From the NCBI GenBank assembly GCA_947475165.1, contig CANJLD010000013.1, forward strand, positions 77,250-110,284: a DNA stretch of 33,035 nt, written 5' to 3'. Of the stretch, positions 1-33,035 are shown in pieces. Numbering within the stretch: the first letter of the stretch is position 1; each line of letters opens with the position of its first letter. The notes beneath the pieces are model-generated. The model saw nothing but the letters and a program-made list of their open reading frames with translations. It searched no databases and was not told where the DNA came from. The position numbers were made by a program, and so were the translations under genes. The DNA comes from Bacteroidota bacterium (GTDB lineage Bacteria; Bacteroidota; Bacteroidia; Chitinophagales; LD1).

Positions 1-852
1 AAGATTATCGTAACCGATGTTACCGTTCAGCAAATCAACATCGCGGTCGTTTCCTTCATCGAAACTAAAAATAGCATTACCGGCATGGCGCGCACCGCTT
101 GCCTGCGAAACCATTCCGTCATTTCCCTTACAGGCACCACCTTGATTTATTAAAATTGAATTACTGATACTGCTTTGTATCACATTGCCCCAGCAAGTAG
201 TAATTTCAAGAAACTGAAAGGAGTCTACATCAAAATGCGGATTTCCTTCACCGGCATGTTCCATGGTTTGGTTTTCGTAATACTGTATAGTGCTGCCGAT
301 AATGCCATAGGAAAGTACATCAATATCTCCGTCAAAATTTACATCGGTAAACACCGGTAAGTCAGAAATGCTTGTCCAGATATTAACCATATAAGGCGGG
401 GCAGTGTATAGCAGCAGCGGACTAACCGTATCAAAAACTAATAGGTTGCTTTCAATTTTTCCCTTAAAAACCATAGTGCCTGCACTGCCATGTGCAAAAA
501 TATCTGGCACACCATCGTTATTGTAATCGCGAATGAGTGCCCAGCCAAGCATGTTCGGGAACAGTTGCTCATACTTTGGCGAGTAGTTGAAAGTAGAATC
601 GTTGCCGCTGCCGTTGTTGATGTAGGTAAGCACCTTATCTCCCACTCTATCGAACACAAATAAATCTTTAAGGTTATCGCCATTCAAATCTATAGGCGAA
701 AACTGCGGGGAGTTCATACCGCCAACCCAAGGCTGACGCAGATTAAGCGTGTTGCGCTCCACAGGTATACTTACCACGCGGTATTTAGGAGTTTGTGAAA
801 AAGAGAGTTGAAGAATGAGAAATGAGAAAGAAAGAAATAAGTATTTTTTCAT
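1..852 (-). CDS. Secreted FG-GAP/VCBS-repeat protein, C-terminus beyond window
   Basis: The reading frame is open from an ATG at 852 to the left edge (284 codons), so only the N-terminal part is visible. Residues 1-20 form a signal peptide (MKKYLFLSFSF... ending LSFSQ). The rest carries repeated Ca2+-binding-loop-like motifs: DLNGDNLKDLFVFD, DYNNDGVPDIFAHG, DVNFDGDIDVLSYG and DEGNDRDVDLLNG. These are typical of FG-GAP/VCBS beta-propeller repeats in exported Bacteroidota proteins. Such proteins usually end in a T9SS C-terminal sorting domain, which here would lie outside the window (inference). The substrate or partner cannot be told. The gene faces away from the repeat block at 987-1350. Confidence 0.85.
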   Translation of the reverse strand, partial: MKKYLFLSFSFLILQLSFSQTPKYRVVSIPVERNTLNLRQPWVGGMNSPQFSPIDLNGDNLKDLFVFDRVGDKVLTYINNGSGNDSTFNYSPKYEQLFPNMLGWALIRDYNNDGVPDIFAHGSAGTMVFKGKIESNLLVFDTVSPLLLYTAPPYMVNIWTSISDLPVFTDVNFDGDIDVLSYGIIGSTIQYYENQTMEHAGEGNPHFDVDSFQFLEITTCWGNVIQSSISNSILINQGGACKGNDGMVSQASGARHAGNAIFSFDEGNDRDVDLLNGNIGYDNL

Positions 853-986
853 TGCCACAAAATTGAATAAAAGTATTTGATAGACGAAGAAATGTTTTAA
901 TAAGTTGGCGAGCTGTGAAGGAGATTTTTGACTTTTGATTTTAGATTCTAGAAGGGAGATTGAATACAAATGCGGTTTTGGTGAAA

Positions 987-1021
987 CCGCAGGGTCTTCG
1001 CAAAGCCGAAAGACCCTGCGG
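987..1021. repeat. Palindrome (REP-like hairpin A)
   Basis: A perfect 12-bp stem, CCGCAGGGTCTT (987-998) with AAGACCCTGCGG (1010-1021), closes an 11-nt loop and is followed by GGGAAAGATA. It lies in the gene-free stretch 853-1427. A related palindrome occurs at 1315-1350, so this is a repeated intergenic element rather than a simple terminator. Confidence 0.75.
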
Positions 1022-1080
1022 GGAAAGATAAAAATCCAGCGCTTTACAGTGCGGGATTTATTCTATTGCGCAGAAACTCT

Positions 1081-1311
1081 TTGCAAGCATGCACAACTTC
1101 ATTGCAGGCTTGTAAGGGCATTGTGCAACCTTGCAATAGAGTTTTGCAAGCCATCAATGTAGTAGGGTAAGCTTGTAACGGTGTTATGCAAGCTTACATA
1201 ACCGTTATGCAGCGTTGCAACAGACCTGTGCATCCTTGCAAAGATGTTGAGTAGGCTTGCAATGGACTTGTGCAGCATTGTAACAGAGTTGTGCAAGCTT
1301 ACATGAGATTT
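1081..1311. repeat. 21-bp tandem repeat array, 11 degenerate units
   Basis: Units start at 1081, 1102, 1123, 1144, 1165, 1186, 1207, 1228, 1249, 1270 and 1291, each exactly 21 bp. Most begin with NTGCA and carry an AAGCTT-like core (exact AAGCTT at 1165, 1186 and 1291 units). Because 21 is a multiple of three, the minus strand reads as a run of seven-residue units (LHNSVTM, LHKSIAS and similar), but there is no plausible start context or family, so I treat it as noncoding. It fills most of the 575-bp gap 853-1427, in which I see no gene. Confidence 0.85.
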
Positions 1312-1314
1312 TCT

Positions 1315-1350
1315 CCTCGGCAGGATCTCCGCCTCGGGACCCTGCCGAGG
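1315..1350. repeat. Palindrome (REP-like hairpin B)
   Basis: The stem is CCTCGGCAGG (1315-1324) with CCTGCCGAGG (1341-1350). Internal sequence (ATCTCCGC, GGGACCCTGC, then GGGAAGATA) matches hairpin A at 987-1021 in the same orientation with substitutions. The two palindromes bracket the 21-bp array. Confidence 0.7.
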
Positions 1351-1402
1351 GAAGATAACTACATACTACTCGCCATTCGCTTCTCGCTATTCACCTTTTT
1401 TT

Positions 1403-1410
1403 TACTTTCG
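1403..1410 (+). promoter_or_regulatory. Candidate -7 promoter box for the PorE-like gene
   Basis: TACTTTCG fits the Bacteroidota -7 form TAnnTTYG and lies 17 nt before the TTG start at 1428, giving a short leader. No clear TTG -33 element is seen at the usual distance, so support is modest. Confidence 0.35.
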
Positions 1411-1427
1411 TCCGAAACAGAAATTAA

Positions 1428-3473
1428 TTGATTAAGCGCGGCAACTATTTTTCTCTTCTCCTTTTCGTTTTCATAGCGGCTTGCAAAACAGTTCCCTTTC
1501 AGGTTAAAGACGGTAAAACTGCGCGGGAGCTTTTCCGGTATAACCAGAGCGTAGAGTTTTTGCAAAAAGAATTTAATGCCGAGCGCGACCCTATCAAGCA
1601 ACAGAAAATTGCCTTTCAGTTAGGCGACTCGTACCGTAAGTTTAACGACTATGCCAATGCCGAAAAATGGTATAAAAAATCAATTGAACTGAATGCCGGT
1701 GAGCAAGCGCTCTTTCAGTTGGGCATGATGCAAAAGCAGCAGGAGAAATATGAAGAGGCGTTTAAATCGTTCGAGCAATATCAGCGCATAGCAGGTGGTG
1801 GCTTTGAAGGAAGAAAGCAAATGAACCAATGTCGCGATGCCATAGAATGGAAAAAGAATTTCACCCGCATACAGGTTCGCAATTTAGAAGCACTCAACAC
1901 TCCTAATCTCGATTACACACTCGTTCCCTTCAAACAACTATTCGTTCTTAGTTCTACGCGCGAACAAGCTTTAGGAAATAACCACGATGAATGGACCGGT
2001 GACAAGTTTACAGATTTGTTTATTGCAGATAAAACGGGCGATAAGTTTTCTTCACCGGTAAACTTTGGTGGAACTATTAATACTGCTTATCATGAAAGTT
2101 CGGTTACGTTCAGTGCAGATTTTAAGGAAATGTATTTTGTCCGCTGCATTGCCGATGAACAAAAGACTAATCAATACGACCATATTTATTACAGCGCGTT
2201 CAACAACGAACACTGGACGGAGCCATTAAAGATTGACCCTTTTGCCGACACCGTAAATGTGCGCGACCCTTTTCTTTCAAGAGATGGAAAGTTCCTGTTT
2301 GTATCGGCCGATGCCGTTGGCGGTTTTGGCGAAACCGACCTTTACATCCTTGCAAAAAACGATACTGGTTGGGGTAATCCGCAGAGCTTAGGCGGAAGCA
2401 TCAACACGCCTTATAGCGAGCGCTTTCCGTGGTTGGATGAGAAAGGAAATCTGTATTTCTCTTCCAACGGTTTAGCCGGTATGGGCGGGTTAGATGTTTT
2501 TAAAGCCACGCGAACCAAGTCCGGTTATAAAGACCCGGTTAATTTAAAATCGCCCATCAACAGCGGTGCCGATGATTTTGCTTTCTGGATAGATAAATAC
2601 AAGCCGGCAAATGGTGACGACACTATTTTGTATGCGGGTTATCTCTCGTCTAACCGCATCGGTGGCAAAGGTGGCGATGATATTTACCGGTTTGAAGAAA
2701 AATGGATGAACCTGTTTGTGCTTCGCGGTAAAGTAATGGAGAAGAATTTTGAAAACCCCGAGAATCCCGATAGCAAAGTCCTTGGCTTGAAGGGTTTGCC
2801 AAAAGCAAAAGTGGAATTGAAATCTACCGATGATAAAGTAATTGCTACAGCAACCACCGATACTGCGGGTAAGTTTGTTTTTAAACTGGAGGCAGAAACC
2901 GATTATAAAGTAACCGCAAGCAAGGGCGGCTATTTCAGCAACAACTCTTTTGTTACTTCCAAGGGTAAACGCCATCAGGACTCTACCATCATTCGTATTT
3001 ACACAGAGATTGAACTGGAGAAAATATTCACTCAAAAAATGCTCGTCATCCCTAACATCTATTACGATTACGACAAAGCAACTCTCCGTCCTGAGTCGAA
3101 ATTGGTTCTTGATTCCATCACCATCTTCTTTAAAGAAAACCCCGATTTAAAAATTGAGCTCGGCTCTCACACCGATAGCCGGGGTAGTGATGCATATAAC
3201 TTAAAACTATCGCAAGCCCGGGCGCAAAGTGCGGTTGACTATTTAATCAGCAAAGGTGTTCCTGCCGAAACTTTGCAAGCTAAAGGCTACGGTGAAACCA
3301 AACTGGCAAACAACTGCGGCAACGGTGCCAAGTGCAGTGAGGAAGACCATCAGAAAAATAGGCGCACAACATTCCGCGTTATCTCTGCCAAGCTGAACAT
3401 CGAATCAGTAGAACCGGAAAACATTATTGTTGACCCCGAGATGCAGGAGCGGGAGAAACAAGACGACAAGTAA
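1428..3473 (+). CDS. PorE-like outer-membrane lipoprotein (TPR, beta-propeller, CRD, OmpA domain)
   Basis: The 681-residue protein begins at a TTG directly after an in-frame TAA. Starting there gives a lipoprotein signal, FVFIAAC, with lipidated Cys19. Domains in order: TPR-like helices (about 35-135), a PD40/WD40-type beta-propeller (about 150-420), a carboxypeptidase-regulatory-like fold (about 430-520), and an OmpA peptidoglycan-binding domain (about 541-655) with IYYDYDKATLRPES, HTDSRGSDAYNLKLSQARA and N644-R645-R646. This architecture is that of PorE, the lipoprotein thought to anchor the type IX secretion ring to peptidoglycan, and of related family members; several paralogues per genome are common, so the exact orthologue is uncertain. 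It abuts the convergent gene at 3474 with no spacer. Confidence 0.85.
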   Translation: MIKRGNYFSLLLFVFIAACKTVPFQVKDGKTARELFRYNQSVEFLQKEFNAERDPIKQQKIAFQLGDSYRKFNDYANAEKWYKKSIELNAGEQALFQLGMMQKQQEKYEEAFKSFEQYQRIAGGGFEGRKQMNQCRDAIEWKKNFTRIQVRNLEALNTPNLDYTLVPFKQLFVLSSTREQALGNNHDEWTGDKFTDLFIADKTGDKFSSPVNFGGTINTAYHESSVTFSADFKEMYFVRCIADEQKTNQYDHIYYSAFNNEHWTEPLKIDPFADTVNVRDPFLSRDGKFLFVSADAVGGFGETDLYILAKNDTGWGNPQSLGGSINTPYSERFPWLDEKGNLYFSSNGLAGMGGLDVFKATRTKSGYKDPVNLKSPINSGADDFAFWIDKYKPANGDDTILYAGYLSSNRIGGKGGDDIYRFEEKWMNLFVLRGKVMEKNFENPENPDSKVLGLKGLPKAKVELKSTDDKVIATATTDTAGKFVFKLEAETDYKVTASKGGYFSNNSFVTSKGKRHQDSTIIRIYTEIELEKIFTQKMLVIPNIYYDYDKATLRPESKLVLDSITIFFKENPDLKIELGSHTDSRGSDAYNLKLSQARAQSAVDYLISKGVPAETLQAKGYGETKLANNCGNGAKCSEEDHQKNRRTTFRVISAKLNIESVEPENIIVDPEMQEREKQDDK

Positions 3474-3896
3474 TCAAAGCGGTTTTTCTAAAGAGGTGCG
3501 GTCAGCCACCGAAACAGAATCCTTCGCCAGTTTACCATAACTTACCCAAATGGCATCGTTAGCCACATCAACTGTTATTGATTGATGCACCTGATTATCT
3601 CCGTAAAACGCAAAAACTACCTGCTTAACCGAGTCCACCCTTAACGGATGTTCCTCTCCAATGCTTTGAATAAAAGGCTCGTATTTCTCTTTGAGTAAAT
3701 TGGCTACCCTCCTTTCCATAATGTGATTGGTAAGGAAACCAACATCGGAAGGCAACCGGTTATTATATTGAAGAAGAAAAGCAAGTTCACCCTTAGCCTG
3801 TGAAGGTTTAGTTGATTGCTGATTGCAGCTTGACATCAATAACAAAATGATAACGGACATTTGTATTCTAATTGTCACACCGTCAAATCGTCTCAT
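3474..3896 (-). CDS. Small lipoprotein of unknown function
   Basis: A 140-residue protein with an N-terminal hydrophobic stretch and lipobox (SVIILLLMSSC, lipid Cys24 if the start at 3896 is right). A start at Met13 (3860) would leave a very short signal, so 3896 is preferred; it sits 14 bp after the stop of the upstream gene. The mature part contains no motif I recognise. The two genes at 3474 and 3911 are probably co-transcribed. Its stop codon immediately adjoins the stop of the convergent PorE-like gene. Confidence 0.7.
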   Translation of the reverse strand: MRRFDGVTIRIQMSVIILLLMSSCNQQSTKPSQAKGELAFLLQYNNRLPSDVGFLTNHIMERRVANLLKEKYEPFIQSIGEEHPLRVDSVKQVVFAFYGDNQVHQSITVDVANDAIWVSYGKLAKDSVSVADRTSLEKPL

Positions 3897-3910
3897 CGTC
3901 TAATTTTGGT

Positions 3911-4882
3911 TTACCATTTCAGCAAATACGCAAATATCAACGGAGCAACAATCGTAGCATCGCTCTCCACAATAAACTTTGGAGTATTTATATCGAGCTT
4001 ACCCCACGTAATTTTTTCATTAGGCACGGCACCAGAGTATGAACCATAAGAAGTTGTTGAATCTGAAATCTGACAGAAATAACTCCAGAAAGGAACATCT
4101 GTCCAACCCAAATCCTGATACATCATCGGCACAACGCAAATAGGGAAATCACCGGCAATACCACCGCCAATCTGGAAGAAGCCAACGCCTTTGCCACCGC
4201 TGTTCTTGCGATACCAGTCGCTTAACCAGACCATATAATCGATACCACTTTTCATGGTAGTAGATTTTAACTCTCCCTTAATGCAGTAAGAAGCAAAAAT
4301 ATTTCCCATAGTAGAATCCTCCCAGCCCGGACAGATAATAGGAAGGTTCTTTTCTGCGGCTGCAATCATCCAACTGTTCTTCGGGTCAATTTCATAATAC
4401 TGCTGCAACACTCCACTTAAAATCATTTTATACATAAACTCGTGAGGCAAGAAACGCTCGCCTTTGTTGTCTGCATCTTTCCACAATTCATAAATATGTT
4501 TCTGCAATCTGCGGAACGCCTCTTCCTCGGGAATACATGTATCTGTTACACGATTAAAACCTTGCTCTAACAAATCCCATTCTTCTTGCGGAGAAAGGTC
4601 GCGGTAATTAGGCACGCGCTTGTAGTGTGAGTGCGCTACCAGGTTCATCAAATCCTCTTCAAGGTTAGCACCGGTGCAGGAAATTATCTGCACCTTATCC
4701 TGACGAATCATTTCGGCTAATGAAATTCCCAACTCGGCAGTACTCATGGCACCGGCAAGTGTAATCATCATTTTTCCGCCTTCTGCTAAATGTGTTTCGT
4801 AGCCTTTAGCGGCATCAACTAATGCAGCTGAATTAAAGTGACGGTAATGATGAGTAATAAAATCGCGGATTGGAGTTGCCAT
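3911..4882 (-). CDS. Deoxyhypusine synthase family protein
   Basis: A 323-residue protein with the deoxyhypusine synthase fold across its length: ITLAGAMSTAELG near the N-terminus, ISCTGANLEEDL (NAD-binding region), ICPGWEDSTMGN, QIGGGIAGDFPI, and near the C-terminus ITWGKLD with Lys295 at the position of the catalytic lysine of eukaryotic deoxyhypusine synthase. Bacteria lack the eIF5A substrate, so the bacterial homologues probably make a polyamine-type product such as homospermidine, or act on another acceptor; the sequence does not decide. The ATG at 4882 is followed by an uninterrupted conserved domain. The small lipoprotein gene follows 14 bp downstream. Confidence 0.9.
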   Translation of the reverse strand: MATPIRDFITHHYRHFNSAALVDAAKGYETHLAEGGKMMITLAGAMSTAELGISLAEMIRQDKVQIISCTGANLEEDLMNLVAHSHYKRVPNYRDLSPQEEWDLLEQGFNRVTDTCIPEEEAFRRLQKHIYELWKDADNKGERFLPHEFMYKMILSGVLQQYYEIDPKNSWMIAAAEKNLPIICPGWEDSTMGNIFASYCIKGELKSTTMKSGIDYMVWLSDWYRKNSGGKGVGFFQIGGGIAGDFPICVVPMMYQDLGWTDVPFWSYFCQISDSTTSYGSYSGAVPNEKITWGKLDINTPKFIVESDATIVAPLIFAYLLKW

Positions 4883-5001
4883 GGTTTGGTGATTAGTGAG
4901 TTAGTGAATGGTTGATTAGTTAACCGCGCGAAAATCTAAATTTTTAGGTAACCGCAAACCGTAAAGTGCAAACACTATATTCGTGGTATAAAATTCAAAC
5001 T

Positions 5002-5595
5002 ATGTATAAAGGATTACTCCACAGCCACACATTTTTCGTTCTTGTTTTCTTGATTCATTATATAGTAAAACTTATTTTGCTGTTAACCAATAAGAAAGAG
5101 CCGCTCGCGAAATACACTAAGGCAACCCGTATACCTGAAATGATTTTCAGTTTCGGTTTTTTAGCCAGCGGATTGGGTATGCTGATAAGCTCAGCCGTAT
5201 TTTCCAAGTTCTTAATTATTAAACTGATTTGTGTCTTCACTTCTATTCCTTTAGCAATAATCGGTTTTAAAAAGAGCAATAAAGCTTTAGCGTTTATTGC
5301 AGTGTTTCTACTTATAATGAGTTACGGTTTGGCAGAAATGCACAAGAAATCTCTGGCGGGAAAAACTACAGCCGCTTCCGGTCAATCAATTTATACTGAA
5401 ACCTGTTTTAAATGTCATGGCGCTGATGGCAAACTTGGGGTAAACGGAGCCAAAGATTTATCTATCACGTTACTTTCTGCCGAAGAACAAAGAGTAATTA
5501 TTATTAATGGCAAAGGAGCAATGTCGGGCTACAAAGATTTAACTGCTGCACAACTCGATTCGGTAGTTCAATATATTGCAACGCTGAAACAATAA
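5002..5595 (+). CDS. SirB-like membrane protein fused to a cytochrome c domain
   Basis: The ATG at 5002 gives 197 residues; an upstream GTG at 4966 in frame is less likely. Residues about 10-112 hold four hydrophobic segments, with LHSHTFFVLVFLIHY and RIPEMIFSFGFLASGLGM resembling the SirB family. Residues 125-197 form a small monohaem cytochrome c domain with CFKCH (Cys135, Cys138, His139) and a likely distal Met174 in KGAMSGY. The haem domain would sit in the periplasm tethered to the membrane. An electron-transfer role is inferred; the partner is unknown. A possible -7 box TATATTCG lies at 4977-4984. The gene ends at the shared terminator at 5612. Confidence 0.8.
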   Translation: MYKGLLHSHTFFVLVFLIHYIVKLILLLTNKKEPLAKYTKATRIPEMIFSFGFLASGLGMLISSAVFSKFLIIKLICVFTSIPLAIIGFKKSNKALAFIAVFLLIMSYGLAEMHKKSLAGKTTAASGQSIYTETCFKCHGADGKLGVNGAKDLSITLLSAEEQRVIIINGKGAMSGYKDLTAAQLDSVVQYIATLKQ

Positions 5596-5611
5596 AAAAC
5601 AAAGACAGTAA

Positions 5612-5643
5612 AAAAAGCCCCGCAAATATTTGCGGGGCTTTTT
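5612..5643. terminator. Bidirectional rho-independent terminator
   Basis: A perfect 16-bp palindrome with no spacer, AAAAAGCCCCGCAAAT against ATTTGCGGGGCTTTTT, lies between two convergent genes (stops at 5595 and 5648). The A/T flanks serve as U-tracts on either strand. Confidence 0.9.
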
Positions 5644-5647
5644 ATTT

Positions 5648-7252
5648 CTACTCGGTAAACTTTTTATCGTCCGGGGCCCATCTTCCATGAATAGAAGAGA
5701 ACAATCGGCTCCAACGTATTTTCTTGAAGAAGTTATCTGCATCCTTCGCGTAGCTCATCCATATGAACCACGCCTTGCCCACTACATGGTCTTCGGGAAC
5801 AAAACCCCAGTAGCGGCTGTCCTGTGAGTTATGACGGTTATCACCCATCATCCAGTAGTAATCCATTTTGAAAGTATAGGTAGAAGTTTCCTGACCGTTT
5901 ACAAAAAACTTACCGTTGCGTTGCTCGACTACATTGTTTTCGTAAACATGAATAGCACGTTCGTATTGCTTGTAAATAGAATCGGTCAGGGTAATTGTCC
6001 ATCCCTTTTTAGGTAACACCACAGGACCAAAATTATCTACGTTCCATTTGTAACGAAGCGTATCGTTCGGAAAAATATTTTCAACCGGTTCCTGTATTTC
6101 ACCCTTACGGTAATAGAACGGGTCTAATGAAGTTGTAATTTTCATCGCACGCAATTCTTCTACATGCTGCTTGGTCATCAGCACCACAAAATGATTAGCC
6201 GGTAATGCACCTAAGCGGTTGCTGATATTTTCCATCTCCAGTTCTTCAATCTTCTCTTGTGTAGGAATCATGCCCTCTTTAAACACAATCATATAAGGAG
6301 TGTAAAGTTGCTCAGGGCGGTAAGCAGGTGCATCATTAATATAAAGAACTCCGTCTTTCACTTCCAATTTATCTCCAGCAACAGCCACGCAACGCTTAAT
6401 ATAATTCTCGCGCTTATCAACCGGTCGTGCAGCTACGTGCTGATTCGGGTCGCTCCAAACCATTTGGCGTGCAGTAGTATAATCAACATGATTGCTGAAA
6501 GCCGTATAACGAATGATATCGTAATAAGAAGGCGCCTGATTTTCTAATACCACCGTATCACCGGCAGGAAAGTTAAACACCACCATATCGTTGCGCTTTA
6601 CTTTTTGAAAACCCGGAAGTGTTTTGTATGGCAGCTTTATCAGCTCAGAATAACTTTTACAATTTAAAACCGGAACCGTATGGTGAACAAACGGAAGTGC
6701 CAGCGGAGTGTTAGGCACACGGGCCCCGTAGTGAAACTTTGAAACGAAAAGGAAATCGCCAACCAACAATGTCTTCTCCATAGAAGGAGTAGGAATCATA
6801 TACGCTTCAGCAACAAAAATTCTGATTAGCGTAGCAGCAACAATAGCAAACACAATGGCATCTGCCCATTCGCGAACGGCAGAGCGGTTTAATGGAGGCT
6901 GCCCTTCTTTTACACCACCGGGTCCAATAAATTTCTCATTCAGAGAAAAGCCCAGAAAAGGGATGTAAACGAAAGCAAACATTACCGAAGCAAAATGCTC
7001 CCAAAAACCATGACGTCTGAAAGCCGTGCTAATCTCTGTAAGCTGGCTGGCTACATAAAATAAATTCACTCCGGGTATAAACAACATCCACGTCCACCAG
7101 CTTGGTTGCTTTATAATTTGCTGCCATTCATTAGAACACAGAACTGGCACAAAGGCTTTCCAAGGTTGTTCAATACCAAGTTTTTTGAAAATACCATACG
7201 TTCCAATACGTATGCCGAGCATGTATATGAAAATGATGCAAAGAAGAATCAT
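5648..7252 (-). CDS. lepB: Signal peptidase I (LepB), long form with N-terminal membrane domain
   Basis: A 534-residue membrane peptidase that removes signal peptides from exported proteins. Residues 1-110 are an extra hydrophobic domain (PWKAFVPVLCSNEW, WWTWMLFIPGVNLFYV) resembling DUF5684. The catalytic domain follows a membrane segment at about 130-150: Ser157 in MIPTPSMEKTL is the nucleophile and Lys286 in ENYIKRCVAVAGD the general base. The S26 box GDNRHNSQDSRYWGFVP lies near the C-terminus. The length exceeds the roughly 320 residues of enterobacterial LepB through the N-terminal domain and an insert between the catalytic residues, usual for Bacteroidota. It lies downstream of dapB, with its own promoter in the 94-bp gap. 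Confidence 0.95.
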   Translation of the reverse strand: MILLCIIFIYMLGIRIGTYGIFKKLGIEQPWKAFVPVLCSNEWQQIIKQPSWWTWMLFIPGVNLFYVASQLTEISTAFRRHGFWEHFASVMFAFVYIPFLGFSLNEKFIGPGGVKEGQPPLNRSAVREWADAIVFAIVAATLIRIFVAEAYMIPTPSMEKTLLVGDFLFVSKFHYGARVPNTPLALPFVHHTVPVLNCKSYSELIKLPYKTLPGFQKVKRNDMVVFNFPAGDTVVLENQAPSYYDIIRYTAFSNHVDYTTARQMVWSDPNQHVAARPVDKRENYIKRCVAVAGDKLEVKDGVLYINDAPAYRPEQLYTPYMIVFKEGMIPTQEKIEELEMENISNRLGALPANHFVVLMTKQHVEELRAMKITTSLDPFYYRKGEIQEPVENIFPNDTLRYKWNVDNFGPVVLPKKGWTITLTDSIYKQYERAIHVYENNVVEQRNGKFFVNGQETSTYTFKMDYYWMMGDNRHNSQDSRYWGFVPEDHVVGKAWFIWMSYAKDADNFFKKIRWSRLFSSIHGRWAPDDKKFTE

Positions 7253-7304
7253 AGCTTATGAGTGATTAGTTAATGAGGTAATTAGCGGATAAATACACAG
7301 AGCG

Positions 7305-7334
7305 CGAAAGTATAATTTCAAGGTTCATTATCAA
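7305..7334 (-). promoter_or_regulatory. Promoter for lepB
   Basis: On the minus strand, TTG (complement of 7332-7334), exactly 19 nt, then TACTTTCG (complement of 7305-7312). This matches the Bacteroidota sigma-A-type -33/-7 arrangement and lies about 50 nt upstream of the lepB ATG. Confidence 0.6.
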
Positions 7335-7346
7335 TTTGTAGTTTTA

Positions 7347-8087
7347 TCAAATTGCCAGCAGGTCTTTCATTTCAAGCACTCCTTTTTTTCCTATTACAAA
7401 CCTAGCTGCGATTACTGCTCCTTCTGCAAAGCCCCTACGACTTTTAGCCTCATGTTTTATTTCGAGGTAGTCAACGCTGCTGGTGTAGGTTACAGTATGT
7501 GTGCCCGGAACGTTGGGCTCTCTTTTAGCAATTATTGGCAAGGAAGATTGAAGATTGAAGATTGAAGATTGAAGATTTTCGACTAAAGCCCATTCAGTCT
7601 TTCTCTTTAACTCCTGCATTACCACTTCCGCTGTTTTTACTGCGGTGCCGCTTGGCGCATCTTTCTTTTCGGTATGGTGAATCTCTTCCATGCTTACCTC
7701 ATATTGCGGTTGCGTGTTCATCAATTGAGCGAGCCTGCGGTTTACTTCCCAAAAAATATTTACCCCTATACTATAGTTAGGCGAAAAGAAAAGCGTTCCG
7801 TTTTTCTCTACACACTTCTTTCTTACTTCTTCCAGCCGGCTTAGCCACGCGGTGGTGCCAACTACTACCGGTATACCGGCTTCAAAACATTTATAAATAT
7901 TCTCCACCGCTGCTTCGGGCTGTGTAAACTCAATGGCTACATCGCACTTCTTTAAATTCTCTATCGTAAACTCATTCAGGTTATCGTCACTAATCTTCAG
8001 CACAATTTCATCTCCGTTACTCTGCTCCAGAATTACTTTCTCAATCTCCTTTCCCATTTTACCGTAACCTATCAATGCAACCTTCAT
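7347..8087 (-). CDS. dapB: 4-hydroxy-tetrahydrodipicolinate reductase
   Basis: DapB reduces the dihydrodipicolinate precursor with NAD(P)H in lysine and diaminopimelate synthesis. The start at 8087 gives 246 residues beginning MKVALIGYGKMG, the dinucleotide-binding loop; 51 further in-frame upstream codons overlap the EamA start and are not conserved-looking. The catalytic segment is EIHHTEKKDAPSGTA (residues 135-149) with His138 and Lys142; the C-terminus has EPNVPGTHTV, HEAKSRRGFAEGA. Residues 171-182 (NLQSSIFNLQSS) are encoded by five 7-bp repeats and look foreign to the family. A -7-like TAAATTCG lies at the complement of 8105-8112. Confidence 0.95.
   Translation of the reverse strand: MKVALIGYGKMGKEIEKVILEQSNGDEIVLKISDDNLNEFTIENLKKCDVAIEFTQPEAAVENIYKCFEAGIPVVVGTTAWLSRLEEVRKKCVEKNGTLFFSPNYSIGVNIFWEVNRRLAQLMNTQPQYEVSMEEIHHTEKKDAPSGTAVKTAEVVMQELKRKTEWALVENLQSSIFNLQSSLPIIAKREPNVPGTHTVTYTSSVDYLEIKHEAKSRRGFAEGAVIAARFVIGKKGVLEMKDLLAI
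7543..7577. repeat. 7-bp tandem repeat (5 copies) inside dapB
   Basis: Five perfect GAAGATT heptamers lie at 7543, 7550, 7557, 7564 and 7571. They encode dapB residues 171-182. Seven is not a multiple of three, so gain or loss of one unit would shift the dapB frame. Confidence 0.9.
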
Positions 8088-8170
8088 ACTCTTTTTGTTT
8101 CCCGCGAATTTATGGATGCAATCCGGTTTTAATAGCGATGTCGCAAATTTTCGGCAATCGATTCTAATTC

Positions 8171-8178
8171 TACATTTG
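8171..8178 (+). promoter_or_regulatory. Candidate -7 box for the EamA gene
   Basis: TACATTTG is an exact TAnnTTTG match. It ends 5 nt before the ATG at 8184, implying either a leaderless mRNA or use of the in-frame ATG at 8235. No clear -33 TTG is seen. Confidence 0.4.
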
Positions 8179-8183
8179 CTGCC

Positions 8184-9113
8184 ATGCTTAGCAGGTACCA
8201 CAGCAAGAGCGACATTAACAAAGCTTACATTCAAATGCACATCTCCATTATATTATGGGGAGCTACTGCTGTACTCGGCAGAGGCATTGAACTTAGCGAG
8301 GGAATGCTGGTATGGTACCGGTTAATTATTACCTCTGCTTCGCTGGCACTTTATATTTTCTTTCTCAAAAAAAGCTTTCGTGTTTCTAAACCTATGTTTT
8401 GGAAACTGTTTGGCATTGGAGCCTTGCTGATGGTGCATTGGCTTTTCTTTTACGGGGCTATTAAATATTCCAACGTAAGCATTACGCTCAGTGTGTTCTC
8501 CTCTACCTCGCTGTTCACGGCTTTAATAGAGCCGGTGGTAAGCAAAAAAAAATTCAACTGGATTGAACTGCTCTATAGTGCTATGGCCATGTGCGGCATA
8601 GGCATTATTTATTACAGCGATAAAAACTCTTTCTCTGTGGGAATTATCCTCGCGCTCCTCGCAGCATTTATCGGAGCCTTCTTCAACATTCTGAATAAAG
8701 ATGTGGTAACGAAAGTATCCAGCGAAGTAGTTTCGTTCTACGAAATATTTTCGGGGCTGATTGTATTAACGCTCTTTCTGCCTTTCTACAACAACTACTT
8801 TCAGCCAACAAAACTGTTTCCTGATAATACCGATTGGCTGTTATTATTTGTATTGGCTATTGTCTGCACACATGTTACGCTTATTCTTTCGCTCAATGCA
8901 CTTAAACATTTATCAGCCTTTACACTAAATCTTTCCATTAACCTCGAACCGGTGTATGGAATTGCACTGGCGTTCTTAATTTTCGGAGAAAACAAAAACC
9001 TGAACAAGTGGTTCTTTATAGGCACCGGTATTATTATGCTGTCGGTAGTGCTGCACTCTTACTTTGCTTCAAAGAGCAAAGAAAACGAACCGGTAACGGG
9101 CATTCATGAATAA
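8184..9113 (+). CDS. EamA/DMT-family transporter
   Basis: A 309-residue integral membrane protein with about ten hydrophobic segments in two repeated halves, as in drug/metabolite transporters. Recognisable pieces are HISIILWGATAVLGRGIELS at the start of the first half, LLAAFIGAFFNILNKDVV opening the second, and the conserved LEPVYGIALAFLIFGE near the C-terminus. The substrate cannot be inferred. It is transcribed divergently from dapB. The ATG at 8184 is used here; a second in-frame ATG at 8235 directly before the first helix is the alternative, favoured if the -7 box at 8171 is real. Confidence 0.9.
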   Translation: MLSRYHSKSDINKAYIQMHISIILWGATAVLGRGIELSEGMLVWYRLIITSASLALYIFFLKKSFRVSKPMFWKLFGIGALLMVHWLFFYGAIKYSNVSITLSVFSSTSLFTALIEPVVSKKKFNWIELLYSAMAMCGIGIIYYSDKNSFSVGIILALLAAFIGAFFNILNKDVVTKVSSEVVSFYEIFSGLIVLTLFLPFYNNYFQPTKLFPDNTDWLLLFVLAIVCTHVTLILSLNALKHLSAFTLNLSINLEPVYGIALAFLIFGENKNLNKWFFIGTGIIMLSVVLHSYFASKSKENEPVTGIHE

Positions 9114-9130
9114 GTAAGTGTTACTTACTT
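9112..9130. terminator. Short hairpin between convergent genes
   Basis: AAGTAAGT (9112-9119) pairs with ACTTACTT (9123-9130) around a 3-nt loop and overlaps both stop regions of the EamA and DUF4412 genes. The stem is A/T-rich and weak, so terminator function is uncertain. Confidence 0.35.
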
Positions 9131-9768
9131 CCCGCAATCTTATAGTCAGAAGGCACAGCAAACTCAGTATCTGAAATTTCTGTAGAAGACACAGAAATCA
9201 ATTCGTAGCCATTAACCACCTTACCGTTAGGGTCTTTAGTAACCGAGGAAAGCGGAAATCCGTTTATCTTTCCTTCGCTCAAGGCTTTCAATTCATTGCT
9301 GCTTTTAAAGAACTGGGCAAACATGTAGAAGTTTGCATTAAACTCTTTGGTCACCCATATTTCGGTGCTGGTGTTTCCTATTTTAGAAATCACCTTATCA
9401 CATATAACTCCAGAAATAGTTTTTGTTTCACTGGTGCGTTCTACTACTACTCTGTTTGCGGCATCAGCTTTAATATTCCCTACAGGAATACCGTAATAAG
9501 TTTTTTGCATTCCTGCAGGAACCGGTGCATCGCTATAGCTAAGCAGTTGATTTCTTTTTACATCCGGTATAAAATAAGTAGTGGTGTTCACATCCTTATC
9601 GCTGAACACCATCTTCAGTTTGCATTGTGTATCGGTAATATACCAGGTAACGGTTACATGCTGACCATCTTTACCGGTATTATATTTCTGTGTCACTATT
9701 AGCCCCTTGTCTGCAAATACTATAGCATTAACAGCAAGGAGAATAAATAAGAGAGCGTGTTTTTTCAT
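9121..9768 (-). CDS. DUF4412 domain-containing exported protein
   Basis: A 215-residue protein with a signal peptide (MKKHALLFILLAVNAIVFA). The mature part matches the DUF4412 pattern: an N-terminal KGLIVTQKYNT strand, DKDVNTTTYFIPD, KTISGVICDKVI, TEIWVTKEFNANFYMF and a C-terminal DTEFAVPSDYKI. The family is probably periplasmic or outer-membrane associated with no established function. The C-terminus nearly meets that of the convergent EamA gene. Upstream of the ATG are short A/T-rich near-repeats (ATTTATAATT). Confidence 0.85.
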   Translation of the reverse strand: MKKHALLFILLAVNAIVFADKGLIVTQKYNTGKDGQHVTVTWYITDTQCKLKMVFSDKDVNTTTYFIPDVKRNQLLSYSDAPVPAGMQKTYYGIPVGNIKADAANRVVVERTSETKTISGVICDKVISKIGNTSTEIWVTKEFNANFYMFAQFFKSSNELKALSEGKINGFPLSSVTKDPNGKVVNGYELISVSSTEISDTEFAVPSDYKIAGSK

Positions 9769-9795
9769 TTATAATTTTTCATTTATAATTTATAA

Positions 9796-11265
9796 TTAGA
9801 AAGGAGAAACCACTCCCTTCACCTGTGCCGAATTATATGTTCCGTCTGGCAAACCAAACAACGGATGATTGTTGCGCTTAACCGCTAAACCGGGGTCACC
9901 ACTCGTTGGTCCATAGAACGGAAGCAAGCCGCCTGGTATTGGAATACCTATACAGATATTGCCTATAATAGGAATGCTTACACAAACTTCAAGAGCCACA
10001 TCTAAAAAACCTGGTGTGCCGGTTTGTGCAAACGCTCCGCCATCGCCACCATGTGCAGTAGGAGTAATATTGATTGTGGCAATACTGATAGGAATACTTA
10101 TAGGATAATTTGCCTGCGGACCTAAACCCGGTACAGAGCCAACACAACAAGTAGCATCGCCACCATTTTGAAACAAGCCGATGTTAATTCCACCACCCTG
10201 ATTAACTAAACCACCTTTACCCGACTCTGAACCTCCACCTCCGCAAAAACCAAAGCCTATAGAAAAGCCTCCAATAATTGGAATGTTAGAAATACCAATA
10301 GCAAAACCTACAGAACCACCACCGCTTCCTCCGCCATAAACCGCACCGCTGTTTACTAAGTAAGTGCGAGTAGTTAAGTTCATTGCGTTACCGCCATACT
10401 CACCCATGGTACCACCGGCTATCAGCAAAGTGCCGTTAAAGTTAAAGCTACCTCCATCTCCTCCCCTACCTAAAATATCGCCATTGTTCACCACGCACAC
10501 AATAGAGTTCGGGTCAAGGTTACCGGTGGTGTATGCCGGTATAGCGTGACTGCTCGACTTCAATTCAACTGAACTGTTTACATTGAACAAAATAAACTGA
10601 GCCGGTGATGTTGGAAGATTATTTATAGCCTGCAAATTGTAATCAAGCTGGTCAACCGGTACATTAATTTGAACCGGTGGACGGATATATACATTGTAAG
10701 ATAGAAAATGAATTACATCTCCACAAAACGCCTGAATCATAATCGGAAAGTTCCCTCCCACTGCCGAACACATATCAGCTTTCACCACAATCTCCACACT
10801 ACCCGTTGAATCGATTGTTGGGTTACCATTAAAATAAACATTCACCCCTTGCGGCAACGATGAAATAAAAATAACACTGATATCCTGATTGCCATTTGTT
10901 TGTTGAACGCTAATGATAGATGAAACGGAATCAGAAATAATTCTATCTAACGTATCGGTCGGGTCGTCAATGTTCATGGTAAAAGCGCACTCGTAACAGT
11001 TCTTCTCATACACCTTCAACCAGCATTCACCGTTCCAGTATTCAATTACACTATCCTGTGTATTGAAAATAGTCAAGCCCTTAAGCGGATTTACAATAGC
11101 ATCGCGTTGCGGAGTAGTAAGGCGCGAAAGACCAAGTCCTTTGTTGTTCGATTCCAGTTGCAACACCGCACTCGAATCAGGAATTAAAATATTGATACCA
11201 ACCTGCGCTTTAGAAACAAAGCACAACAACACGAACATAAACGTGAGGGAAATAAATTTCTTCAT
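9796..11265 (-). CDS. Secreted glycine-rich protein with tail-fibre-adhesin-like region
   Basis: The ATG at 11265 (a TTG precedes it in frame) gives 489 residues with a signal peptide ending VSKAQ. The N-terminal part (about 22-85) has the motif set GLSRLTTPQRDAI, PLKGLTIFNTQDS and IEYWNGECW common at the start of Bacteroidota surface proteins. Residues about 250-420 are glycine-rich with spaced motifs, NNGDILGRGGDGGSF, GEYGGNAM, NSGAVYGGGSGGGSV and GFCGGGGSESGKGG, resembling the polyglycine-sandwich part of gp38-type phage receptor-binding adhesins. I infer a surface adhesin or structural role. No T9SS sorting domain is obvious. A separate -7 box lies upstream, so it is probably not part of the nuo operon. 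Confidence 0.75.
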   Translation of the reverse strand: MKKFISLTFMFVLLCFVSKAQVGINILIPDSSAVLQLESNNKGLGLSRLTTPQRDAIVNPLKGLTIFNTQDSVIEYWNGECWLKVYEKNCYECAFTMNIDDPTDTLDRIISDSVSSIISVQQTNGNQDISVIFISSLPQGVNVYFNGNPTIDSTGSVEIVVKADMCSAVGGNFPIMIQAFCGDVIHFLSYNVYIRPPVQINVPVDQLDYNLQAINNLPTSPAQFILFNVNSSVELKSSSHAIPAYTTGNLDPNSIVCVVNNGDILGRGGDGGSFNFNGTLLIAGGTMGEYGGNAMNLTTRTYLVNSGAVYGGGSGGGSVGFAIGISNIPIIGGFSIGFGFCGGGGSESGKGGLVNQGGGINIGLFQNGGDATCCVGSVPGLGPQANYPISIPISIATINITPTAHGGDGGAFAQTGTPGFLDVALEVCVSIPIIGNICIGIPIPGGLLPFYGPTSGDPGLAVKRNNHPLFGLPDGTYNSAQVKGVVSPF

Positions 11266-11293
11266 CAATAGTGTTTTATTAAAATAACAGCGT

Positions 11294-11301
11294 CAAATTT
11301 A
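11294..11301 (-). promoter_or_regulatory. Candidate -7 box for the glycine-rich protein gene
   Basis: The minus strand reads TAAATTTG, an exact TAnnTTTG match, about 28 nt before the ATG at 11265. A -33 TTG at 19 nt is not seen. Confidence 0.4.
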
Positions 11302-11352
11302 TTCTGTTCTGCGGGAAAGAAAAATAAGATAACGAAAGCGTAACTAAGATGT

Positions 11353-13266
11353 TTATCGGATAAGAAACACAAAAGCGAAAATCGCAGCTATAGAAATAAC
11401 CATAGCAAGAAGATAGAAACCGATATAACCGCTTTGAATTTTGCGGATTTGCGCACCAAGTGAAAGCGAAAACTTTCCGCTGAAATTAACCGCACCGTCA
11501 ATAAAGGTTCTGTCAATTACACTATGAAACACTTCGCTTGAAAACATTACCGGTTTAACCACCAGCATGTTGTAAATTTCGTCTACCCAATACTTATTGT
11601 AAACCAGTCTGTTCAAGCCTTTCAGTTCTCCTTCTTTAGCAGGTAATGCCTTACCTGAAACATACTTCGTATAAGCATAACCGATAGAAAGCAAAGCGCC
11701 TGCAAATGCACCACCCATCAAAGCCAGTTCTGTTCCATGCGAAAGTCCTTCGTGTGCTGCCCCTTCTCCACCAATGGGCGCATAACCTGCCAACACCGGA
11801 CTCAAGAAGTTTTTCAGGAAATGCGAACAACCAAGAAATTCCGGCAAGCCTAAAACACCACCAACAGCAGCAAGCAAGGCAAGAACCACTAATGGAAAAG
11901 TAATCAGCGCAGGCGATTCGTGCAGATGATGTTTCTGCTCTTCCGTTCCGCGGAACTCACCAGTAAAGGTCAGGAATACCAAACGGAACATATAGAAGGC
12001 CGTCATTACCGAAGCTAACGAAGCTACAGCCCATAATACTTTATTGTGTTCAAATGCCGCAGCAAGAATTTCATCTTTACTGAAGAAACCACTGAAAGGA
12101 AACACACCGGATATAGCCAAAGAAGAAATCAAGAAAGTCCAGAACGTAACCGGCATCCATTTTTTCAAACCTCCCATATTGCGGATATCTTGTTCGCCAT
12201 GAAGGGCGTGAATAACCGAACCCGAACCCAGGAATAAACAAGCCTTAAAGAACGCGTGCGTAACCACATGAAACACACCCGAAGTAAATGCACCCAAACC
12301 CAAAGCCATAAACATTAAACCCAGTTGCGAAACAGTGGAGTAAGCCAGCACCTTCTTAATATCGTTCTGCATTAAACCGATGGTTGCTGCAAACAAGGCA
12401 GTTGCCACGCCCACAAAAGCAACAAAGTGCATAGTCTCCGGAGCCAGCACATAAATAAAGTTAGCGCGCACTATCATGTAAATACCCGCAGTTACCATCG
12501 TTGCCGCATGAATCAAAGCAGATACGGGTGTGGGTCCTGCCATTGCATCCGGCAGCCATGTATATAAAGGAAGTTGTGCTGACTTTCCCATTGCACCAAC
12601 AAATAATAACATGGTTATCGCAACAACTAAACCATGCGAAACGGTTGTTGATGCAAATGCTGTTCGCAATGTTCCGAAATGAAGCGAATGGAAATTATAC
12701 AGTAACAGAAACATTCCTAAAAGGAAACCTAAGTCACCAATGCGGTTCATTACAAAGGCCTTCTTAGCCGCATTGTTGTATGGCTGATTCTTAAACCAGA
12801 AACCAATCAAGAGGTAAGAACAAAGACCAACACCTTCCCAACCAATAAACGTCACCAGGAAGTTGTTTCCTAATACCAATAACAACATGAAGAAGATGAA
12901 GAGATTCAAATACGAGAAGAACACATGAAACTTCTCATCATCGTGCATATAGCTGATAGAATAAACATGAATCAGAAAACCGATACCGGTTACTACCATT
13001 AACCAGGTAACAGAAAGTTGGTCAAGCAATAAACCGAAAGTGATAGTAAAGTCTGGCAGGGCAATCCAATCGTAAACGTTTACATCAATCTTCGGTTGTG
13101 TTCCTTTTACAAAGCCAACAAAGAAGATAGCTGAAAGAACAAACGGAATAAAAATCATTAACGAGGCCAACCAACCCGAAATTGATTTTGGCAACTTCTT
13201 ACCAACAAAAGCATTGATAAGAAAACCGATAAGAGGGAGAAGGATGATGATTAAAAGATACGTCAC
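11353..13266 (-). CDS. nuoL: NADH-quinone oxidoreductase subunit L
   Basis: A 637-residue antiporter-like membrane subunit of complex I, responsible for proton pumping at the distal end of the membrane arm. Conserved stretches include NFLVTFIGWEGVGLCSYLLIGFW, the core SAQLPLYTWLPDAMAGPTPVSALIHAATMV and HAFFKACLFLGSGSVIH with its conserved lysines. The start is GTG at 13266, 3 bp after the nuoK stop. It is the last nuo gene in the block; nuoM and nuoN, which usually follow, are not found before the glycine-rich protein gene. Confidence 0.97.
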   Translation of the reverse strand: MTYLLIIILLPLIGFLINAFVGKKLPKSISGWLASLMIFIPFVLSAIFFVGFVKGTQPKIDVNVYDWIALPDFTITFGLLLDQLSVTWLMVVTGIGFLIHVYSISYMHDDEKFHVFFSYLNLFIFFMLLLVLGNNFLVTFIGWEGVGLCSYLLIGFWFKNQPYNNAAKKAFVMNRIGDLGFLLGMFLLLYNFHSLHFGTLRTAFASTTVSHGLVVAITMLLFVGAMGKSAQLPLYTWLPDAMAGPTPVSALIHAATMVTAGIYMIVRANFIYVLAPETMHFVAFVGVATALFAATIGLMQNDIKKVLAYSTVSQLGLMFMALGLGAFTSGVFHVVTHAFFKACLFLGSGSVIHALHGEQDIRNMGGLKKWMPVTFWTFLISSLAISGVFPFSGFFSKDEILAAAFEHNKVLWAVASLASVMTAFYMFRLVFLTFTGEFRGTEEQKHHLHESPALITFPLVVLALLAAVGGVLGLPEFLGCSHFLKNFLSPVLAGYAPIGGEGAAHEGLSHGTELALMGGAFAGALLSIGYAYTKYVSGKALPAKEGELKGLNRLVYNKYWVDEIYNMLVVKPVMFSSEVFHSVIDRTFIDGAVNFSGKFSLSLGAQIRKIQSGYIGFYLLAMVISIAAIFAFVFLIR

Positions 13267-13269
13267 GGT

Positions 13270-13596
13270 TTAATGTTTCAGCGATTTTAGTTCATCAATA
13301 TCTATACTGTGCACATTCTTGAAAATAGTTACCAGAATAGCCAGACCAACAGCCACTTCTGCAGCGGCTACTGCCATAACAAAGAACACAAACACCTGTC
13401 CGCTGGCATCGTTATGATAAGTAGAGAAAGCTACCAGTAAAAGGTTCACCGAGTTCAGCATCAACTCCACACTCATAAAAATGATAATGGCGTTTCTGCG
13501 GAACAACACGCCCAACACACCCACACAAAACAACACCGCACTAATAAAAATGTAGTATTGAATAGGAACCACCGAAAATATGTTGAGCAAGGTCAT
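13270..13596 (-). CDS. nuoK: NADH-quinone oxidoreductase subunit K
   Basis: A 108-residue, three-helix membrane subunit of complex I related to MrpC. Diagnostic parts are [33 protein letters not shown], with the conserved membrane glutamate in VEL, and [21 protein letters not shown] with the second glutamate. The start overlaps the nuoJ stop by one base (TAATG), indicating translational coupling. Confidence 0.97.
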
Positions 13597-14102
13597 TACG
13601 CTGTTTGGGCTTTATCTTTCTTTGTTAATAATACCGCACCAATCATTGCACTTAAAAACAAAATAGAAGCGAACTCAAAAGGGAATATATATTCATCCAA
13701 TAAAACCTTTCCAAGGTTTTGAATAGAGCCTATAGAAACATCTTGCGTTAACGGCACCGGTAGTGAATCTGCTTTCCGTAATACGGCAACAAGAACCAAC
13801 ATTAAAAGACCACTCGCAACCATAGCACTTATTTTAGCCAAAGCCGGCTTATGCTGTTCGGTTTCTTCATTCAGGTTCATGAGCATTAATGTGGAAAGGA
13901 ACAAGACCATAATTGCACCGGCATAAACAATAATGTGTACGATAGCCAGAAACTGTGCGCTGAGTAAAAGATAGTGACCAGCAATAGCGAAGAAACAACC
14001 TATCAAATAAATAACCGAGTGAACCGGGTTCTTGGAAAGCACCGTCATCAACCCGCAGAAGATGGCAACGAAAGAAAGAAAGAAGAATATGTAAAGTGTC
14101 AC
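13596..14102 (-). CDS. nuoJ: NADH-quinone oxidoreductase subunit J
   Basis: A 168-residue membrane subunit with five predicted helices. [52 protein letters not shown] matches the conserved core of NuoJ/ND6, including the [10 protein letters not shown] helix with its pi-bulge region. It lies 6 bp after nuoI and overlaps nuoK by one base. Confidence 0.96.
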
Positions 14103-14108
14103 TCCGGT

Positions 14109-14630
14109 TTAATGTTTTTTATCTTCTAAAGGCATTACCAATTTGTCTTTTCCAAAAATGAATCCTTCGCGTTTGTAATCGGCAGCCACTAAATCTTCGG
14201 TTAAGAAGATAGCTTCTTTCGGACAAGCTTCTTCACACAAGCCGCAGAAAATACAACGCAGCATGTTTATCTCGTAAGTGGTTGCATACTTTTCTTCGCG
14301 ATAATGCTTCTCATCGCCTTTTGCGCGCTCACCTGATGTCATAGTAATTGCTTCAGCAGGACAGGCAAGAGCACACAAACCACAAGCCGTGCAACGCTCA
14401 GCACCATTCTCATCGCGCATTAAAATATGACGACCTCTCCAAATTGGTGAGAACTCGCGTTTCTGCTCGGGATATTGAACTGTAACTTTTGGCATAAAGA
14501 AATGGCGAAGCGTAATACCCATGCCCTTTGCAATGGCAGGAATGTATAGCTTCTCCATAAAAGTCATATCCTTATTCGATACTTCTTTTTTACTTCCCGA
14601 AAGCGATATGTTTTTAAAGTCTGTAGCCAT
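14109..14630 (-). CDS. nuoI: NADH-quinone oxidoreductase subunit I
   Basis: A 173-residue peripheral-arm ferredoxin-like subunit carrying clusters N6a and N6b. It has two classic 4Fe-4S motifs: Cys80, 83, 86, 90 (CTACGLCALACP) and Cys126, 129, 132, 136 (CIFCGLCEEACP). The first 35 residues are a poorly conserved extension. It passes electrons towards the quinone-proximal cluster in NuoB, which is not encoded here. A 69-bp gap separates it from nuoH, the widest in the block. Confidence 0.96.
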   Translation of the reverse strand: MATDFKNISLSGSKKEVSNKDMTFMEKLYIPAIAKGMGITLRHFFMPKVTVQYPEQKREFSPIWRGRHILMRDENGAERCTACGLCALACPAEAITMTSGERAKGDEKHYREEKYATTYEINMLRCIFCGLCEEACPKEAIFLTEDLVAADYKREGFIFGKDKLVMPLEDKKH

Positions 14631-14699
14631 TTTTAAAGCAGCGCAAAAATATTTTTATCTCTCAATTCACTTAGTCAATTACCAATTCTCTTTTCAACA

Positions 14700-15758
14700 T
14701 CATTTAGCCAGAAACAAAATAACGCCACCGGTAACAACAATGTTGAATATCGCCAACGGAATTAAAATCTTCCAACCCAAATTCATAAGTTGGTCGTAGC
14801 GGAATCTTGGAACTGTCCAGCGCACCCACATATAAAAGAAGATGAAGAAGAAGATTTTGGCAAACAAAACTCCTACTCCAAGTAACACCGCAATGTTTCC
14901 ACCAAACATATTAGCTACTCCATCCATTCCCGGATAGTTATAGCCACCAAAGAAGATGATAGAGATAAGTGCCGATGAAATAAACATGTTGATGTATTCG
15001 GCAAATAAATAGAAGCCGAGTTTCATAGATGAATACTCTGTATGGTAACCACCTACTAATTCGCTTTCGCATTCCGGTAAGTCAAACGGTGTTCTGTTGG
15101 TTTCGGCAAAAGCGCAAACAAGGAAAATTAAAAACGCTATTGGTTGTTTAAAAACATTCCATGATAGCCAGTGACCTTGCCAGTCAATAAAGCCGTGTTG
15201 TTGTTCGGTGATAGTCTTTAAACTTAAGCTACCGGTCATCATTAACACTGCGATAATAGACAGACCCATGGCAACTTCGTAAGAAATCATTTGTGAGGAT
15301 GCGCGAACCGCACCCAACAAACCAAACTTATTGTTACTCGCCCAGCCGCCAATCATAATTCCGTAAACACCTATAGATACCACACCAAACACAAACAGGA
15401 TAGCTACATTAATATCAGCCACTTGAAGTGAAACTGCTCTGCCAAAGAAATCAAGTGTTGCTCCCCAAGGCACCACTGCACTCGTCATAAGTGCGGTGAC
15501 AATAAACAAACCCGGGCCTAGAATGAACAGAAACCTGTTTGGTGTATCGGGTATAAAATCCTCTTTGGTAAACATTTTCAAACCATCAGCCAATGGTTGC
15601 AATACACCTCCCCAACCCGCACGGTTAGGACCCGGCCGGTCTTGCATGAAGGCTGCAACTTTTCTTTCAGCCAGTGTTGAATAAAGGGCTACGCCCATTG
15701 TTATTCCAAATATCACCAATATAAGTGCGAACTTCTCTATGAATAAATAAATGTCCAT
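14700..15758 (-). CDS. nuoH: NADH-quinone oxidoreductase subunit H
   Basis: A 352-residue membrane subunit that helps form the quinone chamber at the junction with the peripheral arm. Conserved pieces are LAERKVAAFMQDRPGPNRAG, GLLGAVRASSQMISYEVAMGL, AETNRTPFDLPECESELVGGYHTEYSSM and MWVRWTVPRFRYDQLMNLGW. It starts 8 bp after nuoG ends. Confidence 0.97.
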   Translation of the reverse strand: MDIYLFIEKFALILVIFGITMGVALYSTLAERKVAAFMQDRPGPNRAGWGGVLQPLADGLKMFTKEDFIPDTPNRFLFILGPGLFIVTALMTSAVVPWGATLDFFGRAVSLQVADINVAILFVFGVVSIGVYGIMIGGWASNNKFGLLGAVRASSQMISYEVAMGLSIIAVLMMTGSLSLKTITEQQHGFIDWQGHWLSWNVFKQPIAFLIFLVCAFAETNRTPFDLPECESELVGGYHTEYSSMKLGFYLFAEYINMFISSALISIIFFGGYNYPGMDGVANMFGGNIAVLLGVGVLFAKIFFFIFFYMWVRWTVPRFRYDQLMNLGWKILIPLAIFNIVVTGGVILFLAK

Positions 15759-15766
15759 GCTCTTGT

Positions 15767-16828
15767 TTAATTACCGTCCGATAATTCTTTTTCCTCCTCA
15801 TTAAAATTCGTTCCGTTCATACTGATTGCTTTCCGGTCTTCCCCTCTTCCGTACAGAATACGAGGGTCAGTATCAATCTCTACCTTGGCGGTTTGTTTCA
15901 TGTATTTGCCTTGGTTGATTACACTCCATCCTTCCATCTTGCGCGGACCTTCAATTGTCCAGTCGGCTTTTGCTTTGTGGTCGTAGCGGCAATCGTTGCA
16001 GATAAAAGCCGGTTTACCGTTTTCATCGTTCTCTACTTCATGGTAAACATCTTTACGGGCGGTAACGCGATAGATATCATCTCCAAACATCCATACGGTT
16101 GTTTTGCCTGAACACTTGGTGCAGTTACGGTGCGCATCGTAAGGTTTTAAAAACCAAACGCGGCTTTTGAAACGGAAAGTTTTATCTGTCAAAGCACCCA
16201 CCGGACAAACATCAATCATGTTGCCGCTCATTTCGTTGGTTACTGCGTTCTGTATATATGTAGAAATCTCTGCGGCATCGCCACGGTTCATAATACCATG
16301 AACACGGTTATCGGTCAACTGGTCGGCTACGTATGTGCAGCGGTAGCAAAGAATGCAACGCGTCATGTGCAATTGAATCTTATCGCCAATATCTATTTTA
16401 TCGAAGGTTCTTCTTTCTTCTGTGTAACGGGTTTTAGCCACACCGTAATCGAAGCCGAGGTTTTGCAAATCACACTCACCGGCCTGGTCGCAGATTGGGC
16501 AATCGAGCGGGTGATTGATTAAGAGAAACTCCACCACACCTTTGCGCATATCCTGCACCTTGGGGCTGGTCATGTTCTTTACTTCCATGCCATCCATAAT
16601 CGGTGTGCAGCAGCTTGCCTGTAACTTAGGCATCGGGTTAGGGTTAGCATCGCTTCCTTTCGAAATTTCTACCAGACAAACACGGCATTTACCACCGCTA
16701 CCTTGCAGTTTGCTGTAATAGCACATAGCAGGCGGAACCAGGTCGCCACCAATCTTGCGCGCGGCATTCAGGATGGTTGTTCCTGCATCAACTTCTACCG
16801 TTACTCCGTCAATAGTTACTTTAGGCAT
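15767..16828 (-). CDS. nuoG: NADH-quinone oxidoreductase subunit G, short form
   Basis: A 353-residue version containing the N-terminal iron-sulphur part without the long molybdopterin-oxidoreductase-like domain. It shows the 2Fe-2S ligands Cys36, 48, 51 and 73/74; the HxxxCxxCxxxxxC set His106, Cys110, 113, 119; and the 4Fe-4S set Cys158, 161, 164 with Cys208. Two further pairs, Cys236/239 and Cys277/280, could bind another cluster or zinc. Short NuoG proteins are normal in Bacteroidota, so this is not a truncation. It is the first nuo gene here and has a good promoter upstream. Confidence 0.95.
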   Translation of the reverse strand: MPKVTIDGVTVEVDAGTTILNAARKIGGDLVPPAMCYYSKLQGSGGKCRVCLVEISKGSDANPNPMPKLQASCCTPIMDGMEVKNMTSPKVQDMRKGVVEFLLINHPLDCPICDQAGECDLQNLGFDYGVAKTRYTEERRTFDKIDIGDKIQLHMTRCILCYRCTYVADQLTDNRVHGIMNRGDAAEISTYIQNAVTNEMSGNMIDVCPVGALTDKTFRFKSRVWFLKPYDAHRNCTKCSGKTTVWMFGDDIYRVTARKDVYHEVENDENGKPAFICNDCRYDHKAKADWTIEGPRKMEGWSVINQGKYMKQTAKVEIDTDPRILYGRGEDRKAISMNGTNFNEEEKELSDGN

Positions 16829-16852
16829 TATTCATCGTTGAAAAGTTGAGCG

Positions 16853-16884
16853 CGAATGTAATTTCAGCGAGGATAATTTCAAAA
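16853..16884 (-). promoter_or_regulatory. Promoter for the nuoGHIJKL block
   Basis: On the minus strand TTTTG (complement of 16880-16884), 19 nt, then TACATTCG (complement of 16853-16860), 24 nt before the nuoG ATG. Both elements and the spacing match the Bacteroidota promoter form and the lepB promoter in this window, and indicate that nuoG starts the transcript. Confidence 0.65.
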
Positions 16885-16997
16885 GATTCTTTCAACAATG
16901 AAGGACACAGGAAAGGCGAAGTATTGCATCCATCGTCTATTCAGTCTTGTTATACAAAATTCTTAACCCCGGTTAATACCACGCAACTGAGCGTTGC

Positions 16998-19097
16998 TTA
17001 CTGAATAAATATTTTTGATGACAGGGCTTTTCCGGCTTGAGAAATGGAAAGTAAGTAAGCACCATGTTCAACATGAGTTAAGCTTAACGGTATTTCTTGC
17101 TGTTCATTTTTTAAATAAAAATCGGTTTGGTAAACCTGACGACCCAATACATCGAATAACTGAATACGATAGTCGCCTTTTAATACCGATGAACTTTTTA
17201 AGACAAACTCTCCTGAATTAGGATTTGGAAAAAGTGTCAGTAAAGATGATGAAACTAAATTTTGAATGTCCGTTACTGCTAAAGTAACCGTAACAGAATC
17301 TGAAAAGGCTGAGCAGCCCGCAGCACTGAATGCCTCCACTCTATAACTGCCATCAAGAACAGCTATATAAGTTTGTGCAGTTGCACCGGTAATGGACTGT
17401 CCGTTAAAGTACCACTGATAGCTTGCCGCAGCGGTTGAAATTAACTCAGAATCTATAGCCAAAATAACCGGATGCGGAGCTTGTTCAATAATGATGTTTA
17501 TAGCAGAACCGGTTATTGTTGCCGGAATAGCACAGGTGGCACTACTGGTAAAAACACAACTTACCGAGTAGTTGTTACCAAAAGCAAAAGTGCTGAAGAC
17601 TGCTGTATGTGTATTGGTATTATTTCCGTTTATCTTCCACTGATAAAAAGGATTGTTGCCTCCGTTTGTAACCATTGCTTTAAGCACAACCACCGAGCCG
17701 TTGCATACCGTTGTATCTGCAACCGGACTGATGCTTAGTGCAGGAACCAAGATAGAATCGATACTCACGCTTACCGATGCTGTATCGCTTATACACCCGT
17801 TCATCAGTCCTATTACCTGATATACAGTATTGGTAACCGGATTTGCTTTCATGGTATTACCGGCAGAATAAAAAAGCCCCGGTGAGGGCAGCCAGTTATA
17901 AAGCGTGGCGCCATTGGCTGTTATAATGGCTGTATCGCCTGTGCAAATTCTAACAGAGTCTGCATTTAGCGAAACAACCGGTATGGGATAAACAGTAATA
18001 TAGGCAGATTGCACTAAGGTATCTGCGCCCATTTGATTCGAAGAAATAAGCGTAACATCATAAACCCCGGCATTATCATAAGTAACCGAAGGGTTTTGCG
18101 CAGAGGACGAAAGAGGGTTTCCTCCGGTAAAGACCCACTGCGTAACAGTTGGTAAATTAGTGGTTGAATTGGTAAAAGAAACTGTTTGGCCAGGACATAT
18201 GGCAACCGGTGCTGCACTTAAAGCACTTACCGGTTTATATACCCAGCAATCGATAATCGGAGTGCTGCCCGAACTTCCTCCCGCATAAGGTAAACCATAC
18301 ATATCTTCCATAGTACGCAACACCCGGTTATGGTCAACTGTTTCGTTGTAATGACCTTGCTTAACCATTTGCCCTATAAAGATGGTAGCTATCTGGTTAT
18401 TGCCGGTCAGGCTTTCGTCTTCATCGAAGGTTACTATCAATAAACTATTGTGCGCTTTTGCCCATTCTATATAACTATTCAAATTCGTTTGCAACCAGGT
18501 ATCAGCCTGTGCAATGGTGCCGTCATGCATATCGTGGTCCTGATTCGGTATTACAAAACTAAGCGTTGGCAGACTATCATAACTACCCGGAAATGCGGTG
18601 AACGGTTGGTTAAGCACAGCTGGAATTCCATTAGAGGTTCCATCCTGCCAGTTTACCCATGGCGCATGTTTGCGATAATATTTGCCTGAGTTATCACCTG
18701 TAAAACCTACCGAAGGCAGGTCTTCGGAATAGGCGGTAAAAGTTCTTCCGTTTTGCAGCAACCCTGCACCTAAGTTGGTGGCTGTAAAAGGCAGTAATAA
18801 GGAAATGGGAGTAAGGTCGAGAATCACATTCTGGTTATCGCCCGAAAACAAATACATGTAGTTGGGCTGGCTGGGATGTGTCATACCGTGTGAATTGGTA
18901 AACAATGCCCCAAAGGAATCGTTTGTCAGACTATTGATGTAAGGTGCATCGGCTGAACCGATAATTTGAGAGTAGCTGTGATTCTCTAAAACAACTACCA
19001 CCATATGGTCAGGTGTTGGAACTGTTTGCGCATGAGAAGTAACTGAAATAAACAAACAAATGCTTATGGACAGCAGAACAGTAAACCTTGTTTTCAT
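16998..19097 (-). CDS. T9SS-secreted phosphoesterase (acid-phosphatase family) with PKD/Ig-like domains
   Basis: The ATG at 19097 begins a signal peptide (MKTRFTVLLSISICLFISVTSHAQ); 55 upstream in-frame codons are discounted. The 699-residue protein has a PF04185-type phosphoesterase domain at about 28-320 (VVVLENHSYSQI, THPSQPNYMYLFSG, IPNQDHDMHDG, TFDEDESLTGNNQIATIFIG), then a PKD domain (about 335-400), further Ig-like repeats, and a type A T9SS sorting domain at the end (LFPNPNSGEFVLKSS, LFDVLGRQVYQT, AYLLSI). It probably hydrolyses phosphomonoesters or phospholipid head groups outside the cell; the substrate is not determinable. It is separated from the lectin gene by 376 bp with no gene but a REP element. 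Confidence 0.88.
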   Translation of the reverse strand: MKTRFTVLLSISICLFISVTSHAQTVPTPDHMVVVVLENHSYSQIIGSADAPYINSLTNDSFGALFTNSHGMTHPSQPNYMYLFSGDNQNVILDLTPISLLLPFTATNLGAGLLQNGRTFTAYSEDLPSVGFTGDNSGKYYRKHAPWVNWQDGTSNGIPAVLNQPFTAFPGSYDSLPTLSFVIPNQDHDMHDGTIAQADTWLQTNLNSYIEWAKAHNSLLIVTFDEDESLTGNNQIATIFIGQMVKQGHYNETVDHNRVLRTMEDMYGLPYAGGSSGSTPIIDCWVYKPVSALSAAPVAICPGQTVSFTNSTTNLPTVTQWVFTGGNPLSSSAQNPSVTYDNAGVYDVTLISSNQMGADTLVQSAYITVYPIPVVSLNADSVRICTGDTAIITANGATLYNWLPSPGLFYSAGNTMKANPVTNTVYQVIGLMNGCISDTASVSVSIDSILVPALSISPVADTTVCNGSVVVLKAMVTNGGNNPFYQWKINGNNTNTHTAVFSTFAFGNNYSVSCVFTSSATCAIPATITGSAINIIIEQAPHPVILAIDSELISTAAASYQWYFNGQSITGATAQTYIAVLDGSYRVEAFSAAGCSAFSDSVTVTLAVTDIQNLVSSSLLTLFPNPNSGEFVLKSSSVLKGDYRIQLFDVLGRQVYQTDFYLKNEQQEIPLSLTHVEHGAYLLSISQAGKALSSKIFIQ

Positions 19098-19292
19098 TAT
19101 TACTTTCTTAAAGAACAAAGCAAAAATAATTTTAAAACACGATGAACGCCTATCCCGTTTTATATCTGTTGAATGACAGAAATAAGAAATCAGAAACCAT
19201 AAGCTAGTTTCCGAATTCTGAACCGGGTCGCAACAGTTAGTTAGACGCAAGACCTTAAACAATAGACAGAAGACTTGAGGTGAATTTACGCT

Positions 19293-19338
19293 GTTGGTGA
19301 GGCGTGAAAGATTTGTTGTTGGTCAGGCGACCAACAAC
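19293..19338. repeat. REP element, distant copy matching the RAYT-associated set
   Basis: A 25-bp unit begins at 19293 (GTTGGTGAGGCGTGAAAG...) and is followed at 19318 by a second unit that ends in a perfect hairpin: GTTGTTGGTC (19315-19324), loop AGGC, GACCAACAAC (19329-19338). The first unit matches the one at 27751 with one substitution and the hairpin is identical to that at 27798-27821. The rest of the gap 19098-19473 shows nothing I can identify. Confidence 0.85.
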
Positions 19339-19473
19339 GGCAAGGCACAAGAAGCGTTACTTCATTCTTGCGCCAGTGGGGCATAGCGTGGATTTGTTCT
19401 TCTACTAACTAATCTAATTTCTTTTTCGCAGCGCTAGGGCACGGGCGGAGAAGTTTGGCGAAGAGTAAATAAT

Positions 19474-22400
19474 TTATCTCAACAAAGTAAAGCTTCCTAT
19501 ATACTTTCTGATTTCAGAATCGAGGAAGTTAAGTTCTACCACATAGGTATATACGCCTGCATACGAATCTTTGCCCTGATATTTTCCATCCCATCCCTGC
19601 GTAACGTTATTCGATTCAAAAACCTTCTCGCCCCAGCGGTTAAAAACAGTAAGATGATAATAAACCGTACCGGTGGCATATATCTGAAACACATCGTTCT
19701 GAAAGTCGCCATTAGGAGTAAACACATTGGGAACAAAGAAAGGCTTATCGGCTTTCACGTTTACTTTAACGGTACCGGTTACGGTACATCCGAATGCATC
19801 GGTTACTGTTATTTCATATTCAAAACTTCTGATAGCCGAGAAGAAAGGATTAGGGCAATTGGTGCAACTCAGATAATTAGCCGGACTCCACTGATAAGTA
19901 TAAGCACCGGTTGATGGCTGCACGTTCATGTTAAGTTGAATCTCTGTTCCGAATTTGATGGTATCAAACACCAGCGACTGAACAATTATCTGAGCCGGTT
20001 CTGTAATTATAAACGAAGAAGTAACCGAGCAGTTGTGTGCATCTGAAACCGTTACATCATAATTTCCTGCACCCACATTTTGTAATGCAGCAGCATTGCT
20101 TCCATCGCTCCACAAATAATTGTATGGAGTGGTTCCACCGGTTATGTCAATAGTCACCGAACCATCGGTGGTATGATAGCAACTTGCGTTGGTTACTGTA
20201 TTTACATTCAGTGCAAGCACAGAGGGAGTTGCAATTGAATAAGTAGCCGTATCGGCACATTGGTTAGCATCATACACTGTTACATCGTAACTGCCAACAG
20301 AAAGATTAGAAGCCGTTGCGGTAAACTGCTGTGGTGAGGTATTCCACACATAACTGTATGCCGGTGTGCCGGTGGTGGCGTTTACGGTAATTGTTCCATC
20401 GCCTGAACCAAAACAACTTTCATCCGCAGAACTTACTAGGGATAGAACCGGATTAGGATTAACCGTAACGGTTATGCTGTTGCTTCCATACTGGCAACCG
20501 TTAGCAGCCGTTCCGTTCATAGTGTAATTACCGGATTGTGATACATTGATAGAATTTGCCGGACTGCTATTGCTCCATAAATAAGTATTGAAAACCGAAT
20601 CAGCTGAAAGTATTACACTACCACCGAGGCAGAAACTGATTGCCCCCGATGCGCTGATAGAAGCCGCAGTAGGCGGATTGAAAGTAACATTGATAGTGTT
20701 GCTGATATACTGGCAACCGTTAGCAGCCACAGCCGCCATATAGAAACTACCCGGTGCGGTTACGGTTACTGAATTATTGAAAGTGGTATCGCTCCACAGA
20801 TATGTTAAATAAACAGAATCGGCAGAAAGGACAACACTGCCACCCGCACAAACCGGAATAGTACCTGATGCACTGATACTTGTAGCTGAAGGAGGATTGA
20901 TGGTAACATTCACCGTATCGGTATTGTAACAGGCAAATTGGGTTACCGCCACCGCATACGAAACCGTAACCGGTGCCGGTGTAAGGTTAACTGCCGAGAA
21001 TGTTGGATTAGAAAGAGTATCGTTAGAAAGGTTATTAGAAGGGTACCACTGGTAAGAATAACCTGCCGTGGTAGCCGTGCCTAACTGCACCGAGCCACCG
21101 GAGCAAACAGTTATATCAGCTCCTGCATTAGCCACAGGATTGTTGTTGATGGTAACCTGCTGCGAAATTTGCGGAGAGATACATCCGTTATCGCTTACAT
21201 CAAGCGTAACAGTTTTGGTGCCACCGGTAGTCCACATTACTTCATACGGACCTGCTCCGCTGCCGCTTACTACCGTTCCGCCATTAAAGCCCCAGGTAAA
21301 AGTAACGCCCGGTCCCGGTGTGTTTGTACCGGTGTAGGTAATAGTGGTAGTTCTGTTTATACACACCGGATTAGGATAAATAACAAACGACTGCACTCCT
21401 CCCCCGTTGATGGTAACGTTCACGGTATCATCATCAAAACATCCCCAACGGTCGGTTACGGTTATGGTATATAAAGTGCTTACAGCCGGTGTTACGTTAT
21501 ACGGGTTAGCCGATGAGTTACCGGGGTTCCAGGTATAGACATAAGGTGTAGAGCCAAGTAAGGTACTAGCACTAAGGCTCAACGGGTTTCCGGCACATTG
21601 CGTTACATCGGCATTGGCAGTAATTACCGGACACAGGTTTACTTCTATTACCGATACACTATTGGAATTGCACGGATAATCGTTCCAGGTTCCGGACGAA
21701 TATATCTGCACACAATCTTCTCCGTTGGCACAGCGAAACGCTTCGCTGGATTGGCAGCCGCCTATCCAATCGGGGAAACTACAACAACTGGCACCCTGCC
21801 CGTTGTTGTTCGGTTCGCCTGCATTCCAGTTCAGGTAACTCATCGGTGTTCCATCTAAAGTTAACCAGGTGCCTTCGTTCACCACATCGGTATAACCTAA
21901 CCAAACAGCCGTTACCCCTGAAATAACACCCGAAGCATTAAGCGCATTTACCACTGCGGTATTTTCTGCCGCACTGTTAAACACTACTAAGTGCGCACCT
22001 AAAGCACGCGCATCAAGTTCCGATTGGTTGGCATCCTGCGACTGCGGATTGATGAAGTATAAACTGCATGACTGACCAACCACACCATTTAATTCGTTAT
22101 AACCGGCAGCGGCAAAAGCTGCACGCAAGGCTATAAGGTCGCAACCCGGAGGACCGGTGCATACCTGTGCCGTTACTACAGCAGTATCTAAGGCATAGCA
22201 GCCCCACCGGTCGGTAACTTGTACCTGATACGATGTAGTGCCTGCCGGTGTAATATTTATTGAAGAAGTAGTTCCCACCTGTGTGTTGCCGGGGAGTTGG
22301 TTCCATACATAGCCATAAGGCTGTGAGCCGAGAACAGTAGTTGCCGAAATATGTGTTTGATAAGTAGCACATACCGCACCGGGTGGAACGGTAGTGGTTA

Positions 22401-22992
22401 TTTGCGGACAGAGATTTACTTCAATTACCGAAACGCTGTTACGGTTACATGGCAAATCGTTCCAGGTACCGGACGAATAAATCTGCGCGCAGTCTTCGCC
22501 ATACTGGCAACGCCATGCCTGATTGGTTTGGCAGCCCCCTAACCAATCGGGTATACCGCAACAGGCATCGCCCTGACCGTTGTTGTTAGGTTCGTTCGAA
22601 GCCCAGTTTAAATAGGTCATTGGTGTGCCGTCTAAAGTTACCCAAGTGCCTTCAGCCTGCACATCGGTATAACCCACCCATACGGCAGATACCGATGAAA
22701 TAATTCCTGAAGCATTAAGTGCCGCTACCACCGATGCGTTTTCTGCCGCATCATTAAACACTACTAAGTGCGCGCCTAATTGTTGTGCATCTGCTTCCGA
22801 TAAATTGGCATCCTGCGAAGTGGGGTTGATAAAATACATACTGCACGGCTGCCCCTGCACACCCTGCAACTCGGTATAACCGGCACCGGTAAAGGCAGCG
22901 CGGATAGCATTTACATCGCAGCCGTTAGGTTGGGCTTTAAGAAAGAAAACAGATATGCAGATGAGGACGAGGGGTAAAAGTCTTTTCTTCAT
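19474..22992 (-). CDS. Giant T9SS surface protein with two C-type lectin domains and SprB-like repeats
   Basis: A 1172-residue protein with signal peptide (to about residue 21). Two closely similar C-type lectin domains lie at about 22-196 and 284-455. Each has EPN (first at 134-136), the calcium/mannose-type sugar motif, and WND (177-179 in the first), plus ordered cysteines. Tandem Ig/PKD-like repeats follow, two of them near-duplicates starting SISASG, then SprB-like repeats (SCFGSGDGTITV, SCYHTTDGSVTI). The end is a type B gliding-associated sorting domain (FVPNVFTPNGDFQNDVF, VFNRWGEKVFES, YAGVYTYVV). I infer a cell-surface adhesin binding glycans, exported by T9SS. Lectin duplication is internal and recent-looking. 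Confidence 0.9.
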   Translation of the reverse strand: MKKRLLPLVLICISVFFLKAQPNGCDVNAIRAAFTGAGYTELQGVQGQPCSMYFINPTSQDANLSEADAQQLGAHLVVFNDAAENASVVAALNASGIISSVSAVWVGYTDVQAEGTWVTLDGTPMTYLNWASNEPNNNGQGDACCGIPDWLGGCQTNQAWRCQYGEDCAQIYSSGTWNDLPCNRNSVSVIEVNLCPQITTTVPPGAVCATYQTHISATTVLGSQPYGYVWNQLPGNTQVGTTSSINITPAGTTSYQVQVTDRWGCYALDTAVVTAQVCTGPPGCDLIALRAAFAAAGYNELNGVVGQSCSLYFINPQSQDANQSELDARALGAHLVVFNSAAENTAVVNALNASGVISGVTAVWLGYTDVVNEGTWLTLDGTPMSYLNWNAGEPNNNGQGASCCSFPDWIGGCQSSEAFRCANGEDCVQIYSSGTWNDYPCNSNSVSVIEVNLCPVITANADVTQCAGNPLSLSASTLLGSTPYVYTWNPGNSSANPYNVTPAVSTLYTITVTDRWGCFDDDTVNVTINGGGVQSFVIYPNPVCINRTTTITYTGTNTPGPGVTFTWGFNGGTVVSGSGAGPYEVMWTTGGTKTVTLDVSDNGCISPQISQQVTINNNPVANAGADITVCSGGSVQLGTATTAGYSYQWYPSNNLSNDTLSNPTFSAVNLTPAPVTVSYAVAVTQFACYNTDTVNVTINPPSATSISASGTIPVCAGGSVVLSADSVYLTYLWSDTTFNNSVTVTAPGSFYMAAVAANGCQYISNTINVTFNPPTAASISASGAISFCLGGSVILSADSVFNTYLWSNSSPANSINVSQSGNYTMNGTAANGCQYGSNSITVTVNPNPVLSLVSSADESCFGSGDGTITVNATTGTPAYSYVWNTSPQQFTATASNLSVGSYDVTVYDANQCADTATYSIATPSVLALNVNTVTNASCYHTTDGSVTIDITGGTTPYNYLWSDGSNAAALQNVGAGNYDVTVSDAHNCSVTSSFIITEPAQIIVQSLVFDTIKFGTEIQLNMNVQPSTGAYTYQWSPANYLSCTNCPNPFFSAIRSFEYEITVTDAFGCTVTGTVKVNVKADKPFFVPNVFTPNGDFQNDVFQIYATGTVYYHLTVFNRWGEKVFESNNVTQGWDGKYQGKDSYAGVYTYVVELNFLDSEIRKYIGSFTLLR

Positions 22993-23209
22993 TCAGGTTT
23001 TTTTGAGCTGCGCGAATATGCTTGAAATTGATTAATAATAAAATAACAGGGTTTTATTGCTGTTGAAAGTATCGGTTATAGAAGCTGATAAGCGGGTATT
23101 GGTTGCGTTGGTAAAATTAATGCAGCAAAATAATAGGGCTGTGCAGCCGCGCCCCTAATTCGGCAAAGCTTATTTCTTTTAAGGTAGCCGGTGTTGGGAC
23201 GAAAAACCA

Positions 23210-24298
23210 TTATTTCTGTAAAACTAATTCTCGGTACATTAACTTTCGCGTGGAGGAAGTTAGAGAGTCAAATTCAGCATAGTATAATTTTAAATTCTGC
23301 CCCCCAACTTTATTGTTCTTATCACCAACTAAGGTAGGATACCAGGTCTTTTGGCCATTATCTAATAACACTTGTGGCGTGCCCCAAGTAATTCCGTCTG
23401 CGCTGGTAGAAACGTAAAGTACCGGTGGTTCCCAGCCATGATAGGCCATAACCCAACGGTTTAAGTAAGTATTGAAATGAACTGCCGGATTACCTCCCGT
23501 AAAATTCTTCAACCCCGCAATAGGGGTTTGGTCACCGGCAATACCCGGTTGCGAGAAAGCATTATTAAAATGTTTAAACCAGGTGCCCGGTCGAGCCAGA
23601 GAGTCTTTAGACATGGCCATCTGAATCCTCCCGTCTGACGTATAATAACAGAACCATGCTTTTTGCACTTTGTTGTATACTACACAAAAATCTCCCACAC
23701 CGGTCCATGCCGGAACGGTAGGCTTAGGTTGGGCATAGGTTAAAAGTGGAACGCTCTGTTGCCATGTTACACCATAATCATTAGAATAGGTTATGCCAAT
23801 ACTTTTAAAGGCTATACCTCCTGAAGTGGCACGAGGATACCAGTGACTTTCGGCATGGATGAAGCCAACTAAAGCCGGCCCGCTAAGAGTATGCACACCA
23901 TATATCCATGAGCCACCATCATCAAATCCATTTGAAACTCCATTATCCGGCTCTCTGCCACCAAATACCGGAGTTGCGGGATTTAAGTTTGTGCCATTAT
24001 GATTTTCCGGAAATGGTGAATTGCCTACTGAACGGCTCGATTCAAACTCGGGCCAGAAGATTGCAAACGAACTATCTATTTCGATTATACTGAAACCTCC
24101 GTCAGGATAATACTGAGGCCAGGGTAACCAACTTTGGTCGATTTCATTGGCAGGTCCTAATGTGTAGGAATAAGAATCATTGCTATTCCTTGCTATTTTC
24201 GAACAACCACCGGTTCCGTTGGTAATAATTGAAAGGCAACAAACCAACTGTAAGAACAACCGCACTTTGGCACTCATTTGAATATTTACTTTTTTCAT
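23210..24298 (-). CDS. Exported beta-propeller protein, DUF4185/glycosidase-like
   Basis: The ATG at 24298 (MKKVNIQMSAKVRLF) gives about 362 residues; 61 upstream in-frame codons run through the attC-like repeat and are rejected. A hydrophobic stretch (LFLQLVCCLSIITNGTGGC) may be a lipoprotein signal. The body has repeated blade-like motifs: IGITYSNDYGVTWQQ, WFCYYTSDGRIQMAMSKD, NRWVMAYHGWEPPVLYVSTSADGITWGTPQ and KLYYAEFDSLTSSTRKLMY, as in DUF4185 and five-bladed glycoside-hydrolase-like propellers. Catalysis is not established; no catalytic triad can be assigned. It may be co-transcribed with the lectin gene 217 bp downstream. That 217-bp gap shows no gene. Confidence 0.65.
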   Translation of the reverse strand: MKKVNIQMSAKVRLFLQLVCCLSIITNGTGGCSKIARNSNDSYSYTLGPANEIDQSWLPWPQYYPDGGFSIIEIDSSFAIFWPEFESSRSVGNSPFPENHNGTNLNPATPVFGGREPDNGVSNGFDDGGSWIYGVHTLSGPALVGFIHAESHWYPRATSGGIAFKSIGITYSNDYGVTWQQSVPLLTYAQPKPTVPAWTGVGDFCVVYNKVQKAWFCYYTSDGRIQMAMSKDSLARPGTWFKHFNNAFSQPGIAGDQTPIAGLKNFTGGNPAVHFNTYLNRWVMAYHGWEPPVLYVSTSADGITWGTPQVLLDNGQKTWYPTLVGDKNNKVGGQNLKLYYAEFDSLTSSTRKLMYRELVLQK

Positions 24299-24325
24299 AG
24301 TCAACCTCTTGTTTGCGCGCAATGG

Positions 24326-24458
24326 ATATAACGTTTTACGGGCTTGGCGAAGGTGGCGATTTTCACCACAAATGTGTCTGCGGATAACCAATGTTTGATT
24401 AACCACAAATGTGTCTGCGGAGCACTGAACCGCCACTTTTGCCAAGCCCGTGTTAGCG
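24326..24458 (-). other. attC-like recombination site (imperfect inverted repeat)
   Basis: Arms at 24338-24359 and 24430-24451 are inverted repeats matching at 19 of 22 positions (ACGGGCTTGGC...GTGGCG). They are edged on the minus strand by CGCTAAC (complement of 24452-24458) and GTTATAT (complement of 24326-24332), resembling R'' and R' boxes. Between the arms a 20-bp sequence (ACCACAAATGTGTCTGCGGA) occurs twice, at 24365 and 24402. The R' box is degenerate and no integron integrase is in the window, so the call is tentative. Confidence 0.45.
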
Positions 24459-24480
24459 GTTCGTTGTTCTTCAGTCCACA

Positions 24481-24909
24481 TTATGCTTCCAACAATTTTT
24501 TAAGTCCGTCCATTACATAACCCCAATTTGTAGCCGAATGGTCGTGGGTTTCTTGTGTCTTGAAACCTTGTTGAATAATGGTAAATGTCGTTTCGTTATT
24601 GTCTGCCGATAACTCATATTTAATTACTGAATAGTTTGCGGGAATATCCTCTGTCCCCGAAAATGAACTCCAATAATTATAGAGAATAAATTTTTCTTTT
24701 TCTATGTCAAGAATGTTGCCTTTGTCTTCATATGGTTTGCCTTCATAAGTTCCTTTGTAAAGAATTGTGCTACCTTTTTTCCAGTCCGTTATACACTCTG
24801 TCCCGAAGAAATATATTTTTATTAGGTCGGGATTTGTCAATGCGTTCCAAACTTTTGAAATGGATGCGTTGATGGTAATTGATTTGTTTAATGTTAGTTC
24901 TTGGGTCAT
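24481..24909 (-). CDS. SRPBCC/AHSA1-family protein
   Basis: A 142-residue cytoplasmic protein with the Activator-of-Hsp90-homologue-1-like/START fold: SITINASISKVWNALTNPDLIKIYFFGTE at the N-terminus, W-K-KGS and GNILDIEKEKFILYNYWS in the middle, and GWGYVMDGLKK-like end (here NWGYVMDGLKKLL). Members bind hydrophobic ligands; no specific role is known. It begins 1 bp after the stop of the membrane-protein gene at 24911, forming a two-gene unit. Base composition is clearly AT-richer than nearby genes. With the attC-like repeat immediately downstream, it looks like a mobile cassette. Confidence 0.85.
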   Translation of the reverse strand: MTQELTLNKSITINASISKVWNALTNPDLIKIYFFGTECITDWKKGSTILYKGTYEGKPYEDKGNILDIEKEKFILYNYWSSFSGTEDIPANYSVIKYELSADNNETTFTIIQQGFKTQETHDHSATNWGYVMDGLKKLLEA

Positions 24910-24910
24910 T

Positions 24911-25294
24911 TTATTTTGATTGTTTGTTTATAAAGTAAAGCATTGTCGAAGCAATAATACACATAACACCTGCTCCAATGTAAAGTGAACTGTCGTGTTG
25001 TGATATGCCGATAAAAAAGTCGCCAATGTTCATTACTAAAAAGAAAATGTAAGCAATTGTCAGCATTGGGATTGACTTTTTCAAAGTCGCAAAACCAAAT
25101 ATAAAACCAACGGCAAATTGTCGGGCAGCCCACATATAAATTAAGTAGTCTACGCCTTTTGCGTTTAGGTCAACTGTCTGCAAAACCGTTTGTGGTGAAA
25201 AGCATAATGATGAGCTTACCATAAGTCCGAGTAATGCAAAAAGTCCTGATACAATTAGTATCCATTTTGGTAATGATTTTTTTTCTTGTGTCAT
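24911..25294 (-). CDS. Small four-helix membrane protein of unknown function
   Basis: A 127-residue protein with four hydrophobic segments (about 10-32, 48-68, 74-95, 103-122), starting ATG at 25294. It resembles DUF4345-type small membrane proteins in outline, but I cannot assign a family firmly. It is the first gene of the two-gene AT-rich unit with the SRPBCC protein. GTTAGCG (complement of 25341-25347) lies about 47 bp upstream, complementary to the CGCTAAC box at the other end of the unit. Confidence 0.75.
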   Translation of the reverse strand: MTQEKKSLPKWILIVSGLFALLGLMVSSSLCFSPQTVLQTVDLNAKGVDYLIYMWAARQFAVGFIFGFATLKKSIPMLTIAYIFFLVMNIGDFFIGISQHDSSLYIGAGVMCIIASTMLYFINKQSK

Positions 25295-25358
25295 ATTTGA
25301 TGTTTCCGTTATTACTTGTTTTGTCGTACGCTACAATGACCGCTAACTTACTTATACC

Positions 25359-25416
25359 GGAAGGTTTCTTCCTCAAAACCTTCCTCCTATCAGCAATAAA
25401 ACGAATATAGGAGGAA
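25359..25416 (-). terminator. Overlapping hairpins downstream of the XRE regulator
   Basis: Stem one pairs GGAAGGTTT (25359-25367) with AAACCTTCC (25377-25385). Stem two pairs TTCCTCCTAT (25381-25390) with ATAGGAGGAA (25407-25416), starting 5 bp past the regulator stop. They share 25381-25385 and so exclude each other. Termination is the likeliest role. Confidence 0.5.
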
Positions 25417-25420
25417 GTTT

Positions 25421-25753
25421 TTACTTTCTTTTTCTAAAAACTTTCTTCTTTCTTCTCTGCCTTTTTGCTCCGGCTCTTTTTTTCTTAAATTTTCTATCCA
25501 GTTTTTGAACGGTTTGTTTTAGTTTTTCGAGGTTATTGAATTTACACAGTTTCCAGGGCTCTATTTGCAGGGCGCGGGCTAAGGTAATGCGTGTGTCGCG
25601 CGTGATGTTTTGCCCGGCTTCGAGCTGAGTAATAAATTCTTTTTGAACATGACAGGCAATAGCGAGGTCTCCCTGACTCATGTCGCGGGTGAGGCGATAA
25701 TACTTGATTAGCAATGTCTCGCCCTCGTGATATTCTCTGCGCTTGTGAAGCAC
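25421..25753 (-). CDS. XRE-family helix-turn-helix DNA-binding protein
   Basis: A 110-residue protein starting at GTG 25753. Residues about 15-70 form a Cro/C1-type HTH: LIKYYRLTRDMSQGDLAIACHVQKEFITQLEAGQN, then RITLARALQIEPWKL. The tail (about 75-110) is strongly basic (KFKKKRAGAKRQRRKKKVFRKRK), probably binding nucleic acid nonspecifically. No partner toxin is seen next to it. The second 21-bp array lies about 125 bp upstream, and could be its target, though nothing shows this directly. Confidence 0.85.
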   Translation of the reverse strand: MLHKRREYHEGETLLIKYYRLTRDMSQGDLAIACHVQKEFITQLEAGQNITRDTRITLARALQIEPWKLCKFNNLEKLKQTVQKLDRKFKKKRAGAKRQRRKKKVFRKRK

Positions 25754-25857
25754 TCTCGCTATAGGTTGAGTGGCACTAATATAAGGGTTAAGTTTTAAAT
25801 AACCCCAAGGTGGCTTATCTGCCTGTATGTTTGCTTTCGCTTAACAACAAAGGCAAA

Positions 25858-26193
25858 CGTTCTTTAAAAAAATCATTCAAAGCTTTAAAAACCAAAACCA
25901 AAGTTCTGAAACAAAAACTTAAAGCTTTAAAAAACGATTCTAAGGCTTTAGAAACAGAAAAGAAAGCTTTGAAATAGAAAACCAAAGCTTTAAAAACCGA
26001 AACCAAAGTTTCGAAACAAAAATTTAAAGCTTTAAAAAACGATTCTAAGGCTTTAGAAACAGAAAAGAAAGCTTTGAAATAGAAAACCAAAGCTTTAGAA
26101 ACTGAAAACAAAGCTTTGAAATAGAAATTGAAAGCTTTAGAAACAAAAAAGAAAGCTTTAGAGAGCGAATAGAAAGCACTTAAAAAAGAATAC
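25858..26193. repeat. 21-bp tandem repeat array, 15 good units plus one degenerate
   Basis: Units start at 25879 and every 21 bp to 26173; a decayed unit precedes at 25858. Most begin AAAGCTTT. Units 1-5 (25879-25983) and 6-10 (25984-26088) form a 105-bp higher-order duplication with only four mismatches; units 3-5 equal units 8-10. On the plus strand the frame reads seven-residue units (KALKTKT, KALETEK, KALKNDS) like a coiled coil, but TAG/TAA stops interrupt it repeatedly, so it is not a gene. The array ends 21 bp before the fn3-like gene. The rest of the gap 25754-26214 shows no gene. Confidence 0.92.
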
Positions 26194-26214
26194 TAACCAT
26201 AAAAAACCAATACC

Positions 26215-26943
26215 ATGTCAACAACAACAACAGCGCATTGCAAAGTAGATTATCATCTGTTCAACGGAGCCGACCTGGACACCTTTGCTCACTTAGTTGC
26301 CGAAGGTATTTACACTAACAATCCACCGTTTACCGCGCCACCGCTTACGCAATTGGCATTCAACGCGCTGGTAGATACTTTTCACGAAAAGTATGAAGCC
26401 TACAAAAACGGAGGCAAAGCCCAAAAGGGGGCTTACACTATTGCCCGCACCAATCTGATAAAAGCGCTGGATGATACTGCCGATTATGTAGATGCTTTAC
26501 CGGCTGTAGATGATGGCATGATTCAGTTAGCAGGTTATACCCCAACCAAAACAGGCGATACGTCAGCGGTGCCTCCACCCACACCTACCGTTGTTAAACT
26601 AAGCCACGGAGCAAGCGGAGAAATAAAAGCAGAGTGCGGTGCCATAACCGGTAGTATTACTTATGGTTGTTTGATGATAGCAGAAAAACCCCTGCCCGAT
26701 GGCTTTGCAATAACCAATGCGGGACAAATTATTATCAGCGAAAATAAACCTACACCTCCTATACCCCCCATACCTCCGCAACCGAATGATGAGGGGTCAT
26801 TGATAATTTTAGATTTAACCAAAAGCCGCAAAAAACGTTTTACCGGGCTGGTAAAAGGCACCGAGTATTTCTTTTATTTCTACGCCATAAACAGTGCCGG
26901 TGTAAGCCAGCTAAGCGAAATGAAGAGTATGGTTTGCGGATAG
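26215..26943 (+). CDS. Fibronectin type III-like protein of unknown function
   Basis: A 242-residue protein without a signal peptide. Residues about 10-110 are helical with conserved-looking NNPPFTAPPLTQLAFNALVDTFHEKYEAYKNGGKAQKGAYTIARTNLIKALDDTADYVD split over two helices; the C-terminal half (about 125-242) is fn3-like, with VVKLSHGASGEIKAECGA and FTGLVKGTEYFFYFYAINSAGVSQLSE. A proline-rich linker (TPPIPPIPPQP) occurs within the fn3 part. Similar two-part proteins are common in Bacteroidota; I know no assigned function. It directly follows the 21-bp array and ends 26 bp before a strong terminator hairpin. Confidence 0.8.
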   Translation: MSTTTTAHCKVDYHLFNGADLDTFAHLVAEGIYTNNPPFTAPPLTQLAFNALVDTFHEKYEAYKNGGKAQKGAYTIARTNLIKALDDTADYVDALPAVDDGMIQLAGYTPTKTGDTSAVPPPTPTVVKLSHGASGEIKAECGAITGSITYGCLMIAEKPLPDGFAITNAGQIIISENKPTPPIPPIPPQPNDEGSLIILDLTKSRKKRFTGLVKGTEYFFYFYAINSAGVSQLSEMKSMVCG

Positions 26944-27050
26944 CTCCCAACCCCCTAAAGGGGACTTAAATACAAACAGCCCTGGTGTATCATCGGGGCT
27001 GTTTGTATTTTGTATTGGCTGTTAAGCCCCCTTTAGGGGGTTGGGGGGCT
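26942..27050. repeat. Nested inverted repeat (CCCCCTAAAGGGG type)
   Basis: The outer arms 26942-26969 and 27022-27050 are near-perfect inverted repeats built round CCCAACCCCCTAAAGGGG and ending in CTTAA/TTAAG. They enclose the terminator hairpin at 26970-27008. Short elements of this sequence type are frequent between genes in Bacteroidota (recollection, not a search). Confidence 0.75.
26970..27008 (+). terminator. Terminator for the fn3-like gene
   Basis: A perfect 13-bp stem, ATACAAACAGCCC (26970-26982) with GGGCTGTTTGTAT (26996-27008), 13-nt loop, followed by TTTGTATT. It starts 27 bp past the stop codon. Confidence 0.75.
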
Positions 27051-27102
27051 CCACTTTATATTACAACCAATACCGACCACCGGTGGGGCGAAACCTCTCT
27101 GC
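27049..27102 (-). pseudogene. Fragment of a redoxin gene 3' end
   Basis: This stretch matches the 3' end of the intact redoxin gene at 30361-30415: CTCCACTT, ATATTACAACCAATA and GGGGCGAAAC are shared exactly, with a one-base length difference between them. The minus strand reads GIGCNIKW, the C-terminal motif of the intact protein (NIGCNIKWRV), with a frameshift just before it. Nothing upstream of the match (27103 on) is redoxin-like; a REP hairpin and the RAYT gene begin there instead. Confidence 0.6.
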
Positions 27103-27108
27103 TTGCTG

Positions 27109-27130
27109 TTGTTGGTCGCCTGACCAACAA
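27109..27130. repeat. REP palindrome on the 3' side of the RAYT gene
   Basis: TTGTTGGTC (27109-27117), loop GCCT, GACCAACAA (27122-27130). It is the reverse complement of the REP hairpins at 19315 and 27798. It lies 15 bp past the RAYT stop codon. Confidence 0.85.
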
Positions 27131-27145
27131 TAAAACGCGCTAACA

Positions 27146-27667
27146 CTACGCTCTATAATCTGACAAAAACCGCCAACGTTTATCGTTATTATAATAATAC
27201 GAAGCCGAAGACCAATAATAATCTTCGGGCAGTTTTGCCAAATTCCATTTCTCTTGAACAGGATTGTTATGTATATAATCTAACTTTTGTTTAAAAAACG
27301 ACTCTGTAAAAAGTTCCTTGCTTAAAGAGTTCCTTTCCCAAATTTGATGTTGCCTGTCTTTGGCAGCTACTTCGGTTTCGTGATACAAGAAATCATCTTC
27401 TGCTTTTAAATAAGTAAGCATTGATTTAGCTGTATATTTCAATAAATCGCGTTGAAAGTCTTGCTCATCTATCTCGTTACAAATTTTCCAGATAAGGTGC
27501 ATGTGGTTTGGCATTATCACAAAACCAAACACTTTTAACTGCTCATTCATTACCCTATAAACAAGCGCATCAATTACAATTCGTTTACAAGCATCATGTT
27601 TCAAAAAGTGTTTCCACTCCAAGCAAGTAATGGTAACAAAGGCTGTATACTTTTTGTCGAAAGCCAT
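27146..27667 (-). CDS. REP-associated tyrosine transposase (RAYT, Y1_Tnp family)
   Basis: A 173-residue single-domain HUH transposase of the IS200-like TnpA_REP type. The metal-binding motif is His55-Met56-His57 in VIMPNHMHLIW, and the catalytic tyrosine is Tyr131 in KQKLDYIHNNPV, the usual RAYT context. A C-terminal WSSASYYYN follows. All catalytic residues are intact. Such enzymes recognise REP palindromes flanking their genes; here hairpins flank both sides (27109-27130 and 27726-27821) with 15 and 58 bp spacing. It lies between a redoxin fragment and the cytochrome operon. Confidence 0.95.
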   Translation of the reverse strand: MAFDKKYTAFVTITCLEWKHFLKHDACKRIVIDALVYRVMNEQLKVFGFVIMPNHMHLIWKICNEIDEQDFQRDLLKYTAKSMLTYLKAEDDFLYHETEVAAKDRQHQIWERNSLSKELFTESFFKQKLDYIHNNPVQEKWNLAKLPEDYYWSSASYYYNNDKRWRFLSDYRA

Positions 27668-27725
27668 AACATAAAAATATATTTTTCATGTAAAATTTGT
27701 TACGGTTTCGCAATAAAAATCTGCT

Positions 27726-27821
27726 GTTGGTCGGGCGTGGAATATTTATTGTTGGTCAGGCGTGAAAGATTTGTTGTTGGTCAGGCGTGGAATATTTGTT
27801 GTTGGTCAGGCGACCAACAAC
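27726..27821. repeat. REP-derived 25-bp tandem array on the 5' side of the RAYT gene
   Basis: Units start at 27726, 27751, 27776 and 27801, each GTTGGTC(A/G)GGCG..., exactly 25 bp apart. The last unit completes a perfect hairpin: GTTGTTGGTC (27798-27807), loop AGGC, GACCAACAAC (27812-27821). Earlier units lack the second arm. No gene is seen in the surrounding gap 27668-28012 apart from the promoter at 27984. Confidence 0.88.
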
Positions 27822-27983
27822 AGCAAGCATCAAAATAACATCTACTGATAATTTATGACTTCAATCATCGCTTGTATTGAAGCGAGTCAATGGCTTATGC
27901 GTATAAGGCAGATAGGTTTGCTGTGGAGAAAAAAGAACTGATTCAGCACTTCAAAACAACACATATAACCGGTAGAATACACG

Positions 27984-27991
27984 TAACTTTG
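27984..27991 (+). promoter_or_regulatory. Candidate -7 box for the cytochrome operon
   Basis: TAACTTTG is an exact TAnnTTTG match 21 nt before the ATG at 28013. It supports that start over an upstream in-frame ATG at 27890. No -33 TTG is evident. Confidence 0.5.
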
Positions 27992-28012
27992 CAACATCTA
28001 AAAACTGAAAAT

Positions 28013-28756
28013 ATGAAACCAATGAAATTGTTTGCGCTGATGATGTTTGGTCTTGCACTGGTTGCACTTTTTGTTATTCCATCCTGCAAGCACGATTTAG
28101 TTTACAATACACTTATCGACCCCATTGACACTTCGCATATTCCTATAGATACCACACATATTGATACGATGCATTGCGATACCTGCGCGGCAGGTGTTAT
28201 ATCTTTTACCGAAGATGTGTTGCCAATTCTTCAGTCAAACTGCGCACAAACCGGTTGCCACAATGCCATTACCCACGAATCAAATTTAAATACAAGCAGC
28301 TATACATCGCTTATGGGGGGCTCGCATAAACCCACCAGCTTAACCGGTAGTTTCTGGGAAGCGCTAACCGGTGCAGGTGGCGAACCCATGCCACCGGCAG
28401 GTCCATTGAGTGCAGCACAGTTACTGATATTGCAAACGTGGATACAACAGGGCAGTCATAATACTACCTGCACACATATTTGCGCTTGTGATACCACCAA
28501 CGTTTCATTTGCTTCTAAAATTTATCCTGTAGTGCAAACCTATTGTACCGGTTGCCACCAAACCGGTGCCGCACAAGGAGGAGTTAACCTGATTGGCTAT
28601 AGTAATGTAATTACCCAGGTCAACAACGGTTTGCTTATGAAATCTATAAAACATGAAAGCGGAACTATAGCAATGCCTTACAACGCTGCCAAACTGAACG
28701 ATTGCACTATCTCAAAATTTCAAGCATGGGTAAATGCCGGTGCGCCAAATAACTAA
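28013..28756 (+). CDS. Lipoprotein with two cytochrome c-like haem modules
   Basis: The ATG at 28013 gives 247 residues with a lipoprotein-type signal (Cys25 in VIPSC). Two modules follow. The first has CAQTGCH (Cys77, Cys82, His83), a CX4CH spacing, and Met126 in EPMPP. The second has canonical CTGCH (Cys178, Cys181, His182) and Met221 in IAMPY. Both modules open with a similar helix (FTEDVLPILQ, FASKIYPVVQ). The C-terminus DCTISKFQAWVNAGAPNN nearly repeats that of the next protein. I infer an outer-membrane or periplasmic dihaem electron-transfer lipoprotein. It heads a four-gene operon with spacings of 11 bp, 2 bp and a 4-bp overlap. Confidence 0.8.
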   Translation: MKPMKLFALMMFGLALVALFVIPSCKHDLVYNTLIDPIDTSHIPIDTTHIDTMHCDTCAAGVISFTEDVLPILQSNCAQTGCHNAITHESNLNTSSYTSLMGGSHKPTSLTGSFWEALTGAGGEPMPPAGPLSAAQLLILQTWIQQGSHNTTCTHICACDTTNVSFASKIYPVVQTYCTGCHQTGAAQGGVNLIGYSNVITQVNNGLLMKSIKHESGTIAMPYNAAKLNDCTISKFQAWVNAGAPNN

Positions 28757-28767
28757 ACAGCGAAATC

Positions 28768-29151
28768 ATGTTTACAACCAACAGCACTAAAAAAGTAACC
28801 GGACTCACTTTTTTGATTCTGCTACTCATCTCATCTTGCTACTATGATAAGGAAGATAAACTATACGACCAGTACTACGCAAACAAGAACTGTGATACTA
28901 CTACAGTAACTTACGCACTCACCATTCGCCCCATAATTGCAGCTAAATGTGCTACCTCCGGTTGCCACACTGCGGGCGGCTCGGGCAATGGCAACTTCGA
29001 TACCTACGCGGGTTCAAAAGCCAAAGTAGATAATGGCTCCTTCTTAAACCGTACGGTGGTGCTTATGAACATGCCTGTTTCGGCTCCTTTAACTGATTGC
29101 GAAATTAAACAGGTTGCAAAATGGATTCAAATGGGCGCTCCTAATAATTAA
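28768..29151 (+). CDS. Small lipoprotein with one CX4CH haem-like module
   Basis: A 127-residue lipoprotein (Cys24 in LLISSC) with a single module: helix YALTIRPIIAAK, then CATSGCH (Cys61, Cys66, His67), Met102 in MNMPVS as possible sixth ligand, and a final DCEIKQVAKWIQMGAPNN. This is paralogous to the second module of the preceding protein. It starts 11 bp after that gene and ends 2 bp before the DUF5777 gene. CX4CH is an unusual haem-attachment spacing, so haem binding is likely but not proven. Confidence 0.78.
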   Translation: MFTTNSTKKVTGLTFLILLLISSCYYDKEDKLYDQYYANKNCDTTTVTYALTIRPIIAAKCATSGCHTAGGSGNGNFDTYAGSKAKVDNGSFLNRTVVLMNMPVSAPLTDCEIKQVAKWIQMGAPNN

Positions 29152-29153
29152 TT

Positions 29154-30107
29154 ATGAAAAAACTTTTCCTCTTACTTTTTCTTCTGCCTTTTGCGGTTTC
29201 TGCTCAGAACGACCTTCTTGATATACTTGACAAAGAAGCCCCCAAGACAAAAAATTTTGCTCTGGGAGTGTTCAAGGGCAACCGGCTTATCAATAGCCAA
29301 ACTACCGAGCAGCCTGCTAAAAAAACCATGCAGTTTATTATTGCGCACCGCTTTGGCAGAATGAGCGGAAGTTTTAAAGAGTTTTTTGGTTTAGATGCCG
29401 CCAACATTCGCATAGGTATTGAATACGGTATTATTGATAACCTTTCAGTGGGACTGGCGCGTAACTCTTTCGAAAAAACTTATGATGGCTATATCAAGTG
29501 GCGCATTATTCGTCAGCAAACAGGCAAATGGAATATTCCCATTACTATAACTGCTTTTACCAGCATGGCTATAAGAAGCAACGACTGGGCGGACCCTGCA
29601 CGTCACAATTTCTTTTCCTCCCGTTTGTACTATACTTATCAACTCATCATTTCGCGCAAATTCGGGCAATGGGTTTCGGTGGAGCTTATGCCTACGTTGG
29701 TTCACCGCAATCTGGTGCCAACAGTAAAAGACCGTAACGATGTGTTTGCACTTGGTGCGGGAATTTCGGTAAAGGCGAGTAAACGCGTGCGCGTGAATGC
29801 AGAGTATTATTTTGTTTTCCCAAAACAGATTGTTTCTGACTACAACAACGAAAAGGTAAGGAACAATCTTTCGGTGGGTGTAGATATAGAAACGGGCGGA
29901 CACATCTTTCAAATTCACCTGAGCAACTCGAGAGGTATGATTGAAAAGAATTTTATTACCGAAACCACCGGTAATTGGTTTCCTAAATCGTTTAAAGATT
30001 TTGGCGTGCAGTTAGGATTCAACATTACCCGCGGTTTTGTAATTAATCCTAAACACAAAAAAGGCAAACCGGCAAAAGAAGCCGCAAAAACAACCGACAC
30101 AAAATGA
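29154..30107 (+). CDS. DUF5777 family outer-membrane beta-barrel protein
   Basis: A 317-residue protein with signal peptide (MKKLFLLLFLLPFAVSAQ). The body is made of alternating amphipathic strands (MQFIIAHRFGRMSG, IRIGIEYGIIDNLSVGLARN, YDGYIKWRIIRQ, RVRVNAEYYFVFP), as in DUF5777, a family usually next to cytochrome-like lipoproteins in Bacteroidota. The tail is lysine-rich. I infer an outer-membrane pore or receptor working with the two upstream haem lipoproteins. Its stop overlaps the next start by 4 bp (ATGA). Confidence 0.88.
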   Translation: MKKLFLLLFLLPFAVSAQNDLLDILDKEAPKTKNFALGVFKGNRLINSQTTEQPAKKTMQFIIAHRFGRMSGSFKEFFGLDAANIRIGIEYGIIDNLSVGLARNSFEKTYDGYIKWRIIRQQTGKWNIPITITAFTSMAIRSNDWADPARHNFFSSRLYYTYQLIISRKFGQWVSVELMPTLVHRNLVPTVKDRNDVFALGAGISVKASKRVRVNAEYYFVFPKQIVSDYNNEKVRNNLSVGVDIETGGHIFQIHLSNSRGMIEKNFITETTGNWFPKSFKDFGVQLGFNITRGFVINPKHKKGKPAKEAAKTTDTK

Positions 30108-30292
30108 AAAAGATACTCGCCATAGCACTTTTAGTAGCCACGCTGCAAAGTTGCACTAAGGATAAGTGTTATATTATTTTAGATGCTTCGCATAAAGAAA
30201 TCTGCTCCAAATGTTTTCACACAGTAGATGAGCGAACTGTTTTTATTGAAGCCAACAAAGCAAAAACTCCCGAAGAGCAGTGTAAGCAGTAG
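30104..30292 (+). CDS. Small cysteine-containing lipoprotein
   Basis: A 62-residue lipoprotein (lipobox TLQSC, Cys17) whose mature part has four further cysteines (DKCYII, EICSKCF, EEQCKQ). It is translationally coupled to the DUF5777 gene by ATGA. No family is recognised. It probably belongs to the haem-lipoprotein operon, as its last gene. Confidence 0.7.
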   Translation: MKKILAIALLVATLQSCTKDKCYIILDASHKEICSKCFHTVDERTVFIEANKAKTPEEQCKQ

Positions 30293-30355
30293 CGATGAGC
30301 ATTATTCGCGAAACAACGACAGGCTATTGTCCATTTATATTCTTGTGCCTGATAA

Positions 30356-30913
30356 CTATACTCTCCACTTAATATTACAACCAATATTCGGTCGCTGGAG
30401 GGGCGAAACTTGTTTGCCCTCTATAAGACAATCTAAAGCAGCGCGAACATCCTTACCGGTTAAAGCAATTTTGTTTGACGGACGCGAATCATCTAACTGA
30501 CCTCGGTAAGCGAGTTTCAGTTCTTTATTAAATATGTAAATGTCGGGAGTGCAGGCGGCATCATAAGCCTTGGCAACGCTTTGTGTTTCATCATACAAAT
30601 ACGGAAACGCATAGTTTTCTTTAGCGGCAACCTGCTTCATCTTCTCCGGTGAATCTTCGGGGTGCGAAACTACATCGTTACTGCTGATGGCAATAAACTT
30701 TACGCCTTTGGCAGCATAGTCATTACCCAGTTTCACCAGTTCGCTGTTTACATGTATTACATACGGGCAATGGTTGCAGATAAACATAATCACCGTTGCC
30801 TGCTCGCCTTTCAGTTCGTTCAAAGAAACTGTATTACCGGTAACGGTATCAAGCAAACTAAACGCAGGCGCAACTGTGCCCAGCGGAATCATATTAGAAG
30901 GAGTAAGAGCCAT
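30356..30913 (-). CDS. Thioredoxin-like redoxin (AhpC/TSA-type fold)
   Basis: A 185-residue cytoplasmic protein without a signal peptide. AFSLLDTVTGNTVSLNELKG opens the fold, and VIMFICNHCPYVIHV carries the CxxC active site (Cys46, Cys49). The C-terminus LQRPNIGCNIKWRV has the conserved GCNIKW of this Bacteroidota-common family. It probably acts as a thiol-disulphide reductase or peroxidase; the substrate is unknown. A fragment of a second copy is at 27049-27102. A -7-like TAACTTCG is at the complement of 30945-30952. It converges on the cytochrome operon. Confidence 0.9.
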   Translation of the reverse strand: MALTPSNMIPLGTVAPAFSLLDTVTGNTVSLNELKGEQATVIMFICNHCPYVIHVNSELVKLGNDYAAKGVKFIAISSNDVVSHPEDSPEKMKQVAAKENYAFPYLYDETQSVAKAYDAACTPDIYIFNKELKLAYRGQLDDSRPSNKIALTGKDVRAALDCLIEGKQVSPLQRPNIGCNIKWRV

Positions 30914-30966
30914 AATAGAAATTAGAAGTGCGAAATAAGAAATGCGAAGTTAGAAGAGTTTTGATA

Positions 30967-30995
30967 TTGAGAATTCAGTTGAGTTTATATATTTG
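30967..30995 (+). promoter_or_regulatory. Promoter for tRNA-Arg
   Basis: TTG (30967-30969), 18 nt, then TATATTTG (30988-30995), an exact TAnnTTTG. It lies 18 nt before the mature tRNA 5' end. Confidence 0.6.
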
Positions 30996-31013
30996 CGCTC
31001 CTTATAAAGGAAT

Positions 31014-31087
31014 GCACCTGTAGCTTAACTGGATAGAGCATCTCACTACGGATGAGAAGGTTAGGGGTTCGACTCCCTTCAGGTGCA
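31014..31087 (+). tRNA. tRNA-Arg (anticodon ACG)
   Basis: A full cloverleaf: acceptor GCACCTG (31014-31020) pairs with CAGGTGC (31080-31086), discriminator A at 31087. The D-arm holds 31023-31039, the anticodon stem is TCTCA/TGAGA around CTACGGA with anticodon ACG at 31048-31050, and the T-arm is AGGGG-TTCGACT-CCCTT. No CCA is encoded. Confidence 0.97.
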
Positions 31088-31093
31088 CGTATA

Positions 31094-31129
31094 AACCGCA
31101 TTTTCTCCTATGAAGATGCGGTTTTTTTT
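31094..31129 (+). terminator. Terminator after tRNA-Arg
   Basis: AACCGCAT (31094-31101) pairs with ATGCGGTT (31116-31123) and continues into a run of T to 31129. Confidence 0.85.
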
Positions 31130-31134
31130 GTGTC

Positions 31135-31156
31135 GGGGGACAACATAGGGGACAAT
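31135..31156. repeat. Short direct repeat next to tRNA-Arg (possible att half-site)
   Basis: GGGGACAA occurs at 31136-31143 and again at 31148-31155. The position just past a tRNA, at the change to AT-richer genes, suggests an integration site; no integrase is in the window to confirm it. Confidence 0.35.
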
Positions 31157-31234
31157 CTTCTATCATCTTGCCCCTGTTTCGCTCATTGGTTCACTCCCTA
31201 ACTATTATACATTAGCGTAACTAAACCCAACCGA

Positions 31235-31879
31235 ATGAAATCCAATACAACCCTGTTAAACATACTACTACTCTCACTGTTTTTAAGTTCCTGTAACAAA
31301 CCTGATGGTAAACTGTCAGGTGTTGCCACCTACTATTTTAATGAAAACTATGGGGATAAACCTGATGTGGGAGCAAAAATTTATATCGTTAATAGCGATT
31401 CTGTTAAAGTCAATTTTATTGAAGATTTTGGAAGAGCGAAGAGTAGTATGGGGTTAATTGAAAGTCAAGAACATTTAAAGAGTTCGTTGAACAGCATTAT
31501 TGAAACATACACTATAAGTTTAAACAAACCGTATTACACTAAAAAAGAGAAAGATGAAAAAAGGAAAGCAATCGAAGAATATCAAACACAATTAGCAGGG
31601 ATAGATATTGATACTTCCTACGCACAAAAATATCAGGACATCGGTGATAGTGCATTTTTACAAATTATTGACTTACAGAATAAGAGTAAAATATTTATCG
31701 CAGATGGGGCAGGAACGTATTCAACCAATCTTCGACCGAATAAATATTTTGTTTTAATTCAGTCAAATCACAGGAATGGAAACACACTCGCTGACTATAA
31801 GGGACAAATTTATTTTCAATCTGTAACTATTGAATCTGAAAAAGAAACTACCGCAAATGCTAAATTCTCTATTGACTAA
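31235..31879 (+). CDS. Lipoprotein of unknown function
   Basis: A 214-residue lipoprotein (lipobox FLSSC, Cys20). After the signal comes KLSGVATYYFNENYGDKPDVGAKIYIV, like a carboxypeptidase-regulatory or transthyretin-like strand set, a charged helical middle (about 75-125, rich in K, E and Q), then a second strand region. No family is assigned firmly. It is the first gene after tRNA-Arg and clearly AT-richer than genes left of 31000. The DUF4468-like gene starts 10 bp downstream, so the two are probably co-transcribed. Confidence 0.7.
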   Translation: MKSNTTLLNILLLSLFLSSCNKPDGKLSGVATYYFNENYGDKPDVGAKIYIVNSDSVKVNFIEDFGRAKSSMGLIESQEHLKSSLNSIIETYTISLNKPYYTKKEKDEKRKAIEEYQTQLAGIDIDTSYAQKYQDIGDSAFLQIIDLQNKSKIFIADGAGTYSTNLRPNKYFVLIQSNHRNGNTLADYKGQIYFQSVTIESEKETTANAKFSID

Positions 31880-31889
31880 ATATAAAGAA

Positions 31890-32501
31890 ATGAAAAAAAT
31901 AATTTTATTGAATGCGGTAGTTCTAATGTCTGTGGTAGGATTTTCACAAACAAACTTTAAGTGGGAAAAAGTTGATTCTGTTGCAAAAACTAAGGCACAG
32001 ATATATTCAGACACAAAAATGTTTATTGCAGGAACATGGGTAACTGCATCAACGGAAACAAATGGTGGAGCGGTCGCGGTTCAAATAATAACAGGGAACG
32101 GACAGGGGACGCAAAATCAACCTCCTGACAAACACACTATTCAGAACGATGATAAAGAGGCCGGTTCAATTTTAGTAAGTGGTGAAATGGAGTTCAATTC
32201 ATTCTTTACGATGAACTGGCATAAATACCGTTACTCATACACCGTTAATTTTCTAATGAAAGAGGGGAAATACAAGGTGGTAATTGACAACGTGCATTGC
32301 ATTTATGCGCATTGCGCAAATTACGACTGGCCGTTAATAGAACCCTGTGATGAATCTAATTGCCCCAAGTATGGCAAAACAGGATTCCCTGTTGAAAGAC
32401 TATTAGAGTTAATGGGAACGCTGAAAGGAAATTTACAAGGTATCGTTGATAATTACGATGCGTATATTAAGAAACCAAGTGTATCTAAAGATGACTGGTA
32501 A
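31890..32501 (+). CDS. DUF4468-like exported protein
   Basis: The ATG at 31890 starts a signal peptide (MKKIILLNAVVLMSVVGFSQ); 20 upstream in-frame codons overlap the previous gene and are not used. The 203-residue protein has FKWEKVDSVAKTKAQIYSDTKMFIA at its start, QNDDKEAGSILVSGEMEF in the middle and YTVNFLMKEGKYKVVIDN following, the pattern of DUF4468 (a TBP-like fold). Function is unknown. It ends 2 bp before the convergent small protein gene. Confidence 0.75.
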   Translation: MKKIILLNAVVLMSVVGFSQTNFKWEKVDSVAKTKAQIYSDTKMFIAGTWVTASTETNGGAVAVQIITGNGQGTQNQPPDKHTIQNDDKEAGSILVSGEMEFNSFFTMNWHKYRYSYTVNFLMKEGKYKVVIDNVHCIYAHCANYDWPLIEPCDESNCPKYGKTGFPVERLLELMGTLKGNLQGIVDNYDAYIKKPSVSKDDW

Positions 32502-32503
32502 TT

Positions 32504-32782
32504 TTATTTATCTCTACTTACACTCGCCCTCTCAAAAATAATTTGTTTAATCCCTGTATTGTTTGGAGTAACATCAATTGAATTGAGTTTCGGCAAAACA
32601 AACCCAGTTAGTTTTAGAATAGCGTCTATGTAATCTTTGCCCTCTAATTTCGTTAACTCACTTTCAATTCTCCCACTCCTTACCTCCGAATCAAAAATAG
32701 ATTGAATCAGCTCCCTGTGTGTTTGGGTTAATTTATTCGGAGTCCCTTTGTCGCGCCCTCCTGTTTTTCTTCCTGTTGCCAT
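32504..32782 (-). CDS. Small KGTPNK-family protein (phage/island-associated), copy 1
   Basis: A 92-residue protein beginning MATGRKTGGRDKGTPNKLTQ, an N-terminus seen in small proteins near terminase or integrase genes of Bacteroidota prophages and islands. The following helix pair contains ESELTKLEGKD and, 13 residues on, FVLPKLNSIDV. It is paralogous to the gene upstream at 32807, which shows ESDFKKLAPKD and YGLPKFQGVGI at the same spacing. A small-terminase or DNA-binding role is possible but not shown. Confidence 0.7.
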   Translation of the reverse strand: MATGRKTGGRDKGTPNKLTQTHRELIQSIFDSEVRSGRIESELTKLEGKDYIDAILKLTGFVLPKLNSIDVTPNNTGIKQIIFERASVSRDK

Positions 32783-32806
32783 GATTAAAATTTATACTAT
32801 CAAAAT

Positions 32807-33035
32807 CTATATCTCAATAATTGTTCCATCAGCTAATTTAATTGTTGGCGGTTTTTCGGGTTCACTTTTAAACCATGAGGGTAAATTCATTTTCCTTTCT
32901 GATTCAATCAACTCAATACCCACACCTTGAAATTTCGGCAAACCGTAACTCAATATCCTTTCATAAAATACTATCCTGTCTTTAGGTGCTAACTTTTTGA
33001 AATCGGATTCAATCAAACTCCAGTTATCAGAAAGA
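32807..33035 (-). CDS. Small KGTPNK-family protein, copy 2, N-terminus beyond window
   Basis: The frame is open to the right edge: upstream of an in-frame TTG at 33016 it continues with LSDNWS, so the true start lies outside. The visible 75 residues include ESDFKKLAPKDRIVFYERIL and YGLPKFQGV, paralogous to the protein 24 bp downstream. It ends ADGTIIEI. The pair forms a minus-strand tandem, probably one transcript. Confidence 0.65.
   Translation of the reverse strand, partial: LSDNWSLIESDFKKLAPKDRIVFYERILSYGLPKFQGVGIELIESERKMNLPSWFKSEPEKPPTIKLADGTIIEI

Follow-up and report, generated by a model that had tools for sequence, protein, structure and literature searches.

The stretch analysed here, called the window throughout (33,035 nucleotides, G000:C13:77250-110284, in a 3.88-Mb genome of 45 contigs), contains a gene for a REP-associated tyrosine transposase (RAYT) set between two hairpins, and it raises the question of whether this RAYT has scattered its hairpins over the genome and, if so, of what the mobile unit is. 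We consider it likely that the locus is a REPtron of a Bacteroidota, non-GTAG type, in which a single-copy RAYT mobilises its own hairpins of about 27 nt in trans. The locus has the following parts:

27100–27134, no strand: left arm of a 35-nt inverted repeat that brackets the RAYT, 97% complementary to 27795–27829
27105–27131, plus strand: 27-nt REP unit on the 3' side of the RAYT, with a GCT tag, a 10-bp stem and a GCCT loop
27146–27667, minus strand: intact RAYT, a TnpAREP-like HUH-Y1 transposase of 173 aa (NF047646, 4er8 profile and fold matches)
27726–27750, plus strand: first 25-bp half-unit (GTTGGTCGGGCGTG..), without the 3' arm
27751–27775, plus strand: second 25-bp half-unit
27776–27800, plus strand: third 25-bp half-unit
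27795–27829, no strand: right arm of the inverted repeat; DNA homology with G015 starts just outside it, at 27833
27798–27824, minus strand: 27-nt REP unit on the 5' side of the RAYT, its GCT tag pointing outward

The translated ORF carries the motifs N-H-M-H (H55 and H57), YIHNNP with Y131, WE and SS, and H55, H57 and Y131 are unchanged in 25 of 25 aligned RAYT sequences, which bears out the intact transposase with HMH and Tyr131 proposed by the sequence-only reading. The NCBIfam model NF047646 (REP-associated tyrosine transposase) matches the protein with an E value of 3e-20 and 72.6 bits, 7 bits under its curated cut-off of 80; homolog L056 scores above that cut-off (81.8), and L057 and L053 score below it (79.6 and 66.9). 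Because the fold, the motifs and the flanks fit, we take the low score as a limit of the model. A Pfam search at E 1e-3 matched the window RAYT to no family. A profile of 25 homologs found TnpAREP (4er8) among solved structures with E 1.3e-5, and Foldseek, run with the AlphaFold model (pLDDT 94), ranked 4er8 first (E 5e-8, TM 0.62/0.64) with IS200/IS605 transposases next. The model shows the TnpAREP fold, and the window RAYT would be a single-copy HUH-Y1 single-strand nuclease recognising its own hairpin. G000 has a single RAYT of this type; four other matches share 22–33% identity, and different hairpins stand at each of the three that were inspected. Among the best 80 named relatives, out of at least 513 confirmed, 78 have Bacteroidota titles, the others being L208 (Ignavibacteriae) and L246 (Chloroflexota).

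The hairpin cores beside the gene lie at 27111–27128 and 27801–27818, one in each arm of the inverted repeat, in agreement with the earlier proposal of a REP hairpin on either side of the RAYT; folded as single-stranded DNA, 27797–27826 gave z values of −5.9 and −6.1, one per strand. The array on the 5' side, initially described as having four 25-bp units, has four if the full hairpin is counted as one of them; otherwise, three half-units lead into a hairpin. In G015, homology covers the right-hand neighbour gene with its leader and reaches window position 27833, 4 bases beyond the inverted repeat; the RAYT is absent from the 1.5 kb upstream of this homologous neighbour, and the genome has no RAYT match at E ≤ 1e-30. 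Since the homology stops at 27833 and the RAYT is missing there, the RAYT block ends at a rearrangement border. A left-flank match to the locus was looked for in G015 and not found, so that only the right boundary is readable. Note that the region left of the RAYT block (window 26946–27045) contains nested inverted repeats of its own (CCCAACCCCCTAAAGGGG.. and AAATACAAACAGCCC..).

The 18-nt core of the hairpin, GTTGGTCAGGCGACCAAC, is present in 20 copies spread over 10 contigs of G000, well beyond the three sites first named, and the reversed core used as a control occurs 0 times. One dispersed copy lies in the window itself:

19293–19317, plus strand: half-unit preceding the copy at 19315, with one mismatch (GTTGGTG)
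19315–19341, minus strand: dispersed REP copy with a GCC tag on the minus strand; core at 19318–19335

Its neighbours encode a T9SS type A phosphoesterase and a T9SS type B C-type lectin. The observation of a distant identical hairpin with a 25-bp partner, placed between two T9SS cargo genes, is confirmed in its main points, as is the rest of what the sequence-only reading observed at the locus. Most copies lie outside identified genes, singly or as inverted pairs such as C6:38491/38528 and C32:25180/25213. The flanks of most of the 20 copies are unrelated; the exceptions are (i) the REPs at the contig ends C16:80 and C37:80 (L014, L020), both of whose flanks are near-identical, perhaps as a genuine duplication or as an artefact of assembly; (ii) C7:8881 and C7:11450 (L008, L009), 2.6 kb apart, which have 32 nt in common on the right; (iii) a few other pairs sharing 14–15 nt on one side. 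Given the sharing in the first two cases, not all copies are independent hairpin insertions. The shared right flank of the C7 pair ends near ACACCAGCAAGGGC, a sequence similar to the right arm of a second REP family, and the pair is perhaps a longer composite. This second family of G000, GCCNNTGTTGGTG-TTAT-CACCAAC (GTTGGTG-TTAT), has at least 13 exact cores and is present too in G007, G012 and G013; no RAYT with matching flanks was found for it in G000. Examples are given below:

C2:103185, C3:95813, C17:34463 and C22:42026 of G000: members of the second REP family (L281–L295)

The REP unit consists of a 10-bp stem strand, a 4-nt loop (GCCT), the second 10-bp stem strand and a GC(C/T/A) tag at one foot only. 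In 76 dispersed sites (76 of 85 hairpins, counted in five genomes and belonging to two sister REP families and variants), a GCN tag is found at exactly one foot in 64, at both feet in 0 and at neither in 12. The tag is bound to the orientation of the loop: the tagged strand has GCCT as its loop at 17 sites in G000, 10 in G016 and 2 in G013, AGGC at a single site (G013), and TTAT at 12 sites in G000.

The polarity extends to the RAYT loci at large. At 83 loci, whose RAYT genes are nearly all from Bacteroidota, there are 149 hairpins with a stem of 8 bp or longer. In 65 of them GCC is found no more than 4 nt from the outward foot, and in 8 no more than 4 nt from the inner one; for the exact trinucleotide at the foot, the figures are 52 and 6. 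Counted per locus, GCC is outward in 43 and inward in 8 of the 66 that bear hairpins, and these loci are non-independent trials since they share ancestry. The majority of the hairpins end in other feet, among them CCC, CCG, CTC and TTA, which makes GCC the commonest tag and not the sole one; some of the 149 may not be REPs. Inverted matches of at least 14 nt between the two flanks were present at 51 of the 83 loci versus 13 of 332 mismatched pairs; the mismatched pairing served as control because the direct-repeat control was poor (28 of 86 loci), symmetric hairpins also matching directly. The flank, tag and tree counts leave out L061, L213 and L255 (short flanks), L181 and L185 (same records as L057 and L058) and L200 (near copy of L199). 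GT[AG]G was not found at the 5' foot of the hairpin, where GCC or GCN stands instead, and the GCC tag occupies the place of GTAG in classical REPs. By this reading, the polarity of the hairpin would be set by two features, the asymmetric GCCT loop and a trinucleotide at one foot that resembles GCC (in the window's family, GCN); the trinucleotide, located where E. coli REPs have GTAG, probably guides cleavage.

Hairpin type follows the RAYT phylogeny. When the four loop-closing bases are used as labels (64 of 83 rows labelled, 19 without a label), the tree requires 12 changes against a mean of 30.3 after shuffling, and 0 of 200 shuffles were as low. All 13 hairpins of the CGTG type make up one group, and the window RAYT belongs to a supported set of nine rows, seven labelled GGTC and two unlabelled. 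Moreover, a RAYT of another genus, 48% identical to that of the window, is bracketed by the same hairpin, letter-for-letter over 24 nt. Together with the 20 dispersed copies, the sharing of a hairpin at this distance and the tracking of type along the tree uphold the initial view of a RAYT with its cognate REPs, and we infer that the window RAYT made the dispersed copies. The RAYT would act in trans on units of about 27 nt, which would most likely move as single-stranded DNA at replication, and its gene itself would stay put.

A part of the copies lies within genes. The unit is free of stops in five of six frames, its 27 nt or so amounting to nine codons, which would allow some copies to persist in frame in conserved proteins. 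From 80 fetched sites, we collected the ORFs (stop-to-stop, at least 80 aa) spanning the hairpin and scanned them with Pfam: the 37 ORFs in the frame encoding VVGxxTNN (L020, a near copy of L014, left out) matched 13 protein kinds by grouping, or at least 15 ORFs if matches are kept separate, and the 32 ORFs in the other two frames gave a single match, a TolC-like protein (L296, G013 C6:36156) with the REP in its signal peptide, in a hydrophobic frame. In-frame copies nearly always use the VVGxxTNN frame. Two of the 13 kinds have the following features: at L016 (G000 C26:49215) the REP directly precedes the start codon of a class II dehydroquinase gene and might influence translation, and the biotin-carboxylase match is close to the end of its ORF. 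An OmpA/PorE match (L311) and the PorP signal-peptide matches are not counted towards the in-gene claim, since the hairpin in these proteins may be part of the native coding sequence. The window's own REP accounts for 3 of its 20 copies inside an identified gene, namely one in murF and a pair in an RsmF-like gene; the remaining in-frame cases involve sister REPs or other genomes.

Alignments of these genes display filled and empty sites. In the cell-wall enzyme MurF, IVGQATNN of G000 (L093) and, at the identical position, IVGENTNN of G017 (L099), which derive from different REPs, are absent in 26 of 28 aligned sequences (L122, which ends before the site, was left out, and L121 is blank at the site); L110 and L115, which lack the insert, differ in length there by two residues. 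At the codon level, 27 nt replace 15 in murF, a net gain of 12 nt, which contradicts a simple 27-nt paste without loss; the event was more complex than a simple insertion, or was later trimmed. The RsmF-like gene has an inverted pair in G000, a seemingly decayed single copy in G013 and none in 27 of 29, several of the sequences differing in length at the site by 1–3. HutI carries an insert at the same codon position in G000 (L327) and G007 (L328), 2 of 27 aligned, and an NDH-2-like protein carries one in G016 only (1 of 25). Nearly all of the relatives in these alignments lack the in-frame insert, and the murF and hutI cases suggest recurrent use of one position by REPs. These positions are possible insertion hot spots; alternatively, their filling may reflect shared descent with losses, or transfer.

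The best-surviving alternative, which we nevertheless regard as unlikely, is that an older or different RAYT left the REPs behind as relics and that they are now copied only by recombination or gene conversion, while the window RAYT has been domesticated for another task. The distribution of the hairpin among genomes speaks for it. The exact AGGC hairpin is present in seven genomes of the family, and a RAYT bracketed by the same hairpin was detected in two (G000 and G023). G016 has 10 copies, and the RAYT detected there contains stops and comes with different hairpins; copies without any RAYT at E ≤ 1e-30 occur in G013 (73% complete) and G020; G018 and G025 also have copies without a detected cognate RAYT. 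Such copies may come from drafts or losses; they weaken the claim that the window RAYT made all copies. The second REP family of G000, lacking a cognate RAYT there, the flanks shared by some copies, and one copy that, by eye, occupies a corresponding gene end in G000 and G013 point in the same direction. Against it stand the 20 copies, which share one core and whose flanks are mostly unrelated, and the murF and hutI sites, which are empty in most relatives, close ones included; the RAYT gene, moreover, is intact and has a cognate inverted repeat. Mobilisation of the hairpins by their own RAYT is the preferred reading.

The extent of the mobile unit is a separate matter. The sequence-only reading held the hairpin plus its 25-bp half-unit to be the mobile entity. 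'AGGCGTGAAAGATTTGTTGTTGGTCAGGCG' is indeed common to the array next to the RAYT and the site at 19293, and a decayed relative of the half-unit does precede the copy at C6:1796. These are, however, the only 3 of 20 copies preceded by the half-unit or its spacer sequence; the other 17 have none, and the partial matches examined, five further TTGGTGAGGCG matches in the genome and three exact TTGGTCAGGCG matches outside intact hairpins and the array, contained no half-unit. In a base profile of 19 distinct copies from G000 and 18 from relatives, conservation outside the core is strong only near the feet (two or three bases on the left; AA.. and GC up to six bases on the right). Farther out, the profile of the G000 set stays at or below 0.65 bits, and positions +26 and +27 of the relatives reach 0.8 bits, perhaps because about half of the 18 copies come from one genome. 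It is on account of this fall-off beyond the bases next to the core that we set the unit at about 27 nt. The composite is largely refuted and seems to us very improbable as the mobile entity.

Reading the hairpins as ordinary terminators, or as palindromes that arose by chance, is hardly credible: several G016 copies do stand beside terminator-like stems, yet copy number refutes this explanation (20 copies against 0 control matches), the sequence identity extends to the loop and the one-sided tag, and copies are found within open reading frames. The stems in question, of the form GCGAAGG, were noticed by eye a few bases from many G016 copies (L069–L079). A simple filter for a terminator-like stem within 70 nt retained 5 of 11 sites in G016 (one on the far side), 0 of 24 in G000 (where the entries count pairs twice) and 0 of 5 in G013, and given these counts we make no claim that REPs prefer terminators.

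As to known systems, the closest in the available text of PMC6006769 is TnpAREP/RAYT subclass 2.6, which is described as mostly from Bacteroidetes, with the motifs NH[LIV]H, WQ, YIH[QN]NP and SS, no GT[AG]G and 'atypical secondary structures', and as taking in the 40 sequences of RAYT group 5 (Bertels et al.). The window system resembles this description in NHxH, YIHNNP, the C-terminal SS, its Bacteroidota host and its non-GTAG structures with copies elsewhere, and departs from it in having WE for WQ and strong hairpins in place of 'atypical' ones. By motifs and description, it would be a REP/RAYT system of the little-described Bacteroidota type, akin to subclass 2.6. With the GTAG REPs and TnpAREP of the E. 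coli type (4er8; PMC8266576, as far as its available text goes) it shares the one-sided foot tag, the inverted REPs around the RAYT and the dispersed copies, whereas the tag is GCC/GCN instead of GTAG/GTGG and the 10-bp stem is perfect instead of bulged as in E. coli REPs; the three TnpAREP systems assayed, according to the same text, all use GTAG. IS200/IS605 elements likewise have the HUH-Y1 fold, hairpin ends and a tetranucleotide 5' of the foot; unlike them, the window RAYT gene does not multiply with its hairpins, and G000 has no second copy of it.

In-gene REP copies as such are already known, since the available part of PMC3733652 describes intragenic GTAG and CGTC REPs as well as Rickettsia palindromic elements (RPEs). 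Like the RPEs and CGTC REPs of that part, the present units are short palindromes lying in frame in genes; unlike the CGTC REPs, the sites of the window's family have no CGTC tag, and whereas the CGTC repeats are presented there with no associated transposase gene, a cognate RAYT was found here. The TIRtrons/TIRYTs of the same source also have a RAYT-like gene inside inverted repeats able to form a repeat family; in the window, the inverted repeats are tagged hairpins and, by reading, lack GGGGWSAS. Neither PMC6006769 nor PMC8266576 contains the trinucleotide 'GCC' in its main text, and of its three occurrences in the available text of PMC3733652, loop ends among them, none is presented as a tag. 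Relative to these texts, two things are new: the GCC tag, together with its polarity and wide occurrence, and the presence of in-frame copies, at sites that are empty in relatives, in a genome that has the cognate RAYT.

Whether these observations define a Bacteroidota class of GCC-tagged REPs, whose cognate RAYTs paste units of about 27 nt into conserved genes and between them, seems to us evenly balanced. If they do, RAYTs would keep supplying housekeeping enzymes with in-frame peptides (VVGxxTNN), and this would be an RPE-like system for which the transposase is found and in which the same codon positions are reused (murF, hutI). A non-GTAG tag of strict polarity around Bacteroidota RAYTs would offer a natural swap for testing the guide-sequence model, and in-frame REPs with empty sites in relatives would provide readable insertion events that bear on the origin of RPE-like coding palindromes.

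A more intricate in-frame case is that of recF, in which G000 has 20 extra residues, G013 has 8 and 24 of 26 sequences have none (26 of the 30 loci were aligned, the other four being second pieces). In the G000 gene (L354/L295, C30:24001-24498), a CGCAGGGT..ACCCTGCG palindrome adjoins a GTTGGTG REP, both in frame, and this palindrome resembles the CGCAGAGTC hairpins that flank the RAYT-like loci L053 and L054 of the same genome.
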